Positions 1-64,000 of a DNA stretch of 64,000 nt are shown piece by piece. The position numbers and the translations under genes were made by a program. The DNA comes from Devosia sp. (GTDB lineage Bacteria; Pseudomonadota; Alphaproteobacteria; Rhizobiales; Devosiaceae). Position 1 is the stretch's first letter. Each line of letters begins with the position of its first letter. A model generated the notes under the pieces. The model was not told the DNA's origin. It did not search any database and worked only from the letters and a program-made list of their open reading frames with translations. The stretch spans positions 1,613,010 to 1,677,009 of the forward strand of contig CP051235.1 in assembly GCA_017794705.1 (NCBI GenBank). The letters run 5' to 3'.

Positions 1-468
1 GACATGAACGATGTGGTCGGCGCCATGATCTCGATGAACGAGGACGTGGCCGCCGAGCGCAAGGTCACCATTGACTACAAGAAGTCCGGCGCCCGCCCGC
101 CACTGGTGCTCGGGCAGGACAGCCGGCTGGCCCAGGTGGTCGCCAATCTGATCGACAATGCCGTCTCCTTCTCTCCCGAAGGCGGCGTGGTGGAAGTTCG
201 GCTTGAAACTGACGCCGAAATGGTCAATTTGTCCGTGCGCGATCAGGGGGGCGGCATACGGGGGGACACGGATCGCATTTTCCAGCGTTTCTATACAGAC
301 CGGCCGGATGGTGAGCATTTTGGCGACCATTCGGGTCTCGGCCTGTCGATTTCACGGCAGATCATAGAAGCGCACAAGGGAACGATCACGGCCGAAAACC
401 GTTCCGACCGTTCGGGGGCCTCGTTCACCGTCAGGCTCCCGCGCGCCGAAAAAAGGGAACGAGACTGA
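1..468 (+). CDS. chvG: Sensor histidine kinase, C-terminal part (ChvG/ExoS-like); cut by window start
   Basis: The reading frame is already open at base 1, so only the catalytic end is present. It carries the HATPase boxes in order: N box (LIDNAVSFS), G1 (DQGGGI), F box (RIFQRFY) and G2 (HSGLGLSIS). ChvG is the membrane kinase of the ChvG-ChvI acid and envelope response system of alphaproteobacteria. The GDHSGLGLSIS stretch and the position directly before hprK, a PTS EIIA and HPr match the usual chvI-chvG-hprK arrangement, which is the main reason for the name. The sensor domain, membrane segments and phosphoacceptor histidine lie outside the window and cannot be checked. Confidence 0.85.
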   Translation, partial: DMNDVVGAMISMNEDVAAERKVTIDYKKSGARPPLVLGQDSRLAQVVANLIDNAVSFSPEGGVVEVRLETDAEMVNLSVRDQGGGIRGDTDRIFQRFYTDRPDGEHFGDHSGLGLSISRQIIEAHKGTITAENRSDRSGASFTVRLPRAEKRERD

Positions 469-483
469 GTTTTGGGAGAGACA

Positions 484-942
484 ATGGTTGCCAATCAGAA
501 TGTGCATGCCGCAGGTTTGATGATCGACGGCATAGGGCTGTTGGTACGCGGACCGTCGGGGGCCGGCAAATCGCTTTTGCTGCTGGATCTGCTGGACTGG
601 GCGGTATCGCGTGGAAAGGACGCCTTCCTCGTGGCAGACGACCGTCTGGAGATTTCGGCCCGCGACGGCACACTGTTCATGCAGGCGCCTCCGACCATTG
701 CCGGCAAGGTTGAACTGCGCGGCCGCGGCATCGTTTCCCGCCCGCACATCGCCATTGCGCCCATCGACCTGGTGGTCGATCTGGTCGAGAAAATGGAACG
801 GCTGGTTGAAGAGGACCAGTTGGTCACCGAAATCAAGGATATCGAAGTTGCCCGCTGCCCGGTGCCGCAGCGTAAGCTGATTGACCCGATCCACCAGCGG
901 CTGCTGGTGATCGAGGCGCTGCGCGAGCACGCGGTGGATTGA
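484..942 (+). CDS. hprK: HPr kinase/phosphorylase, short alphaproteobacterial form
   Basis: HprK phosphorylates HPr on a regulatory serine and can reverse the reaction. This is the short form: about 152 residues holding only the C-terminal kinase domain, without the N-terminal domain of Firmicutes HprK. The Walker A motif GPSGAGKS is at residues 23-30 and an acidic VADDRLEI stretch follows. I chose ATG 484 because GGGAGAG lies just upstream; a TTG 12 bases earlier is in frame. It follows chvG by 15 bases and precedes EIIA and HPr genes, so kinase and substrate are encoded together. The downstream HPr has the expected target serine. Confidence 0.92.
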   Translation: MVANQNVHAAGLMIDGIGLLVRGPSGAGKSLLLLDLLDWAVSRGKDAFLVADDRLEISARDGTLFMQAPPTIAGKVELRGRGIVSRPHIAIAPIDLVVDLVEKMERLVEEDQLVTEIKDIEVARCPVPQRKLIDPIHQRLLVIEALREHAVD

Positions 943-1035
943 TTTTGCCCGGGGGAAATGGCTCTGGACAAGCCAAGTCCGCACAAGTCACAATCCGCCC
1001 TCAACGACCTGCGTCCCGCAATGTAAGGATTGGCG

Positions 1036-1437
1036 ATGATCGGAATGGTTCTGGTGACCCACGGCAAGCTGGCCGAGGAGTTTCGCTTGGCCCTCGAACA
1101 TGTTGTTGGCCCGCAGGAACAATGCGCCGCCGTGTGCATCGGGCCGGATGATGACATGGAAGAGCGGCGCAACGATATTCTGACAGCTGTTCATGACGTG
1201 GACACGGGCCAGGGCACCGTGATCCTCACCGACATGTTCGGCGGCACTCCGTCCAACCTCGCCATTTCGGTGATGGAGGGGCGCAACCTGGAAGTGATCG
1301 CCGGGGTCAATTTGCCCATGCTGGTCAAGCTGGCGCGGGTCCGGGCTGAAAAGGACATGCGCGATTCGGTCCGCGAGGCGCAGGATGCGGGCCGCAAATA
1401 TATCAATGTCGCCAACGATGTCCTGGGCGTCTCCTGA
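1036..1437 (+). CDS. manX: PTS EIIA component, mannose family (EIIA-Man-like)
   Basis: This is a single-domain protein of 133 residues of the fructose/mannose EIIA family. It accepts phosphate from HPr on a histidine, here His9 in VLVTHGKL, and has the family motif DMFGGTPSN. No EIIB, EIIC or EIID gene is near, so it probably acts as a regulatory phosphoacceptor and not in sugar import, as proposed for other alphaproteobacterial copies. ATG 1036 has TAAGGA six bases upstream; a TTG at 1030 is also in frame. It sits between hprK and ptsH. Confidence 0.88.
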   Translation: MIGMVLVTHGKLAEEFRLALEHVVGPQEQCAAVCIGPDDDMEERRNDILTAVHDVDTGQGTVILTDMFGGTPSNLAISVMEGRNLEVIAGVNLPMLVKLARVRAEKDMRDSVREAQDAGRKYINVANDVLGVS

Positions 1438-1457
1438 CCGGAAAAGGGAAGCTATCC

Positions 1458-1793
1458 GTGTCGATTTCCACTTCCGCAGACAAGAGCATGCCCACCGACA
1501 AAGTGCTGGCGCAGCGCATGCGGATCTGCAACCGGCGCGGCCTGCATGCCAGGGCCTCGGCCCGGTTCGTGCGCACCGCGGAAAGCTTTGATGCCGAGAT
1601 TAGCGTCAGCCGCGACGGCACAACGGTTGGCGGCACCTCGATCATGGGGCTGATGATGCTGGCCGCGGGGCCGGGATCCTCCATTCTGGTCAAGGCCAGC
1701 GGCAAGGAAGCGCGCGAAGCACTGGAGGCTCTGTCGGCCTTGATCGAATGCGGGTTTGACGAAGACAGCGACGCGGCCGGCCCGCCAGCCTAG
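1458..1793 (+). CDS. ptsH: Phosphocarrier protein HPr
   Basis: HPr relays phosphate from enzyme I to EIIA proteins. His30 in RRGLHARA is the EI-dependent site. Ser61 in GGTSIMGL is 31 residues later, the same spacing as His15 and Ser46 in classical HPr, so it can be the target of the HprK encoded upstream. The GTG start at 1458 gives an N-terminal extension of about 15 residues; an ATG at residue 11 would give a more usual length. It is 20 bases after the EIIA gene and probably cotranscribed with hprK. Confidence 0.92.
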   Translation: MSISTSADKSMPTDKVLAQRMRICNRRGLHARASARFVRTAESFDAEISVSRDGTTVGGTSIMGLMMLAAGPGSSILVKASGKEAREALEALSALIECGFDEDSDAAGPPA

Positions 1794-1810
1794 TTTGCCC
1801 GGAGCATCAC

Positions 1811-2326
1811 ATGCGCATCTCAGGATTGATCGGTGGCGTGCTGATGGCGGGCACCCTGTCGCAGTTCCCTGAATATTCCCAGCAGTATGAGCAGCGGCTG
1901 GGAGGCGCCGTCGACCAGCTTGCCGCGGTGGTCGCCGATTTCGATGCCAGCGCTGCCCGGGCGGGGTTGAGCCGGGATCAAGCTCTGCAGACCTACGACG
2001 AAACAGGTGAGCCGTTTCTCGCCGACCGCAGCCGCGATATGCAGGCGACCTTTGCACGGTTCGAGAAATTGTCCGCACACCTTGATGCTCTCGAAACGGC
2101 GGGGCCGGTCGAAAAGGTCACTGCCTTCGCCAGCTATTATGATGCGGAAATCGGCAGCCGGGCGCTGGAAAACTATGAGCCCGCGGTGCCGGTGACAGCC
2201 GAAGGATTCATCTGGGCCGGGCTTGGCCTCATCGGTGGATACGGGGCCGTTGCCGGGCTGTTTGCCGGGGCAAAGCGGATGCGCCGAACCGGCCGCGCCG
2301 CCAGTCCGGCGCGCCGTGACGGCTGA
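1811..2326 (+). CDS. DUF2937 family protein
   Basis: A protein of 171 residues matching the DUF2937 family by its N-terminal pattern (LSQFPEYSQQYEQRLGGAVD), a short hydrophobic start, a central helical region and a hydrophobic glycine-rich segment near the C terminus (residues about 136-155, WAGLGLIGGYGAVAGLFAG). It looks like a small membrane-associated protein with its helical body probably outside the cytoplasm. Its function is unknown. ATG 1811 has GGAG seven bases upstream and lies 17 bases after ptsH, so it probably ends the hprK transcript. The family call rests on recognition, not on a search. Confidence 0.7.
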   Translation: MRISGLIGGVLMAGTLSQFPEYSQQYEQRLGGAVDQLAAVVADFDASAARAGLSRDQALQTYDETGEPFLADRSRDMQATFARFEKLSAHLDALETAGPVEKVTAFASYYDAEIGSRALENYEPAVPVTAEGFIWAGLGLIGGYGAVAGLFAGAKRMRRTGRAASPARRDG

Positions 2327-2331
2327 TCGTC

Positions 2332-2351
2332 ATATAAACATTTCTTTATAT
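2332..2351. promoter_or_regulatory. Candidate operator palindrome upstream of ahcY
   Basis: A perfect inverted repeat, ATATAAA (2332-2338), six bases, then TTTATAT (2345-2351), stands out in a GC-rich background 86 bases before the ahcY start. AT-rich palindromes of this type precede S-adenosylhomocysteine-responsive (SahR-like) methionine-cycle genes in proteobacteria. Assignment to such a regulator is inference, since no regulator gene is in the window. Confidence 0.5.
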
Positions 2352-2437
2352 CCCCATTGTCTCGGGCCATCTGCCTGGCCTATAAAGCCGGCCAACGGCG
2401 GCCCGCCGCCTCCCCCATTTCTGCGGAGCAATACGCA

Positions 2438-3841
2438 ATGAAAACAAACTTCACCGACTATGCGGTCAAGGACATCTCGCTGGCTGACTATGGCCGCAAG
2501 GAAATCGAGATGGCCGAGATCGAAATGCCTGGCCTGATGGCCATCCGCGAGGAATTTCGCGCCAGCCAGCCGCTCAAGGGCGCGCGCATCGCCGGATCGC
2601 TGCACATGACCATTCAGACCGCGGTGCTGATCGAGACCCTCGTGGCACTCGGCGCCGAGGTCCGCTGGGCCTCGTGCAACATTTTCTCCACCCAGGATCA
2701 CGCCGCCGCCGCCATCGCCGCCGCCGGCATTCCTGTGTTTGCCCACAAGGGTGAAACACTCGAAGAATATTGGGACTTCGCCGACCGGATCCTTGACTGG
2801 GGCAATGGCGAAACCGCCAACATGATCCTCGACGACGGTGGCGATGCGACCCTGCTGGTGATCAACGGCGCCCGCGCCGAGACTGACCCGTCGATCCTCG
2901 AACACCCCAAGTCCGAGGAAGAGACCTACTTCGTCGCTCAGGTCAAAAAGCGCCTCGCTGCCGAGCCGGGTTTCTTTTCAAAAGTGCGCAGCGCCATTCG
3001 CGGTGTCTCCGAGGAAACCACAACCGGTGTCATGCGGCTCTACAAGCTGCACGAACAGGGGGCGCTGCCGTTCCCGGCCATCAATGTCAATGACTCGGTG
3101 ACCAAGTCCAAGTTCGACAACAAGTATGGCTGCCGCGAATCGCTGGTCGACGCCATCCGCCGCGGCACAGACGTGATGCTGGCCGGTAAGGTCGCCATCG
3201 TCTGTGGCTATGGCGACGTCGGCAAGGGCTCTGCCCAGTCGCTGCGTGGCGCCGGCGCCCGGGTGCTTGTCACCGAAGTCGATCCGATCTGCGCCCTGCA
3301 GGCGGCCATGGACGGATATGAAGTGGTGACCCTCGAAGAGGCCGCGCATCGCGCCGACATCGTGGTTTCGGCCACAGGCAACAAGGACGTTGTCACACTC
3401 GACGTCATGAAGAAGCTCAAGGACATGGCGATTGTGTGCAACATCGGCCATTTCGACAATGAGATTCAGGTCGCCGAACTTCAGAACTTCAAGTGGACCA
3501 ACGTCAAACCGCAGGTCGACATCGTGCATCTGGCCGATGACAAGCGGCTGGTGCTGCTCAGTGAAGGCCGGCTCGTGAACCTTGGCAATGCGACCGGTCA
3601 CCCCTCGTTCGTGATGAGCGCCTCGTTTGCCAACCAGACGCTGGCCCAGATCGAACTGTGGACAAAGGCGGACCAGTATGAAAACGGCGTGCACGTGTTG
3701 CCCAAGCACCTGGATGAGAAGGTTGCCGAACTGCATCTGGCCAAGCTGGGCGCCAAATTGACCAGGCTTTCCAACGAACAGGCGGCCTATATCGGGGTTA
3801 CCGCCGAAGGGCCGTTCAAGCCGGATCACTACCGCTACTAG
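2438..3841 (+). CDS. ahcY: Adenosylhomocysteinase (S-adenosylhomocysteine hydrolase)
   Basis: AhcY hydrolyses S-adenosylhomocysteine to adenosine and homocysteine, removing the product that inhibits methyltransferases. The protein has 467 residues, usual for the bacterial enzyme. It shows the substrate-site segment [16 protein letters not shown], the NAD-binding loop [13 protein letters not shown] near residue 257, and the conserved C terminus KPDHYRY that completes the neighbouring subunit's cofactor site. ATG 2438 gives the normal N terminus ([12 protein letters not shown]); the frame opens 81 bases earlier but that extension is not family-like. A palindromic operator candidate lies upstream and a strong hairpin follows. 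Confidence 0.97.
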
Positions 3842-3857
3842 GCCGGGTCAAATCAAA

Positions 3858-3889
3858 AAATCGCCCGCTGATTCCACAGCGGGCGATTT
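3858..3889 (+). terminator. Hairpin terminator after ahcY
   Basis: A 13-base-pair perfect stem (AAATCGCCCGCTG at 3858-3870 with its complement at 3877-3889) and a six-base loop begins 16 bases after the ahcY stop. The uridine run on the ahcY strand is short (ATTTAG), so termination may be incomplete. On the opposite strand six uridines follow the stem, but no minus-strand gene ends here. Confidence 0.6.
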
Positions 3890-3934
3890 AGACTCTTCAA
3901 CGCGATTCCATCGCCCGCTATGTTGAAGTGATTC
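3870..3934. promoter_or_regulatory. Cluster of four GANTC (CcrM-type) sites upstream of divL
   Basis: GATTC at 3870-3874, GACTC at 3891-3895, GATTC at 3904-3908 and GATTC at 3930-3934 fall within 65 bases, and a fifth lies at 4018-4022 just inside divL. GANTC is the CcrM methylation site, and methylation state tunes cell-cycle promoters in Caulobacter and rhizobia through GcrA. The sites are seen directly; their role at this promoter is inference. One overlaps the ahcY terminator stem. Confidence 0.55.
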
Positions 3935-3986
3935 GGGTGGAGCGACGGCACCCGATCGGCGGCAACAGATACTTAAAGGCAGGGGC

Positions 3987-6479
3987 ATGAGACCGGCTTG
4001 GTTCCGGAAACGCTGGGGATTCGCAGCAGGGGCTGCAGCCAGCCTTGGTTTTTCCGCCTCACCCGCCGCCGCCCAGACCTTCCAATCCTCCCTGCTTTCC
4101 GGTGCCGCGCCGATGGCCATCGCGGTCGGGGCCGTCGCCTTCGGGGTGATCGCCAGTTTTGCCGCCTTCGGGCTTCGCCACCGCTACGCGGCACTGAACG
4201 ATCAGACTGAAGCGCAACTGGCAGGCGCACGGGCAGATCTCGATGAACTCGAGGCATTGCTTTCCGCCATGCCCGAAGTCACTATCGTCTGGAACGATCA
4301 GGACACGCCGCCGCGGGTCTTCGGGGACCCGGAAATCATCGAGGTCAACGGCCGGAACCTTTTGAGCTTTCCGCATTGGCTGGCGCCTGACGACGCCGGC
4401 GTTCTGGCCGAAGCGCTCAGCCACCTGCGCATTTCGGGCCAGCCGTTCAGCCTGAACCTGTCGACCCGTGAGGGGCGCGGCGTACGTGCGCTGGGCCGGC
4501 CGATCGGCAGCGGGGTAGCACTGAGATTGCGGCTGACCCAGCACAATGTGGAACCGCTCGAAACTGAAAGCCCGGCGGAAACCGAACCTGCCAGCGCCGG
4601 GGCCGACCAGCAGGCGGCCCGCGCTATTCTATCGTTACTGCAAAAGCCGGCGTGGGTGCGCGATGCCAAGGGCAAACTGATTTACACCAACGCCGCCTAT
4701 CGTACGCTGGCGCACCGGCTCGAGGTGGAAACAAGCGCTGACGGCTCGCCGGTGGAACTGTTCACGCCGGGCGAGATCAAGCGCCATCTTTCGGCGCTCG
4801 GCGGCGGTGAGCGCGCGGTCAAGATTCAGGAACCGCTGCCGGACATTCCTGAATATCAGTTGATCCTGTTCAGCCTGACCGACGGCACCGCCGGCTATCT
4901 CGGCCTTGATGAAGCCCTCATCCGCCCGGCACGGCCGGCGGACCCGAGCCATTTGCTCAGCGTCATCGACACGCTGGCCACACCTGTTGCGGTGTTCGAC
5001 GCGGAGGCGCGGCTGCAGCAGTTCAATTCGGCCTACGCGCAGTTGTTCCGCCTCGAACCGGGCTGGCTGAAGGTGGGCATGAGCGAACGGCAAATCCTTG
5101 ACCGGCTACGTTCCGACGAGCAGTTGCCGGTGACGCCCGACTATCAGGCCTGGCGACTGGAGCATCTGAAGTCCTATCAGTTGACCGAACCGCAGGAAAA
5201 AACCTGGCACCTGCCGGACGGTCGTTCGATCAATCTGGTCTCGGCTCCGGCGGCCCGTGAAGGCGGGGTCATCTACGTCTTTGAGGACGTGACAGGCCGG
5301 CTGAAACTGGAAAGCACCAACAAGGCGCTGGTCAATGTGCAGCGCGAAACACTGAACGCACTTTCAGAAGCGGTAGCCGTGTTCTTCACCGATGGCCGGC
5401 TGCGGCTCTACAATCCTCGGCTCAGCGAGATCTGGAAACTGCCGATCAACCAGCTGGGCGATGGGCCGCATATCGACCGGATTGGTGAGGTTTGCGCCCA
5501 CGAGTGGCCCGAAGACGGGGCGGCCATCTGGAAAAAGCTGAAGCGGGCCGTGGTGGACCTGTCGCCAAACCGGGCGGACACCTCCGGCCGCCTTTCACGC
5601 TCCGATGGAAGGCTGATCGACTATTCGGCGGTGCGGCTTCCGGACGGGCAGACCATGCTGACCTTCATCGATGTCACCGAGAGCGCGAATTTCGAGCGGG
5701 TGCTGAAAGAACGCAACAATGCGCTTCTGACCGCCGACCGGCTGAAGGACGCCTTTGTGCAGAACGTCAGCTATGAATTGCGTTCGCCGCTGACCAACAT
5801 CATCGGCTTTGCCGACCTATTGGCCTCGGGCGCCGTGGGCCCGCTCAATGAGCGGCAGAAGCAGTACACGGACTATATCCAGGCCTCCAGCGCCACGCTG
5901 GGGCTGTTGATTGACAATATTCTTGACCTCACCCATGTCGACGCGGGCATCGCCGAGCTCAACCTTGAGGAACAAAGCATTCCGGCCCTGATCGAGCGGG
6001 CAAGGGCGGGTCTTCATGCGACGCTGACCGGGACGGGTGAGCAGGAACCGCTGAACCTTGTGGTCAGGATCGAGGATGACTTGCCGCCCTTCATTGCTGA
6101 CGGCAAGCGTGTGGTGCAGGTGCTCTACAATCTTTTGTCAAATGCCGCCAAATTCTCCGATCCGGGCGGAGAAGTCATTCTCTCGGTTGAAGCCCATGCC
6201 GGCTGGATCCGTTTCATCATCGAGGACGAAGGCGTCGGTGTGCCTGAGGAAATCCGGGCCGCCATGTTCAACCGGTTCGAGGGCCATGCCGTCGAGGGCC
6301 GGCAGCGCGGCGCCGGGCTCGGCCTGTCCATCGTCAAGGCGTTTGTCGAAATGCACGGCGGCACGGTCAGTGCCGACGCGCGCCTGCCGCGGGGCACCAA
6401 GGTTATTGTCGCGCTGCCCGAGGATGCTTCGAAAGCCATCGCTCCGAACGCGGCCCGGACGGGCACACTGAGTGCCTGA
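3987..6479 (+). CDS. divL: DivL-like PAS sensor kinase with Tyr in place of the phosphoacceptor His
   Basis: A protein of 830 residues: an Ala-rich hydrophobic N terminus, one clear membrane segment (residues about 42-63), several PAS-like regions (about 210-450), a dimerisation helix and a C-terminal HATPase domain (N box NLLSNAAKFS near 711, G1 EDEGVGV near 745, G2 GAGLGLS near 775). The H-box reads VSYELRSPLTN with Tyr596 where histidine is expected, the hallmark of DivL. In Caulobacter, DivL is a non-canonical kinase that links DivK to CckA and so controls CtrA activity at the cell pole. The place between ahcY and tsaE supports this call. Start ATG 3987 follows GGCAGGGGC. It overlaps tsaE by 8 bases. 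Confidence 0.9.
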   Translation: MRPAWFRKRWGFAAGAAASLGFSASPAAAQTFQSSLLSGAAPMAIAVGAVAFGVIASFAAFGLRHRYAALNDQTEAQLAGARADLDELEALLSAMPEVTIVWNDQDTPPRVFGDPEIIEVNGRNLLSFPHWLAPDDAGVLAEALSHLRISGQPFSLNLSTREGRGVRALGRPIGSGVALRLRLTQHNVEPLETESPAETEPASAGADQQAARAILSLLQKPAWVRDAKGKLIYTNAAYRTLAHRLEVETSADGSPVELFTPGEIKRHLSALGGGERAVKIQEPLPDIPEYQLILFSLTDGTAGYLGLDEALIRPARPADPSHLLSVIDTLATPVAVFDAEARLQQFNSAYAQLFRLEPGWLKVGMSERQILDRLRSDEQLPVTPDYQAWRLEHLKSYQLTEPQEKTWHLPDGRSINLVSAPAAREGGVIYVFEDVTGRLKLESTNKALVNVQRETLNALSEAVAVFFTDGRLRLYNPRLSEIWKLPINQLGDGPHIDRIGEVCAHEWPEDGAAIWKKLKRAVVDLSPNRADTSGRLSRSDGRLIDYSAVRLPDGQTMLTFIDVTESANFERVLKERNNALLTADRLKDAFVQNVSYELRSPLTNIIGFADLLASGAVGPLNERQKQYTDYIQASSATLGLLIDNILDLTHVDAGIAELNLEEQSIPALIERARAGLHATLTGTGEQEPLNLVVRIEDDLPPFIADGKRVVQVLYNLLSNAAKFSDPGGEVILSVEAHAGWIRFIIEDEGVGVPEEIRAAMFNRFEGHAVEGRQRGAGLGLSIVKAFVEMHGGTVSADARLPRGTKVIVALPEDASKAIAPNAARTGTLSA

Positions 6480-6963
6480 CACGCTGGCGCTCTTTGCCGC
6501 GGATGATGCGGCCACCAACGCCATTGGCGAACTGATCGCCCCGCTGCTTCAGCCCGGAGACCTGGTGCTGCTCGACGGCGACCTGGGGTCGGGCAAGACC
6601 GCACTGGCTCGGGCGATCATCCGTGGTCTTTCCGGCGATCCGGAACTGGAAGTCCAGTCCCCAACCTTCCTGCTCGTCTTGCCTTATGAAACGGGCGAAC
6701 AGACCATATTGCATGCCGATCTCTACCGGCTGGCCGGGGCTGCCGAACTCGACGAACTGGGTCTGTTTGACGACCCGCAGGCCATCGTTCTGGTCGAATG
6801 GCCCAACCGGGCGCCGGAGCTTTCGTCCCGCGCTGACCTCTTCATCAAGCTCGCGGTAGCGACAGGCGGCAACGGTCGAGCCATTTCGCTCGGTACGCCT
6901 TCGGACGAAAAGCGTCTCGCCGGTTTCCAATCCGCCTTGTCCGGATTTGCTGCCGATCCGTGA
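6472..6963 (+). CDS. tsaE: tRNA threonylcarbamoyladenosine biosynthesis ATPase TsaE
   Basis: TsaE is the P-loop ATPase of the TsaB-TsaD-TsaE complex that makes the t6A modification in tRNAs reading ANN codons. The Walker A motif GDLGSGKT is near residues 35-42, followed by family segments SPTFLL, HADLYRL and VLVEWP. At 163 residues it is of normal length. The GTG start at 6472 overlaps the end of divL by 8 bases, implying coupled translation. The next gene is addB, 57 bases on; the amgK and murU genes often found between tsaE and addB in related genomes are absent. Confidence 0.9.
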   Translation: MPDTLALFAADDAATNAIGELIAPLLQPGDLVLLDGDLGSGKTALARAIIRGLSGDPELEVQSPTFLLVLPYETGEQTILHADLYRLAGAAELDELGLFDDPQAIVLVEWPNRAPELSSRADLFIKLAVATGGNGRAISLGTPSDEKRLAGFQSALSGFAADP

Positions 6964-7020
6964 CCTTGCATTCGCCGGGTACGGTGTCATGGTGAACCCT
7001 TCTTCATTCCGGACCGGCGC

Positions 7021-10000
7021 ATGACTTCCCGACTGTTCACAATTGCCCCGCATGCCCCGTTCCTGAAACTGCTGGCAGCGCGGGTGCTCGACGGGACACT
7101 GTTGGGCGACTGGGCACGCGAGGGCAGCTTCTGGCTGTCCGACGTCACCATCATCCTGCCCACCCGCCGTGCGGCAGACGCGCTGGCAAAGGAGTTTCTC
7201 CAGCTCAGCGGCGGGGGTCTGCTACTTCCCGATATCCGCACCTTCGGGGGCGAGGCAGAAGACGAGGAACCTTTCCTGCCACCCCATGATGCGCCGCCCC
7301 CGCCCGCCCAATTGCCGCCCGAACAGCGGCGCCTCATTCTGGCTGAACTGGTGGAGGCCTGGATCCGGATCCACCCGCGGTCCCCGCTGGCTGAAGGGGG
7401 AGCGCCGAACCCCGTGCAGGTGCTCAGCCTCGCCGATTCACTGGCGACGCTGATAGACGATTTCCATGTCGAGCAGGTCGGCCCGGCCAGCCTGCGCGAC
7501 CTCAAGGACAAGGAACTGGCCGACTATTGGCGGGATTGTCTGGCCTTTCTGGAGATCGCGTTCGAGCACTGGCCCCAGGCCCTGACCGAGGCCGGCCAAA
7601 TCGACAAGGCGGAAGCGCGTAATCTCAGGCTGATGCGCCAAGCCGAAACCGCTCCGCTGGTGTTCGGCGAACGCCCGGTCATTGCTGCGGGATCGACTGG
7701 CTCGGTTCCCGCGACCGCCGAACTGATGAAGGCGATCACCGGTTTGCCGCGGGGCGCGCTGGTACTGCCCGGGCTCGACACTTCGGTTTCCGCTGCCAGC
7801 CTCAGGATTTTGCGCGACCCGGCCCAACAACCGCACGGCCACGCGCAATACCAACTCGTGCAACTGCTCGACCGGCTGGGCGCAGAGCCGCAACAGGTCA
7901 TCGAACTGGCGGATCCTGAGTCCGCCCCGCGCACCGGCATCGTGCGCCGGGCCCTGGTTCCTGCCGAGGAAACGGCTCAGTGGCACGAAAGCCGTCAAGT
8001 CGCAGATGAGAACGCCTCAGAATCAGCGTTGGAACAGGTTGCACTGGCCGTCGCGCACAACGAGCAGGAGCAGGCCGCGGCGGTGGCCCTGGCTGGTGTC
8101 GATGCGCTGCGGGCAGGCAAGCAGGTCGGCATCATCGCGCCGGACCGCAATCTGGCCCGGCGGATTTCCAGCGAGCTACGCCGCTTCGGGATCGAGGTTG
8201 ACGACAGCGCCGGCGCACCCCTGTTCCAGTCGCGGACGGGCCGCCTGCTGCGGCAGACCCTGGCGGTCGCACGCGGCAATTTCGCGCCGGTCGACCTCAT
8301 GGTTCTGTTGCGCAACCGCTATGTCTGCCTTGGCATGAGCCGTGCCGAATTGGCCGAGGTGGCCAGCGCGCTCGAATATGGCTTGCTGCGCGGCCAGCGC
8401 CCCGCGCCGGGGATCGATGGACTTCGCCGCATGCTTGAGATCAATCTGAACGAGGACATCCGCACGGCGCGGAAGCTGACGACCGCCGAAGGGTCGCAGG
8501 TGTCCAGGCTGCTTGAGCTTCTGCGGGACGCCGTGACGCCGCTGATTGTGCTTGCGGAAAAGTCTTTCCCGGCAAGCGCATTGTCCGATGCGCTGGCGCA
8601 ATGTCTTGATCTGTTGCGGCAATCCGCTGAAGGCCAGGTGGCACCCGAGTTGTCCGGTGAACTGGACTTCCGGAGCTGGGCCGGCTCATTGTCAAAGACC
8701 GGCCGCCCCGGTCCGCTGTTCGATCTCGACAGTGCCGAGGCGGGGCTGGAACAATTGATGGCGGGGCATTCAGTGCGGCCGCGGGTTTCCGGCGATCCGC
8801 GCATCGCGATCTGGGGACGGCTGGAGGCCCGGCTGCAGCCTGCCGACCTGATGATCCTGACGGCGCTCAATGAGGGAAGCTGGCCGGAGGTGGCCGATCC
8901 CGGCCCCTGGCTCAACCGGCAAATGCGGTTGGCGGTGGGGCTCGAACCGCCCGAACGCCAGCACGGCCTTGCGGCGCACGATTTTGAAATGGCGCTCGGA
9001 GCACCGGAGGTTCTGCTGACCCTGTCCGAGCGGTCGGGCAACAGTCCGGTGACGCCCTCCCGCCTGGTTCAGCGGCTCCTCGGCTACGTAGGAAATCAGG
9101 CGGCCGACGGTCTCAAATCGCGCGGGCAGAAATGGGTGCGTCAGGCCAGGATGCTTGACCAAGGCTCAACGCCAGTCGCTGCGGCTGCGCGTCCGGCGCC
9201 GCAGCCGCCAGCTGCCAAGCGCGCCCGGCAATTGTCCATTACCCAGGTCGAAAAGCTCATCCGCTCGCCCTACGACATTTACGCCAACCGGACGCTGAGG
9301 CTGCATCAGATCGAACCGCTTGGCGCAGAGGTGGGCGCCCGCGAACGAGGGAACTTCATTCACCAGGTGTTCGCCGATTTCGTCATCAACGGGCATGACC
9401 CGCTGGCACCGGACGCGCGTTCGCAGTTGCTGGAGCTGGCCCAACAGGAATTCGCCGCGCTCGAAACCATGCCGGAACGGCGGGACATCTGGCTGAAGCG
9501 GTTCGAGGCGTCAGCAGAAAAATACCTGCTGTTCGAGCGTGAACGGGCGCCGCGCATCGCTGAACGTCATGCCGAGCAAAAACTCGACTGGAGCTTCGAT
9601 GTGAAAGGCGAGAGCTTCCGCATCTATGGCCGGGCCGACCGGATAGACCTGCTCAAGGACGGCAGTTGTGAGATCATCGACTTCAAGACCGGCGGCGTAC
9701 CGACGGCCACCGAGATGAAATCCTATCTCGCCCCGCAATTGCTGCTCGAGGCGCTGATCGTCGGCAAGGCCGGGTTTGGAGAGGACGCCGGCAAGGTCGC
9801 CGCCTGTAACACAAGCGCCCTCACCTACATCCGGCTCGGCGCCAACCCGAGCGCCTTCGAGGAGAAGCCATTCGTAGTTGAAAAGGGTGTCGGGCTGATG
9901 GAGGCAAGCGACGAGATCTTTGCGCGGCTGCAGCGTCACATCATCCAGTTCCTGCTCAATGATGACCAGCCGATGATGGCAGCGCTCTATCCGAAGCCCA

Positions 10001-10077
10001 ATCAGCAGTTCGCAGGCGAATACGACCATCTCGCCCGATTGCAGGAATGGACCGTTTCGGCGGAGGAGGCGGAATGA
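7021..10077 (+). CDS. addB: Double-strand break repair protein AddB
   Basis: AddB is one subunit of the AddAB helicase-nuclease, which resects double-strand breaks for RecA-dependent repair. The protein has 1018 residues, the alphaproteobacterial form. The N-terminal segment (ILPTRRAADALAKEF) stands where helicase motif I would be, but no Walker A signature is visible, consistent with a subunit that does not itself act as a motor. The C-terminal domain has the nuclease motif EIIDFKTGG near residue 888 followed by PQLLLEALI. No iron-sulfur cysteine pattern is evident. The stop codon overlaps the addA start as ATGA. Confidence 0.93.
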   Translation: MTSRLFTIAPHAPFLKLLAARVLDGTLLGDWAREGSFWLSDVTIILPTRRAADALAKEFLQLSGGGLLLPDIRTFGGEAEDEEPFLPPHDAPPPPAQLPPEQRRLILAELVEAWIRIHPRSPLAEGGAPNPVQVLSLADSLATLIDDFHVEQVGPASLRDLKDKELADYWRDCLAFLEIAFEHWPQALTEAGQIDKAEARNLRLMRQAETAPLVFGERPVIAAGSTGSVPATAELMKAITGLPRGALVLPGLDTSVSAASLRILRDPAQQPHGHAQYQLVQLLDRLGAEPQQVIELADPESAPRTGIVRRALVPAEETAQWHESRQVADENASESALEQVALAVAHNEQEQAAAVALAGVDALRAGKQVGIIAPDRNLARRISSELRRFGIEVDDSAGAPLFQSRTGRLLRQTLAVARGNFAPVDLMVLLRNRYVCLGMSRAELAEVASALEYGLLRGQRPAPGIDGLRRMLEINLNEDIRTARKLTTAEGSQVSRLLELLRDAVTPLIVLAEKSFPASALSDALAQCLDLLRQSAEGQVAPELSGELDFRSWAGSLSKTGRPGPLFDLDSAEAGLEQLMAGHSVRPRVSGDPRIAIWGRLEARLQPADLMILTALNEGSWPEVADPGPWLNRQMRLAVGLEPPERQHGLAAHDFEMALGAPEVLLTLSERSGNSPVTPSRLVQRLLGYVGNQAADGLKSRGQKWVRQARMLDQGSTPVAAAARPAPQPPAAKRARQLSITQVEKLIRSPYDIYANRTLRLHQIEPLGAEVGARERGNFIHQVFADFVINGHDPLAPDARSQLLELAQQEFAALETMPERRDIWLKRFEASAEKYLLFERERAPRIAERHAEQKLDWSFDVKGESFRIYGRADRIDLLKDGSCEIIDFKTGGVPTATEMKSYLAPQLLLEALIVGKAGFGEDAGKVAACNTSALTYIRLGANPSAFEEKPFVVEKGVGLMEASDEIFARLQRHIIQFLLNDDQPMMAALYPKPNQQFAGEYDHLARLQEWTVSAEEAE

Positions 10078-13000
10078 ACGAACGGCCCGCCACCCCCAGC
10101 CCGGATACCGTCAGGAATCAGTACGAGGCAGGTGATCCGGCTACATCGGCCTGGGTGTCGGCAAACGCAGGGTCAGGCAAAACGCATATTCTGACCGAAC
10201 GGGTGCTGCGCATTCTTCTGACCGGCGTCGCGCCGGACAACATCCTCTGCCTCACCTACACCAAGGCTGCCGCCGCCGAGATGCAGGACCGCGTTGCCAA
10301 ACGGCTGGCCGAATGGGCGATCTGCAGCGATGCGGAGCTCACGGATAAGCTGACGCGGCTTCAGAATGCGCCGGTCAGCGACACGCAACTGGCACGCGCC
10401 CGCACCCTGTTCGCCCATGCGCTTGAGACGCCGGGTGGGTTGAAGATCAATACGATCCATGCCTTTTGCGAATCCGTCTTGCAGCGCTTCCCGCTCGAAG
10501 CGGGCGTGCCAATGGGCTTTTCGGTATTGGAGGAGCCGGAACAACAGCAGATGGTACAAGCCGCGCGCGACAGCGTGATGGCCGAAGGGCTGGCCGGTCA
10601 CCCCGAAGTGGGCGATGCGGTGGCGCTGCTGTTCGGCGCCCTGGGTGACAGTTCCATCGAAAAGGCGATCAGCGAGGCGCTGGCCAATTCGCGTCAGCTG
10701 CGCGACGTGCTTGCCGATCCGGCCGGGGCCAAGACCAATCTGGCCGCCCTGCTTGATGTGCCCGAGAACCTGACGCGCGCTGCGGTCGAAATGGAGGTGT
10801 TGGGCGGCGGTGTGTTCGGCCGTGCCGAGGCGGAGGCGGTGCTTGATCTCGGGGATGCCGCCGGCAAGCGGGTGGTCAACGGCCTCTGTGCAATCGACTG
10901 GGACGCGCCGACCGCCGACATGTTCTTCGAGGCTTTCCTCAAGAAAGACGGCCTGGTTCCTTCCAGCTTCCCGGTAAAGGGATTTGTAGCCGCCCATCCG
11001 GACCTGAGCGCACTTCTGAGCGATGAAGCGGCGCGACTGGAACAACTTTACGACCGGCGCAAGGCTGCGGACATTCTCAGCATCTCGTCGGCACTGGTCA
11101 CCGTGCTGAAGGCCATCGACACGCGCTATACGGCGGCCAAGCTGGCGCGCAACCGGCTCGATTTCGATGATCTGATCACCCGGCTCGTCGCCCTGCTCAA
11201 CCATCGTGAGGCGCGCGACTGGGTGCGCTACAAGCTCGACAGCGGCATCACCCACATCCTTGTCGATGAAAGCCAGGACACCAATCCCGACCAGTGGCAG
11301 GTGGTCACGCAATTGACCGAGGAGTTCTTTGCCGGAGAGGGCATCGTGGGGCGCAACCGCTCGGTCTTTGCGGTGGGCGACGAAAAGCAGTCGATCTACT
11401 CGTTCCAGGGGGCCGATCCGGCGCTGTTTGCGGACACGGGCAGCGCCATCTCGCTCAGGGCAAGCCAGGCCGGCCTGCCCTTCATCAAGCGGCCCTTCCG
11501 CTCCAGTTTCCGCACGCTCGATAATGTGCTCAGCGCCGTCGACAGGGTATCCGCCGACCCCGAAGTTGCCGCCGGGTTGATGCTCGACGACAGCTACACG
11601 GGCCATGAGAGCGCCCGCGATCACAAGGGCGGATCGGTCACGCTCTGGCCGCTTTGCGAGCCCCTCGACGAAAATGAGAGCGACGGCGAATGGCCAACGC
11701 GTCCGCTCGAAATGCAAAAGTCGCCGCCCAACCAGCTGGCGGACCGGATCGTCGCGCAGATCAGCGACTGGATCGAAAAGAAACGCCCGTTGGCTTTCCG
11801 CGAACGGGCTGTCACAGCGGACGATGTGCTCATTCTTGTGCAGTCGCGCGGGCCGTTGTTTGCCGCCATCATTGCCGCGCTCAAACGTGCCAACCTGCCC
11901 ACGCCGGGAGCTGACCGGCTTTCGGTGACCGGGCATATCGTTACTGCCGATCTGATGGCGCTGGCCGATGTGCTGTTCAATCCCGAGGATGATCTGCTGC
12001 TGGCCGCGGTGCTGCGCTCGCCGCTGTTCGGGATCAGCGAGGATCAGTTGCAGTCGATCGCAATGGACCGCGGCAGCAAGAGCCTCTGGCGGTCGCTTTC
12101 AGCGCTGGCCCGATCCGAAGGCTGGGCCGGGACGGCGCTTGACCGGCTGGAAAGTTGGCGCAACCGGCTGGATTTCGAACGGCCCTACGAGTTCTTTGCC
12201 GAGGTGCTGTTTGCCGAAAGTGGTCTGAAACTGTTCCATCAGCGGCTGGGGACCGAGATAGACGATGTGGTCAGTGCCTTTCTCGATCTGGCGCTGGAAC
12301 ATGAACGCTCCGCGCAACCGGGCCTTTTGGGCTTCATTGCGGAAATGCGGGCGCGCGACCTCGCGATCAAGCGTGAACTGGCCGAGGGTGGCAATGGCGT
12401 CCGGGTGATGACAGTACATGGCGCCAAGGGGCTGGAAGCGCCCATCGTCATTCTGGCAGACGCCGCAAGCCTTCCGGCGCAGTCCCGGCCGGTCTACATC
12501 AAAGATGGCCCCCGTCCGCTTCTGGCTTATGTACCCAACAAAGGGGCGCACACGCAGCAAAGCACCGAACGACTGCTGGCGCCTCGTGAAGTCGCGGAGA
12601 CGGCGGAGTACTGGCGCAAGCTTTATGTCGGCATGACCCGCGCCGAGGACGAGTTGCACGTCGCCGGCTATCTCAACAAGCGCAGCAAGGTCGATGGCAC
12701 CTGGTTCGAAAAGGTCCAGCAGGCGCTGGCGCCGGACAGTATCGAGGTTGATCTGGCCGGTGAGGAGGCCAAGGCCTTGCGCTTCCCCGCGGTCGTTCCA
12801 GCGCCCCTTCCCGTAAAGTCACACGCCGCGGCACTGCCGTCCGATGTTGCGGAAAGCCCTGATATGGCTCCACCGTCGCCGGCCACCCGCTTCGAGACCA
12901 TCTCCCCGTCGCGCGCAGGTGATGAGGGCCCCCGCGCAGCGGAGCCGCGCCTGACGTCTGCGGAGTTCAGCCGTGACGAGGACCTTTTGGCGCTCGACCC

Positions 13001-13523
13001 CGAGATGGCGCGCAGGCGTGGCACGGTACTGCACGCGCTGTTGCAGCATCTGGAAAAGGTACCTGACACCCAACGCCCGGAAGTCGCACTCGGTGCCCTG
13101 CAGGTGCTGTTGCCGGAAGCCCCGGACCTGCACGAAGAACTGGCTGCCAAGGCGCTTGCCATCTATGCAGGGGCCCACGCAAACCTGCTGTTCGGGCCTG
13201 ACAGCCGGGCTGAACTGCCGTTCCTTTTGAGCGCTCAACGCAATGGCAAGCCGGTTCAGATCACCGGGCGCATCGACAGGACGGTGGTGACGGACACGGA
13301 CGTGCTGCTGGTTGATTTCAAATCCGATGCCCTGCCCGCCACCAGGCCGGAACAGGTAGGCGCCGCCTATCGCACCCAGTTGGGACTATATGTGCTGGCG
13401 GGAAAAAAACTTTTCCCCGGCCGACAGATTCGCGCGGCGCTGTTTTGGACGCAGACTGAATCGCTGATGGAAATGCCGGAAAAGCTGCTGGAGGCGGAAA
13501 TCGCGGCCTACACGCTCGAGTGA
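10074..13523 (+). CDS. addA: Double-strand break repair helicase AddA
   Basis: AddA is the UvrD/Rep-type motor and second nuclease subunit of AddAB. The protein has 1149 residues. Helicase motif I (ANAGSGKT) is at about residues 30-37; LVDESQDTN (motif II), GDEKQSIYSFQGA (motif III), VMTVHGAKGLE (motif V) and YVGMTRAEDELH (motif VI) follow in order. The C-terminal RecB-like nuclease carries LLVDFKSD near residue 1080 and YRTQLGLY. ATG 10074 overlaps the addB stop (ATGA), giving coupled translation; the frame opens 27 bases upstream but this start fits better. trxA follows 71 bases later. Confidence 0.95.
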   Translation: MNERPATPSPDTVRNQYEAGDPATSAWVSANAGSGKTHILTERVLRILLTGVAPDNILCLTYTKAAAAEMQDRVAKRLAEWAICSDAELTDKLTRLQNAPVSDTQLARARTLFAHALETPGGLKINTIHAFCESVLQRFPLEAGVPMGFSVLEEPEQQQMVQAARDSVMAEGLAGHPEVGDAVALLFGALGDSSIEKAISEALANSRQLRDVLADPAGAKTNLAALLDVPENLTRAAVEMEVLGGGVFGRAEAEAVLDLGDAAGKRVVNGLCAIDWDAPTADMFFEAFLKKDGLVPSSFPVKGFVAAHPDLSALLSDEAARLEQLYDRRKAADILSISSALVTVLKAIDTRYTAAKLARNRLDFDDLITRLVALLNHREARDWVRYKLDSGITHILVDESQDTNPDQWQVVTQLTEEFFAGEGIVGRNRSVFAVGDEKQSIYSFQGADPALFADTGSAISLRASQAGLPFIKRPFRSSFRTLDNVLSAVDRVSADPEVAAGLMLDDSYTGHESARDHKGGSVTLWPLCEPLDENESDGEWPTRPLEMQKSPPNQLADRIVAQISDWIEKKRPLAFRERAVTADDVLILVQSRGPLFAAIIAALKRANLPTPGADRLSVTGHIVTADLMALADVLFNPEDDLLLAAVLRSPLFGISEDQLQSIAMDRGSKSLWRSLSALARSEGWAGTALDRLESWRNRLDFERPYEFFAEVLFAESGLKLFHQRLGTEIDDVVSAFLDLALEHERSAQPGLLGFIAEMRARDLAIKRELAEGGNGVRVMTVHGAKGLEAPIVILADAASLPAQSRPVYIKDGPRPLLAYVPNKGAHTQQSTERLLAPREVAETAEYWRKLYVGMTRAEDELHVAGYLNKRSKVDGTWFEKVQQALAPDSIEVDLAGEEAKALRFPAVVPAPLPVKSHAAALPSDVAESPDMAPPSPATRFETISPSRAGDEGPRAAEPRLTSAEFSRDEDLLALDPEMARRRGTVLHALLQHLEKVPDTQRPEVALGALQVLLPEAPDLHEELAAKALAIYAGAHANLLFGPDSRAELPFLLSAQRNGKPVQITGRIDRTVVTDTDVLLVDFKSDALPATRPEQVGAAYRTQLGLYVLAGKKLFPGRQIRAALFWTQTESLMEMPEKLLEAEIAAYTLE

Positions 13524-13594
13524 AGCGCTTGAAACTGGCTCCGACTCTTTCTAGCTATTAGGCAACTGATGTTTCCCAAAGAAAGGCAGATGCG

Positions 13595-13918
13595 ATGACA
13601 TCCGCAGTTACCGACAGAGATTTTGCCACCGAAGTGCTGGGCTCGAAGGAACCGGTGTTGGTGGACTTCTGGGCCGAATGGTGCGGCCCGTGCAAGGCCA
13701 TCGGTCCGATGCTTGAAGAGTTGAGCGGCGAACTTGAGGGCAAGGTCAAGATCGTCAAGCTCAACGTCGATGAGAACCCCGAGACCATGATCAAATATGG
13801 TGTGCGGTCCATCCCCACTATGATCCTGTTCAAGGGTGGCGAAGCGGTTGACATGAAGGTCGGTGCCGGCACCCCCAAGGCAGGCATGAGCAAATGGCTG
13901 GAAAGCCACGCCGCCTGA
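13595..13918 (+). CDS. trxA: Thioredoxin 1
   Basis: A classical cytoplasmic thioredoxin of 107 residues that reduces protein disulfides. The active site WCGPCK has its cysteines at residues 30 and 33, and the cis-proline loop SIPTMILF follows. AAAGGCAG lies upstream of ATG 13595. The position downstream of addA is common in Hyphomicrobiales. A strong terminator follows and separates it from trpA on the other strand. Confidence 0.96.
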
Positions 13919-13941
13919 TCGAGGCGCCAGAACTGAAATGC

Positions 13942-13973
13942 AAAACACCGCCGAATTTCGGCGGTGTTTTTTT
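13942..13973 (+). terminator. Intrinsic terminator of trxA
   Basis: AAAACACCGCCGA (13942-13954) pairs with TCGGCGGTGTTTT (13958-13970) around a three-base loop, followed by further thymines to 13973. It is a strong rho-independent terminator for the addB-addA-trxA direction and lies 24 bases after the trxA stop, between convergent trxA and trpA. Confidence 0.88.
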
Positions 13974-13999
13974 GTCCGGCAATGCGGAAGATGAAAACC

Positions 14000-14827
14000 C
14001 TAGACGCGGGCCCGCTTGCAACCTTCGGCCAATGAAGAGGTGAGCGTCAGGATGTCTTTGGGCGTGGCATCGGTCGCCTTGCCGTGCTTGAGGCTGTCGC
14101 CTACTGCATTGACTAGGGCGGTGCCCACTGCCACGCCGTCGGCATGTTTTCCGGCTGCCGCAGCATTGTCGGCGGTCTTGATGCCGAAGCCGACAACCAC
14201 GGGCAAGTCGGTATAGGTCTTGATGCGCTTGACCGCATCGCCGACGCTATCGGCATTGCCGAGCGTCGCCCCGGTAATGCCGGTCATGGTGACGTAATAG
14301 ACAAAGCCCGAGGTGTTCCTCAGCACCGTCGGCATGCGCCGGTCGTCGGTGGTGGGCGTGATCAGCCGGATGAAGCTGATCCCGGCCGTTTGTGCGGGCA
14401 GGCAAAGTTCATCATCTTCTTCGGCCGGCAGATCGACGATGATCAAGCCGTCGATCCCGGCGTCAGCAGCATCCGCCACAAAGCGCTCCACGCCGTGGAT
14501 GTAGATGGGATTATAATAGCCCATCAGCACGATCGGCGTTGTTTGATCGGTCTCGCGGAAACTTTTGGCCATGGCCAGTGTCTTGATCAGGGTCTGACCG
14601 CCTTTGAGCGCCCGCAACCCGGCCGCCTGAATCGCCGGTCCGTCCGCCATCGGATCGGAAAAGGGCATGCCCAGTTCGATGATGTCGGCACCTGCCGCCG
14701 GCATCGCCTTCATGATGTCCAGCGAGGTCTGGTAGTCCGGGTCACCGCCCATGAAATAGGCGGCCAGTGCGGGACGGTTCTCGGCGGCGCAGGCCGAAAA
14801 CTTTTGCGAAATGCGGGAGCCGCTCAT
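14000..14827 (-). CDS. trpA: Tryptophan synthase alpha chain
   Basis: TrpA cleaves indole-3-glycerol phosphate to indole and glyceraldehyde 3-phosphate; indole is channelled to TrpB. The 275-residue barrel has catalytic Glu51 ([11 protein letters not shown]) and Asp62 (DPMADGP), matching Glu49 and Asp60 of the enteric enzyme. I placed the start at 14827, where ATG overlaps the trpB stop as ATGA; the frame opens 66 bases upstream inside trpB. Last gene of the trpF-trpB-trpA operon. In many related genomes accD and folC come next, but here they are 40 kb away. Confidence 0.96.
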
Positions 14828-16053
14828 TTCAGGTTCATCCCCAGTGCCTTGCCGACAGATTCCACGTCCTTGTCGCCACGTCCCGAAAGGCACAGAACAA
14901 TGGTCTGGTCCTTGCCCATGTCCGGGGCCAGCTTCATCAGCTGCGCCAGCCCGTGGGCGCTTTCGAGCGCCGGGATGATCCCTTCAAGTTTCGTGCAGGC
15001 CTGGAAGGCATCAAGGGCTTCCTTGTCGGTGATCGGCACATAGGTCACCCGGCCGCTGTCGCGCAGGAACGAATGTTCCGGCCCTACTCCGGGATAGTCG
15101 AGCCCCGCGGAGATCGAGTGACCCTCGAGAATTTGCCCGTCTTCGTTCTGCAAGAGATAGGTGCGATTGCCGTGCAGCACACCGGGGCGTCCACCGGTCA
15201 TCGAGGCGGCGTGGCCGTCTTCAACGTCCAGCCCGTAGCCGCCGGCTTCCGCGCCGTAAATCTTGACGTCCGCGTCATCGAGGAAGGGATGGAAAGTGCC
15301 GATGGCATTGGACCCGCCGCCAATGCAGGCCACAAGCGCATCCGGCAGCCGTCCGGTCATCTCGACGATCTGCTCACGCAGTTCATTGCCGATGACGGAC
15401 TGGAAGTCGCGGACCATTTCCGGATAGGGATGCGGCCCTGCTGCGGTGCCGATCAGATAGTAGGTGGTATCGACATTGGTCACCCAGTCGCGCAGCGCCT
15501 CGTTCATGGCGTCCTTAAGCGTACCCGCACCGGCCGTAACCGGCCGTACTTCTGCGCCGAGCATCTTCATGCGCAAGACGTTCGGCATTTGCCGCTCAAC
15601 GTCAGTGGCGCCCATGAAGACGGTGCACGGCAGGCCGAAGCGCGCACAAACCGTTGCGGCCGCCACGCCATGCTGGCCGGCGCCGGTTTCGGCGATGATG
15701 CGGGTCTTGCCCATGCGCTTGGCCAGAAGAATCTGCCCGAGGCAATTGTTGATCTTGTGCGAGCCGGTGTGGTTGAGGTCCTCGCGCTTGAAATAAATCT
15801 GCGCGCCACCCAGTTCATCGCTCATCTGCCGCGCATGATAAAGCGGCGACGGACGACCGACATAGTGGGTGTGTAGATCGCCGAGTTCGGCACCATATTC
15901 GGGATCGTTTTGGGCGTCCCTGTAGGCCTGTTCCAGATCGAGGATCAGCGGCATCAGGGTTTCGGCGACGAAGCGCCCGCCGAAATTGCCGAAACGCCCC
16001 TGTTCGTCAGGGCCGTTGCGCAATGAATTTATGCCGTGCGAAGCCATGTTCAA
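14824..16053 (-). CDS. trpB: Tryptophan synthase beta chain
   Basis: TrpB is the PLP enzyme that joins indole with serine to form tryptophan. The protein has 409 residues, with the PLP lysine at residue 100 in [10 protein letters not shown], the phosphate-binding GGGSNAIG loop and the PGVGPEHSF segment. It is translated with trpA through a four-base stop/start overlap and lies 39 bases after trpF. A second in-frame ATG two codons on (residue 3) is an alternative start. Confidence 0.97.
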
Positions 16054-16092
16054 TGCCCTTGCCAGAAGTCCGGCGAGCCGGAATGATGAAGT

Positions 16093-16737
16093 CTAGGCGC
16101 CGCGTGCCGCCGAAACGAAACGCTGCATCAGCGCCGGATCCTTCTGACCCGGGCTGGTTTCCATGCCCGAAGAGGCATCGACGCCCCACGGCGAGACCTT
16201 GGCGATGGCGTCCGCCACATTGTCCGGCGTGAGGCCACCGGAAAGCATGAACTCAAGTGCCGGGTCAAGGTCTTTGAGCAGGTTCCAGTCGAACACCGAG
16301 CCGAGGCCCCCGGGCCGGTCGGCATCTTTGGGGGCCTTGGCGTCAAGCAATACCCGGTCGGCAACGGCATCGAACTCGGCAACGCGCGCCACATCCTCGG
16401 CGCTTGCGATGGCCACCGCTTTCATCACCGGGATACCGCCTTCGGCGCGGATCGCTTCCACCCGCTCGGGAGGTTCGGAACCATGCAGCTGGATGAAATC
16501 CGGGTCGAACGCCGCGACTTCGGCGACGCGGGAATTATCCGGGTTGACCATCAGCACGGCGATTTCCACCCTTCCGCGGGCCAGTGAAATCAGTTCGCCC
16601 ATCTCGTCCATCTGCACATGGCGGGGACTTTTGGGGAAATTGACGAAACCGACCATGTCGGCACCGGCTGCAATGGCCGCTTCGAGCATTTGAGCGTCGC
16701 GGAGACCGCAAATCTTGATGATGATGTTCTGGGGCAT
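16093..16737 (-). CDS. trpF: Phosphoribosylanthranilate isomerase
   Basis: TrpF converts phosphoribosylanthranilate to the enol carboxyphenylamino-deoxyribulose phosphate in tryptophan synthesis. The 214-residue barrel starts with IIIKICGLR, where Cys10 is the general base, and has FIQLHGSE, LLDAKAP and the C-terminal GVDASSGMET segment with the catalytic aspartate. First gene of the trpF-trpB-trpA unit; trpC and trpD are not in the window. The lapA-like gene ends 15 bases upstream on the same strand, so transcription from the ihfB region may read into it. Confidence 0.94.
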   Translation of the reverse strand: MPQNIIIKICGLRDAQMLEAAIAAGADMVGFVNFPKSPRHVQMDEMGELISLARGRVEIAVLMVNPDNSRVAEVAAFDPDFIQLHGSEPPERVEAIRAEGGIPVMKAVAIASAEDVARVAEFDAVADRVLLDAKAPKDADRPGGLGSVFDWNLLKDLDPALEFMLSGGLTPDNVADAIAKVSPWGVDASSGMETSPGQKDPALMQRFVSAARGA

Positions 16738-16752
16738 GGCTTTCAGAAGATG

Positions 16753-17106
16753 TCAGGGCCCTTCAATGACCGGGAACGAACCGCGCGACGATGCGTCTGC
16801 GGACCTTTGGTTTACGGCTTCGAGTTCGCGGGCTTTCTTGCGCCACTGGCGCTTTTCCTTGCGCTGCTTGCCTTGCGCAAACCAGCTGGCGATACCGCCC
16901 AGCACGACGCCGGCGATCAATAGTGCGTAGATCACCAAGAACAGTGGTATTTCGAGCGGGCCAATCAGCGGATTGGTGGAAGAGAACGGGTCGAGCCGCA
17001 CCTCAACCGAATGCCGGTTGGCCAAGGCAAACAGAGCCAGCACCACGCAGAGCGGCAGAAGCACGAACCAGCCCATCAATTTTTTGGTCATTTCATTCAA
17101 GCTCAC
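16753..17106 (-). CDS. LapA-domain (DUF1049) inner-membrane protein
   Basis: A protein of 117 residues with two membrane helices (about 10-30 and 53-75) and a basic C-terminal tail rich in Lys, Arg and Gln (GKQRKEKRQWRKKAREL). This is the lipopolysaccharide assembly protein A domain layout; the E. coli relative LapA works with LapB to regulate LPS synthesis, but the role in this lineage is not established. It sits between ihfB and trpF. The start at 17106 or an internal ATG at residue 6 are both possible. Confidence 0.78.
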   Translation of the reverse strand: MSLNEMTKKLMGWFVLLPLCVVLALFALANRHSVEVRLDPFSSTNPLIGPLEIPLFLVIYALLIAGVVLGGIASWFAQGKQRKEKRQWRKKARELEAVNQRSADASSRGSFPVIEGP

Positions 17107-17136
17107 GTCAGGCTGATGGTCCGCGTGGCACCCTTG

Positions 17137-17415
17137 CTAGTTATTCAGCCGCTCGCGGATTTCCTTGCCGGCCTTGAACTGCGGAACATATTTCTCCGAG
17201 ACATCGACCTTCTCGCCGGTGCGCGGATTGCGCCCCACGCGGGCTGGCCGGTTCTTTACCGAGAACGCACCGAAACCGCGCAATTCAACGCGGTCCCCAT
17301 TGGCCAGACCATCTCCGACGGCGTCCAGGATGGCCGTTACGATATTTTCGACGTCACGTTGAAACAGGTGCGGATTCTCGTCCGCCAGTTTTTGAACCAG
17401 TTCAGACTTGATCAT
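17137..17415 (-). CDS. ihfB: Integration host factor subunit beta
   Basis: IhfB pairs with IhfA to bend DNA at specific sites during recombination, replication and transcription. The 92-residue protein has the HU/IHF fold: [11 protein letters not shown] start, central GRNPRTGEK arm with the intercalating proline, and a basic C terminus. I chose ATG 17415, preceded by GGGGG, over an upstream in-frame ATG, because the shorter form gives the standard N terminus. The rpsA-sppA-ihfB-lapA order is common in proteobacteria; here a GNAT gene lies between rpsA and sppA. Confidence 0.94.
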
Positions 17416-17461
17416 GTTCACCCCCAAGGGAACCCAAGGCATTCAGTGCCAATGAGTTATA

Positions 17462-18403
17462 TCACTGGCCAGCCTGCCAAAGCGAGACCAAACCGTCAAG
17501 CGACGCCAGCGCCGCGCGATCCAGTCCAACCGCTGAACGGGCCTCGGCGCCAATGAGTTCCATCCAGCGCTCGATGTCGGATTGCGGCGGCGGCCAATAG
17601 GTGTGCACGGGCAGATCTTCGGTCCCCGTTTCACTGGCGATCCAGGTCTCGGCTTCCAGTTCGCCGCCGAATTCATCGATGAGCCCGAGGTCCAGTGCGT
17701 CGCGGCCGTTGACGATGCGGCCATCGGCGATCGTGAGTATGGTTTCATCGTCCAGACCGCGCCGCTCGGTCACGATTTCGAGGAACCATACGAAGCTGTC
17801 GTCCACCAACCGCTGGAAACTGGCGCGCGCCTCGCCTTCTAGCGGCTCGTCGCTGTCCGGCTCGGCCTTGAGTTCGCCGGAGGCCACCTTGTCGATGTCG
17901 ACACCGATGATCTCCATCAGGCCGGATGCATTGAAATGCTGGTAGAGCACGCCGACCGAGCCGACCAGCGACAGGCGCCGGGCAAAGATGCGGTCCGAGG
18001 CAATGGCCGTCATGTAGGCCGCCGAGGCCCCCAGTTCGTTGATCACCGCAACGACCGGCTTTTCTGAATTGAGGCGCATCAGGGCTTCATAGAGTTCTTC
18101 GCCGCCCGCTGTGCTGCCGCCGGGCGAATTGATGCGCACGATCACCGCCTTGACCCTGTCGTTCTCGGCCATGCGTTCGATGGCGGCGAGCCGGGCGGGG
18201 TTGGTGGTCACCACGCCATCAAGAACCAGACGGCCGACATGATCCTGTTCAGCCGCGCCTGACTGGTCGCCGGCGATGCGCAGGGTCAGGGTGACCAGCA
18301 CCAGCGCCACCGCGATGAATGCCAGTGCCCGCCAGCGCGACCGCGACCGGCTGAGCGCACGGGCGATCGGTTTTTCGTCGGGATGTGAAGTAGTGTCCGT
18401 CAA
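17462..18403 (-). CDS. sppA: Signal peptide peptidase SppA, single-domain form
   Basis: SppA degrades cleaved signal peptides at the inner membrane. The 313-residue protein has one N-terminal membrane helix (about residues 26-42) and a single protease domain facing the periplasm. Ser127 in ELGASAAY is the nucleophile and Lys179 in SGELKAE the general base; the spacing of 52 equals that of Bacillus SppA. INSPGGSTAGG forms the oxyanion region. It is 46 bases upstream of the ihfB start on the same strand and probably in one unit with it. Confidence 0.92.
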   Translation of the reverse strand: MTDTTSHPDEKPIARALSRSRSRWRALAFIAVALVLVTLTLRIAGDQSGAAEQDHVGRLVLDGVVTTNPARLAAIERMAENDRVKAVIVRINSPGGSTAGGEELYEALMRLNSEKPVVAVINELGASAAYMTAIASDRIFARRLSLVGSVGVLYQHFNASGLMEIIGVDIDKVASGELKAEPDSDEPLEGEARASFQRLVDDSFVWFLEIVTERRGLDDETILTIADGRIVNGRDALDLGLIDEFGGELEAETWIASETGTEDLPVHTYWPPPQSDIERWMELIGAEARSAVGLDRAALASLDGLVSLWQAGQ

Positions 18404-18472
18404 TTTGAGCCGCCGCCGTTCAATCTGCCCAAAGGCTTAGAACCTCAATCGAGTGAAAACAAGGCGCGCCGC

Positions 18473-18970
18473 TCAGTCCAGTTGCCGCACCATGAAGCGG
18501 GCATCCGGCTCGTAGCTTTGAAGCTTGGCTGCGAGTTCGGGCCGGTTGGTGACGATAAACCATTGGCTTTCCCAGAAGCGCTGGCTTTCGTTGACGGCCA
18601 CAAGGCTCATGGAGGCAAATCCGCGCGTCCGGGCCCATGATGACATCTGGCTGACGATCTGTTTCGCCGCGCCGGTGCCGCGCGCCTGGGGCAAAAGGGC
18701 AAGGTCGTGAATGTACAGGCTGTCAGCGCCCGCTGCGATCTCGCCCAGCAAGCTGTTGAGACGCGGCACCTTTCCGAACTCAACGGGATGGGAAAACAGG
18801 TAACCCGACGCATCACCGTCGACCCGAAGCAGCTGGCAGCCGTCGGGAAACAGCGAGAGCCTTTCGGCAAATATGGCGTCTTCCTCGGGAAAGCCCGGAT
18901 GCACTTCAGCCGCGATACGGGAGACGTCAACCAGGTCCGCGTCCTGCATCTTCTGCCATTCGACTGTCAT
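18473..18970 (-). CDS. GNAT family N-acetyltransferase
   Basis: A 165-residue protein with the GNAT layout: an N-terminal helix-strand region, DSLYIHDLALLP strand, then the acetyl-CoA loop QARGTGAAKQIV and a C-terminal VNESQRFWESQWF segment. The substrate cannot be told from sequence. ATG 18970 has GGAGGGG seven bases upstream, which decides the start against a frame that runs 300 bases further into rpsA. It lies after the rpsA terminator, so it probably depends on read-through or its own promoter. Confidence 0.83.
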   Translation of the reverse strand: MTVEWQKMQDADLVDVSRIAAEVHPGFPEEDAIFAERLSLFPDGCQLLRVDGDASGYLFSHPVEFGKVPRLNSLLGEIAAGADSLYIHDLALLPQARGTGAAKQIVSQMSSWARTRGFASMSLVAVNESQRFWESQWFIVTNRPELAAKLQSYEPDARFMVRQLD

Positions 18971-18995
18971 CAGCCCCTCCGTCCAGGGTCCCAAC

Positions 18996-19026
18996 AAAAA
19001 GCCCGCGCCACCGAAGCAGCGCGGGC
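18996..19026 (-). terminator. Intrinsic terminator of rpsA
   Basis: On the minus strand GCCCGCGC (19026-19019) pairs with GCGCGGGC (19008-19001) across a ten-base loop, then five uridines (19000-18996). It begins about 30 bases after the rpsA stop codon and ends 26 bases before the GNAT start, so it is placed to limit read-through into that gene. Confidence 0.83.
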
Positions 19027-19055
19027 CTGATACGTCAAATCCGAAGATTGAAGAC

Positions 19056-20762
19056 CTATTCTTCTTCGTTCTTCTTGAGGGCGGCGCCCAGGATGTCGCC
19101 AAGCGAAGCACCGGAGTCCGAAGAACCGTACTGCGCGACGGCTTCCTTTTCCTCGGCGATTTCCAGCGCCTTGATCGACAGACCGATCTTGTGGGTCTTG
19201 CGGTCGAACTGCGTGACGCGGGCATCCACCTTTTCGCCGACGGCGAAACGTTCCGGACGCTGATCGCCGCGATCACGGCTAAGGTCCGAACGGCGGATGA
19301 AGGCGGTCATTTCGGTGTCGCCAACGGTGACTTCGATGCCGCCGTCATTGACCTGGGTCACCGTGCAGGTGACCACGGAGCCACGCTTCAGGCCGCCGGA
19401 ATCGCCGGCACCTTCAGCGGCAGCACCAGCTGTGGACAGCTGTTTGATGCCAAGCGAAATGCGCTCTTTTTCCATGTCGACGTCAAGCACCTGGGCCTTG
19501 ACCATGTCGCCGCGCTCATATTCCTCGAGCACGTCTTCGCCCGGACGCTGCCAGTCGAGATCGGACAGGTGGACCATGCCGTCCACATCACCGTCAAGGC
19601 CAATGAACAGGCCGAATTCGGTCTTGTTCTTGACTTCGCCTTCGACGACGGTACCGACCGGATGGGTCTCGGCAAAGTGGGCCCACGGATTGTCGATGCA
19701 CTGCTTGAGACCAAGCGAAATGCGGCGCTTTTCCGGATCCACTTCCAGCACCATCGCTTCGACTTCCTGGGAGGTCGAGACGATCTTTCCCGGATGCACG
19801 TTCTTCTTGGTCCAGGACATTTCGGAAACGTGGATCAGGCCTTCGATGCCCGGCTCCAGTTCGACGAATGCACCGTAGTCGGTGATGTTGGTGACGCGGC
19901 CGGTGAACTTGGCACCCACGGGATACTTGGCTTCGATGCCTTCCCACGGATCAGCCTGCAGCTGCTTCATGCCCAGCGAGATACGGTGGCTGTCGTGGTT
20001 GATACGCACGATCTGCACCTTGATGGTCTCGCCGATCGACAGCACGTCGGACGGGTGATTGACCCGGCGCCATGCGATGTCGGTGACGTGCAACAGACCG
20101 TCGATGCCGCCGAGATCAACGAATGCACCATAATCGGTGATGTTCTTGACCACGCCGTCGACAACCTGACCCTCGGCCAGCTGCTGGACGATTTCGGAAC
20201 GCTGTTCGGCGCGGCTTTCTTCCAGAATGGCGCGGCGGGAAACAACGATGTTGCCCCGGCGCTTGTCCATTTTCAGGATCTGGAAAGGCTGCGGCACGTT
20301 CATCAGCGGGCCGATGTCGCGGATCGGACGGATGTCGACCTGCGAACGCGGCAGGAAGGCGACAGCGCCATCCAGATCGACGGTGAAGCCGCCCTTGACC
20401 TGGTTGAAGATCTGGCCTTCGACCTTTTCATTGTTCTCGAAGAACTTCTCGAGGCGGACCCAGCTCTCTTCGCGGCGGGCCTTTTCACGGCTCAGCACCG
20501 CTTCGCCCATCGCGTTCTCGACGCGGTCCACGTAAACTTCAACTTCGGCACCCGGGGCAATCGTGCCGTCCTTGCCGGCGGCGCCGAATTCCTTCAGCGG
20601 CACGCGGCCTTCGGTCTTCAGACCGACGTCGATAATGGCGAGGTCTTTTTCAATGGCCATCACCTTGCCTTTGACAACGGTGCCTTCAAGCGGCTCGTTG
20701 TCGACAAACGAATCCAGCAACATGGATTCAAAATCGTCTTTGGTTACATCCTGCAGTGACAT
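19056..20762 (-). CDS. rpsA: 30S ribosomal protein S1
   Basis: S1 binds mRNA and feeds it to the 30S subunit during initiation. The 568-residue protein has the full six-repeat OB-fold array; the RNA-binding repeats show ITDYGAFVDLGG, ITDYGAFVELEPGIEGLIHVS and KTEFGLFIGLDGDVDGMVHLS-type cores. GGAGAG lies before ATG 20762. It follows cmk as in many proteobacteria. The tail is rich in Glu and Lys and ends in KKNEEE. The codons appear strongly biased, as expected for a ribosomal gene. Confidence 0.97.
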   Translation of the reverse strand: MSLQDVTKDDFESMLLDSFVDNEPLEGTVVKGKVMAIEKDLAIIDVGLKTEGRVPLKEFGAAGKDGTIAPGAEVEVYVDRVENAMGEAVLSREKARREESWVRLEKFFENNEKVEGQIFNQVKGGFTVDLDGAVAFLPRSQVDIRPIRDIGPLMNVPQPFQILKMDKRRGNIVVSRRAILEESRAEQRSEIVQQLAEGQVVDGVVKNITDYGAFVDLGGIDGLLHVTDIAWRRVNHPSDVLSIGETIKVQIVRINHDSHRISLGMKQLQADPWEGIEAKYPVGAKFTGRVTNITDYGAFVELEPGIEGLIHVSEMSWTKKNVHPGKIVSTSQEVEAMVLEVDPEKRRISLGLKQCIDNPWAHFAETHPVGTVVEGEVKNKTEFGLFIGLDGDVDGMVHLSDLDWQRPGEDVLEEYERGDMVKAQVLDVDMEKERISLGIKQLSTAGAAAEGAGDSGGLKRGSVVTCTVTQVNDGGIEVTVGDTEMTAFIRRSDLSRDRGDQRPERFAVGEKVDARVTQFDRKTHKIGLSIKALEIAEEKEAVAQYGSSDSGASLGDILGAALKKNEEE

Positions 20763-20996
20763 TTACTCTCCAATGGCGCCGTGACTTTAAGGGTTTGAAT
20801 GGGCCGCACCGCCAAAAACAATATCCCGGTTCTCCAACCCCAAGAGGGCGGCAGAACCCGGCGCGCCGGATATTCGGATCCGATCGATGCAACTAAGATT
20901 TGTCCGCGTGCCGTTCGGGGTCTTGTCCAGCCCTGGGGCTGAACCGGTGCCCGGCGTCATCTGCAGCGCATGGCGGCGGGCTCTGGATTTGGCGGA

Positions 20997-21635
20997 CTAG
21001 CCGCCGGACCTGCCGTCCAAGGCTGCCTCTGCAATCGCAAGGGCAGCGCGGAATGCGGCTTCTATATCCATTTCGCTTGTATCTAGCAAGTGCGCATCTT
21101 CGGCCACATAGAAGGCCCCCGCCGGGTTGTTGCGGTCCGCCTCATCGCGCGCCTCAATCTGGGCGAGCATGTCCTCAAAGCGGATCGGCCTGCCCTTTGC
21201 CTGCAGCTGTTCGGTGCGGCGGCGGGCCCGCACCTCGGGGTCGGCGGTGATGTAGAGCTTGACGTCGGCGTCCGTACAAATCCGGGTGCCGATGTCTCTT
21301 CCGTCAAGCACGGCACCGCCCGGCTGCAGGGCAAAGTCACGCTGGAATTGACGCAATGCGGCCCGCACGCCCTCGATGCGGGAGACCCTTGAGGCTGCGA
21401 TGGCCACCTCGGGCGCATCCAGCTTCTCCGGATCAAGGTCCGACTTGTCCAGCGCTTCTGCCGCTGCAATAGCCCGTTCCGGCAGGTCCTCATCGTCAAG
21501 CCTGTCGATCATCTTCAGTCCTACAGCGCGGTAGAGCAGGCCGGTATCGAGATGGGGCAATCCGAAGTGCCGGGCCAGGCGGGCGGCGATGGTGCCCTTT
21601 CCGGAGGCGGCGGGACCGTCGATGGCAATGATCAT
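20997..21635 (-). CDS. cmk: Cytidylate kinase
   Basis: Cmk phosphorylates CMP and dCMP. The 212-residue protein has the P-loop GPAASGKG at residues 7-14, HLDTGLLYRAV, and GRDIGTRI with ITADPEVRARRR, all typical. I chose ATG 21635 (MIIAIDGP) over an upstream in-frame ATG at 21674, since this matches the family N terminus and GGAG lies upstream. In related genomes aroA usually precedes cmk; here the next gene upstream is divergent and there is no room for aroA. Confidence 0.94.
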   Translation of the reverse strand: MIIAIDGPAASGKGTIAARLARHFGLPHLDTGLLYRAVGLKMIDRLDDEDLPERAIAAAEALDKSDLDPEKLDAPEVAIAASRVSRIEGVRAALRQFQRDFALQPGGAVLDGRDIGTRICTDADVKLYITADPEVRARRRTEQLQAKGRPIRFEDMLAQIEARDEADRNNPAGAFYVAEDAHLLDTSEMDIEAAFRAALAIAEAALDGRSGG

Positions 21636-21734
21636 GTGCGGCCGCTCCGGACACTCACTGGGCTCAGGTTTCACCTAGCGGCCCGACCGGGCAAGGGTCA
21701 ATCCACACGCGTGTGCCACGGTCGAAATTTGCGT

Positions 21735-21762
21735 TTGACAGGCGCACTTGCTTTGATTAACC
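21735..21762 (+). promoter_or_regulatory. Possible sigma-70-type promoter before the TIGR02300 gene
   Basis: A consensus -35 box TTGACA (21735-21740) is followed after 16 bases by TTAACC (21757-21762). The -10 match is weak, so this rests mainly on the perfect -35 box and its position in the divergent cmk/TIGR02300 intergenic region, about 100 bases before the GTG start. Confidence 0.35.
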
Positions 21763-21859
21763 GGACAGGCGCGCCGGAGCCGCCGGAAACAATGGCTCGA
21801 GCCCGGCGTTGCCCCGAACCGACGGCCATTCAATCAAGCGATATCAAGAGGTAGCACCG

Positions 21860-22294
21860 GTGTCCAAAGCTGAACGTGGAACCAAGCGGCAGTGCCTGAA
21901 ATGCGGGACCAAATATTATGATCTGAACAAGGATCCCATTGTCTGCCCGAATTGTGGCGCGCCTTTTGTCGCTGCCATGACAGCTGCGGAAAAAGTCCGG
22001 TCCAAGGAAAAGCCGGAAGTCCGGGACGACGATGACGACGTGGACGAGGTTGAAGTCGACGAGGCCGCCGAAGCAGTCGGTGCCGAAGTGGTTTCGCTTG
22101 AAGACGCCGAAGCCTCGGTCAACGACAGTGACGATGATGACGAGGATGAGGACGGCGACGACGTCATTCCCGATCTTGACGATGACGAAGACGTCGACGA
22201 TATCGGCGGCGAAGTCGACAATTCCTTCATCGAGGACGATGACGAGGATGAGGACGACATCGAGTTCGATGTTTCCCGCGACGACGACGACTGA
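21860..22294 (+). CDS. TIGR02300 family zinc-ribbon protein with acidic tail
   Basis: A 144-residue protein of a family found across alphaproteobacteria and without an assigned function. The N terminus is basic and carries a zinc ribbon (QCLKCG and CPNCG, about 15 residues apart). From about residue 55 onward it is dominated by Asp and Glu, giving a long disordered polyanion (runs such as DSDDDDEDEDGDD). GTG 21860 is chosen because AAGAGG lies eight bases upstream; an ATG 51 bases earlier is in frame. A DNA- or RNA-related role is only a guess from the ribbon and the charge pattern. Confidence 0.82.
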   Translation: MSKAERGTKRQCLKCGTKYYDLNKDPIVCPNCGAPFVAAMTAAEKVRSKEKPEVRDDDDDVDEVEVDEAAEAVGAEVVSLEDAEASVNDSDDDDEDEDGDDVIPDLDDDEDVDDIGGEVDNSFIEDDDEDEDDIEFDVSRDDDD

Positions 22295-22339
22295 TTTCTG
22301 CCTGTTTCGGGCGGGCTCAAAAATCCCGCCCAAAACTAC

Positions 22340-22368
22340 TTGCGCCAATCTTTCGAGTTGAATAGGTT
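22340..22368 (+). promoter_or_regulatory. Possible promoter for tRNA-Ala
   Basis: TTGCGC (22340-22345), 17 bases, then TAGGTT (22363-22368), followed by a GC-rich discriminator, lies about 45 bases before the tRNA. Spacing and position suit a stable-RNA promoter, but both boxes are imperfect. Confidence 0.4.
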
Positions 22369-22412
22369 GCGCGCCGTTCGCTAGGGGGATAAGACCCGGC
22401 GATCCCAATGAT

Positions 22413-22488
22413 GGGGCCATAGCTCAGCTGGGAGAGCGTCTGCATGGCATGCAGAAGGTCAGCGGTTCGATCCCGCTTGGCTCCACCA
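22413..22488 (+). tRNA. tRNA-Ala (anticodon GGC)
   Basis: The cloverleaf is complete: acceptor GGGGCCA pairs with TGGCTCC, D arm GCTC/GAGC, anticodon stem TCTGC/GCAGA with loop ATGGCAT giving anticodon GGC, T arm with GGTTCGATCC, discriminator A and an encoded CCA (22486-22488). It reads GCC and GCU alanine codons. Confidence 0.95.
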
Positions 22489-22586
22489 AATTTCCTTCCG
22501 ACGCCACGGAATTTAGCGGCCGCAATTATTGTCGCCACTTACGTTCGCGATATCATTGCCGCACCCATACAGGTGACGGAAAGCGC

Positions 22587-23036
22587 ATGAGCGATCGTTC
22601 CCGAAAAGGCCCGCTCGACACCAGCGGCATCGACCGGATCATCGGCTACAGGCTGCGCCGGGCGCAGGCCTATGTGTTCCAGGAGTTCAAGACGCATTTC
22701 GACCCGCTGGGCTTGACCCCTGCGGATTATTCGACGCTGGTCCTGATCGGCGACAATCCGGGACGCCGGCCGTCCGAACTTGCCGAGGCACTGGGCATTC
22801 AACGTGCCAATTTCGTGCCCCTGGTGGCCGGACTTGAGGCGCGCGAATGGCTGGAGCGGCGCAAGTCGACATCCGACGGACGCTCCTTCAGCCTGCATCT
22901 GACGGAACTTGGTCAGCAGGTTCGCCAACGCGCCGATCAGGTTCAGGCGCGGTTCGAGCAGAAATGCATCGCCGAGTTGGGCGGTGAAGTGGGGCGCGAC
23001 GAACTGCTGAACCTTTTGGGCCGTTTCAGGGGTTAG
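22587..23036 (+). CDS. MarR family transcriptional regulator
   Basis: A 149-residue protein with a MarR winged-helix fold: an N-terminal dimerisation helix (RIIGYRLRRAQAYVFQEF), a helix-turn-helix at about residues 62-85 (RRPSELAEALGIQRANFVPLVAGLEAREWL is one continuous region) and a wing (KSTSDGRSFSLHLTELG). Ligand and targets are unknown; no efflux or catabolic gene is adjacent. ATG 22587 has GACGGAAAG upstream. It is convergent with the next gene and their ends overlap by four bases. Confidence 0.85.
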   Translation: MSDRSRKGPLDTSGIDRIIGYRLRRAQAYVFQEFKTHFDPLGLTPADYSTLVLIGDNPGRRPSELAEALGIQRANFVPLVAGLEAREWLERRKSTSDGRSFSLHLTELGQQVRQRADQVQARFEQKCIAELGGEVGRDELLNLLGRFRG

Positions 23037-24106
23037 GGTTCGACATAGCGATTAAGCTGCCGGCTGTGCAGCCGGCCACTTTGCCAATAGACAGCAACCG
23101 CCTCTTTTTCCACCCGCTCCAGCACCAACAAGCCGGCCGCTGCTTCGGGCAATTCGATGTTTGCAAGATGCATGGGTCTGTCGCTGCCCGGTGTGATCCA
23201 CTGCCAGGCTTCGGTTTGCCCCACATATCCCGGACGCAGCCCGTCACCTGCATCGGCTTCGTCGAACCCGAATGTCTGGACCTCCGCCGCATTCCGGCAA
23301 AGCGCCAGCCCGCGCGTCCCGTCGGACACACGCACCACCTGGGCGACCACGTCCGAAACCGAGTTGCCGTCGATATCGATCGTCAACCGGCGGGGCAGCC
23401 ACTGGGCATTGAGTTCGTACCCGGTGAAATCCAACCCGCAACCGGTAAACAAGCCCCGGTCGAGCACGTTGAATTCAAGGCTCGCCGCGTCCGCCTCGGC
23501 CATCTGCTCGGCTTCGGATTTGGGCCAGGACAGGCAGGCGGAGAACTTCAGATAATTCATTGTCGCCTGTTCGCCCGCCACAAGGTTGGACAGCCCCATA
23601 TCCTCGACGCGCAGCCAGCCAATTCCGTCATCCGGCCCCGGTTCGATCAGCCGCGGCTCGCCCGGATCAGTCGATGCTTTGTAGCCGCCCGTACCGGCAA
23701 GACCCGGCGAGATGACGAAGCCGCGCAGGTGCTGGGGCGCGTTGACGTCCCCCTCATTGGGCCCGGTGTTGGCGGCGTTGCGGAAGTGCCAACCGAGAAT
23801 GTCACGCGGATTGGGCGCGCCGCCATGTGGTGGGGTCAAGGAGGTGAGATCACTGACCGTGCCGTCCGTCGCATGATCAAACAGGCGGATCGACCAACCG
23901 GCGGGATCGCGGACCAGCTCGAAAGTCCAGCCGTTGTCCAGTTCGAAGCCAAAACCGGCGTTGCCTGCCACCTCGATGCTGGTGTCGCCTTCCGGTGTGG
24001 TGACGGGGACCGCATGCATTGCGGTTGTGGGGCTGCAGGTTTGCGCCACTGCGGACCCGCACCACAGGACGGTCAAAAGCGCGAAAAACCAGATCCGCAA
24101 GCACAT
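23033..24106 (-). CDS. Secreted protein of unknown function
   Basis: I do not recognise this 357-residue protein. It has a clear signal peptide (residues 1-21, cleavage after GSAVAQ), so it is exported to the periplasm. The mature part is neutral to acidic, rich in Gly, Asp and Trp, with several cysteines that could form disulfides (CSP near 23, SACLSW, FTGCGLD, LALCRN). Beta-type segments such as WLPRRLTIDIDGNSVSD suggest a beta-rich fold. It begins one base after the end of the next upstream gene, also secreted and also unknown, so the pair is probably cotranscribed. Confidence 0.7.
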   Translation of the reverse strand: MCLRIWFFALLTVLWCGSAVAQTCSPTTAMHAVPVTTPEGDTSIEVAGNAGFGFELDNGWTFELVRDPAGWSIRLFDHATDGTVSDLTSLTPPHGGAPNPRDILGWHFRNAANTGPNEGDVNAPQHLRGFVISPGLAGTGGYKASTDPGEPRLIEPGPDDGIGWLRVEDMGLSNLVAGEQATMNYLKFSACLSWPKSEAEQMAEADAASLEFNVLDRGLFTGCGLDFTGYELNAQWLPRRLTIDIDGNSVSDVVAQVVRVSDGTRGLALCRNAAEVQTFGFDEADAGDGLRPGYVGQTEAWQWITPGSDRPMHLANIELPEAAAGLLVLERVEKEAVAVYWQSGRLHSRQLNRYVEP

Positions 24107-24107
24107 T

Positions 24108-24761
24108 CTAGGGGTCCAACAGCCACAATTCGGTGATTTCGACCGTCTGCCGGATCATGGTCCGCGCCTCTTCCGCTTCGGCACTTGCAGCATCCCCGCT
24201 GTCTAGAAGCGCCGAGAACCCGGCGATGAATTCCCCCACGCGCGCTTCAAACTCGGGCCAGCTCTGCCCGCCCTCGGGCATCACGCCATCCGCCTGCAGT
24301 GCGGCGATTTTTGCTTCGATGGCGGCGACCGCTGCGGACAGTTCCCCGGTCCCGGATGTTTCCACAAACACATCAGGCGGGTTTTGCATTTGCGCCATCT
24401 GCGCGTAGGCAACGAGGAAAGGCGGCAGCATTTCACTTTCAAATCCGCGGGCTGATCCTTCAATCCAGGCATTGAGCAGTTCGTCATCACATGTGGTTTC
24501 CGCCCCTAGCCGATCGGCTTCGGCCGTCATCAGCTGCATCTGGTCGGCAGACCGGGCGGCCATGTCCTGCGCCACCATGCCACTCAGCGCCGCGGATTCC
24601 CACGGTTTGAGCAATTCGCATTCGAGCCCGCGTTCAGCAAACATCTGAACCATGGCGTTCGAGCGCACGGCACCGGACAGTTGGTCCTGGGCCGCTGCAG
24701 GCAAAAGTAAAAGTAGGGGCACGGTGACGGCACCGGCCACCCAGATTGATTTGGATTTCAC
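24108..24761 (-). CDS. Secreted alpha-helical protein of unknown function
   Basis: I do not recognise this 217-residue protein. GTG 24761 is preceded by GGGAGGAC, a strong ribosome binding site that decides the start. A signal peptide occupies residues about 1-24 (SIWVAGAVTVPLLLLLPAAA). The mature part is acidic, predicted helical and rich in Ala, Glu and Met, with two cysteines (ECEL and TCDD) that may pair. It precedes the unknown secreted gene at 23033-24106 with one base between them, and is divergent from an MscS channel gene 122 bases away. Confidence 0.7.
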   Translation of the reverse strand: MKSKSIWVAGAVTVPLLLLLPAAAQDQLSGAVRSNAMVQMFAERGLECELLKPWESAALSGMVAQDMAARSADQMQLMTAEADRLGAETTCDDELLNAWIEGSARGFESEMLPPFLVAYAQMAQMQNPPDVFVETSGTGELSAAVAAIEAKIAALQADGVMPEGGQSWPEFEARVGEFIAGFSALLDSGDAASAEAEEARTMIRQTVEITELWLLDP

Positions 24762-24883
24762 TGCGTCCTCCCTGGTGCCATGCGGCACAGGACCACTGTT
24801 GGCAATTGTGCAGCGCTTGTCCAGTGCCGCCCGTCGCGTGCTAGGGTGGTGGGACCAGGGAAAGGGCAAGGGAGACGCGACAG

Positions 24884-26272
24884 GTGGACGGCGGCTTGAT
24901 CATGGTCAGCTGGATGGATTTCTGGTCTGAGCTGCAGACCGCATTCACCTTTGTGCAGATCCGCTTCGTCTCGGCACTGTTTCACCCCTGGGGCCTGATC
25001 CAGATCCTCATTCTTCTGGCGCTCTATGGTGGTGCGGTCTGGGCTGACCGGCTGGTGGCGCCGCGCCTTGAGGAACGGATCAGGGCGCTCGACACGACCC
25101 GGCGGCGGCTGAAACTGCTGGCGCTGCTGCTGAGGCGGTTGCGCCGGATTTTCTTCGTTATCGCGACCTGGGTCACCTTGTGGATCATGCAGGCGGTCAC
25201 ATGGCCCAGCCGCTCCTATCTCATCGGCGTGGCCGCCAGCCTTGCCACCGTGTGGCTGGTGGTGTCGGTCGCCGGACGGCTGGTGGCCAATCCGCTGATC
25301 TCGCGCACCCTGGTGATCGCGGCCTGGTCGGTGGCCATCGTCCAGATTCTGGGGATGACCGAGATCGCGCTGACCGTGCTCGATTCGGCGGCGATTTCGT
25401 TCGGCGAGTTCCGCCTTTCAATGCTGACGCTGGTCAAATCGGCGGGCCTGATTGCCGCCCTTCTGGTGGCGGCCTCGTTCCTCGCCCGCTTCACCGAGCA
25501 GCGGGTTGGCGCCATGACGGACCTGTCGCCGTCGATGCGGGTTTTGACCGGCAAGGCGGTGCGCATCGGCCTGTTCGCCATCGCTGCCGTGATCGGTTTG
25601 CAGTCGATCGGGCTCGACTTGACGACCCTGACGGTGTTTTCCGGCGCCATCGGTCTCGGGCTTGGCTTCGGGCTGCAAAAGGTGGTGTCCAACTTCATAT
25701 CGGGCATCATCCTGTTGCTCGACAAGTCGGTGAAACCCGGTGACGTGATTGAGGTGGGCGACACATTCGGCGCCATCAATAACCTCGGCGGGCGCTATGT
25801 CTCCGTGGTCACGCGGGATGGCCGGGAGTATCTGATCCCGAATGAAGACCTGATCACCAACCAGGTCATCAACTGGTCGCATTCAGACACGCGGGTCCGG
25901 CTGGAGGTAGAGTTTGGGGTCTCCTACGAGGCCGATCCGCTGACGGTGCGCAAACTGGCCATCGAGGCGGCGGCCCAGCCCAAGCGTGTGCTTGCCGTGC
26001 CCAATCCGGTCTGCCACCTTGTTGAATACGGGGAATCCTCGGTCAATTACGTGCTGCGCTTCTGGATTTCCGATCCCAGCGTGGGCGTGGTCAACATCCG
26101 CTCCGAGGTGTTGATCTCCCTCTGGTACGCGCTCAAGGAGGCCGGCATTTCCATTCCCTATCCGCGCCGCGATCTGGAGTTTACCCAGCCTGTGCGGGTG
26201 CAAATGGAGCCGGCTGAAAAGCCGGCGACCAAACCCCGCACCCGCCGCACCACCCGCAAGAAGCCGGGCTAG
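24884..26272 (+). CDS. Mechanosensitive ion channel, MscS family
   Basis: A 462-residue inner-membrane protein. About five hydrophobic helices precede the MscS pore helix (SGAIGLGLGFGLQKVVSNFISG, residues about 255-276, one glycine/alanine-rich segment), then the beta domain (VKPGDVIEVGDTFGAINNLG, IPNEDLITNQVINWS) and the alpha/beta domain. It should release solutes on hypo-osmotic shock. The C-terminal tail is basic and Pro/Thr-rich (TRRTTRKKPG). GTG 24884 has GGGAGA upstream; an ATG at residue 7 is possible. DUF1697 follows 12 bases later. Confidence 0.88.
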   Translation: MDGGLIMVSWMDFWSELQTAFTFVQIRFVSALFHPWGLIQILILLALYGGAVWADRLVAPRLEERIRALDTTRRRLKLLALLLRRLRRIFFVIATWVTLWIMQAVTWPSRSYLIGVAASLATVWLVVSVAGRLVANPLISRTLVIAAWSVAIVQILGMTEIALTVLDSAAISFGEFRLSMLTLVKSAGLIAALLVAASFLARFTEQRVGAMTDLSPSMRVLTGKAVRIGLFAIAAVIGLQSIGLDLTTLTVFSGAIGLGLGFGLQKVVSNFISGIILLLDKSVKPGDVIEVGDTFGAINNLGGRYVSVVTRDGREYLIPNEDLITNQVINWSHSDTRVRLEVEFGVSYEADPLTVRKLAIEAAAQPKRVLAVPNPVCHLVEYGESSVNYVLRFWISDPSVGVVNIRSEVLISLWYALKEAGISIPYPRRDLEFTQPVRVQMEPAEKPATKPRTRRTTRKKPG

Positions 26273-26284
26273 GAGGCCCTCTTT

Positions 26285-26833
26285 ATGTACTACGTAGCCT
26301 TTTTGCGCGGCATCAATCTGGGCAAGCGCAAGGTGAAGATGGACGAGTTGCGCAAGGTGCTGGCAGATCTCGGCTATTCGGGCGCCGAGACGCTGATCGC
26401 CAGCGGCAATGTATTGCTTAAATCGGACAAAGAGCCTGACGTTGAAGCGCTGGAGAAGGGAATGAAAGCCCATTTCGGCTTTGCCATTCCCACGATCATC
26501 CGCAGCCTTGAAGAGTTGCAGGACATGATTGCCTCTGATCCATTCAACGGCGAAGAGCACAATGATGACCAGCACCTGTTTGTGACTTTCGTGGCAGAGT
26601 CCATAGGCGACCGGCTGGACGGAGTGCAGGCGGAACCGGGGGTCTTCGATCTGACGCGGATCGACGAGGATCAGTTCTTTTTCATCGGCTACCGCCGCGA
26701 CGACGGGCGCTACACTCAGTTCGGCGTTGATTTCGAGAAACTTTTCCGCGATCTGACCATTACCAACCGAAACTGGAACACCATCCTGCGCATGGTCGAC
26801 AAGGCCGCGCAGAAGCAAGAGAGCAAAACATGA
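26285..26833 (+). CDS. DUF1697 domain protein
   Basis: A 182-residue protein matching DUF1697 by its start (YYVAFLRGINLGKRKVKM), the LIASGNVLLKS segment, and the phosphodiesterase-like repeat layout. The biochemical function is not known. It is soluble by appearance. It is 12 bases after the mscS gene, and its stop overlaps the ribokinase start by four bases (ATGA), so the three genes are probably cotranscribed without an evident functional link. Confidence 0.8.
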   Translation: MYYVAFLRGINLGKRKVKMDELRKVLADLGYSGAETLIASGNVLLKSDKEPDVEALEKGMKAHFGFAIPTIIRSLEELQDMIASDPFNGEEHNDDQHLFVTFVAESIGDRLDGVQAEPGVFDLTRIDEDQFFFIGYRRDDGRYTQFGVDFEKLFRDLTITNRNWNTILRMVDKAAQKQESKT

Positions 26834-27741
26834 TTGCCGTTCTCGGATCCATTAATCTTGATCTGATCGCGACCACACCGCGCCTTCCCGAGCCAGGGGA
26901 AACCATCTCGGGACACAGTTTCAGCACGGCGCCGGGCGGCAAGGGAGCCAACCAGGCGCTGGCGGCGGCAAGGGCCGGGGCGGTGGTGCGCATGTTCGGC
27001 TGCGTTGGCAATGACCTGATGGCGGCGCCTGCGCTCAAGGAACTGGATGCGGCCGGGATCGATCTGGACAGCGTCGGGCACGAAGATGAAAGCACCGGCA
27101 TCGCCATGATCCTTGTCGATGATGCCGGCGAGAATTCGATCACCGTGGTGGCCGGGGCCAATGGCATGGTCGACGAGGTGATTGCCGAGGAGTGTGTCGC
27201 TGAGTTGGAGCCCGGCGACATACTGCTGCTGCAGCAGGAAATCCCGCTGTCCGCGGTGCGCACTGCGCTCGAACTGGCGGCGGACAACCAGATCACCACC
27301 GTACTCAACATTGCCCCGTTCGATACCGACGAGGCCGACCTCTGCCAGCTTGCCGACATCATCGTCGCCAACGAGCACGAGTTTTCCCAGCTGATCCGGC
27401 AAACCTCGGTGACCGAGGACCTCGAGGAGGTGGCGACGTCGTGGGCGGAAATGCACAACAAGATTCTCGTGCTCACGCTCGGCGCCGAAGGCGCCATCGC
27501 CGCCACGCCCGAAGGGGCGATCCGCATCGAGGCACTACCGATCACACCGGTCGATACAGTTGGGGCGGGTGACACGTTCTGTGGCTATCTCGCCGCCGCC
27601 CTCGACCAGCGGCTGCCGCTCGAAACGGCGCTGACGCGGGCGGGCATTGCGGCCACCCTGGCTTGTCTGAAGCCCGGCGCCCAGCCGGCCATCCCGACGC
27701 TTCAGGAAGTCACGGACGCCTTGAGAAAAGGTTCGATATGA
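26830..27741 (+). CDS. Ribokinase-like PfkB sugar kinase
   Basis: A 303-residue PfkB-family kinase. The N-terminal GSINLDLI strand, sugar-binding GGKGANQALAAARAGA segment and C-terminal DTVGAGDTFCGYLAAAL with the catalytic aspartate are all ribokinase-like, so D-ribose is the most likely substrate, though other pentoses or nucleosides cannot be excluded. No rbs transporter or mutarotase is nearby. The 3' end overlaps that of the convergent glycosyltransferase by 40 bases. Confidence 0.83.
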   Translation: MIAVLGSINLDLIATTPRLPEPGETISGHSFSTAPGGKGANQALAAARAGAVVRMFGCVGNDLMAAPALKELDAAGIDLDSVGHEDESTGIAMILVDDAGENSITVVAGANGMVDEVIAEECVAELEPGDILLLQQEIPLSAVRTALELAADNQITTVLNIAPFDTDEADLCQLADIIVANEHEFSQLIRQTSVTEDLEEVATSWAEMHNKILVLTLGAEGAIAATPEGAIRIEALPITPVDTVGAGDTFCGYLAAALDQRLPLETALTRAGIAATLACLKPGAQPAIPTLQEVTDALRKGSI

Positions 27742-28550
27742 TCCTCGAACAAAAGTGACGGGTTGGCCTTGAGCTCTTGCTCGTAGCTGCGTTCAGCCTC
27801 AAGCGAGCATTCAAGAAACCGGATGAAGCCTGCCGGTCCTTCGGGATCGAGCATCGGGTATTGGCCGGATTTCAGACGCTCCAGCATCTTGAGCTTGGTT
27901 TCGACCATGCGTTTGCTGGTGCCCGGTCCGTTGGAGATCGATACCGGCTGTTTGACGTAGGCGTGCCAGGCGCCACCGAGATGAAGGCAATGGTCGCGGC
28001 CGGCAAACAGTTTGAGGATCAGGTCGAGGTCCGTCAGGCACGGCAGGTCCACGTCGTATCGCGGATCGCCCTGGCGCCGGTCATAGGCGATCATGGAATC
28101 CATGGAAAAGCAGGTGAACTTGTAGTCCGCCGGTTTCAGCATCTGGTCCGGACCGATCCCGACGGTGCGCAACTGGTGCCCGGACGCATCCATCACGCTC
28201 AGCCCGGTTGAGACCAGTGGATGAGCTTCGAGAGCAATCTGCAGCGCCGTGAGCTTGCCCGGCAGCATCAGGTCGTCGGCATCGAGTATGGCGATCCAGT
28301 CGGCGCTGGCGGCTTCGAGTCCGGTGTTTCGGGCGTTCGACGATCCAGACCCGATTGCACCGGTATCCAGATGCCGGATGCGCGGATCTGCAATCTCCGA
28401 CGCTTCCAGAACCTCGGCATAGTCGGTGCCGTCGTCGGAAATGACCAGCAACTCCCAGTCCTGCAAGTCCTGCCGCAAAAGACTGTTGACCGACGCCGCA
28501 ATCGTGTCTTTCGCCCGGTGGGCCGGCGTGATTACCGAATATTGCGGCAT
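27702..28550 (-). CDS. Glycosyltransferase family 2
   Basis: A 282-residue GT-A fold glycosyltransferase. It starts with YSVITPAHRAKDTIAASVNSL, typical of family 2, and has the metal-binding acidic motif AILDADD near residue 92 and a second acidic segment (LTDLDLILKLF). Donor and acceptor are unknown. It has no membrane helix, so it acts in the cytoplasm or at the membrane surface. It stands alone on this strand, with its end overlapping the ribokinase gene and its start divergent from the heat-shock promoter. Confidence 0.84.
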   Translation of the reverse strand: MPQYSVITPAHRAKDTIAASVNSLLRQDLQDWELLVISDDGTDYAEVLEASEIADPRIRHLDTGAIGSGSSNARNTGLEAASADWIAILDADDLMLPGKLTALQIALEAHPLVSTGLSVMDASGHQLRTVGIGPDQMLKPADYKFTCFSMDSMIAYDRRQGDPRYDVDLPCLTDLDLILKLFAGRDHCLHLGGAWHAYVKQPVSISNGPGTSKRMVETKLKMLERLKSGQYPMLDPEGPAGFIRFLECSLEAERSYEQELKANPSLLFEDHIEPFLKASVTS

Positions 28551-28586
28551 GGTGGGTCCCGGTCAGGTTGGCGCTGAGATCAATAG

Positions 28587-28615
28587 CTTGAACAGTGCCG
28601 GGTTGCATCCCATAT
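28587..28615 (+). promoter_or_regulatory. RpoH (sigma-32) heat-shock promoter
   Basis: CTTGAA (28587-28592), 16 bases, then CCCATAT (28609-28615) closely match the sigma-32 consensus boxes CTTGAA and CCCATNT. The expected transcription start near 28622 leaves a leader of about 72 bases before the hsp20 start, the size needed for the RNA thermometer described next. Confidence 0.75.
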
Positions 28616-28621
28616 CTCATC

Positions 28622-28694
28622 CACACGACAGCCGGTGCCGCGTTCAGGGCCGGTTTCGCTTAGAGTTGCTTGTGAACAAGGACCCAAGACGCGC
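28622..28694 (+). promoter_or_regulatory. ROSE-like RNA thermometer in the hsp20 leader
   Basis: Just before the start codon UUGCUUG (28666-28672) can pair with CAAGGA (28677-28682) over a UGAA loop. This sequesters the AGGA ribosome binding site and leaves a G-G apposition (G28668 with G28681) between a C-G and a U-A pair, the defining feature of ROSE elements in rhizobial small heat-shock genes. The upstream leader holds further GC-rich pairing around 28629-28655. Predicted from reading only; the fold was not computed. Confidence 0.65.
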
Positions 28695-29117
28695 ATGTCA
28701 CGCCTTTCGCTTTTTACCGCGCCCTTCGTGCTCGGCTTCGACAATGTCGAAGAACGTATCGACCGCATGGCCAAGTCTGCCGACGGCTATCCGCCCTACA
28801 ATATCGAGCGGATTTCCGGCGAGAATGGTGCAGAATCCTATCGGATTGCCATTGCTGTGGCCGGTTTTGCCTCCGGTGAGCTGGAAATCATCGTCGAGGA
28901 CAATCAGCTGGTCGTACGCGGCAAGCACGTGGACCAGCCGGGAAAGGAATATCTGCATCGCGGCATTGCCACCCGCCAGTTCCAGCGTGCGTTCCTGCTG
29001 GCTGACGGCATGCAGGTGGGGTCCGCCGCCCTCAAGGACGGTCTTCTGGTCATCCCGGTCGAGCGGCCACAAGTCGAAAAGTCGGTGCGCCGCATCGACA
29101 TTCAGGCAAGTGAGTAG
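28695..29117 (+). CDS. Small heat-shock protein, Hsp20 family
   Basis: A 140-residue alpha-crystallin chaperone that holds unfolding proteins until refolded by DnaK. YNIERISGENGAESYRIAIA opens the crystallin domain, with LVVRGKH and a C-terminal LLVIPVERP, a form of the I-x-I/V tail motif. It most resembles the IbpA/HspD-type proteins of rhizobia. ATG 28695 is used; the frame is open 60 bases upstream but that would include the thermometer stem. Expression is likely heat-induced at both transcription and translation. DUF1150 follows eight bases later. Confidence 0.9.
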   Translation: MSRLSLFTAPFVLGFDNVEERIDRMAKSADGYPPYNIERISGENGAESYRIAIAVAGFASGELEIIVEDNQLVVRGKHVDQPGKEYLHRGIATRQFQRAFLLADGMQVGSAALKDGLLVIPVERPQVEKSVRRIDIQASE

Positions 29118-29125
29118 GTGAGAAC

Positions 29126-29428
29126 ATGATTGCGACCAAGGACAATTCGGGTCCGGCCCAGGTTTCAGGCAGCCCGTTCGTGCATCCCCTGAAACTGATC
29201 AACGCGCAGCAGTTTGCCGCGCTCGGCGGCAATCATGTGGTGTTTGTGCGCCCCATCTCCGGCAGCGAACTCGGCACCCTGATCCCCGAGGCTTCACAGA
29301 TGCCCGAAGATGCGACCTTCCATCTCGTGATGGCCGCAAATGGCGTGCCGATGATGGTCTCGGATTCGATCGAGGCACTCAATGAGTGGATCGGCGAGAA
29401 CGAGGTCGAGGTCGCCGAGCGGCACTGA
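29126..29428 (+). CDS. DUF1150 family protein
   Basis: A small protein of 100 residues belonging to DUF1150, a family nearly confined to alphaproteobacteria and usually found directly after hsp20, as here. The core FAALGGNHVVFVRPISGSEL and the C-terminal ALNEWIGENEVE are recognisable. Its function is not known; cotranscription with the chaperone suggests a stress role. AGTAGGTGAG precedes the ATG. Confidence 0.85.
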   Translation: MIATKDNSGPAQVSGSPFVHPLKLINAQQFAALGGNHVVFVRPISGSELGTLIPEASQMPEDATFHLVMAANGVPMMVSDSIEALNEWIGENEVEVAERH

Positions 29429-29441
29429 TCCAATTCGACGA

Positions 29442-29909
29442 CTAGGCGGCAGCGATATGTTCCGCCGGGGTCGACAGCACCTCGAGCAGCCGTTCCTTGT
29501 CGCGCGTCGCGCGCAATTCATCCACCATGTGCTCTGCACGCAGGCAGCGCGCCACGCGAGACAGCGCCTTCAGGTGATCAGCGCCCGACCCTTCGGGAGC
29601 GAGCAGCATGAAGGCAATGTCGACTGGCTGATCATCAACTGCATCGAATTCAATCGGCTGGTCCAGCCGGGCGAAAATCGCCACGACATGGCCCAATCCC
29701 TTGATCTTGCCGTGCGGGATGGCAATGCCATTCCCCAGACCGGTGGAGCCAAGCTGTTCGCGGCTCATCAGGGTTTCAAATGCGCTCTGGCTGTCAATCT
29801 TGGCCACGTCGGCGGCCCTTTCGGCCAGCAACTGCAGGAGCTGGCGTTTGCTCGTGACCTTGGCGCACGGAATGATGCTATCCTTGGTCAGGATGTCTGA
29901 AAGTTCCAT
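29442..29909 (-). CDS. ptsN: PTS IIA-like nitrogen regulatory protein PtsN (EIIA-Ntr)
   Basis: PtsN is the end acceptor of the nitrogen-related PTS and regulates processes such as potassium uptake by its phosphorylation state. The 155-residue protein has the active histidine in GIAIPHGKIKG, and MELSDILTKDSIIPCAKV at the start as in rhizobial PtsN. I chose ATG 29909 because the longer frame begins in the hpf gene region with an unrelated sequence. It ends the rpoN-hpf-ptsN block. HPr and HprK of the same relay are 28 kb upstream. Confidence 0.93.
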   Translation of the reverse strand: MELSDILTKDSIIPCAKVTSKRQLLQLLAERAADVAKIDSQSAFETLMSREQLGSTGLGNGIAIPHGKIKGLGHVVAIFARLDQPIEFDAVDDQPVDIAFMLLAPEGSGADHLKALSRVARCLRAEHMVDELRATRDKERLLEVLSTPAEHIAAA

Positions 29910-29955
29910 CAATGGACCTTTGAAGTTAACTGGTTCAAGGCAATATGCTCGGCGT

Positions 29956-30525
29956 TCAATTCGTCGCCAGGGCCGGATCGATCCAGCCGATATTGCCGTC
30001 GGCGCGGCGGTAAACCACATTCATGCCGCCATGTCCAGCGTGCAAAAAGACTTGCACATCTGATTGTGTAAGATCCAGCTCCATTACTGCCTCGCCGACG
30101 CTCATGGTGCGCAGCGATGAAACGCTTTCGGCCACAATCGCGGGATTGAAATCCTCGGCGACCTCATCATCCCCTTCGGGCGAGGCCAGCACGTAGGACT
30201 GCATCTTGGCCTCGTTGGAATCGCCTTTATTGCGATGGCTCTTGAGTTTGCGCTTGTAACGGCGCAGGCGCTTTTCGATATGGTCAGCCATTTCCTCGAA
30301 CGCGGAAGTGGCGTCGCCGGCCAGAGCATGGGCGCGCAGAATCACGCCCGTATCAAGATGGATCACAACGTCGGACTTGTAGCCGGAGCCTTCATGCTCA
30401 ACGGTCAGATGGCCGTCATATCCGCCATCGAAATATTTATCGACCATCGCGTCGCAACGGTCTTCAGCCTTGGTTCGGAGCGCTTCTCCGACATCCATAT
30501 TCTTGCCCGAAACACGTAGTGCCAT
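29956..30525 (-). CDS. hpf: Ribosome hibernation promoting factor, long form
   Basis: Long HPF joins two 70S ribosomes into inactive 100S dimers in slow growth. The 189-residue protein has the N-terminal ribosome-binding domain (LRVSGKNMDVGEALRTKAED) and a separate C-terminal dimerisation domain (SVGEAVMELDLTQSDVQVF and RRADGNIGWIDP) joined by a charged linker. ATG 30525 has GGGAGGTC nine bases upstream, which decides the start. Its position just after rpoN is conserved in proteobacteria. Confidence 0.93.
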   Translation of the reverse strand: MALRVSGKNMDVGEALRTKAEDRCDAMVDKYFDGGYDGHLTVEHEGSGYKSDVVIHLDTGVILRAHALAGDATSAFEEMADHIEKRLRRYKRKLKSHRNKGDSNEAKMQSYVLASPEGDDEVAEDFNPAIVAESVSSLRTMSVGEAVMELDLTQSDVQVFLHAGHGGMNVVYRRADGNIGWIDPALATN

Positions 30526-30699
30526 TCTCTGACCTCCCGCTTTCAAAAAAGATTACCGGCGTCGAACCGAAGCTGAACCCGAGTCTAGCGCTCCGGCTCA
30601 TGCTCTTGCAATGGATATGGTGGGGGCGAGCGCCTTTTGCAAGGCTTGACAGCAGCGTGGTGCGCTAAAAATGTCTGCAAAACAACAGCTTGCCGTTTC

Positions 30700-32208
30700 T
30701 TATCCCGCAGTTGCCAACTGCTTTTTCTGCCTTCTTCGAATGACCGATGACGGGATATTCATGCCCTCGCGGTACTTGGCAACCGTGCGCCGGGCCACGT
30801 CGATTCCATGGCCCTCGTTCAGCCGCTCGGCGATCGTGTCATCGCTGAGAATCTTGCGGGGGTCCTCGGCATCGATCATCTGCCTGATCAGGTGCCGGAC
30901 AGCCTCGGCCGAATGTTCCTCGGTGCCGCCCGATGAAGAACCGAGGGCGGTGGTGAAGAAGTATTTCATCTCGAACAGGCCGCGCGGGGTGCTGAGATAT
31001 TTGTTGGCGGTCACCCGGCTGACTGTGGACTCGTGCATGTCGATGGCTTCGGCCACCATCTTCAGGGTCATCGGGCGAAGCCGGGTCACTCCGTGCTGAA
31101 GGAACCCGTCCTGCTGGCGGACGATTTCGGTTGCCACTTTCAGGATGGTCTGGGCGCGTTGATCAAGACTCTTGGTCAGCCAGTTGGCGGTCTGCAGGCA
31201 GTCGACGAGGAAATTCTTTTCCTCCGCCGAACGGGTCTTTTTGGAAACGCTGGCATAGTAGGTGCGGTTGACCAGCACCCTGGGCAGCACATCCGAATTC
31301 AGTTCCACCGCCCACGATCCGTCGGGGCGCTGGCGCACAAAAACGTCCGCGACAATCGCCTGCACGGGGGCACCGTCAAAGGCACGGCCGGGGCGCGGAT
31401 CAAGCTGGCGGATTTCCGCCAACATGTCGGTAATATCTTCCAGGGTGGCGCCGATTTTGCGGCTCAACTGCACAAAATCATGCCCCGCCAGCAGGTCGAG
31501 ATGATCCAGAAGCGCCGCCATCAGCGGGTCCAGCCGGTCGCGGTCGGCCAGTTGCAGCGCCAGGCACTCCTTCACATTCCGTGCAAAAAGCCCTGCAGGT
31601 TCACAGGCTTGAACCTTTTTCAGCACGGTTTCAACATGCTCGACATCGGTGCCCAGCTGCTCGGCGATCACTTCAAGTTCAGCCGCCAGATACCCCGCTT
31701 CATCCAGATTATCGATCAGATTTCGTGCAATCAGCCGCTCCCCGAGATCCCGGATCAGGAAGGCCACCTGCTCGTTGAGGTGATCGGTCAGCGAAATGTT
31801 GGCCGAGACATATTGGTCAAGGTCGGGGGCGTCCTCGCCGGCGCCGACCGATCCCGGCTGGCGTGACAATGTCGAGGCCCGCACTGAATCCTGGGCGACC
31901 TGTTCGGGATAGACGTTCTCAACGTCGGTATCCAATGCGCCGGCGACATTGACCGCGCTGTCCAGATGACCGCCATTGTCGACCACGTCTTCATAGGCGC
32001 TGGAAGCGGTCTCCCGAGCTTCGGGTTCGGGCGCATCGCGGTCGCCGCTCTCGTCACTCTCCAGCAGCGGATTACGCAGCAGTTCGGCCTCGACGAAACT
32101 GTTGATCTCCAGATGCGACAATTGCAGCAGCCGGATCGACTGCATCAATTGCGGCGTCAGTGTCAGGCTTTGCGCCTGTCTCAGTTCCAGTCGTGGCGAA
32201 AGCGCCAT
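30700..32208 (-). CDS. rpoN: RNA polymerase sigma-54 factor
   Basis: Sigma-54 directs transcription from -24/-12 promoters with enhancer-binding activators, in nitrogen and other responses. The 502-residue protein has the glutamine-rich activator-interaction region I (RLELRQAQSLTLTPQLMQSI), an acidic region II, the core-binding part, a helix-turn-helix (MVAEAIDMHESTVSRVTANK) and the RpoN box ARRTVAKYREGMNIPSS near the C terminus. It lies 101 bases after lptB and before hpf and ptsN, the usual order in this class. Confidence 0.97.
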   Translation of the reverse strand: MALSPRLELRQAQSLTLTPQLMQSIRLLQLSHLEINSFVEAELLRNPLLESDESGDRDAPEPEARETASSAYEDVVDNGGHLDSAVNVAGALDTDVENVYPEQVAQDSVRASTLSRQPGSVGAGEDAPDLDQYVSANISLTDHLNEQVAFLIRDLGERLIARNLIDNLDEAGYLAAELEVIAEQLGTDVEHVETVLKKVQACEPAGLFARNVKECLALQLADRDRLDPLMAALLDHLDLLAGHDFVQLSRKIGATLEDITDMLAEIRQLDPRPGRAFDGAPVQAIVADVFVRQRPDGSWAVELNSDVLPRVLVNRTYYASVSKKTRSAEEKNFLVDCLQTANWLTKSLDQRAQTILKVATEIVRQQDGFLQHGVTRLRPMTLKMVAEAIDMHESTVSRVTANKYLSTPRGLFEMKYFFTTALGSSSGGTEEHSAEAVRHLIRQMIDAEDPRKILSDDTIAERLNEGHGIDVARRTVAKYREGMNIPSSVIRRRQKKQLATAG

Positions 32209-32309
32209 GGTTCAGCCCCCACTCAGCGGGACGACCAAAGCATGATTTGGCGGCCGCATACAAGTTTTATGCCAAGTATCGGTAAATTCGCCACGACCGG
32301 CACCAGCAG

Positions 32310-33053
32310 CTAGATGGAGAACGTGTCGCCCAGATAGACCCGCCGCGCTTCGGGGTCCGAAGTGATGGTATCGGGAGTACCCTGGATCATCACCTTGCCG
32401 TCGTGGATGAGATAGGCCCGGTCGACCAGCCCCAGGGTCTCGCGCACCGAATGATCAGTCACCAGCACACCGATGTCGCGTTGAGTGAGCTGGCGGACCA
32501 GTTGCTGGATTTCGGCCACGGCAATCGGGTCAATGCCGGCGAATGGTTCGTCGAGCAGCATGATCACCGGGTCGGCGGCGAGCGCCCGGGCGATTTCGAC
32601 GCGGCGGCGTTCGCCACCCGACAGCGACAGCGCGTTGGCGTTTTTAAGATGGCTGACGGAGAATTCTGCCAACAGTTCATCCATCCGCCGCAGCCTGTCG
32701 GCCTTTTTCGGCAGATGTCCCTCGAGAATGGCCAGAATATTGTCCGCCACGCTCATGCCCCGGAAAATCGAGGGTTCCTGCGGCAGGTAACCGATGCCCA
32801 AGCGGCCACGCTGGAACAAAGGCAGATGGCCGATCGGCCGCCCGTCGAGCAGGATCTGGCCGGCGTCGGGTTTGACCAGACCCATGATCATGGTGAAGAC
32901 GGTGGTCTTGCCGGCGCCGTTCGGCCCGAGCAGGCCCACCGCCTCGCCGCGCCGGACAGCGATCGACACATTGCGCACCACGGTCCGCTTGCCGAAGCTC
33001 TTGGCCAGCCCATGGGCCACCAGCCAACCCTGTTGATCAATTCGGGACGCCAC
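32310..33053 (-). CDS. lptB: LPS export ABC transporter ATP-binding protein LptB
   Basis: LptB is the ATPase that drives LptFG to pull lipopolysaccharide from the inner membrane and push it along the LptC-LptA bridge. The 247-residue protein has Walker A GPNGAGKT, signature LSGGERRR, Walker B VIMLLDEPFAGID and the switch histidine in LVTDHSVRE. It starts 30 bases after the end of the fused lptC/lptA gene. lptF and lptG are not in the window, as is usual. Confidence 0.94.
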   Translation of the reverse strand: MASRIDQQGWLVAHGLAKSFGKRTVVRNVSIAVRRGEAVGLLGPNGAGKTTVFTMIMGLVKPDAGQILLDGRPIGHLPLFQRGRLGIGYLPQEPSIFRGMSVADNILAILEGHLPKKADRLRRMDELLAEFSVSHLKNANALSLSGGERRRVEIARALAADPVIMLLDEPFAGIDPIAVAEIQQLVRQLTQRDIGVLVTDHSVRETLGLVDRAYLIHDGKVMIQGTPDTITSDPEARRVYLGDTFSI

Positions 33054-33083
33054 GCGGGAAGTCTCTCTTTCGTTTCGTCCTTG

Positions 33084-34517
33084 TTACTGGGTTTGCGGCG
33101 GATTGTCCGGCGAAAACACGCCGGTTACCCTGCTTCCGTCACCAGGCCCGGAAAATTCGAATACATTGGTAGCAAGGTTTACCCTGAGCTCAGGCGCACT
33201 GACGGTGCCGCCGGCATTGGTCACCCGCACATCGCCGGTCAGCCGAAGATAGCGGGTATCCGGATCATATATGCCGCGATTTCCCGTGGCACTCTGATCC
33301 TGGCTGCGCACGCGAACTGAACCCAGCATTTCATAATAGGCAATCTGGTTCGGATTTTCCGGCTGGTAGTGCACGATGAAGCGGTCCGTAGATACGGTCT
33401 GATCGGCCATGCGGATCACGGCATTGCCGGAAAACTCGGTCCGGTTGTCTTCCCGCAGATCCAGCAGCCTGTTGGCCTCGATCCGGGTCCGGTCGGCGCC
33501 CGGCGGGCTGAAATCGCCTGTAACGCGATTGCCACCCTGACCGGTGAAAGAACTCGAACCGGCAGCGATGTCGATGGACAGCTGGTCCGCGGAAATCGCG
33601 CCCTCTTCGCCGGTCACACGCACATTGCCGGTCAGATTCATGGTCTCCGTGACCGGGTCATAGACCCCGCGATCACCGGTTGCAGTCTGCCCGCCGGAAC
33701 GCACATTGACGGCGCCGTTGGCCTCGACCCGCTCAAATTCGGCGCTGTCGCCTTGAGCGAACTGAACTGCAAGCGTGTTCGCCTCTACAACGGTCTGGTC
33801 CTGTTCCGCCCGGGCGTTGCCGGTGAATGCCGCGGTGCCGGCATTTGCATCATAGTTCAACTGGTCGGCAGTGATCCGGGTTGCCGCATCCTCTTCGGTC
33901 GCCGGACGGTCAAACTGGGCCGAGGCGAAGCGCCAGACTTCATCTTCGGCGGAATAGGTGAGCCGTTCAGACAGGATCTGCCCGCCATCGGGGAAGTCGA
34001 TCCGAACCGGTCCTTGCGACACCATTGACTGGTTCTGCCAGTCGATCTGCGTGCTGTAGAGCTCGGCCCGGACGCCGGAACTGTCGAGTGTGGTCAGCTC
34101 GCCGTCGATCGTCACGGTCTGGGCGCGCACATCGATGATGGCGAAGGGCGCCACGCCTTCCATGCGGCTATCGTTCTGGCCAACGGTCGTGATGGTGGCT
34201 GACTGAAGCTCGATCAATTCGGGATTGTCCATGGCCACCCGCGCCTCTGCCGCGGCGACCTCATAGCTGTTGTTGTCGCCGAACTGCCCCCCATAGCGCG
34301 GGTCGGCGATAACCACCCGGCCATCCTCGATGGTCAGGCCCTCGATCGTGTAGTTGCTGCCGAGGTTGGCGATGACGATTTCAAAGATCAGGCCCGCCGC
34401 AAGAGCCAACCCGGCAATGGGCACCGCCCAGCGTAGAAGGCCAATGATGCGGTTGCGCCGGTCGAGTTTGCCGTAGATCAGCGCCCGCCGGTCGAACCTG
34501 TCCGCGGTGACCGCCAT
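33084..34517 (-). CDS. Fused LptC-LptA-LptA lipopolysaccharide transport protein
   Basis: A single frame of 477 residues replaces the separate lptC and lptA genes usually found before lptB. Residues 1-24 are basic and cytoplasmic, 25-50 form one membrane helix, and about 55-200 are an LptC-type domain (NYTIEGLTIEDGRVVIADPR). Two LptA/OstA-type repeats follow, about 213-325 and 340-470. The repeats resemble each other: ATGDRGVYDPVTETMNLTG and ATGNRGIYDPDTRYLRLTG are aligned copies. No second signal peptide or internal ribosome site is evident between domains. It should span much of the periplasm as a tethered bridge for LPS. Its start overlaps the RNase D-like stop by one base. Confidence 0.82.
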   Translation of the reverse strand: MAVTADRFDRRALIYGKLDRRNRIIGLLRWAVPIAGLALAAGLIFEIVIANLGSNYTIEGLTIEDGRVVIADPRYGGQFGDNNSYEVAAAEARVAMDNPELIELQSATITTVGQNDSRMEGVAPFAIIDVRAQTVTIDGELTTLDSSGVRAELYSTQIDWQNQSMVSQGPVRIDFPDGGQILSERLTYSAEDEVWRFASAQFDRPATEEDAATRITADQLNYDANAGTAAFTGNARAEQDQTVVEANTLAVQFAQGDSAEFERVEANGAVNVRSGGQTATGDRGVYDPVTETMNLTGNVRVTGEEGAISADQLSIDIAAGSSSFTGQGGNRVTGDFSPPGADRTRIEANRLLDLREDNRTEFSGNAVIRMADQTVSTDRFIVHYQPENPNQIAYYEMLGSVRVRSQDQSATGNRGIYDPDTRYLRLTGDVRVTNAGGTVSAPELRVNLATNVFEFSGPGDGSRVTGVFSPDNPPQTQ

Positions 34518-35131
34518 CAGCTATGGGCGAAAATGTCGGTCTCTTCCCAACCCGCCAAATCGAGGGCAACCCGGGTCGGCAGAAACTCGAAACAGGCGCG
34601 CGCCAGTTCCTCGCGCCCTTCACGCATCAGCATCAGGTCGAGATGCCGCTTGATGTCGTGCAGATAAAGGACATCGGAAGCCGCATATTCAAGCTGCGCC
34701 TGACTGAGTTCATCGCTGCCCCAGTCTGAACTTTGCTGCTGTTTGGACATGTCGACATTGATCAGTTCGCGCGCCAGATCCTTCAAGCCATGCCGGTCGG
34801 TGTAGGTGCGCACCAGCTTCGAGGCGATCTTGGTGCAATAGACGGGGCCGGTGACGACATCGAACCGGTTCAGCAGCGCGGCAATATCGAAGCGGGCATA
34901 GTGGAAAATTTTTGTGACGTTCGGATCGGTCAGCAGCTTCTTGAGGTTGGGCGCGTCGTCGGCGTTCTTGGGGATGCGCACCACGTCGGCGTTGCCGTCT
35001 CCCGGCGACAGTTGCACCACGCACAGCCGGTCGCGCCGGGTGCTGAGGCCCATGGTTTCCGTATCGATGGCCACCTCGCGTCCATAGGCGGAAAGATCGG
35101 GCAAATCGCCCACATGCTGGCGGATGGTCAT
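34517..35131 (-). CDS. Ribonuclease D-like 3'-5' exonuclease
   Basis: A 204-residue DEDDy exonuclease consisting only of the catalytic domain, without the HRDC domains of full-length RNase D. Exo I is AIDTETMG, exo II is FHYARFDIAAL and exo III is YAASDVLYLHDI. Such short forms stand before lptC in many alphaproteobacteria and are thought to trim RNA 3' ends. ATG 35131 is preceded by GAGGAACT; the frame opens 45 bases earlier. The stop overlaps the lptC/A start (TGATG), giving coupled translation. Confidence 0.88.
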   Translation of the reverse strand: MTIRQHVGDLPDLSAYGREVAIDTETMGLSTRRDRLCVVQLSPGDGNADVVRIPKNADDAPNLKKLLTDPNVTKIFHYARFDIAALLNRFDVVTGPVYCTKIASKLVRTYTDRHGLKDLARELINVDMSKQQQSSDWGSDELSQAQLEYAASDVLYLHDIKRHLDLMLMREGREELARACFEFLPTRVALDLAGWEETDIFAHS

Positions 35132-35221
35132 CAGTTCCTCAAGATTCAGGCAAATCGAAATCCTGTGATGCCACACGCATGGGGCAAAGGGAAGGCAGCA
35201 GCCAGCGCGGGCAGATCGCCG

Positions 35222-35413
35222 TCAGTCGCCGTTCCGGTCCTGTCCGCGAAAAAAGGTGCGGAACAGATCATAGCCAGCCATGGCGATGCCGAGACCCAGA
35301 ACAGCTATCAGATCGAACTGCGGCACGAACACCATGATGGTGATCAGCGCGGCACTGAATGTGGCCAGCGCCACCAGGGCGATCAGCAGATCGACTATTC
35401 GACTGTCCATCAT
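35222..35413 (-). CDS. Small two-helix membrane protein
   Basis: A 63-residue protein with two hydrophobic helices (residues about 5-29 and 33-51) and a basic C-terminal end (FRTFFRGQDRNGD). GGAG lies nine bases before ATG 35410, the second of two adjacent ATG codons, and overlaps the end of the amidase gene, seven bases upstream on the same strand. I do not recognise the family. The start context and membrane pattern support a real gene, but it may be a minor appendage of the amidase unit. Confidence 0.6.
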   Translation of the reverse strand: MMDSRIVDLLIALVALATFSAALITIMVFVPQFDLIAVLGLGIAMAGYDLFRTFFRGQDRNGD

Positions 35414-35419
35414 TTCACT

Positions 35420-36778
35420 CTACTCCGCTTTTTCAGGTCCGCCCAGATGTTTGAAGAGCCACCGCGCCGTGCGCAGCAGGCGCGCATCATTGCCGGCCTG
35501 TCCGACAAGTTGCACGCCCATGGGCATTCCATTCGAGGCGGTCAGCAGGGGCAGCGAGACCGCCGGCGTGCCCAGAAACGTCCACAGCCCGTTGAAGGCA
35601 GGGTTACCGGTTGAGCCAAGCCCCTTGGGCGCCGGCCCGGTGGCCGCCGGGGTCAGGATGGCGTCGAACCGGCCGAATATCTCGTCGAGCGCCCCGTCGA
35701 GCACGCGGGGCCAGTCGAGGGCAGAAATATAGTCGCGGGCCGGTGTCCGGTTTCCCGCCTCGATTGCCTTTTGCAGTTCGGGTCCCAGCTGGTCGAACCC
35801 GCGGTTCGCATAGGCAAAGTAGGCCTTGGCCATTTCCGCGACATGGATCGTGCCCCGCGCCTGCAACGCTTCGCCAAATTGAGACGGTAGATTGATCTCG
35901 ACGCATTGCCCGCCCAGATGCTCCACAAGTTCCTCGAAGGCGCTCTGGGTATCCTCGTCTGCTTCTGCCCAGGCGGAGGTCTTGATGAAAGCGAACTCCG
36001 GTTTGACCGGGACGTCGCTGAGACAGGTCTGAAGCAGGCCGGGGACCGGCAAATCGCTGGTCGCCCTGTCCTTTGGATCATGGCCCATCAGCACTTCGGC
36101 CAGCAGCGCCGCATCCTCGACGCTGCGGGAGAACACGCCGACCGTATCAAGACTGGGCGCCTCACTGAGGATGCCGGTGCGGGGGATCAGGCCGAACGTC
36201 GGCTTGTAGCCCACCACCCCGCAATAGCTGGCAGGCCGGATCACCGAACCGCCGGTCTGGGTGCCGATCGCCACAGGCACCATGCCGGCGGCCACGGCTG
36301 CGGCCGAGCCTGAAGAGGAACCGCCGGGCGTGTGCTCAAGATTGTGCGGATTACGTGTCGGTGCCGGGTCCATGAAGGCCAGTTCGGTGGTGACCGTCTT
36401 GCCCATGATCAAGGCGCCATGCTGCTTCAACCTTGAAACAACAAACGCGTCTTCCTTGGGCACCCGACCCTTGTCGAGCACGCAACCGTTCTCTGTCGGA
36501 ATGCGCTTGGTGTCGATGATGTCCTTGATGCCCACCGGCACGCCATGCAGCCGGCCCACGGTCCGGCCCTCGGTGCGGTGTTTTTCAAGCGCCTCGGCCT
36601 GAGCCCTGACGAAATCAGGGTCAAACCAGGCCCAGGCCGAAATGTCCGGCTCGTTTGCCTCAATGTGCGCGATGAGCGCAGCAGCAAGGTCCGGCACGCG
36701 CAGTGCGCCGGACTTCATATTCTCATGCAATGCCAACGCTGTTTCGGCTTGGCTGGTCGCCGACATACTAACGTCCAT
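35420..36778 (-). CDS. Amidase signature family protein
   Basis: A 452-residue amidase hydrolysing an amide bond of unknown substrate. The Ser-cisSer-Lys triad can be placed: Lys85 (VGIKDIID), Ser154 (PGGSSSGSAA) and Ser178 (TQTGGSVIRPAS). It lacks gatC and gatB neighbours, so it is a catabolic amidase and not GatA. The start at 36778 lies 11 bases inside the end of dctM; a second ATG at 36766 avoids the overlap, and neither has a strong ribosome site. Proximity to the TRAP transporter suggests that it acts on the imported compound. Confidence 0.87.
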   Translation of the reverse strand: MDVSMSATSQAETALALHENMKSGALRVPDLAAALIAHIEANEPDISAWAWFDPDFVRAQAEALEKHRTEGRTVGRLHGVPVGIKDIIDTKRIPTENGCVLDKGRVPKEDAFVVSRLKQHGALIMGKTVTTELAFMDPAPTRNPHNLEHTPGGSSSGSAAAVAAGMVPVAIGTQTGGSVIRPASYCGVVGYKPTFGLIPRTGILSEAPSLDTVGVFSRSVEDAALLAEVLMGHDPKDRATSDLPVPGLLQTCLSDVPVKPEFAFIKTSAWAEADEDTQSAFEELVEHLGGQCVEINLPSQFGEALQARGTIHVAEMAKAYFAYANRGFDQLGPELQKAIEAGNRTPARDYISALDWPRVLDGALDEIFGRFDAILTPAATGPAPKGLGSTGNPAFNGLWTFLGTPAVSLPLLTASNGMPMGVQLVGQAGNDARLLRTARWLFKHLGGPEKAE

Positions 36779-38192
36779 AGATCTGCTGGGGCAGCCAGAA
36801 GGCGATCTCGGGGAACTGGTAGAGCAGTATCATCGCCAGGAACACCAGCCCCAGGAACGGCATGACGCCCTTGAAGATGTGCATCAGTTGCACGTGCGGG
36901 GGCGCAATGCCTTTCAGGTAATAGGCCGACATGGCCATGGGCGGGGTGAGGAACGAGGTCTGCAGGTTGAGCGCCACCAGAATGCCGAAGAACAGCGGAT
37001 CTATACCGAAATGGTCGAGCAGCGGCAGGAAGATCGGCACGAAGATGATGATGATTTCGCTCCATTCCAGCGGCCATCCGAGCAGGAAGATGATCAGTTG
37101 CGCCAGAATGAGGAACATCAACGGTGACAGATCAAGGCTCGTCACAAACTCGCCGATCAGCTGTTCGCCGCCGAGATAGGAAAAGACCGAGGAAAAGGTC
37201 CACGAGCCGACAAACAGCCAGCACACCATGGCGGTGGTACGGACGGTGAGATAGACGCTTTCGCGCAACCTTTGCCAGGTCATGGCCCGGTACGCGACGG
37301 CGAGCGCCATGCCGCCCAGCGCACCCACGGCGGCCGCTTCAGACGGGGTGGCCAGACCGAAAAGGATCGCCCCGAGCACGGAGACAATCAGCACGGCCAG
37401 TGGGAAGAAGCTGGTCAGCAGCATGATGATCAGCTTGCCGATCGGGACGTCGGGCACTTCGTCATCGCTGGGCCGCGGTGCCACCGAAGGCTGCAGGATC
37501 GAGCGGACGACAATATAGACCAGATAAAGTCCGGCCAGCAGGAAGCCGGGGAACAGGGCCCCGGCATAAAGCCGGACGATCGAGACGCCGGATGAGGCCG
37601 CATAAACAATCAGCATGATCGAGGGCGGGATGAGAATGCCCAGCGTTCCGCCGGCACAGATGATGCCAGAGGCGAAGCTTGAATCGTAGCGGGCCTTGAG
37701 CATCGCTGGCAGCGCAAGCAGACCCATCAGGGTTACCACCGCCCCCACGATGCCGGTTGCGGTGGCGAAAAGGGCGCAGGTGATAAGTGCCGCAACGCCC
37801 ATGGAGCCGGGTACGCGCTTGGCGGCGATCGAGAGCGTGGAGAACAACCGGTCAACGATATTGGCGCGCTCGACAATATAGCCCATGAACAGGAACAGCG
37901 GCACAGCCGTCAGCACTTCATTGGCCATGACCGAATAGGTCTGGTTTATGAAAAGATCGAATATTCGGTTGTTGAACAGGCCCTGTACCCAGAGCTCGGC
38001 ATGCTCGAACCAGCCGCCTCCCCCGTCTTCAAGCCATCGTTCCAGCGGCCGCCACTGCCGCGACGGATCAAAATAGGCGAAGTAACCAAAGCCCAGGCCC
38101 ATCGCCATCAGCGTGAAGGCGATCGGGAACCCCAGAAAGATCATGAAAAGGAACAGGCCCAGCATCAAAAGGGCGACTTGCGGATCGGTCAT
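36768..38192 (-). CDS. TRAP transporter large permease (DctM/FcbT3-like)
   Basis: A 474-residue inner-membrane protein with about twelve helices, the ion-coupled transport subunit of a TRAP system. The segment ICAGGTLGILIPPSIMLIVY is the conserved DctM core. The insert after the first helices (FNNRIFDLFINQTYSVMANE) marks the branch that includes mannitol/chloroaromatic-type TRAP carriers; the substrate is probably an organic acid but cannot be named. The start overlaps the small permease stop by four bases, and its end overlaps the amidase start. Confidence 0.9.
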   Translation of the reverse strand: MTDPQVALLMLGLFLFMIFLGFPIAFTLMAMGLGFGYFAYFDPSRQWRPLERWLEDGGGGWFEHAELWVQGLFNNRIFDLFINQTYSVMANEVLTAVPLFLFMGYIVERANIVDRLFSTLSIAAKRVPGSMGVAALITCALFATATGIVGAVVTLMGLLALPAMLKARYDSSFASGIICAGGTLGILIPPSIMLIVYAASSGVSIVRLYAGALFPGFLLAGLYLVYIVVRSILQPSVAPRPSDDEVPDVPIGKLIIMLLTSFFPLAVLIVSVLGAILFGLATPSEAAAVGALGGMALAVAYRAMTWQRLRESVYLTVRTTAMVCWLFVGSWTFSSVFSYLGGEQLIGEFVTSLDLSPLMFLILAQLIIFLLGWPLEWSEIIIIFVPIFLPLLDHFGIDPLFFGILVALNLQTSFLTPPMAMSAYYLKGIAPPHVQLMHIFKGVMPFLGLVFLAMILLYQFPEIAFWLPQQIYGR

Positions 38193-38788
38193 TCCTTGGC
38201 CTCCGCGTGCTTGGAAGGCTCGTCATGTTCGGCATATTGCCGTGCCAGCGCGACCTCGGTTTCCTCGATGTCGGCTTCGGCGCGCGTCCAGTAGCCGTCG
38301 CGCAGGCAAAGAATGCAGCGCATGACCTGGGCAAGTCCCTGAATGAAGAGCAGGATGCCGGCGGCTACGATCACCAGTTTGAACTGGAAAATGGGTATGC
38401 CGGCCGGCGAGTTGATCGAGACTTCCTGGTAGCCGATCGAACGCGAGGCATATTTCCAGCCCGAAAAGATCAGGGCCATGATGCCCGGGAAAAAGAAGAT
38501 GATGTAGAGCGTAAGCTCAACGGCCGCCTGGGTCTTGGGCTTCCAGAGCCGGTACAAGAAGTCACCGCGTACATGTCCGTCGCGCGACAATGTGTAGGCA
38601 CCGCCCATCATGAACAGCGTGCCATACATGATGAAGGTCACGTCCAGTGCCCAGCTGGTGGGGTTGTTGAGCACGTAGCGCATGAAAACTTCGTAGCCGA
38701 CCCCGAAGGCCATCACCATGATGAGCCAGCCGAAGGCCTTGCCGAACCATCCCGACACGCGGTCGGCGAACCTGATATATGTGAGCAT
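38189..38788 (-). CDS. TRAP transporter small permease (DctQ/FcbT2-like)
   Basis: A 199-residue protein with four membrane helices, the small subunit that pairs with the DctM protein. The segment FMRYVLNNPTSWALDVTFIM and GGAYTLSRDGHVRGDFLYR are typical of DctQ domains. The C-terminal tail after the fourth helix is long and highly charged (AEADIEETEVALARQYAEH). It lies 73 bases after the binding-protein gene and overlaps dctM by four bases. Confidence 0.88.
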   Translation of the reverse strand: MLTYIRFADRVSGWFGKAFGWLIMVMAFGVGYEVFMRYVLNNPTSWALDVTFIMYGTLFMMGGAYTLSRDGHVRGDFLYRLWKPKTQAAVELTLYIIFFFPGIMALIFSGWKYASRSIGYQEVSINSPAGIPIFQFKLVIVAAGILLFIQGLAQVMRCILCLRDGYWTRAEADIEETEVALARQYAEHDEPSKHAEAKE

Positions 38789-38861
38789 TTCAACCCTGAA
38801 GCCCGAGGGAAAGGCACCGGTGGGACCTGGGGCCCCACCGGCAGATTTTATACGTCTCCGG

Positions 38862-39992
38862 TTACATGCTCAACTTGCCGGGGAAGTAGTGCTCGTAGGC
38901 CAGCGCGTAGTCCGGCGAGTTCATCAGTTCGTAGAACACGACGCGGTCCACCCAGGCTTTCTGGCTGTCCATGATACGGCCCATGAACTCGTCCTGACCC
39001 AGATCGGCGATCAGCACATCCCAGGCTTCCAGCTGGGCGTCGAGCACCGACTGCGGGGTGCGCAGCACGTTGATGCCAGCTTCCTGCAACTCGGCCAGGT
39101 CGGTCGAGTACTGATTCAAGGCAAACGCCGAGTTGGCGGTCGAGGCGGATTCAACCCCGTACTTCAGGATGGCCTGAAGGTCCTCGTCGAGATCGTCGAA
39201 GAAGTCCTTGTTGAACAGGAATTCAAACGATTCCGAAGCCTGGTGGTAGGACGACAGCATGTAGTTGGTGGCCACATCCTGGGCGCCGAACCGGCGGTCA
39301 GAAGTCGGGTTGTTGAATTCGAACGCGTCGATGACGCCACGTTCCATGGCCGGCACGATTTCGCCGCCCGGCAGCTGAGCCACGGACATGCCGAGGTTCT
39401 GCAGCAGGTCGGCGGCAAGGCCGACAGTGCGGTACTTGAGGCCGTTGACGTCTTCGACGCCGGTCACCGGCTCCTTGAACCAGCCGAACGGCTGGGCAGG
39501 CATCGGGAAACCGAAGAAGCCGTAGACGTTCAGCCCCAGGATATCCTGGGTCAGTTCGCGGTAAAGCTCGTCGCCACCGCCCTGGTAGAACCAGCCGAGC
39601 ATTGTGGCCGCCGAGCCGCCGAACACCGGACCGGTGCCGAAGAACGAGGCTGCCTTGCTCTTGCCGTACCAGTAGACCGGCACGGTATGCGAGGCGTCGA
39701 GCACGCCGTCATTGACCGCGTCGAGCACCTGGAAAGCACCGACGATGGCGCCAGCAGGCGTCAGGTCGATGGTCAGGCGGCCACCGGACATGGCCTCCAC
39801 GCGTTCCACGTACTGGCCGGCCATTTCATGGAAAATATCCGATGATGGCCAGGACGACTGCATCTTGATTACAATCGGGCTCTGGCCCAGGACCGCAGGT
39901 GCGGCCAGCGTGCTGGCGGCAACGCCACCGGCCACTGCACCGCCGCGCAGGAATGAACGCCGGCTAACCGGTTTAGTCTTCATGTCAGACAT
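38862..39992 (-). CDS. TRAP transporter substrate-binding protein, Tat-exported (DctP/FcbT1-like)
   Basis: A 376-residue periplasmic binding protein. The N terminus has a twin-arginine signal (SRRSFLRGGAVAGG) ending near APAVLG, so it is exported folded. The mature part starts PIVIKMQSSWPSSD and follows the mannitol/chloroaromatic-type DctP family (AYYWYGKSKAA-like pocket region: VPVYWYGKSKAASFFG). ATG 39992 has GGGAGG upstream. First gene of the TRAP-amidase unit; a large palindrome lies 187 bases upstream. Confidence 0.9.
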   Translation of the reverse strand: MSDMKTKPVSRRSFLRGGAVAGGVAASTLAAPAVLGQSPIVIKMQSSWPSSDIFHEMAGQYVERVEAMSGGRLTIDLTPAGAIVGAFQVLDAVNDGVLDASHTVPVYWYGKSKAASFFGTGPVFGGSAATMLGWFYQGGGDELYRELTQDILGLNVYGFFGFPMPAQPFGWFKEPVTGVEDVNGLKYRTVGLAADLLQNLGMSVAQLPGGEIVPAMERGVIDAFEFNNPTSDRRFGAQDVATNYMLSSYHQASESFEFLFNKDFFDDLDEDLQAILKYGVESASTANSAFALNQYSTDLAELQEAGINVLRTPQSVLDAQLEAWDVLIADLGQDEFMGRIMDSQKAWVDRVVFYELMNSPDYALAYEHYFPGKLSM

Positions 39993-40178
39993 GAGTTTCC
40001 TCCCTTTGATGAGCCGCACGGATGCTCCTCCATCCGCATGACTGGCCGAATGCTACTGACGTAAGTGATTGCAGGCAATAGATAATGAGAATTGACGAAA
40101 GTATCGGTCCAACTCGCGTCAAATCTCATAAATGGGGTGAAGAAAGTTATGAGTCGGGCAACAACTATAGGCGGTTTC

Positions 40179-40204
40179 TGACAAGTTTTGCGCAAAACAG
40201 GTCA
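40179..40204. promoter_or_regulatory. 26-base palindromic operator candidate upstream of the TRAP genes
   Basis: Left half TGACAAGTTTTGC (40179-40191) mirrors right half GCAAAACAGGTCA (40192-40204); only the two bases at 40183-40184 and 40199-40200 break the symmetry. It lies between the aminotransferase stop (40231) and the dctP start (39992), in the only long gap of this cluster, so it most likely controls the TRAP-amidase unit. No regulator gene is adjacent. Confidence 0.5.
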
Positions 40205-40230
40205 AGCATACTGACCTGCTTCCGCCTCCT

Positions 40231-41436
40231 TCACTTGGCCGCGGCGCTGCCTTCCGGGCGCAGGTCCAACAGGTCACAAAGCGCTTCGACGAGCAGGTCC
40301 ATCTGGTGCTGGTCATTGTAACCCTGGACCGAAAGGCGCGCGAAGCTGCGGCCCTTCCAGTTGAGCACCGGCATCTCGATCCGGAACCTTTCCATCAGCG
40401 CCTTGTGCATGCCGACCACATCGCAATCGGGGATGGGTATGGTCACCATTTGCGGGGCACAGAATTCAGGGCTGCTCAGCGGACCCATGCCGGTGATCGC
40501 GCACATGCGGGCGAGGGTATCCTGCGCCATGCGCCGGCATTCCGCACTGACACTTGTCCAGTCGTGCGCCTTGCGAAAAGCCAGGGCATCCGGCACCGCC
40601 AGCCAGGCGGCCATATCGCGGGTTCCCTGCATCTGCAATTGATCGATGAAGGCGGAATTGCCGAACGGGCCGGTTACGCCCGGCTGCTTGTTGTCCAGCG
40701 TCCAGCCGTGGCTGATCACCAGCGGGTCGATCAGCGCCTGCAGGTCCGGGCGCACATACAAAAAGGCAGAGCCTTTCGGCGTCATTAGCCACTTGTGGCA
40801 ATTCCCGGCGTAAAAATCTGCGCCCAGCGCGTCGAGATTGAGCGGAATGTGCCCCGGCGCATGCGCTCCATCAATGACCGTGTAGATGCCGCGCGAGCGC
40901 GCTTCAGCGACTGCCCGTTCGATCGGAAAGGTCAGCGCGGTGGGCGAGGTGATATGACTGAGAAAGAGCACCCGGGTGCGATCGGTCATGCCGGCCAGGA
41001 CTGTGTCCGTGAACTGGCTCTCTTCGGTCAGGGGCAGCGGCACTTCGACCGTGACAATCTCCGCGCCTGTCCGGCGCGCCACGAACGCCCAGGTCTTGTT
41101 GAGCGCGGCATATTCGTGATCGGTCGTCAAAATCTGATCGCCCGGCTTCAGGTCCAGTGATTGCGCGACGATGTTCAGCGCCTGGGTCGCATTGACCTGA
41201 CCGACGATGTTGGTGGCGTCTGTCCCCAGTTCACCCGCCAGAGCTTCACGCACCGCTCTCATGCGCGCCGAAAACACGCCATCCGGCTCGAAATAGGCGA
41301 CCGGCTGGCGCTCCAGTTCGAGTTGCCAGTTTTGGTAGGATTCAAAGACAGGTTTCGGGCATGCCCCGTAGGATCCGTGATTGAGGTAGACCACGTCGTC
41401 TCGCAGCAAGAAGTGCCGGGCCAGATTGTGGGGCAA
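40231..41436 (-). CDS. Class V PLP-dependent aminotransferase, isopenicillin N epimerase-like
   Basis: A 401-residue fold-type I PLP protein of the class V group. YLNHGSYGACP opens the domain, VIDGAHAPGHIPLNL holds the cofactor aspartate, and NCHKWLMTPKGSAFL the Schiff-base lysine. The closest named relatives are CefD-like epimerases, but many such proteins have other substrates (desulfurases, racemases, lyases), so the reaction is open. No ATG lies close to the expected N terminus; I chose TTG 41436 with AGGAC eight bases upstream, while an ATG at 41508 would add 24 residues. It lies 120 bases after the APC permease on the same strand. Confidence 0.82.
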   Translation of the reverse strand: MPHNLARHFLLRDDVVYLNHGSYGACPKPVFESYQNWQLELERQPVAYFEPDGVFSARMRAVREALAGELGTDATNIVGQVNATQALNIVAQSLDLKPGDQILTTDHEYAALNKTWAFVARRTGAEIVTVEVPLPLTEESQFTDTVLAGMTDRTRVLFLSHITSPTALTFPIERAVAEARSRGIYTVIDGAHAPGHIPLNLDALGADFYAGNCHKWLMTPKGSAFLYVRPDLQALIDPLVISHGWTLDNKQPGVTGPFGNSAFIDQLQMQGTRDMAAWLAVPDALAFRKAHDWTSVSAECRRMAQDTLARMCAITGMGPLSSPEFCAPQMVTIPIPDCDVVGMHKALMERFRIEMPVLNWKGRSFARLSVQGYNDQHQMDLLVEALCDLLDLRPEGSAAAK

Positions 41437-41556
41437 TTGAATTGTCCTATGGGAGAGAGTCGGTCCAACGAGTGATGGACAATCCCGGCCCGCTCGGCAA
41501 GCGGTCAATGTCTGTGCGCCCCAATTTGTCGGGTCAACATCCGTGTCCCGCGCATC

Positions 41557-42810
41557 CTAGATCAACACCGGACCGAGGAGCAGAAATGCGCAGGTCATCG
41601 CCCCAACCACCGGGCACCAGAGCGGCACTGTGAAATTTCCGGCCGGTGCGGGATCACCGCGGAGCTTGATGATGACCAGGGATGCATTCACCAGGATGAA
41701 CGCCACGAGAATCATTTGCGAGGTCCATTCGACCAGTTCATCAAGTGGCACCAGCAGGGCAAAGATCAGCATGGTCCCGGTGATCAGGACGGTGGCATTC
41801 AGCGGCACGCGGCTGCGCGCATCCACCCGTGCCAGCAGTTCGGGGAGCCGACCCTTCTTGCCCAGCCCGTAGATTACCCGGGAGGCCATGATGATCTCGA
41901 TGACCACTCCATTGATGGTGGCCACGATGGCGATCAGGGTGATCCCGAGTGGCGGCAACCCGGTCAGTCTCTCGAACAGAAGGCCAATGGGTGCGCTGGA
42001 GGCGGCAAGTTCATCAATGGCGACCGACTGCACGGCGACAAAGACGACGAGGAAATAGATGACCGTCACCGCCAGCAGCGAGGCGATGATGGCGACGGGC
42101 ATGGTGCGCTCGGGGTCTTTGGTCTCCTCGACCAGATTGACTACATCGTCAAATCCGATGAAGGCGAAGAAAGCGATCAGGCTGGCGCCCAGCACCCCGG
42201 AAAGGGACACGGGATCGGTCAGCGGCGGAAACGCGGACGGCATGCGCGAAACGATTGACGGGTCGTGCGCGAACCCGGCCACGACGATGATGGCGAGACC
42301 CAGAATCTCGATCACGGTCAGGGCTCCGGCGAAGGTCACCGAGGACTGGACGCCGAGCGCTGCGACACCACCCATGGCCAGAATGAGTACGGCGGTGATC
42401 ACGGGCATTGGCAGCGGCACCAGTTCGGCAATGTAGCCCGCGCAGCCGATGGCAATGGCGGCTCCAGCGACAGTTGCCGAAAAGACGATCAGCAGGCCGG
42501 TGAACAGGGTCAGCCAGTTCTTTCGAAAGCCCGCGTCCACATAGACGGCCTCACCGGCGCTTTGCGGAATACGTCCCGTGAGCTCTGCAAAGCTGAGGGC
42601 GCTGAAGCCCATAACCACTGCGGCGAACAGGAAGGCAGATGGCGCGAAGGCGCCGGCCTGCCCGGCGGCCGAGCCGATGAGCACATAGATGCCGGCCCCG
42701 ATGGTGATGCCGAGGCCGTAGAGAATGAGCAGAGGCAGGCTGACTACCCGTCGCAGCTTGGGCGCCGTATCAGCGTTCTGTCCTTCCGGAGCCTGGGTTC
42801 CCGTCTCCAT
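41557..42810 (-). CDS. APC family amino acid/polyamine permease
   Basis: A 417-residue permease with about eleven to twelve membrane helices. The first helix GLGITIGAGIYVLIG contains the G-x-G-I-Y/F motif of the APC superfamily, and GFDDVVNLVEETKDPERTMP is the conserved loop after helix six. The cargo is probably an amino acid or amine. It lies upstream of the class V aminotransferase on the same strand and is divergent from the GH3 gene 161 bases away. Confidence 0.88.
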   Translation of the reverse strand: METGTQAPEGQNADTAPKLRRVVSLPLLILYGLGITIGAGIYVLIGSAAGQAGAFAPSAFLFAAVVMGFSALSFAELTGRIPQSAGEAVYVDAGFRKNWLTLFTGLLIVFSATVAGAAIAIGCAGYIAELVPLPMPVITAVLILAMGGVAALGVQSSVTFAGALTVIEILGLAIIVVAGFAHDPSIVSRMPSAFPPLTDPVSLSGVLGASLIAFFAFIGFDDVVNLVEETKDPERTMPVAIIASLLAVTVIYFLVVFVAVQSVAIDELAASSAPIGLLFERLTGLPPLGITLIAIVATINGVVIEIIMASRVIYGLGKKGRLPELLARVDARSRVPLNATVLITGTMLIFALLVPLDELVEWTSQMILVAFILVNASLVIIKLRGDPAPAGNFTVPLWCPVVGAMTCAFLLLGPVLI

Positions 42811-42971
42811 TCATCCGCCCTGTTTCCCGGGATCGTTGGCACAACTCATGAACAGGCCTGGTTGTCGAGGCAAGCCGGAAGGCGCTCGAAGGGCGGGAAA
42901 ATTTGACGCAGCGCTTGGGATGTGGGCGCTTACCGCGTAACGTGCCAGCGCTTCCGACACAGAGAGACCGC

Positions 42972-44636
42972 ATGACCGACTTCCTCCGCCAAAGCCCGTT
43001 CGATCTTGACGACAAGGCACTGGACTGGGTGAAAAAGACCCACGCCTCGCTGTCACTGGACGAAAAGGTCGCCCAGCTTTTCGTGCTCAATTCCCATGGC
43101 GAAGACCCTGAGGAACTTGGGCAACTCGGCAGGTTGCAGCCAGGCGGCATCACCCGCCGGTTCGGGCCGGACGCGAAAGCGGAATGCCACCGGCTGATCG
43201 CCATGCAGGAGGGTGCAAAGGTGCCGATGCTGGTCAGCGCCGACCTCGAAGGCTCGCGCATGAGCATGCCGTTCGGCACGACGGTTCCTAACCCGATCGC
43301 GCTGGCGGCCATCGACGATCTCGATGTGACCCGCAGGATTTCGCGGCTGATGGCCGAGGAAGCGCTGATCCTCGGCGTCAATTGGAGCTTCACACCGGTT
43401 CTCGACATCAATGCCGCGTTCCGCAGCGCCATCGTTGCCACCCGTGGGTTCGGCGCCGATGTCGACACCATCAAGCGCCACGCGCTGGCACAGATCGAGG
43501 AATTCCAGAAGGCCGGCGTTGCCGCGACCGCCAAGCACTGGCCGGGCGAGGGGTATGACGACCGCGACCAGCATCTGGTCACCACCATCAACCCGCTCAA
43601 GGAAAGCGAGTGGGAAGAGACTTTCGGCACCCTCTACCGCGCTGCGATCAAGGCGGGGGTCAAGTCGGTCATGTCGGCGCATATTGCGCTTCCCAAATAT
43701 GTGCGCGGCATCGATCCGGATGCCGGCATTGAAGCCTATCGGCCGGCATCGATCAGCGCATTGCTCAATCAGAAGCTGTTGCGTGAGGAACTGGGGTTCA
43801 ACGGGCTTATCGTTTCCGATGCCAGCGAGATGGCCGGTCTCGGGTCATGGAAACAGCCGCGCGCCGCCAAGGCGGAACTGATCTCCAGTGGCTGCGACGT
43901 GATCCTTTTCTCGCGCGATCCGGCAGGCGAAATGGCGCTGGTCAAACAGGCAGTGGAGAACGGTCAGATCTCCGCCGAGCGGCTCGACGATGCGGTGCTG
44001 AGGGTCCTCGGTCTCAAAGCGTCGCTGGGCCTGCATGAAGGGCGCGGCCTTCCCCAGCCCGACGCGCTTTCCCGGCTCGGTTCACCGACATCCGTTGCTC
44101 TCGCCGAGGAAAGCTTCAGACGTGCGCCGACGCTGGTCAAGGATGTCAACGGAACGTTGCCGCTCAACCCGGCGACACACAGGCGGGTATTGCTCATCTC
44201 CGACGGGATCATCAGTCCGATGCATTTCGAGAACACCCCGTTCAGCCTGCCGGACAGGCTGGCTGACAAGGGTTTTGAGATCACGCGGCTGGAAAAGGGC
44301 AGTTTCTACAATCCGGCGGATTTCGATCTGGTGCTCTACCTGTTCGGCGAGGAAACGCTTCTGACCCGGGGCCGCATCTTCCTCGACTGGCTCCGGCTGA
44401 CGGGCAATTTCATGACGTCGATGACGCGGCCCTGGCACGAGGTGCCGACGGTCATGATCTCTTTCGGCTATCCCTACTACCTTTATGACGCGCCGCGGGC
44501 GCCGACCTACATCAACGCCTGGTGCACGCCGGACGAGATGCAATCCGCTGTCGCCGACCTGCTGGTGGGCAATGGTGAGTGGAACCGGAAATCGCCGGTT
44601 GATCCGTTCTGCGGGTTGGAAGACGCCAGATACTGA
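42972..44636 (+). CDS. Glycoside hydrolase family 3, NagZ-like signature
   Basis: A 554-residue GH3 enzyme. The N-terminal barrel has the nucleophile Asp283 in LIVSDASEMAG and the loop KHWPGEGYDDRDQHL beginning at Lys188, which resembles the KHFPGHG...DSH loop of beta-N-acetylglucosaminidases that use an Asp-His pair. A C-terminal alpha/beta domain of about 200 residues follows, making it longer than NagZ. N-acetylhexosaminidase activity is likely but the natural substrate is unknown. No signal peptide is seen. ATG 42972 is preceded by GAGAGAC; the frame opens 69 bases earlier. It is convergent with the rhamnose operon, nine bases from rhaU. Confidence 0.85.
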   Translation: MTDFLRQSPFDLDDKALDWVKKTHASLSLDEKVAQLFVLNSHGEDPEELGQLGRLQPGGITRRFGPDAKAECHRLIAMQEGAKVPMLVSADLEGSRMSMPFGTTVPNPIALAAIDDLDVTRRISRLMAEEALILGVNWSFTPVLDINAAFRSAIVATRGFGADVDTIKRHALAQIEEFQKAGVAATAKHWPGEGYDDRDQHLVTTINPLKESEWEETFGTLYRAAIKAGVKSVMSAHIALPKYVRGIDPDAGIEAYRPASISALLNQKLLREELGFNGLIVSDASEMAGLGSWKQPRAAKAELISSGCDVILFSRDPAGEMALVKQAVENGQISAERLDDAVLRVLGLKASLGLHEGRGLPQPDALSRLGSPTSVALAEESFRRAPTLVKDVNGTLPLNPATHRRVLLISDGIISPMHFENTPFSLPDRLADKGFEITRLEKGSFYNPADFDLVLYLFGEETLLTRGRIFLDWLRLTGNFMTSMTRPWHEVPTVMISFGYPYYLYDAPRAPTYINAWCTPDEMQSAVADLLVGNGEWNRKSPVDPFCGLEDARY

Positions 44637-44645
44637 GGATCGGCC

Positions 44646-44975
44646 TCAGTCCATGTGAAACATCGGTGTGAGCGGAATGGAGACCGGCTCTGACTTTGCG
44701 TTGGTCTCCATCACATCCGCCATATGGGCCCACCAGCGCTGCATCACCGGATGGTTGGGCAAGTCGTCCATCGTGTGATCCTTGCGCCGCCACATCACGC
44801 CGAACAGGATATGGGTATCCTCATCGAGATAGATCGAATAGTCGGTCACTCCGGCTTCTGACAAAAGCGCCAAAAGCTCAGGGAAGATCTCGTCGTGGCG
44901 TTTCTTGTACTCAGCCGCCATGCCGGGATTGAGGTTCATCTTGAAGGCGTATTTTTCCATGTTCTGATGCGTCAT
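44646..44975 (-). CDS. rhaM: L-rhamnose mutarotase
   Basis: RhaM (called RhaU in rhizobia) interconverts the alpha and beta anomers of L-rhamnose so the isomerase receives its preferred form. The 109-residue ferredoxin-like protein has [11 protein letters not shown] with the catalytic histidine, [18 protein letters not shown] and [12 protein letters not shown], all conserved. ATG 44975 overlaps the rhaQ stop as ATGA; a shorter start at 44960 is possible. Last gene of the importer operon. In rhizobia a kinase gene (rhaK) usually follows; here a convergent GH3 gene does. Confidence 0.94.
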
Positions 44976-45973
44976 GCGCGGCGCTCCCGGATCATGCGGA
45001 ACAGGATGGGCAGGGCGATCACGGCAATCAGCAGTGCGCCGATGAAGATCGACATGACGATGCCCGGCACGTTCAGAAGCCCCAGCCCGAAGGTGACCAT
45101 GCCCATGATGAAGGCGGCGATGACGACCCCCTGGATGGAGCCTGCGCCGCCCAGAATGCTGACGCCGCCGAGCACGACGATGGTCACCACTTCCAGTTCC
45201 CAGCCCATGGCGATCGAGGGCCGTGTCGAGGCCAGACGCGAGGTCAGCGCCACGGCAGCCAGACCCGACATCAGCCCCGTCAGGCAAAAGAGGATGAACT
45301 TCACCCGCTCCACCCGCACACCGGAGAAGCGTGCAGTGGTCGGATTGTTGCCGATGACGAAAATCTGCCGCCCGAAGGTTGTGCGGTGCAAAAGGAAATA
45401 GAACAGCACGGCGCAGAACAAAAAGAAGGTGAATTCAAACGAAATCACCCACCAGACATAACCCTGCCCGAAAAACGCAAAGTCGGCGGGATAGCCCTTG
45501 AAGGCCTGGTCGCCCAGAACAATGAAGGAAATACCGCGGAAGAAACTCATCGTGCCTATGGTCACCACGATCGAGGGCAGTCCTAGGCCGGTCACCAGTG
45601 CGCCGTTGAACATGCCGCAAAGGAGCCCCGTCCCGATCCCGATCAGGACCAGTCCTGGCGTGTCGACCCCGAACTGCAGGGCCAGCCCCATCATGGTTGA
45701 AGCCAGCGCGATGATCGCGGCGACCGACAGGTCGATCTCACCGGATATGATCAGCAGCGCCATGGCCAGCGCGATCAGTGCCTTCTCCGTGAAGTTGAAC
45801 GTGGCGTCGCTCAGCGACCAGGCCGACAGGAAATAGGGCGAGGCAAAACTGTTGAGAATGAACACGCCGACAGCGACCGCCAGCAGCAGGCTCGGCCAGG
45901 ACAGGACGGCAGATTTCAGCCGTCCGTCGAGACGGTCGGGAATGGAACGGGTCGTGCGGGCTTCTTCGCTCAC
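44972..45973 (-). CDS. rhaQ: Rhamnose ABC transporter permease RhaQ
   Basis: A 333-residue permease of the ribose/rhamnose BPD2 type with about ten helices and the conserved loop [20 protein letters not shown]. It forms the membrane channel together with RhaP. Its start overlaps rhaP and its end overlaps rhaM, each by four bases, so expression of the importer genes is translationally coupled. The rhamnose assignment depends on the operon context. Confidence 0.9.
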
Positions 45974-46950
45974 GAGGTCACCTCCGCCTGTTTGAGGATC
46001 ACCTTGGCGCGTCCGCCTTCGCTGCGCCCGTTGAGGATCACCGCGAGAATGATCGCCGCACCCGAGATCGCCATCTGCCAGAAGGGCGAGATGTTGATAA
46101 CAGGCAGCGCCGAATTGATGACGCCAAGGAACAGTGCCCCCAGCACGGCCCCGGCCACTGTGCCGACGCCGCCGGCAATCGAGATGCCGCCGATCACACA
46201 GGCCGCAACGACCGTCAGTTCATAGCCCTGGGCCACACCCACCGATCCGATGACATAGCGCGACACCCAGAGATAGCCGCAGAAACCGGAAAGGGCGCCG
46301 GAAAGGCAGAAGGCGATGAACTTGGTCATGCCCACGTCGATCCCGGCATAGACTGAGGCCGTGGGGTTGACGCCGCTGGCGTAGATGGCGCGGCCCGTCG
46401 AGGTGCGGGTCATCAGCACATAGAGCGCTGCAACGATCACAATGGCGTACCAGCTCAACATCGGCAGGCCCAGAAACTCGATGCGGGTGTACTGGACGAA
46501 GTCTTCGCTCATGGCGTCGGCATTGACCCATTGCCCACCGGCGATCACGAAAATCAGGCCACGGAAGATGGTCAGTGTGCCGAGTGTCACCACAATCGCG
46601 GGTATGCCCAGTCGCCAGACCAGCACGCCGTTGAAGGCGCCAAGTATCAGCCCGCACCCCGTCGCCATGACCATCAGCACCGGCACCGGGATCCAGGGAA
46701 AGGCGGCATTGGTCAGCGCCACGATCATGCCGGACAGCGCCAGATTCGAGGCCATGGAGAGGTCAATCGAGCGGGTCAGGATTACCATCATCTGCCCCAG
46801 AGCCAGAATGATCAGCATGGCGCTATTGTTGAAAATCGAGGCCAGATTGCCCGGCGAGCCAAAACCGGACGAGCGGAAATCGGTGGCCACGATCATGGCG
46901 ATGATGGCAAGTCCCAGCCAGGTCTCGCGGGCGGCAATCAGCTTCTTCAT
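45970..46950 (-). CDS. rhaP: Rhamnose ABC transporter permease RhaP
   Basis: A 326-residue BPD2-type sugar permease, paralogous to RhaQ: GIPAIVVTLGTLTIFRGLIF is the equivalent loop, and GGISIAGGVGTVAGAVLGA the C-terminal glycine-rich helix. Transport of rhamnose follows from the operon context. It overlaps both neighbours by four bases. Confidence 0.9.
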   Translation of the reverse strand: MKKLIAARETWLGLAIIAMIVATDFRSSGFGSPGNLASIFNNSAMLIILALGQMMVILTRSIDLSMASNLALSGMIVALTNAAFPWIPVPVLMVMATGCGLILGAFNGVLVWRLGIPAIVVTLGTLTIFRGLIFVIAGGQWVNADAMSEDFVQYTRIEFLGLPMLSWYAIVIVAALYVLMTRTSTGRAIYASGVNPTASVYAGIDVGMTKFIAFCLSGALSGFCGYLWVSRYVIGSVGVAQGYELTVVAACVIGGISIAGGVGTVAGAVLGALFLGVINSALPVINISPFWQMAISGAAIILAVILNGRSEGGRAKVILKQAEVTS

Positions 46951-48455
46951 GCCGCGTCCGCCTTGATGTCCGCCGCCAGCCGCACCAGTGTTTCGGCGTT
47001 CAACTGATCGCTGTTCTCTTCAATAGAGATCAGACGCCCCTCTCGCATCACGGCGATCCGGTCGCTCATGCCCATAATCTCGGGCAGTTCTGATGAGACC
47101 ATGATGACGCTCAATCCTTCGGCCACCAGTTCGCCCATGAACTCGTGGACGGCGGCCTTAGAGCCGATGTCTATACCCTTGGTAGGTTCGTCCAGAATGA
47201 TAACGCGCGGCTGGGTCGCCAGCCACTTGGCGATCACCACCTTTTGTTGATTGCCCCCCGAGAGCGTCCCGGCATGCTGGCTCAATGAAGCCGCACGCAG
47301 GTCGAGCCGCTCGGAGAACTGGCGCGCCAGTGCGAACTCTTTTGCCAGCCGCAAAAAACCATTGCGCGAAGTCTTGTCCATCGAGGGCAGGGAAATGTTC
47401 TGGAAGATCGGCAAGTCGACCACCACCCCCTGTTTGCCGCGCTCCTCAGGCACGTAGACGATGCCTGCTTCGATCGCATCAGCGGGTGAACGCGGCGACA
47501 GGGGCTTGCCGTCCAGCATGATCGCACCTGCGTCCGGCCGGGAAATGCCGAACAGCGCCTGCATGACCTCGCTGCGTCCCGCGCCGACCAGACCATAGAA
47601 CCCCAGGATTTCACCCTGCCGCAGCGTAAACGACACATCGGCGAACTCGGTCGCATAACCCAGCGCGTTCACCTCGAGCACCGGCTCGCCGATGCTGACC
47701 TCGCGTTTCGGGAACACCTGCTCGACTGAACGGCCAACCATCATGCGCACCAGATCGCTCTGGTTGGTGTCCTTCAGTTCGCCATGCCCCACCATTTCGC
47801 CGTCGCGGAACACGGTGTAGCGATCGGCGATGGCGAAAATCTCGTCAAACTTGTGCGAGATGAAAAGGATCGCCTTGCCCTGCGCCTTGAGCAGGTTGAC
47901 CAGTTCGAACAGGTCTTCGATTTCCTTGTGCGACAGGGCAGCGGTCGGTTCATCCATGATGACGATTTCAGCGTCGATCGACATGGCCCGTGCCACCGCC
48001 ACAAGGTGTTTTGAGGCAATGCCCAACTGTTTCAGCGGCGTTTCGGGATGGAGGTGGCCGGCGCCAATCTCGTTCAGGATGGTGCGCGCGTCCGCGTGCA
48101 TTTTCTGCCAGTCAATCGTCCTGAACCGGGTGCGCGGCGCATGGCCGAGAAAGATGTTTTCGGCAACGCTCAACTCGTCAAACAGCACGGTTTCCTGGTG
48201 GATCGCGGTGATGCGATGGCCAGAAGCGGCATGCGGATTGGCAAAGTGAACCTGTTGGCCGCCGATGCGGATGTCGCCTTCGTCGGGCTGGTAGATGCCG
48301 GTCAGAACCTTGACCAGGGTCGATTTTCCGGCGCCGTTTTCACCGATCAGCGCTGTGACCTCACCCGGATAGAGCTCAAGTGAAACATTGTTCAGCGCCC
48401 GGACCCCGGGGAAGCTCTTTGAAATTCCGCTCAGCGTGAGTTTGGGATCGCTCAT
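46947..48455 (-). CDS. rhaT: Rhamnose ABC transporter ATP-binding protein RhaT
   Basis: A 502-residue tandem ATPase of the ribose-type (RbsA/MglA) family, powering the importer. The first domain has Walker A GENGAGKST, and Walker B IVIMDEPTAAL; the second has LVGAGRSEV at its Walker A position, TLSGGNQQKVVIAKWL and VIILDEPTKGIDIG. As in this family the second P-loop is degenerate. The gene follows a terminator hairpin after rhaS by 60 bases and overlaps rhaP. Confidence 0.92.
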   Translation of the reverse strand: MSDPKLTLSGISKSFPGVRALNNVSLELYPGEVTALIGENGAGKSTLVKVLTGIYQPDEGDIRIGGQQVHFANPHAASGHRITAIHQETVLFDELSVAENIFLGHAPRTRFRTIDWQKMHADARTILNEIGAGHLHPETPLKQLGIASKHLVAVARAMSIDAEIVIMDEPTAALSHKEIEDLFELVNLLKAQGKAILFISHKFDEIFAIADRYTVFRDGEMVGHGELKDTNQSDLVRMMVGRSVEQVFPKREVSIGEPVLEVNALGYATEFADVSFTLRQGEILGFYGLVGAGRSEVMQALFGISRPDAGAIMLDGKPLSPRSPADAIEAGIVYVPEERGKQGVVVDLPIFQNISLPSMDKTSRNGFLRLAKEFALARQFSERLDLRAASLSQHAGTLSGGNQQKVVIAKWLATQPRVIILDEPTKGIDIGSKAAVHEFMGELVAEGLSVIMVSSELPEIMGMSDRIAVMREGRLISIEENSDQLNAETLVRLAADIKADAA

Positions 48456-48514
48456 ATCGGCACACTACAGGTTTTGCCCGAGCCTGTCCGCCTCAGGAGT
48501 TCACCGGAAAGGGC

Positions 48515-48550
48515 AAAAAAACCGGCGGCACCCGAAAGGATGCCGCCGGC
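48515..48550 (-). terminator. Attenuating terminator between rhaS and rhaT
   Basis: On the minus strand CCGGCGGCA (48549-48541) pairs with TGCCGCCGG (48530-48522) over a ten-base loop and is followed by seven uridines (48521-48515). It begins 15 bases after the rhaS stop. Partial termination here would keep the binding protein in excess over the membrane components, a common arrangement in ABC importer operons. Confidence 0.82.
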
Positions 48551-48564
48551 AAGGCTGGGAGGGA

Positions 48565-49554
48565 TCAGTAGATCTGCGAGAACTCTTCGATGTTCGAAGC
48601 ATCGAAGGTGAACGGCGCAGCCATGGCAGCCGAGGTGCTGTCGTCAAGCGTGACTTCACCGACGCTGCCGATGCCGAAAGTTGCACCGGGGGCCGCTTCC
48701 TGGCCGCCGACAAGTGCGTGGGCCAGGTAAACCGCCGAGTAACCGAGATCGATCGGGTTCCACAGGGCCACGGCCTGCGAGGCACCATTGTCGATGAACT
48801 GCTTGAACTCGGACGGCAGGGCAAGGCCGGTCACGTTGACCTGACCGATCAGGCCTTCGTCCGTCACCACCTGGGCAGCAGCCACAACGCCGACAGTCGT
48901 CGGGGCGATGATCGCGTCCAGATCCGGATAGGTCTGCAGCAGGCCGAGGGCTTCATTGGTGCTCTTGACCGAGTCATCGTCGCCATAGACTACGGCCACC
49001 AGATTGATGTTCGGGAACATTGTGGGCAGGGCTTCTTCAGCAGCGGCAATCCAGGCATTCTGGTTGGTGGCTGTGGAAGAGGCGGACAGGATGGCGACAT
49101 CACCACCGTCCGGCAGATAGTCTGCGGCCAGCTTGATGATGGTTTCGCCGATCAGGGCGGTGTCGGACGGGTTGAGGTGCAGCATGCGGCCTTCCTCAGC
49201 CACGCCGGAGTCCCAGGACAGAACCTTGATGCCACGATCCATGGCGCGCTGCAGAACCGGCACGAGGGCGTCCGGGTCGTTGGCGGAGATGGCAATGGCA
49301 TCGACGTTCTGGGCGATCAGCGAGTTGACGATTTCGATCTGACCTTCTGCCGAAGCCGAGGTCGGGCCGGTGTAGATGACTTCAATGCCGCCGATTTCTG
49401 CAGCGGCGGCTTCAGCGCCGCGAGCTGCGGCATCAAAGAAGCCGTTGCCCAGCGATTTGACGACAAGCGCGATACGCTCCTGAGCCACGGCGGGAGCCGC
49501 AAAGGTGGCGGCAGCCAGCAGTGACGTGCAGGCAAGTGCTTTGAGTAGTTTCAT
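48565..49554 (-). CDS. rhaS: Rhamnose ABC transporter substrate-binding protein RhaS
   Basis: A 329-residue periplasmic binding protein of the ribose-binding (peripla_BP_4) type. The signal peptide covers residues 1-24 (LLAAATFAAPAVAQ). The mature start RIALVVKSLGNGFFDAAARG and the hinge regions match rhizobial RhaS. ATG 49554 has GGGAGG nine bases upstream, deciding the start over a frame that opens 48 bases earlier. First gene of the importer operon, divergent from rhaD; a terminator follows it. Confidence 0.93.
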   Translation of the reverse strand: MKLLKALACTSLLAAATFAAPAVAQERIALVVKSLGNGFFDAAARGAEAAAAEIGGIEVIYTGPTSASAEGQIEIVNSLIAQNVDAIAISANDPDALVPVLQRAMDRGIKVLSWDSGVAEEGRMLHLNPSDTALIGETIIKLAADYLPDGGDVAILSASSTATNQNAWIAAAEEALPTMFPNINLVAVVYGDDDSVKSTNEALGLLQTYPDLDAIIAPTTVGVVAAAQVVTDEGLIGQVNVTGLALPSEFKQFIDNGASQAVALWNPIDLGYSAVYLAHALVGGQEAAPGATFGIGSVGEVTLDDSTSAAMAAPFTFDASNIEEFSQIY

Positions 49555-49699
49555 TTGGATATCCTCCCGTTGGTATTCTGTCGGTCGAGCCGGACACGCC
49601 ATCGCAACTTCCGGAACATCCGGTTGAAACCCGGCGTCTTGCGTGACGCAGCAGGCAAAAGCGTGTCATTCCCTCCCTGCGTGCATTGATCACGTCATT

Positions 49700-49781
49700 T
49701 TTGATCATTGTCAATCAAATTCCACTCATGTTTGCTGAGGTACGTGCTTCAAATGATTGATTGTGACTGATATTGATTGAC
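49700..49781. promoter_or_regulatory. Repeated TTGATTGAC boxes in the rhaS/rhaD promoter region
   Basis: TTTGATTGAC occurs on the minus strand at 49719-49710. ATTGATTGAC occurs on the plus strand at 49772-49781 and the related TGATTGATT at 49754-49762, the two plus-strand copies being exactly 20 bases apart. The first box is also part of a palindrome, TTTGAT (49700-49705), eight bases, ATCAAA (49714-49719). They are candidate sites for the DeoR-type repressor RhaR known from rhizobia. Confidence 0.6.
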
Positions 49782-49829
49782 TTTCGCCGTGCCTCATGAT
49801 GTAGCACCGGGGACTAAGGGAGAGAGCGG

Positions 49830-51929
49830 ATGAGCCACGACACATCAAAACTGCTGAAAAACCTTTGGGACGATGCCAAGGCGGCCGCAATGAGCGAGCC
49901 GGAACGGCTGGTTTATCGCTCCAACCTTTTGGGCTCTGACAAGCGGGTCACCAATTATGGTGGCGGCAACACGTCCTCCAAGGTCACCCTGAAGGATCCG
50001 CTGACCGGTGAGGATGTCGAGGTGCTCTGGGTCAAGGGGTCGGGCGGCGACGTCGGTACCATCAAGCTCGACGGTTTTGCCACGCTCTACATGGACAAGT
50101 TGCGGGCCCTGAAGGGCCTTTACCGCGGCCCCGACCACGAAGACGAGATGGTCGGCTATCTCCCCCACGCCACGTTCAATCTCAATCCGCGCGCGGCATC
50201 CATCGATACGCCGCTGCACGCTTATGTCCCCCGCCAATTCGTCGATCACATGCACCCTGACGCGCTGATCGCGATCGCAGCAGCGGTCGATTCAAAGGCG
50301 CTGACGCAGGAAATTTTCGGAGACGAGATCGGCTGGCTGCCCTGGCGCCGGCCCGGGTTTGAGCTCGGCCTGTGGCTGGAAAAATTCTGTGTTGAAAATC
50401 CCGATGCTAGGGGTGTCGTGCTGGAAAGCCATGGGTTGTTCACCTGGGGCGATACGCCGAAAGAGTGCTACACAACCACGATCGAAACGATCAACAAGGC
50501 GATCGCCTGGCTTGATGAAAGAACCGCCGGCAAACCGTCTTTCGGCGGTGCTGCCACCAGTTCGTTCAATGCTGAAAAACGCCGCGAAGTTGCCGCCAAG
50601 CTGATGCCGCACATTCGCGGTTTCGTTTCCGCCGAACGTCACAAGGTCGGGCACTTCGATGATTCCGACGCCGTGCTCGAGTTCGTCAACTCCAAAGACC
50701 TGCGCCCGCTGGCGGCGCTCGGCACCTCTTGCCCGGACCATTTCCTGCGCACCAAGATCCGTCCGCTGGTGATCGAATTCGACCCCGCTCATCCGGATGT
50801 CGACGCTGTTGTGGCGCAACTCGAAGCCGACATTGCCGCCTACCGTGAGGACTACGCGGCCTATTACGAGCGCTGCAAACGCGACAATTCGCCGGCGATC
50901 CGCGATCCGAACGCGGTGGTCTATCTGATGCCGGGCGTTGGCATGTTCACCTTCGCCAATGACAAGGCGACCGCCCGAGTGTCGGCAGAATTCTACATCA
51001 ACGCCATCAATGTGATGCGCGGCGCGTCAGGCGTGTCGACCTATCAGGGCCTGCCCGAACAGGAGGCCTTCGACATCGAATATTGGCTGCTCGAGGAAGC
51101 CAAGCTGCAGCGCATGCCCAAACCGAAATCCCTGGCCGGCCGGGTTTCGCTCGTCACCGGCGGCGCGGGCGGCATTGGGCGTGCCACCGCCGCGCGGGTT
51201 CTGGCTGAAGGCTCCTGTGTCGTTCTTGCGGACATTGACGAGACGGCCCTTGGTTCCGCCCAGGAAGAGCTTTCCGCCCGGTTCGGCGCCGACATGGTCC
51301 GTTCGGTCAGGATCGACGTCACCGACGAGGCCCAGGTGCTGTCCGGCTTTGCCTCCGCTGCCGTTGAATTTGGCGGACTCGATATTCTGGTGTCGAACGC
51401 CGGTCTCGCCTCCTCCGCGCCAATCGAAGAGACCAGCCTTGATCTGTGGAACAAGAACATGGACATCCTGTCCACAGGCTATTTCCTGGTCAGCCGCGAG
51501 GCCTTCAAGCTGTTCAAGGCGCAAAAAGTCGGCGGCAACGTCATTTTTGTTGCCTCCAAGAACGGACTCGCCGCTTCGCCCAATGCCTCGGCCTATTGCA
51601 CCGCCAAGGCGGCCGAAATTCATCTGGCGCGTTGCCTGGCGCTGGAAGGGGCGACTGACCAGATCCGCGTCAACACGGTCAATCCCGATGCAGTGTTGCG
51701 CGGCTCGAAAATCTGGACGGGCGAGTGGAAGCAGCAGCGCGCCGACGCTTACAAGATGTCGACCGATGATCTGGAAGAGCATTACCGCCAGCGCTCAATG
51801 CTGAAGCGGTCGGTGTTTCCCGAGGATATCGCCGAGGCCATCTATTTCTTCGCTTCGGAACGTTCGGCCAAGTCAACCGGCAACATTCTCAATGTCGACG
51901 CCGGCAACGCGCAGGCCTTTACGCGCTAG
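49830..51929 (+). CDS. rhaD: Bifunctional rhamnulose-1-phosphate aldolase/short-chain dehydrogenase
   Basis: A 699-residue fusion. Residues 1-430 are a class II aldolase/adducin domain with metal-binding histidines (DHMHPDALIAI and LESHGLFTWG); it splits rhamnulose 1-phosphate into DHAP and L-lactaldehyde. Residues about 440-699 are an SDR with the NAD loop VTGGAGGIGRATA, NAGLASS and catalytic Tyr and Lys in AYCTAKAAE, thought to act on lactaldehyde. This fusion is standard for the rhizobial rhamnose pathway. It is the first gene of the rhaD-rhaI unit; GGGAGAG precedes ATG 49830. Confidence 0.94.
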   Translation: MSHDTSKLLKNLWDDAKAAAMSEPERLVYRSNLLGSDKRVTNYGGGNTSSKVTLKDPLTGEDVEVLWVKGSGGDVGTIKLDGFATLYMDKLRALKGLYRGPDHEDEMVGYLPHATFNLNPRAASIDTPLHAYVPRQFVDHMHPDALIAIAAAVDSKALTQEIFGDEIGWLPWRRPGFELGLWLEKFCVENPDARGVVLESHGLFTWGDTPKECYTTTIETINKAIAWLDERTAGKPSFGGAATSSFNAEKRREVAAKLMPHIRGFVSAERHKVGHFDDSDAVLEFVNSKDLRPLAALGTSCPDHFLRTKIRPLVIEFDPAHPDVDAVVAQLEADIAAYREDYAAYYERCKRDNSPAIRDPNAVVYLMPGVGMFTFANDKATARVSAEFYINAINVMRGASGVSTYQGLPEQEAFDIEYWLLEEAKLQRMPKPKSLAGRVSLVTGGAGGIGRATAARVLAEGSCVVLADIDETALGSAQEELSARFGADMVRSVRIDVTDEAQVLSGFASAAVEFGGLDILVSNAGLASSAPIEETSLDLWNKNMDILSTGYFLVSREAFKLFKAQKVGGNVIFVASKNGLAASPNASAYCTAKAAEIHLARCLALEGATDQIRVNTVNPDAVLRGSKIWTGEWKQQRADAYKMSTDDLEEHYRQRSMLKRSVFPEDIAEAIYFFASERSAKSTGNILNVDAGNAQAFTR

Positions 51930-51972
51930 CGCGGGCCGCTAGTCTGACACACTTCGAGGGGGAGAGTTTTCA

Positions 51973-53265
51973 ATGGCCGAAGCCATGATTGACCAGTCCG
52001 TGGTCGACCAGAATAACGAGACCGCGCACGCCGCGCTCAAGAGCGACTATGCAGCGCTCGGGGAACAACTCGACCGGCGCGGCGTCGACATCGACACAAT
52101 CAAGGACAAGGTCAAACGCTTTCACGTCGCGGTCCCTTCATGGGGGGTCGGCACAGGTGGCACACGCTTTGCCCGTTTCCCCGGTGCCGGAGAGCCACGT
52201 GACATTTTCGACAAGCTCGAGGATTGCGCCGTCATCCAGCAGCTGACCCGTGCCACCCCCACGGTTTCCCTCCACATTCCGTGGGACAAGGCCGATCCGC
52301 GCGACCTCAACCAGCAGGCCGAACGGTTGGGCCTCGGCTTTGATGCGATGAATTCCAACACGTTCTCGGATGCCGCGGACCAGGAGAAATCTTACAAGTT
52401 CGGCTCACTCAGCCATACCGATGCGGGTACCCGCCAGCAGGCGGTCGAGCACAATCTTGAATGTATCGAGATCGGCACGGCCATCGGCTCGAAGGCACTG
52501 ACCGTGTGGATCGGTGACGGTTCGAATTTCCCCGGCCAGGTCGACATGACGGCCCAGTTCGAGCGCTATCTCGACGCCATGAAGCAGATCTATGCCGACC
52601 TGCCCGAAGACTGGCGCCTGTTCACCGAACACAAGATCTACGAGCCGGCTTTTTATTCCACCGTCGTGCAGGACTGGGGCACCAACTACCTGATCGCCAA
52701 GGAACTCGGCGACCGCGCCTATTGCCTGGTTGACCTCGGGCACCACGCGCCGAACGTGAACATCGAGATGATCGTCGCCCGCCTCATCCAGTTCGGCAAG
52801 CTGGGCGGCTTCCACTTCAATGATTCCAAGTATGGCGATGATGATCTGGACGCCGGATCGATTAACCCGTTCCAGCTGTTTTTGGTGTTCAACGAACTGG
52901 TCAGCGCTGAATTGCGCGAGGCGCCGGGCTTCAATCCTGCTCACATGCTCGACCAGAGCCACAATGTTACCGACCCGATCGAAAGCCTGATGACCAGCGC
53001 CGTCGAGGTGCAGCGCGCCTACGCCCAGGCGCTGATCGTCGACCGCAAGGCCCTGGCCGGTTACCAGAACAGCAATGATGCGCTGATGGCGGCCCAGACG
53101 CTGAAACAGGGCTACCGCACCGACGTCGAGCCGATCCTTGCCATGGCGCGGCTGGAGGCCGGCGGCGCGATCAACCCGGTCACGGCCTACCGCAAAGCCG
53201 GCTACCGCCAGAAGGTCGCCGAAGTGCGTCCGGCATCTGCGGCAGGCGGCGGCGGCATCGTCTAG
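51973..53265 (+). CDS. rhaI: L-rhamnose isomerase
   Basis: RhaI converts L-rhamnose to L-rhamnulose. The 430-residue barrel belongs to the Pseudomonas stutzeri-type isomerases: FTEHKIYEPAFY, VDLGHHAPNVN and FHFNDSKYGDDDLD carry the metal ligands and catalytic residues. GAGGGGGAGAG precedes ATG 51973, 43 bases after rhaD. No kinase gene follows, so rhamnulose must be phosphorylated by an enzyme encoded elsewhere. Confidence 0.95.
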   Translation: MAEAMIDQSVVDQNNETAHAALKSDYAALGEQLDRRGVDIDTIKDKVKRFHVAVPSWGVGTGGTRFARFPGAGEPRDIFDKLEDCAVIQQLTRATPTVSLHIPWDKADPRDLNQQAERLGLGFDAMNSNTFSDAADQEKSYKFGSLSHTDAGTRQQAVEHNLECIEIGTAIGSKALTVWIGDGSNFPGQVDMTAQFERYLDAMKQIYADLPEDWRLFTEHKIYEPAFYSTVVQDWGTNYLIAKELGDRAYCLVDLGHHAPNVNIEMIVARLIQFGKLGGFHFNDSKYGDDDLDAGSINPFQLFLVFNELVSAELREAPGFNPAHMLDQSHNVTDPIESLMTSAVEVQRAYAQALIVDRKALAGYQNSNDALMAAQTLKQGYRTDVEPILAMARLEAGGAINPVTAYRKAGYRQKVAEVRPASAAGGGGIV

Positions 53266-53380
53266 GCCGGACGCCAGCCTGAACTTCAGAAACCGCTCGC
53301 CATAACCTGCGCGCACCTGTCCCCGCTGATCAAATTTGCATGACCAGCCTGGATCGTTTGTGTCTGAAGGGAAAAGTGCT

Positions 53381-53467
53381 TGGTGCCCAGGAGAAGACTC
53401 GAACTTCCACTTCCATACGGAAACTAGCACCTGAAGCTAGCGCGTCTACCAATTCCGCCACCTGGGC
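53381..53467 (-). tRNA. tRNA-Leu (anticodon CAG)
   Basis: Read on the minus strand: acceptor GCCCAGG pairs with CCTGGGC, the D arm is the long leucine type (GCGGAATTGGTAGACGC), anticodon stem CTAGC/GCTAG encloses TTCAGGT giving CAG, a class II variable arm follows, then the T arm GTTCGAGTC and an encoded ACCA end. It reads CUG, a main leucine codon in this GC-rich genome. Confidence 0.93.
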
Positions 53468-53684
53468 AAGGCGGGCACGTGTTACGGTGCGCGGCAAGGC
53501 TTGTCAATCAGTGTTTGCGAGTTCGTGCAACTTGCCGCACAGGATTGCGGCAACGCGGTGGAAACCGGCTTTTTGAGCAGGTGCCCGGACACTCGACACG
53601 GGGAAACCAAGCGGCTAAGAACGGGCAAACTCCACAGCCGTGCCAGCGCGGCGCAACCTCATGGCAATTCCGGAGCGGCCGTTG

Positions 53685-54653
53685 ATGCAGCAGCAGGATA
53701 ACAAGGGTCTGGTGACCATCATCGGCGGGTCGGGCTTTATCGGCACGCAACTGGTGCAGCAAATGGCTCGCAAGGGTTATCGCATCCGCGTTGGCGTCCG
53801 CCGCCCCGATCTGGCCGGTCATGTTCGCCCGCTCGGCGCTGTCGGGCAGATTCACCCGGTTCAGGTCAATATCCGCAACTATGAGTCTGTGGCCCGCGCC
53901 GTGAACGGCGCCCGCTACGTCATCAACCTGGTCGGCATCGGCCACGAAAGCGGCAAGCAGCGTTTCCGCGCCGTGCACACGATGGGGGCAGCAAACGTTG
54001 CCAAAGCGGCGGCCGAGGCCGGTGTTGAGAGTTTTGTGCAAATGTCGGCGCTAGGCGCCGATGCCAACTCGGAAAGCGTTTATTTCCGCACCAAGGCCAT
54101 GGGCGAAGAAGAAGTGCTCAAGGCATTCCCGAAGGCGGTCATCATCCGTCCTTCGCTGGTGTTCGGGCAGGATGACACGATCTTCAACCGCTTCGGCATG
54201 ATCGCGCGCCTGTCTCCGTTCATGCCGGTCATTCATGGCCAGACGAAGTTCCAGCCGGTCTATGTCGGTGACGTGGCCGCCGCCATGGTGGCTGCCGCCG
54301 AAGGCCGGGCCAAGCCGGGCAAGGTCTATGAACTTGGCGGGCCGGAAGTCGAAACCATGAAACAGCTGATGCAGCGCGTGTTGCATGAAGCGCACCGCAA
54401 CAAGCCGCTGATTCCGGTCCCCGCCCCGCTGGCCAAATTCGGCGCCTGGTTCACCCAGATTCTGCCCAGTCCGATCCTGACCGTTGATCAGGTGGTGCAA
54501 CTGGGGCTGGACAATGTGGTCTCCGACGCGGCCATCAAGGACAAGCGGACGCTGGCCGGGCTCGACATCACGGGAACGCCGATGAGCGAGGTTCTGCCGG
54601 ACTACATGTGGCGGTTCCGCAAGCATGGACAGTTCGAACACGCCGAGGCCTGA
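53685..54653 (+). CDS. NAD(P)-binding protein, complex I NDUFA9-like family
   Basis: A 322-residue atypical SDR with the dinucleotide loop TIIGGSGFIGTQLVQQM near the N terminus and VNIRNYESVARAVNGARYVI, then SALGADANSESVYFRTKAMGE. This family is common in alphaproteobacteria and related to the NDUFA9 subunit of mitochondrial complex I. Tyr and Lys are present in YFRTKA. A role with complex I is inferred from the family and not shown here. I chose ATG 53685 with GGAG nine bases upstream; ATG 53661 is an alternative. Confidence 0.85.
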   Translation: MQQQDNKGLVTIIGGSGFIGTQLVQQMARKGYRIRVGVRRPDLAGHVRPLGAVGQIHPVQVNIRNYESVARAVNGARYVINLVGIGHESGKQRFRAVHTMGAANVAKAAAEAGVESFVQMSALGADANSESVYFRTKAMGEEEVLKAFPKAVIIRPSLVFGQDDTIFNRFGMIARLSPFMPVIHGQTKFQPVYVGDVAAAMVAAAEGRAKPGKVYELGGPEVETMKQLMQRVLHEAHRNKPLIPVPAPLAKFGAWFTQILPSPILTVDQVVQLGLDNVVSDAAIKDKRTLAGLDITGTPMSEVLPDYMWRFRKHGQFEHAEA

Positions 54654-54686
54654 TCCGGTCCATCCACCGGAACGTTCGCCAGCGGC

Positions 54687-54715
54687 CTGACAAACACCGC
54701 AATCTTGACTATATA
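54687..54715 (+). promoter_or_regulatory. Sigma-70-type promoter for accD-folC
   Basis: CTGACA (54687-54692), exactly 17 bases, then TATATA (54710-54715): each box differs from consensus at few positions. It lies 55 bases before the accD start and 33 bases after the preceding stop, so accD-folC can be transcribed independently at this site. Confidence 0.65.
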
Positions 54716-54770
54716 GGTTGAAAACCGCGCCTTGAGGGCAGCGGCCGCAAACAGACATCCGGGGAACGTC

Positions 54771-55739
54771 ATGAACTGGATCAACAATATCGTCCGCCCG
54801 AAAATCCGCTCCTTTCTGAACAAGAAAGAGACGCCGGACAATTTGTGGGTCAAATGTCCCGAGTCGGGCGAAATGGTCTTTTACAAGGACCTTGAAGCCA
54901 ACCAGTGGGTGGTACCGGCCTCCGGCTATCACATGAAGATCAAGGCCGCCGACCGCATGGCCGCGTTCTTCGATGGCGGTATTTATGACGAGATCAAGCT
55001 GCCCGGCGCCCCGGTTCAGGACCCGCTGAAATTTCGCGGCCTCAAGAAATATACCGACCAGATCAGGGAAGCCCGCAACAAGACCGGCGACCAGGATTCG
55101 GTTACAGCGGCGGAAGGCCATGTGCTCGGCCACAAGGTCGTGGTTGCGGTGCAGGATTTCGAATTCATGGGCGGTTCCCTCGGGCTGGCAGCGGGCGAAG
55201 CGATCATCGCGGCGATGGTCGAGGCGGTGAACCGCAAACTGCCGTTCGTGTTTTTTGTCGCCTCGGGCGGCGCCCGCATGCAGGAAGGCGTCCTGTCGCT
55301 GATGCAATTGCCGCGCACCACGGTGGCGGTGCAAAAGCTCAAGGAAGCGGGCTTACCCTATATCGTTGTGCTGACCAATCCGACCACCGGCGGCGTTACC
55401 GCTTCCTACGCCATGCTGGGGGATGTTCACTTGGCCGAACCGGGGGCGCAGATCGGCTTTGCCGGTGCCCGCGTGATCGAACAGACCATCCGCGAAAAAC
55501 TGCCCGAAGGGTTCCAGCGTTCCGAATATCTGCGCGACCACGGCATGGTCGATATGGTCGTCCATCGCCACAATATGCGCGACACGGTGGGCACGCTTGT
55601 GGGTATCCTCACCAAGGTGCCGTCGCTGGAACAATTCGCTAAGCCCACCCGCAAGATTGCCGCCAATAGTGATCAGCCCGATGCCGGCAATGAGCAAAAC
55701 CTTCTGGCCAATCCGCCTGAGGCCGCGCACGCCGAGTGA
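54771..55739 (+). CDS. accD: Acetyl-CoA carboxylase carboxyltransferase subunit beta
   Basis: AccD with AccA transfers carboxyl from biotin to acetyl-CoA, the first step of fatty acid synthesis. The 322-residue protein has [33 protein letters not shown] and [19 protein letters not shown], all typical. The N-terminal zinc ribbon of E. coli AccD is degenerate: of the four cysteines only one (VKCPESGEM) is present. The same loss is usual in rhizobial AccD, as far as I recall. ATG 54771 follows GGGGAACGTC. The stop overlaps the folC start by four bases. Confidence 0.95.
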
Positions 55740-57034
55740 GCCGCACCAATGCGATTTTGCAGCGCCTTCTGGCGCTGCATCCCAACAAGCTGATTGACCT
55801 CAAGCTTGACCGGATAGAGCGGCTTCTGGCCGAATTGGGGCACCCCGAAGAGCGTCTGCCGCCAACGATCCATGTCGCGGGGACCAACGGCAAAGGCTCG
55901 ACCATCGCCTTCCTGCGCGCCTTTCTCGAAGCTGCCGGGCAACGTGTCCACGTCTACACGTCGCCCGATCTGGTGCGTTTCAACGAGCGCATAAGGCTGG
56001 CCGGAAAGCTGGTGTCGAGCCGCAAGCTCAATGCGGCGCTCGAACGGTGCGAACAGCTCAATGCCGGGCGGCCAATCACCTATTTCGAGATCACGACCGC
56101 AGCAGCGATACTATTGTTTGCGGAAAACCCTGGCGACTATTTGTTGCTGGAAGTGGGCCTGGGCGGCCGGTTCGATGCCACAAATGTCATCGCCCATCCG
56201 CTCGGCACGATCATCACACCGGTTTCGATGGACCATGAGGATTTCCTCGGATCTTCACTCGCCGGCATCGCCCGCGAGAAGGCCGGCATATTGAAACGCG
56301 GCAGCAAGGCGATCGTGGCGCGGCAACGGGATGAGGCCACCGCAGCTATTGACGCAGAAGCGGCCAAACTGAATGTCGAACCATTCCGGGGAGGTCAGGA
56401 TTTCGATGCCTTTTTGCAGAACGGGCGGTTGATCTATCAGGACGGTGAAGGCTTGCTTGATCTTCCGCCGCCGGCGCTTGCGGGGCCATTTCAAGCCGAA
56501 AATGCCGGGGTCGCCATCGCGGCGGTCAGACATCTTGACTTGCCGATTACCGAAGATCTGGTCGCCGCAGGCCTGCGCCGGGCCAACTGGCCGGCGCGGC
56601 TGATGCCGATCACCCAGGGCAGGCTGCGCGGCCTCCTGCCGAAAACCCACGAGCTCTGGATCGACGGCGGACACAATGAGGCGGGTGGCCATGTGCTGGC
56701 CAAGGCCCTCGTCGCGCAGAACGAGGTACGCAGCCGCCCGTTGGTGCTCATTCAGGGCACTTTCGCCAACAAGGATGCGGCGGGTTACCTGCGCCATTTC
56801 AAATCATTGAAGCCCCGCGTCTTCACCGTTCCCGTCCCCGGCGAACGCGCGGCATGGAAACCCGTTGAACTCGCGGCGCTGGCCCAGACTGAGGGGCTGG
56901 ACGCCCGCGCCACGCGCGGGCTCAAGTCAGCGCTGAAACGTGCGGCAGAAATCAAAAATGCCCGCGTGGTCATTTGCGGCAGCTTGCATCTGGCCGGTCA
57001 TGCCCTCGATCTCAACGGGACACGGCTGACCTAG
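55736..57034 (+). CDS. folC: Bifunctional folylpolyglutamate/dihydrofolate synthase
   Basis: FolC adds glutamate to dihydropteroate and folates. The 432-residue Mur-ligase-like enzyme has the P-loop [26 protein letters not shown], and MDHEDFLG with the conserved histidine, and [11 protein letters not shown] in the C-terminal domain. GTG 55736 overlaps the accD stop (GTGA), so the two are translationally coupled. The 3' end overlaps convergent uppP by four bases. Confidence 0.94.
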
Positions 57035-57840
57035 CCCCAGATCAACAGCGCGATGATGCCGAGGCCGCCGACGGCAATGCGCCAATAGGCGAACGGCGCG
57101 AAGCCGTGGCGCGAGACGAAATCGAGCAGAAACCGCACCACGAAGATCGCGATCACAAGCGCGGCGACAAAGCCGACTGCAATGTCGAGGCCGAGGCCAA
57201 GGTCCATCATTTCTCGCGACTTGTAGAGGTCGTAGCCGAAGGCACCGGCCATGATCGGCAGGGCAATGAAGAAGGTGAATTCGGCCGCCGAGCGCTTGTC
57301 TGTGCCAAACAGCAGCGAACCCACGATGGTCGCACCCGAGCGCGACACGCCGGGCACCAGCGCCAGCATCTGGAACAGGCCGATGATCAGCGCCAGATGC
57401 CAGGGGTACGTGTAGATGTCGGTGTACTTGGGCTGCAACGGCAGCCGGTCGACGATCAGCAGCACGATACCGCCCACCAGCAGCATGACGCAGATCACCA
57501 TGGGTGTTTCGTAGATCACCTGCTGGATGAAATCATGCGCCAATACCCCCGCCAGCGCGGCGGGAAACGAGGCCAGGACAACATTGAGTGCAAACAGCCA
57601 GGCGCCCCTTTTGCCGCTCAGCGCATCGCGGATCAGTTCAAACAGTTTCTGGAAATAGACGGTGATGATTGCAAGGATCGCGCCCAACTGGATCAGCACG
57701 AAGAAGACGGCGGGCTGCTCGAGCCCGAAAAAATGATCGGCGAGCAACAGGTGACCGGTGGACGAGACCGGCAAGAACTCGGTCAACCCTTCCAGAATAC
57801 CCAGCACCAGCGCTGCAAAAATGCCTTGATCGAGTTCCAT
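57031..57840 (-). CDS. uppP: Undecaprenyl-diphosphate phosphatase
   Basis: UppP (BacA) removes a phosphate from undecaprenyl diphosphate to regenerate the lipid carrier of cell-wall precursors. The 269-residue protein has about eight helices, with the catalytic motifs EGLTEFLPVSSTGHLLL and PGVSRSGATIVGSL. It is convergent with folC and stands alone on this strand. Confidence 0.95.
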   Translation of the reverse strand: MELDQGIFAALVLGILEGLTEFLPVSSTGHLLLADHFFGLEQPAVFFVLIQLGAILAIITVYFQKLFELIRDALSGKRGAWLFALNVVLASFPAALAGVLAHDFIQQVIYETPMVICVMLLVGGIVLLIVDRLPLQPKYTDIYTYPWHLALIIGLFQMLALVPGVSRSGATIVGSLLFGTDKRSAAEFTFFIALPIMAGAFGYDLYKSREMMDLGLGLDIAVGFVAALVIAIFVVRFLLDFVSRHGFAPFAYWRIAVGGLGIIALLIWG

Positions 57841-57995
57841 GGGGTCACCTAACTGGGATCGGCGGATGAGGGATCAGTCCGGGGCGGGGCCACTTCCGGC
57901 TTCTAGACTGATTTGGATATTGCCGCCAATATGGCGTCTCCTAATTGCGCTGCACTTGAGTTCTGATTTCAGGGGTGGGACACCCGGAAAGCACA

Positions 57996-58673
57996 ATGGC
58001 CAAACTCCTGCATCACAAGCTCGACCCTTCCTCGCGCCTCATCCGGCTGATGGCAGCGGAATATTCGGTGACCCTGACATTCGAGGAAGTCAGTCCCTGG
58101 AAACGCAAGCCCGAGTTCATGGATATTTCTCCGGCGGGATCGCTGCCGGTGCTCATTGATGAAGGTTTGCCCCCCGTCGTCGGTTGGCTGGCTGCCATCG
58201 CGGTGATCGAAGAGCAATTCGCTCCTGCCGCCGTTGAGGGGCTGATCCCGTCCAATCCGGCACACCGCTACGAATGCTGGCGCATTCTGGAGTGGGTGCA
58301 GGGCAAGCTGAATGACGAGGTCACCCGCTATGTGCTCGAGGAAAAGGTGGGGCGGCGTGAACGGGGCGGCGAATCTCCCGATGTCAGCGCGCTCAGGGCC
58401 GCCAAGACGAACCTTGTCGAACATGTCCATTATTTTAACTGGCTGGTTGCCAGCCGTTCGTGGCTGGCCGGCGACAGTCTCAGCCTCGCCGATCTGGCGC
58501 TTGCCAGCCATCTCTCGGTGCTCGACTATCTGGGCGATATCGACTGGTCCGAGATTGGAGAAACCCGTGACTGGTATGCGCGCATCAAGTCACGGCCTTC
58601 ATTCCGGCCGCTTCTGGCTGACCGGCTGGTTTCCATGCCGCCGTCCAAGACCTACGCGGATCTTGATTTTTGA
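57996..58673 (+). CDS. Glutathione S-transferase family protein
   Basis: A 225-residue protein with a thioredoxin-like N-terminal domain and a helical C-terminal domain. DPSSRLIRLMAAEY corresponds to the glutathione-site helix, PAGSLPVLIDEG contains the cis-proline, and SLADLALASHLSVLDYLGDIDW holds the GST capping motif. The catalytic Ser is likely among the Ser-Ser pair near residue 11. The substrate is unknown. GGAAAG precedes ATG 57996. Its stop overlaps the queG start. Confidence 0.88.
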   Translation: MAKLLHHKLDPSSRLIRLMAAEYSVTLTFEEVSPWKRKPEFMDISPAGSLPVLIDEGLPPVVGWLAAIAVIEEQFAPAAVEGLIPSNPAHRYECWRILEWVQGKLNDEVTRYVLEEKVGRRERGGESPDVSALRAAKTNLVEHVHYFNWLVASRSWLAGDSLSLADLALASHLSVLDYLGDIDWSEIGETRDWYARIKSRPSFRPLLADRLVSMPPSKTYADLDF

Positions 58674-59815
58674 CGCCTGACGGCACCGATCTCAAAAACC
58701 TTCTGTCTGAGCGGGCATTTGCCCTTGGCTTTGATGCTTTCGGGGTCACATCCGCGGACGCCCGGCCCGACCTGCCCAAACGGCTCCGGCATGCGCTCGA
58801 TCAGGGCTGGCACGCCGGCATGGACTGGATGGAAGAAACGGCAGAGCGCCGCCAAGCTCCCGAACACCTGTGGCCGGAGGTGAAATCCGTCATCATGCTG
58901 GGGCTGAACTACGGGCCAGACAGCGACCCGATCGCCGATCTGGCGCAAAAGTCGCGCGCCAATATTTCGGTTTACGCCCGCAACCGCGACTATCACGAGA
59001 TCATCAAGGGCAAGCTCAAGGAACTTGCCGGATTGCTGGCGCGCCGTTCGGGTGCCGAGGTCAAGGTGTTTGTCGACACCGCACCGGTGATGGAAAAGCC
59101 GCTGGCCGAAGCGGCTGGCCTCGGCTGGCAGGGCAAACATTCGGCGCTCGTCTCGCGCGAGTTCGGGTCCTGGCTGTTTCTGGGCGCGATCTTTACAAGT
59201 GCCGACCTGCCGGCGGACACGCCGCACGCCGAGAACTGCGGTTCCTGCACGCGCTGCCTCGACATCTGTCCCACAGATGCTTTCCCGGCCCCTTTCAAGC
59301 TCGATGCCTCAAAATGCCTCGCCTATTATTCCAACGAGCATCACGGCGTCATCCCACGCGAATTCCGGGCCCCTATGGGTAACCGCGTGTTCGGCTGCGA
59401 CGATTGTCTCGCGGTCTGCCCGTGGAACTCATTTGCCCGCGCCACCCGGGAAAAGAAGCTCAGGGCCCGCGACGATCTCAGCCTGCCGGAATTGGCGGAA
59501 ATGCTGCAACTGGATGATAACCAGTTCCGCGAGCTTTTTCGGGGAAGTCCGGTAAAGCGCCTTGGACATGCCCGATTCATCCGTAATGTGCTGGTGGCAA
59601 CGGGCAACAGCGGGGATAAATCTCTACAGCCATTGGTCGAGGCGCGGTTATCGGACAGAGACCCGGTGATCCGCGCCACAGCTGTGTGGGCGCTTGCCCG
59701 CCTGACCGGAAGCAACGCGGAACTCTTTGCGTTTCGCCAGACATATGAGAGCAGAGAAAAGGACGCCACGGTTCTCGAAGAATGGAAACTGACGCGACCT
59801 TCACCGCAAGAGTGA
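58670..59815 (+). CDS. queG: Epoxyqueuosine reductase
   Basis: QueG reduces epoxyqueuosine to queuosine at tRNA position 34, using cobalamin and two 4Fe-4S clusters. The 381-residue protein has the ferredoxin-like motifs CGSCTRCLDICP and CDDCLAVCPWN, the YARNRDYH substrate segment, and a C-terminal HEAT-like part (RDPVIRATAVWALARL). The likely start is TTG 58670, overlapping the GST stop (TTGA); no ATG is near the family N terminus. Hence GST and QueG are coupled. Confidence 0.92.
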   Translation: MTPDGTDLKNLLSERAFALGFDAFGVTSADARPDLPKRLRHALDQGWHAGMDWMEETAERRQAPEHLWPEVKSVIMLGLNYGPDSDPIADLAQKSRANISVYARNRDYHEIIKGKLKELAGLLARRSGAEVKVFVDTAPVMEKPLAEAAGLGWQGKHSALVSREFGSWLFLGAIFTSADLPADTPHAENCGSCTRCLDICPTDAFPAPFKLDASKCLAYYSNEHHGVIPREFRAPMGNRVFGCDDCLAVCPWNSFARATREKKLRARDDLSLPELAEMLQLDDNQFRELFRGSPVKRLGHARFIRNVLVATGNSGDKSLQPLVEARLSDRDPVIRATAVWALARLTGSNAELFAFRQTYESREKDATVLEEWKLTRPSPQE

Positions 59816-59840
59816 AGGCGCAGCATCAAAGGGCGGTGTG

Positions 59841-60722
59841 ATGGGTGTGTTCTTCTTCGGCATGGGTTATTCGTCCAAGGCGACGGCCCGGGCCATACAC
59901 GAGATCGTGGATCGCGACATGCCGGTTTACGGCACGACACGTTCACGCAAGAAAGCCGAAGACCTGATCCGCAGCGGCATCAAGGCGCACGCCTTCGATG
60001 GCCGCGCTCCGGGTCTGATGCTCGCCGGTGATCTGCTGAAATCCACCCACGTTGTTTCCTCGATCCCGCCGACCGAACAGGGTGACCCGGTTCTGTTGCA
60101 TCACAAGAAGGAGTTGGACGCCGCAGAGCATCTTGAATGGCTGTGCTATTTTTCAACGGTCGGCGTCTACGGCGATGCCGAAGGCGCCTGGATCGACGAA
60201 AAGGCTGAATGCCATCCAGCCAATGAACGTTCCGTGCTGCGTGTGAAGACCGAACAGCAATGGCGCGACTATGCCAAGGCGCGCAAACTGCCCCTCGCCA
60301 TCCTGCGCATTGCCGGCATCTACGGGCCGGGCCGGTCGACCTTCGACAAGTTGCGTGAAGGCACGGCGCGCCGCGTCATCAAACCGGGGCAGGTGTTCAA
60401 CCGCATCCATGTCGACGATATCGGTCGGGTCACGGCGCTCGCCGCCCGCAACCGGCTTGAGGGCACTTTCAATCTGACAGATGATGAACCGGCGCCGCCC
60501 CAGGATCTGGTGACCTTTGCGGCGGAACTGGCCGACGTGGAAGCACCGCCTGAAGTGCCCTTCGAGGAGGCCGAACTCAGCGAGATGGCCCGTTCCTTCT
60601 ATTCCGACAACAAACGGGTTTCCAATGCCGCCATCAAGAAGGCGCTGGGCATCGAATTGTTGTTCCCCACCTACCGGCAAGGGCTGAAAGCGATCTTTTC
60701 GGCCGAGGCGGCAACCGCCTAG
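59841..60722 (+). CDS. NAD-dependent epimerase/dehydratase family (extended SDR) protein
   Basis: A 293-residue extended SDR-like protein. The N-terminal FFFGMGYSSKATARAI loop departs from the usual G-x-x-G-x-x-G, while CYFSTVGVYGDAEG and VKTEQQWRDYA occupy the active-site region and LRIAGIYGPGRSTFDKL is typical. The nucleotide-sugar or other substrate is unknown. GTG 59838 directly before the ATG is an alternative start. It lies 25 bases after queG and its end overlaps the convergent hydrolase gene by four bases. Confidence 0.83.
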   Translation: MGVFFFGMGYSSKATARAIHEIVDRDMPVYGTTRSRKKAEDLIRSGIKAHAFDGRAPGLMLAGDLLKSTHVVSSIPPTEQGDPVLLHHKKELDAAEHLEWLCYFSTVGVYGDAEGAWIDEKAECHPANERSVLRVKTEQQWRDYAKARKLPLAILRIAGIYGPGRSTFDKLREGTARRVIKPGQVFNRIHVDDIGRVTALAARNRLEGTFNLTDDEPAPPQDLVTFAAELADVEAPPEVPFEEAELSEMARSFYSDNKRVSNAAIKKALGIELLFPTYRQGLKAIFSAEAATA

Positions 60723-61501
60723 CCGGCGCGCGCCGCCAGCAGCACGATCCGTTCGATCTGACGCAGGTCCTCGTCCCGGCTCAGACGGTGATCGCCGTCC
60801 GGCACCAGGGTGAAACTGGCCTCGTCCTGAAGCAGGTGGCTCATCAGCCTGAACGCATGCTCACGGGGTACATCAGGGTCAAGCGCGCCATGGATGATGT
60901 GCACCGGGCAGCGGGTTCTTACCGGTTTACCCAACAAACAATGCTGCACCCCATCCGCGATGAGCGTCCTGGTAATGATCAGCGGATCCCCATAAGCGGA
61001 CGGACGCAACACCTGTCCGTCCCGTTCCAGGGCTTGCTGTTCTGCTTCGCTGAAACTCTGGCGCATCAGGTCTTCGGTCATGTCCACCGCCGGAGCGATC
61101 AAGACCAGCGCCCTGACCCGCTCGTCCCCCCGATCGCGCAGCCGGTTCTGCAGCAACAGCGCCAGCCATGCCCCCATCGATGATCCCACCACGACCTGCG
61201 GTCCCTCGGTAACCTCGGCGAAAACCGCTTCTGCTTCTTCCAGCCATCGCGAAATGGTCCCCGTGGCAAAATCGCCGCCGGTCTCCCCGCATCCCGAATA
61301 ATCGAATCGCGTCACCGCGATGCCGTGGGCCTTTCCCAATCGGTCCAGCGCCGTCGCTTTTGCCCCGTCCATGGTGGAGTTGAAACCGCCAAGCCAGAAC
61401 AATCCGGGCGCCGAGCCGGCCCTTTTGAGCACCGCCAGTTCGCGGGCACCCGGACCGGTTCCAACCGCCAGCTTCAGCCTATGCTCTTGAATTTGCGTCA
61501 T
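60719..61501 (-). CDS. Alpha/beta hydrolase
   Basis: A 260-residue serine hydrolase. The nucleophile elbow is VVVGSSMGAWLAL, the acid is likely in HGALDPDVP, and the histidine in PDGDHRLSRDED. FDYSGCGETGG gives the oxyanion strand region. It resembles the ABHD10-like thioesterases common in alphaproteobacteria, but the substrate is not established. It lies alone on the minus strand between two plus-strand genes. Confidence 0.85.
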   Translation of the reverse strand: MTQIQEHRLKLAVGTGPGARELAVLKRAGSAPGLFWLGGFNSTMDGAKATALDRLGKAHGIAVTRFDYSGCGETGGDFATGTISRWLEEAEAVFAEVTEGPQVVVGSSMGAWLALLLQNRLRDRGDERVRALVLIAPAVDMTEDLMRQSFSEAEQQALERDGQVLRPSAYGDPLIITRTLIADGVQHCLLGKPVRTRCPVHIIHGALDPDVPREHAFRLMSHLLQDEASFTLVPDGDHRLSRDEDLRQIERIVLLAARAG

Positions 61502-61653
61502 TCAACCCGATCTTGTGGCTTGCCCGCACGTGATGTGACCGGCCTGCAACCCAAGCGCACCATTCGGCGTTTGGCAGTTGACTTTGCCCGTTTCACACAT
61601 GATTTTAGCGCGCAATTCAACCGTTTCGACCAACAGCAAAAGGACACGTCAAC

Positions 61654-62190
61654 ATTCGCCGTCCCATGAGACCCGTAGCGCCCCAGAAAGATGGGCCGCC
61701 TGCCAATGAAGATATTACAGCTCCAGAAGTTCAGGTAATTGATGCCGAAGGCACCAACCTCGGCCAAATGCCCACCGCCCGCGCCATCGAACTGGCAGCG
61801 GATGTCGGACTCGATCTGGTAGCGATTTCCCCCAACGCCAATCCGCCGGTCTGCAAGTTCCTCGACCTGGGCAAGTTCAAGTATCAGGCCCAGAAGAAGG
61901 CCGCCGATGCCCGTAAGAAGCAGAAGGTCATCGAGGTCAAGGAAATCAAGATGCGGCCCAACATCGACACGCATGACTATGACGTCAAAATGCGTTCGGT
62001 GGAGAAATTCCTGGACGAAGGCGACAAGGTCAAGGTGACCATGCGCTTCCGCGGCCGCGAAATGGCGCACCAGGAAATCGGCCTGCAATTGCTGCTCAAG
62101 GTGCGCGACGAGGTCGAGGAAAAGGCCAAGGTCGAATCCAGTCCGCGTGCCGAAGGCCGCCAGATGGTCATGGTGCTGGCGCCGCGCTGA
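61654..62190 (+). CDS. infC: Translation initiation factor IF-3, probable ATT start
   Basis: IF-3 proofreads initiator tRNA and keeps the 30S subunit free. The 178-residue protein has the N domain ([33 protein letters not shown]) and the C domain ([36 protein letters not shown]). The first ATG, at 61666, lies 21 bases after the only good ribosome site (AAAAGGAC, 61638-61645). An ATT at 61654 is 9 bases from it and extends the protein by the residues Met-Arg-Arg-Pro, matching the N terminus usual in rhizobial IF-3. ATT is the start used by infC in many bacteria for self-control. Confidence 0.93.
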
Positions 62191-62214
62191 CGCCACCTCA
62201 ATTCACCTTGCATG

Positions 62215-62243
62215 AAAAGGCGGGCTTCTTGCCCGTCTTTTTT
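62215..62243 (+). terminator. Intrinsic terminator of infC
   Basis: AAAAGGCGGGC (62215-62225), loop TTCTT, then GCCCGTCTTTT (62231-62241) and further thymines to 62243: an 11-base-pair stem with one G-U pair and a uridine tail 25 bases after the infC stop. rpmI and rplT do not follow; the next gene is a chemoreceptor. Confidence 0.87.
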
Positions 62244-62349
62244 ATTGCCGCAAGTGGCGGAAAACCGGCGCAAGAAGAGAAATTTTAACCGTTCTGAAGC
62301 CATAAGCACGTTGGGCACGCATGGGGCAAATTCAGAACACGGGACAGAC

Positions 62350-64000
62350 ATGTTCTCCTTTTTCAAGAATGTCAGCGTGGCAGCACGCATCTATGGCGGC
62401 TTTGCCGCTATCACCATTTTGCTGGTCCTTCTCGCTGGCAGCGCCTATTTCGGCATGCGCAGCCTTTCCGGCACCTTCGATGAATACCAGTTGGCTACCT
62501 TCCAGAAGGGCGAGATCGGCGACTATGTCGCGGACTTCAACGCCATGGAAATCGCCGCCCGCGATTACCTGAACACGCCAACCGCGGAAGGCGCGGAAAC
62601 AACCCTGTTCTGGATCGACGATGTGGCGACCAACGACCCCGAAGGCGTCGCCAAATTCTCCAATCTTCCCGAAGCCATGGACCTGATCGCGAGGATCGAA
62701 ACCGACGCAGTCGCCCTTCAGGGCGCATTGCAGCAAGTCATTGCCCTTAATGAACAGCACGCCGCGGCGGCCGCGAAAGTCGCTGCTGGCGAAGAAGCGC
62801 TGACCGGTGAAATCAACACACTGTTCGATCAGGCGCGTACTGACGGCAATTTCGACGTGGCGATCCGCGCCGGTCAGCAGACCCATACGCTGATGCGCAT
62901 CTTCGAAAGCTCTCTTGACTATGTCGCCACCGGAGAAGCTCCCCATTACGACGCCGCTGCGAGCCTCAGCGCGGAAGCGCTGGAAGGGCTCGCTGCCATC
63001 CGCCGAGCGACCTTCACTTTCGGCCTGCAACAGCAGCTCACCGCCATCGAGACCATTGTGGCAGACAATCTGACCGCCCTCGCCGAGGTCAAGCAGGCCA
63101 CTGATGCCCGCGCCGAAATCGTCAGCACACAATTGATGCCGCTGCGCGACGGTCTCGCCGCCGGGTACGACCGGCTTACCGAGATTGTGGACACGCGTCA
63201 GGGCCAACTGGGACAGCAGGCCACAATCGCCTCCGAAATCACCCAGATGGTGGTCATCGGCTCGGGCCTGTTCGCCGTTCTGGTCGGGGCCCTCATCGGC
63301 ATAGCAACCGGACGCTGGCTGTCACGTTCGATCAGCGGCATGGCCGCCAACATGCGTCAACTGGCCGAAGGCGATCTTGATCTGGACCTTTATGGATCGA
63401 ATGTCCGCAATGAACTCGGGCAGATGGCGCAGGCGCTGGAAACCTTCCGCGACAATGGCAAGGCGATGGAAGCCATGGATGCCGAAAAGGAAGCCGCCCG
63501 CAAGCTGGAGGCCGAAGAGCAGGCCCGACGCAACGCGCTACAGGCCGAATTGACCAAGGTCGTGGCCGCCGCCGTTGCCGGCGACTTTTCGCTGCGCATC
63601 ACTGGCCAATATGATGATGCGGAACTGGAGAGCCTGAAGGCCAGTGTCAACGAATTGATCGAAACCGTCGACCTCGGCATCACCGAGACCGGCGAAGTGC
63701 TGTCGGCTCTTGCCGACGCCGATCTGACCAAGCGGATGACCGGCACTTACCAGGGCGCTTTCGGCAAGCTCAAGGATGACACGAATGCGGTTTCCGAGAA
63801 ACTGTCCGAACTGGTCTCGAACCTTCGCGAAACTTCGCGTGCCCTGAAGATCGCCACCTCGGAAATCCTCAGCGGCGCCAACGATCTTTCGGAACGCACC
63901 ACCAAACAGGCCGCGACCGTCGAGGAAACTTCGGCCACCATGGAGCAGCTCGCCAACACGGTGCGCGACACCGCTGGCCGTGCCGAGGAAGCCTCGACCC
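62350..64000 (+). CDS. Methyl-accepting chemotaxis protein, cut by window end
   Basis: At least 550 residues are present and the frame is open at the last base. Layout: short cytoplasmic start, membrane helix at about 13-35 (YGGFAAITILLVLLAGSAYF), a periplasmic helical sensor domain to about 297, second helix about 300-320 (VVIGSGLFAVLVGALIGIA), a HAMP domain (GRWLSRSISGMAANMRQLAEG begins it), a second HAMP-like unit (VVAAAVAGDFSLRITG near 415), and the start of the signalling domain with SERTTKQAATVEETSATMEQ, a methylation-helix stretch. The ligand is unknown. ATG 62350 starts 107 bases after the infC terminator. Confidence 0.9.
   Translation, partial: MFSFFKNVSVAARIYGGFAAITILLVLLAGSAYFGMRSLSGTFDEYQLATFQKGEIGDYVADFNAMEIAARDYLNTPTAEGAETTLFWIDDVATNDPEGVAKFSNLPEAMDLIARIETDAVALQGALQQVIALNEQHAAAAAKVAAGEEALTGEINTLFDQARTDGNFDVAIRAGQQTHTLMRIFESSLDYVATGEAPHYDAAASLSAEALEGLAAIRRATFTFGLQQQLTAIETIVADNLTALAEVKQATDARAEIVSTQLMPLRDGLAAGYDRLTEIVDTRQGQLGQQATIASEITQMVVIGSGLFAVLVGALIGIATGRWLSRSISGMAANMRQLAEGDLDLDLYGSNVRNELGQMAQALETFRDNGKAMEAMDAEKEAARKLEAEEQARRNALQAELTKVVAAAVAGDFSLRITGQYDDAELESLKASVNELIETVDLGITETGEVLSALADADLTKRMTGTYQGAFGKLKDDTNAVSEKLSELVSNLRETSRALKIATSEILSGANDLSERTTKQAATVEETSATMEQLANTVRDTAGRAEEAST

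Follow-up and report, generated by a model that had tools for sequence, protein, structure and literature searches.

In described Lpt systems, the periplasmic bridge runs head to tail from LptC through LptA to LptD (PMC10863985, PMC10094684), and reviews and primary papers give as unknown how many LptA molecules make up a bridge (PMC7237710, PMC10094684, PMC10863985). Published estimates allot about 4 nm to each LptA and 15–16 nm to a bridge with one LptA (PMC10863985, PMC5575297), and a periplasm of 21 nm has been quoted (PMC5575297). A monomeric LptA mutant of E. coli sustains growth at least partly (PMC5575297), so polymerisation is not strictly required even in that organism.

We analysed a 64,000-nucleotide stretch of the Devosia sp. 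genome GCA_017794705.1 (contig CP051235.1, positions 1,613,010 to 1,677,009), referred to here as the window. In it, a single gene of 477 codons without internal stop encodes an LptC-like part and two LptA domains, LptA1 and LptA2 (Table 1). Its ATG overlaps the stop codon of the upstream gene (TGATG), and lptB starts 30 bases 3′ of its end. The local order, rnd-like exonuclease, [lptC-lptA], lptB, rpoN, hpf and ptsN, is the usual one in Alphaproteobacteria, and the LptC part lies upstream of both lptA and lptB, as fits LptC. A preliminary description, made from the sequence alone, had read this frame as an LptC-like anchor and domain followed by two LptA repeats; Pfam and TIGR matches, comparison with relatives and predicted folds all bore it out. 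Our reading, to which we assign a probability of roughly 0.8, is that the protein naturally unites the middle section of the LPS bridge in a single chain of one LptC and two LptA that arose within Devosiaceae.

Table 1. Positions of the fusion gene, its parts and the neighbouring genes in the window
Feature	Position	Strand	Evidence
lptC-lptA-lptA fusion gene	33084..34517	-	open frame, Pfam and NCBIfam matches
Predicted membrane anchor helix of LptC part, residues 8 to about 52–54	34362..34496	-	AlphaFold2 models; hydropathy peak 2.3, residues 34–50
LptC-like periplasmic beta domain, residues 58–205	33903..34346	-	190 bits, profile of neighbouring LptC proteins; best solved matches LptC 6mit_C (Z 16.7) and 6mjp_C (Z 16.1)
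LptC/LptA1 joint, 12 residues	33888..33923	-	lacks the stop, start and signal peptide seen in relatives
LptA1 domain, residues 211–340	33498..33887	-	PF03968, 62 bits; E. coli LptA 2r1a_C, Z 16.3, rmsd 1.8 over 126 residues
LptA1/LptA2 joint, 4 residues	33486..33497	-	
LptA2 domain, residues 345–472	33102..33485	-	PF03968, 53.5 bits; Devosiaceae LptA profile, 192.6 bits; LptA 7zax, Z 12.8
lptB, ATPase of Lpt transporter, next downstream gene	32310..33053	-	Pfam ABC_tran; 78% identity to nearest named LptB
rnd-like 3′-5′ exonuclease, upstream	34517..35176	-	stop overlaps fusion start
rpoN (sigma-54), within conserved gene order	30700..32208	-	
hpf, ribosome hibernation factor	29956..30546	-	
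ptsN, EIIA-Ntr	29442..30020	-	

The two LptA domains were recognised directly. PF03968 (LptD_N) matched the whole protein over two stretches with 105.4 bits (cut-off 20.4), both domains lying above the cut-off, and the TIGR03002 LptA model, whose cut-off is 71.7 bits, scored the whole protein at 95.4. That the repeats are aligned copies of each other, as proposed earlier, held up on quantification: they share 38.6% identity over 132 aligned residues, and their alignment score of 215 compares with a best of 50 among 500 shuffles. At about four times the best shuffle, the repeat is far beyond chance. In the AlphaFold2 model LptA2 has nine strands, each of which starts exactly 131 residues after its LptA1 counterpart. 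Both predicted domains adopt the LptA beta-taco fold, LptA1 resembling the E. coli protein most closely and LptA2 that of K. pneumoniae (7zax, rmsd 3.8 over 123 residues). Structural matches to MORN, CPAP and OspA were set aside, as we took these for beta-repeat look-alikes.

At the invariant columns of the family alignment, LptA1 retains the residues shared by all LptA proteins of the family (F, G, YDP and RVTG.F), which argues for LptA-type constraint on both units. This bears on whether one LptA domain, probably LptA2 as the orthologue of the family LptA, suffices for LPS while LptA1 only lengthens the bridge. LptA1 does form the longer branch in the LptA tree (1.34 versus 0.9) and has no clear sister, yet besides keeping the family-invariant residues it exceeds the Pfam cut-off and has the best match to a solved LptA (Z 16.3). 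Since LPS must traverse every unit of a head-to-tail bridge, such a spacer would moreover still conduct, and we regard this account as very unlikely.

The identity of the N-terminal part was less direct. LptC matches reported for the whole protein were at first taken to mark an LptC domain, and were dropped when they vanished on scanning residues 1–207 alone, which matched neither Pfam PF06835 nor TIGR04409. The same residues align with the genes that immediately precede lptA in relatives, the nearest being 42% identical, and PF06835 matches 12 of the 19 LptC relatives in the alignment. A single N-terminal membrane helix is predicted, followed by a beta domain (pLDDT 89, AlphaFold2). The four best solved matches to the predicted fold are all LptC chains, with Z from 16.7 to 14.2, and LptA comes next at 13.5. 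A profile of the LptC relatives found nothing meaningful among PDB sequences, and the sequence similarity of this part to LptA1 and LptA2 was insignificant (Z 2.2 and -0.2). Residues 1–207 are thus LptC-like judging by relatives, gene order, membrane helix and predicted fold; the Pfam and TIGR models do not pick them up directly. Two relatives (L005 and L034) have separate LptC genes that these models likewise miss. Together with the LptC part described here (window 33897–34517), these are Devosiaceae LptC sequences that escape the LptC models of Pfam and NCBIfam alike, so that automatic annotation may miss lptC in this family.

Comparison with 55 Devosiaceae loci showed how the two reading frames are joined. 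In these loci 104–275 nt (median 140) separate the end of the LptC domain from the start of the LptA domain; in the fusion gene the distance is 36 nt. What the relatives encode there, a stop for lptC, a start for lptA and the signal peptide of LptA, is missing rather than frame-shifted, some 70–100 nt being gone, and neither alternative frame across the joint contains a start with a signal peptide. No stop codon was therefore overlooked near residue 200, a point that the preliminary description had marked for checking. Because the signal-peptide region itself is absent, a sequencing or assembly error that fused two genes cannot explain the frame. The genome is a single contig of 3,307,379 bases, the frame is open with a normal codon pattern throughout, and independent fusions occur in other lineages (see below); against these points stands an estimated genome completeness of 93% and nothing else, and we consider an artefact hardly credible. 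The fused LptA units also have no signal peptide of their own that would direct separate secretion: the joints contain no hydrophobic stretch, and the region is deleted relative to the 55 family loci. They are accordingly LptA domains and not stand-alone LptA proteins.

The whole-protein AlphaFold2 model, built on a 59-sequence alignment, shows a single long helix followed by three beta modules (mean pLDDT 85, pTM 0.64), in agreement with the tandem LptA folds anticipated from the sequence. The pTM value leaves it uncertain how the three modules are placed relative to one another; a groove continuous through all three is likely. Both joints are short, without low-complexity linker or hydrophobic stretch. 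These features also bear on the possibility that the chain is cut after export, freeing LptA or an LptA-LptA dimer and restoring the usual separate working parts. Proteases of the periplasm could cleave at the joints, and model confidence falls to about 70 at the one between LptA1 and LptA2, but the joints of only 12 and 4 residues offer neither a low-complexity linker nor a hydrophobic stretch of the kind seen by signal peptidase, and pLDDT is near 90 between LptC and LptA1. Cleavage is in our estimate unlikely, and we infer that the chain remains in one piece, conveys LPS and sets the number of LptA in the bridge at two.

Nothing else in the genome appears to supply a free LptA. A genome-wide PF03968 search returned the two fused domains and LptD only. 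A more sensitive profile, built from 14 LptA sequences, hit the fused domains with E values of 5.5e-57 and 8.8e-36; its one further hit was LptD (0.005). The absence of a separate lptA, which the preliminary description had left to a complete-genome search, was thus confirmed in the single-contig genome by both Pfam and the Devosiaceae LptA profile. LptB, LptF, LptG and LptD are all encoded, lptB inside the window and the two LptF/LptG genes next to lptD at 743–746 kb. On this gene inventory, the fusion is most likely the only bridge by which the organism's LPS crosses the periplasm, with a hard-wired ratio of one LptC to two LptA.

The earlier description had implied that such a fusion is rare, and this was true only within the family. 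The fusion was found in 1 of 136 Devosiaceae genomes, its neighbours having separate lptC and lptA; among the matches listed, the other genomes gave no second case of two LptA domains per frame, and a search with the whole fusion protein found no named relative. In one genome (G096) the LptA matches were all weak or broken, and two others had no LptA match, of which one is 55% complete and the other contaminated. G018, which an open-frame figure had suggested as a further fusion, was rejected since its ORFs are separate (L016).

Similar fusions do occur elsewhere in Alphaproteobacteria, the scope of our survey, for which about 900 genomes were sampled. At the level of the order we examined nine genomes of family f2 (Hyphomicrobiaceae, assigned by comparison with named loci), members of f3, f8 and f31, and the named loci L040, L041, L044, L059, L073, L075 and L085. 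Nearly all of these cases have LptC-LptA-LptA in one frame of 560–740 residues; for G399 we detected no LptC part in frame with LptA. In L153, a 641-residue LptC-LptA fusion, about 100 residues lie between recognisable LptA pieces. Some genera of f31 (L150, L167, L168 and L169) have a separate LptC and a two-domain LptA, and genus g124 (L151, L152, L158 and L160) has the full fusion, which suggests this family as a place to seek fusion or fission in progress. Across the class, four genomes of one small-genome family carry LptC-LptA with a single LptA, and stand-alone LptA-LptA occurs in many other genomes. The single-LptA proteins (L177, L178, L180 and L181) come from genomes of 1.1–1.5 Mb, have 334–354 residues with a short joint, and constitute a third form of the fusion, probably independent. 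Some Bradyrhizobium genomes and family f50 have two separate, adjacent lptA genes beside lptC and lptB, each with its own signal-peptide-like start (L051:2136-3436, L070:2163-3364 and L144).

Phylogenetic analysis placed the Devosia fusion apart from these proteins. Both of its LptA domains fall within the Devosiaceae group (support 99/96), LptA2 adjoining the LptA of the Devosiaceae genus g12. In the LptC tree the fusion adjoins the same genus, whose lptC and lptA are separate. The other fusions group on their own side of a branch, with support of 99/96 for the LptA domains and 100 for LptC, rows of no group being uncounted. The position of the domains inside Devosiaceae in both trees indicates an independent origin, and hence convergence: as judged from these trees, the fusion arose independently inside the family. 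Acquisition of the fused gene from the Hyphomicrobiaceae group, whose proteins have an identical order and number of domains, is exceedingly improbable, given that LptC and LptA2 nest with genus g12, that LptA1 lies inside Devosiaceae apart from the other fusions, and that linker lengths differ. An origin within Devosiaceae would have involved the fusion of lptC and lptA into one frame, whereby the stop and the LptA signal peptide were lost, and duplication of the LptA domain as well. Forcing LptA1 and LptA2 to be sisters cost 11 log-likelihood units and was not rejected (p-AU 0.114), so tandem duplication in the Devosia lineage is possible.

Based on these results, the N-terminal helix would anchor the chain in the inner membrane and dock on LptF/LptG as ordinary LptC does, and the domains would follow one another as the separate proteins do in known bridges. 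With this order preserved, two protein-protein contacts would be replaced by peptide bonds, and with no free LptA encoded, each bridge should hold one LptC and two LptA. The fusion's addition would be a fixed LptA count and a permanent anchor, and the need for LptA oligomers would be removed and the bridge length fixed, as the preliminary description had suggested. By arithmetic on the published estimates rather than by measurement, a two-LptA bridge would span about 19–20 nm, to be set against the quoted 21 nm of periplasm. We think it rather probable that this organism has a near-seamless LPS bridge with a genetically fixed composition of one LptC and two LptA, at which more than one alphaproteobacterial lineage arrived independently. 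If so, two LptA per bridge would be a working, selected number, and free LptA exchange or polymerisation would be dispensable. A natural fixed-count chain without free LptA would make the number of bridge units directly testable, and would give structural work a single protein for a bridge whose assembly is otherwise difficult. Our search of the open literature, which had partial coverage, found no description of natural LptC-LptA fusions.

Compared with the Lpt system of E. coli and others (3my2, 6mit and 2r1a), the Devosia protein is alike in folds, bridge order and gene neighbourhood, with lptB next; it differs in that E. coli has a separate LptC and a secreted, self-associating LptA (PMC7237710, PMC10094684), whereas Devosia has one chain with two LptA and no LptA signal peptide. 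The tandem LptA-LptA proteins of many Alphaproteobacteria (L065, L113, L179 and L182–L186) share two LptA per chain beside lptC and lptB, but their lptC is a separate gene. In L177, L178, L180 and L181, LptC is likewise joined to LptA by a short joint and without signal peptide; these belong to a distant lineage and have one LptA domain. In the proteins of Hyphomicrobiaceae and allied families (the seven named loci above, L148, L151 and L158), LptC is followed by two LptA in one frame as in Devosia. These are longer, with linkers of mostly 27–48 residues as opposed to 12 and 4 in the 477-residue Devosia protein, and by the tree have a separate origin; those of Hyphomicrobiaceae also carry long C-terminal tails. 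Within the known Lpt system, the Devosia fusion is an independently evolved, nearly linker-free version of a fusion that recurs among Alphaproteobacteria.
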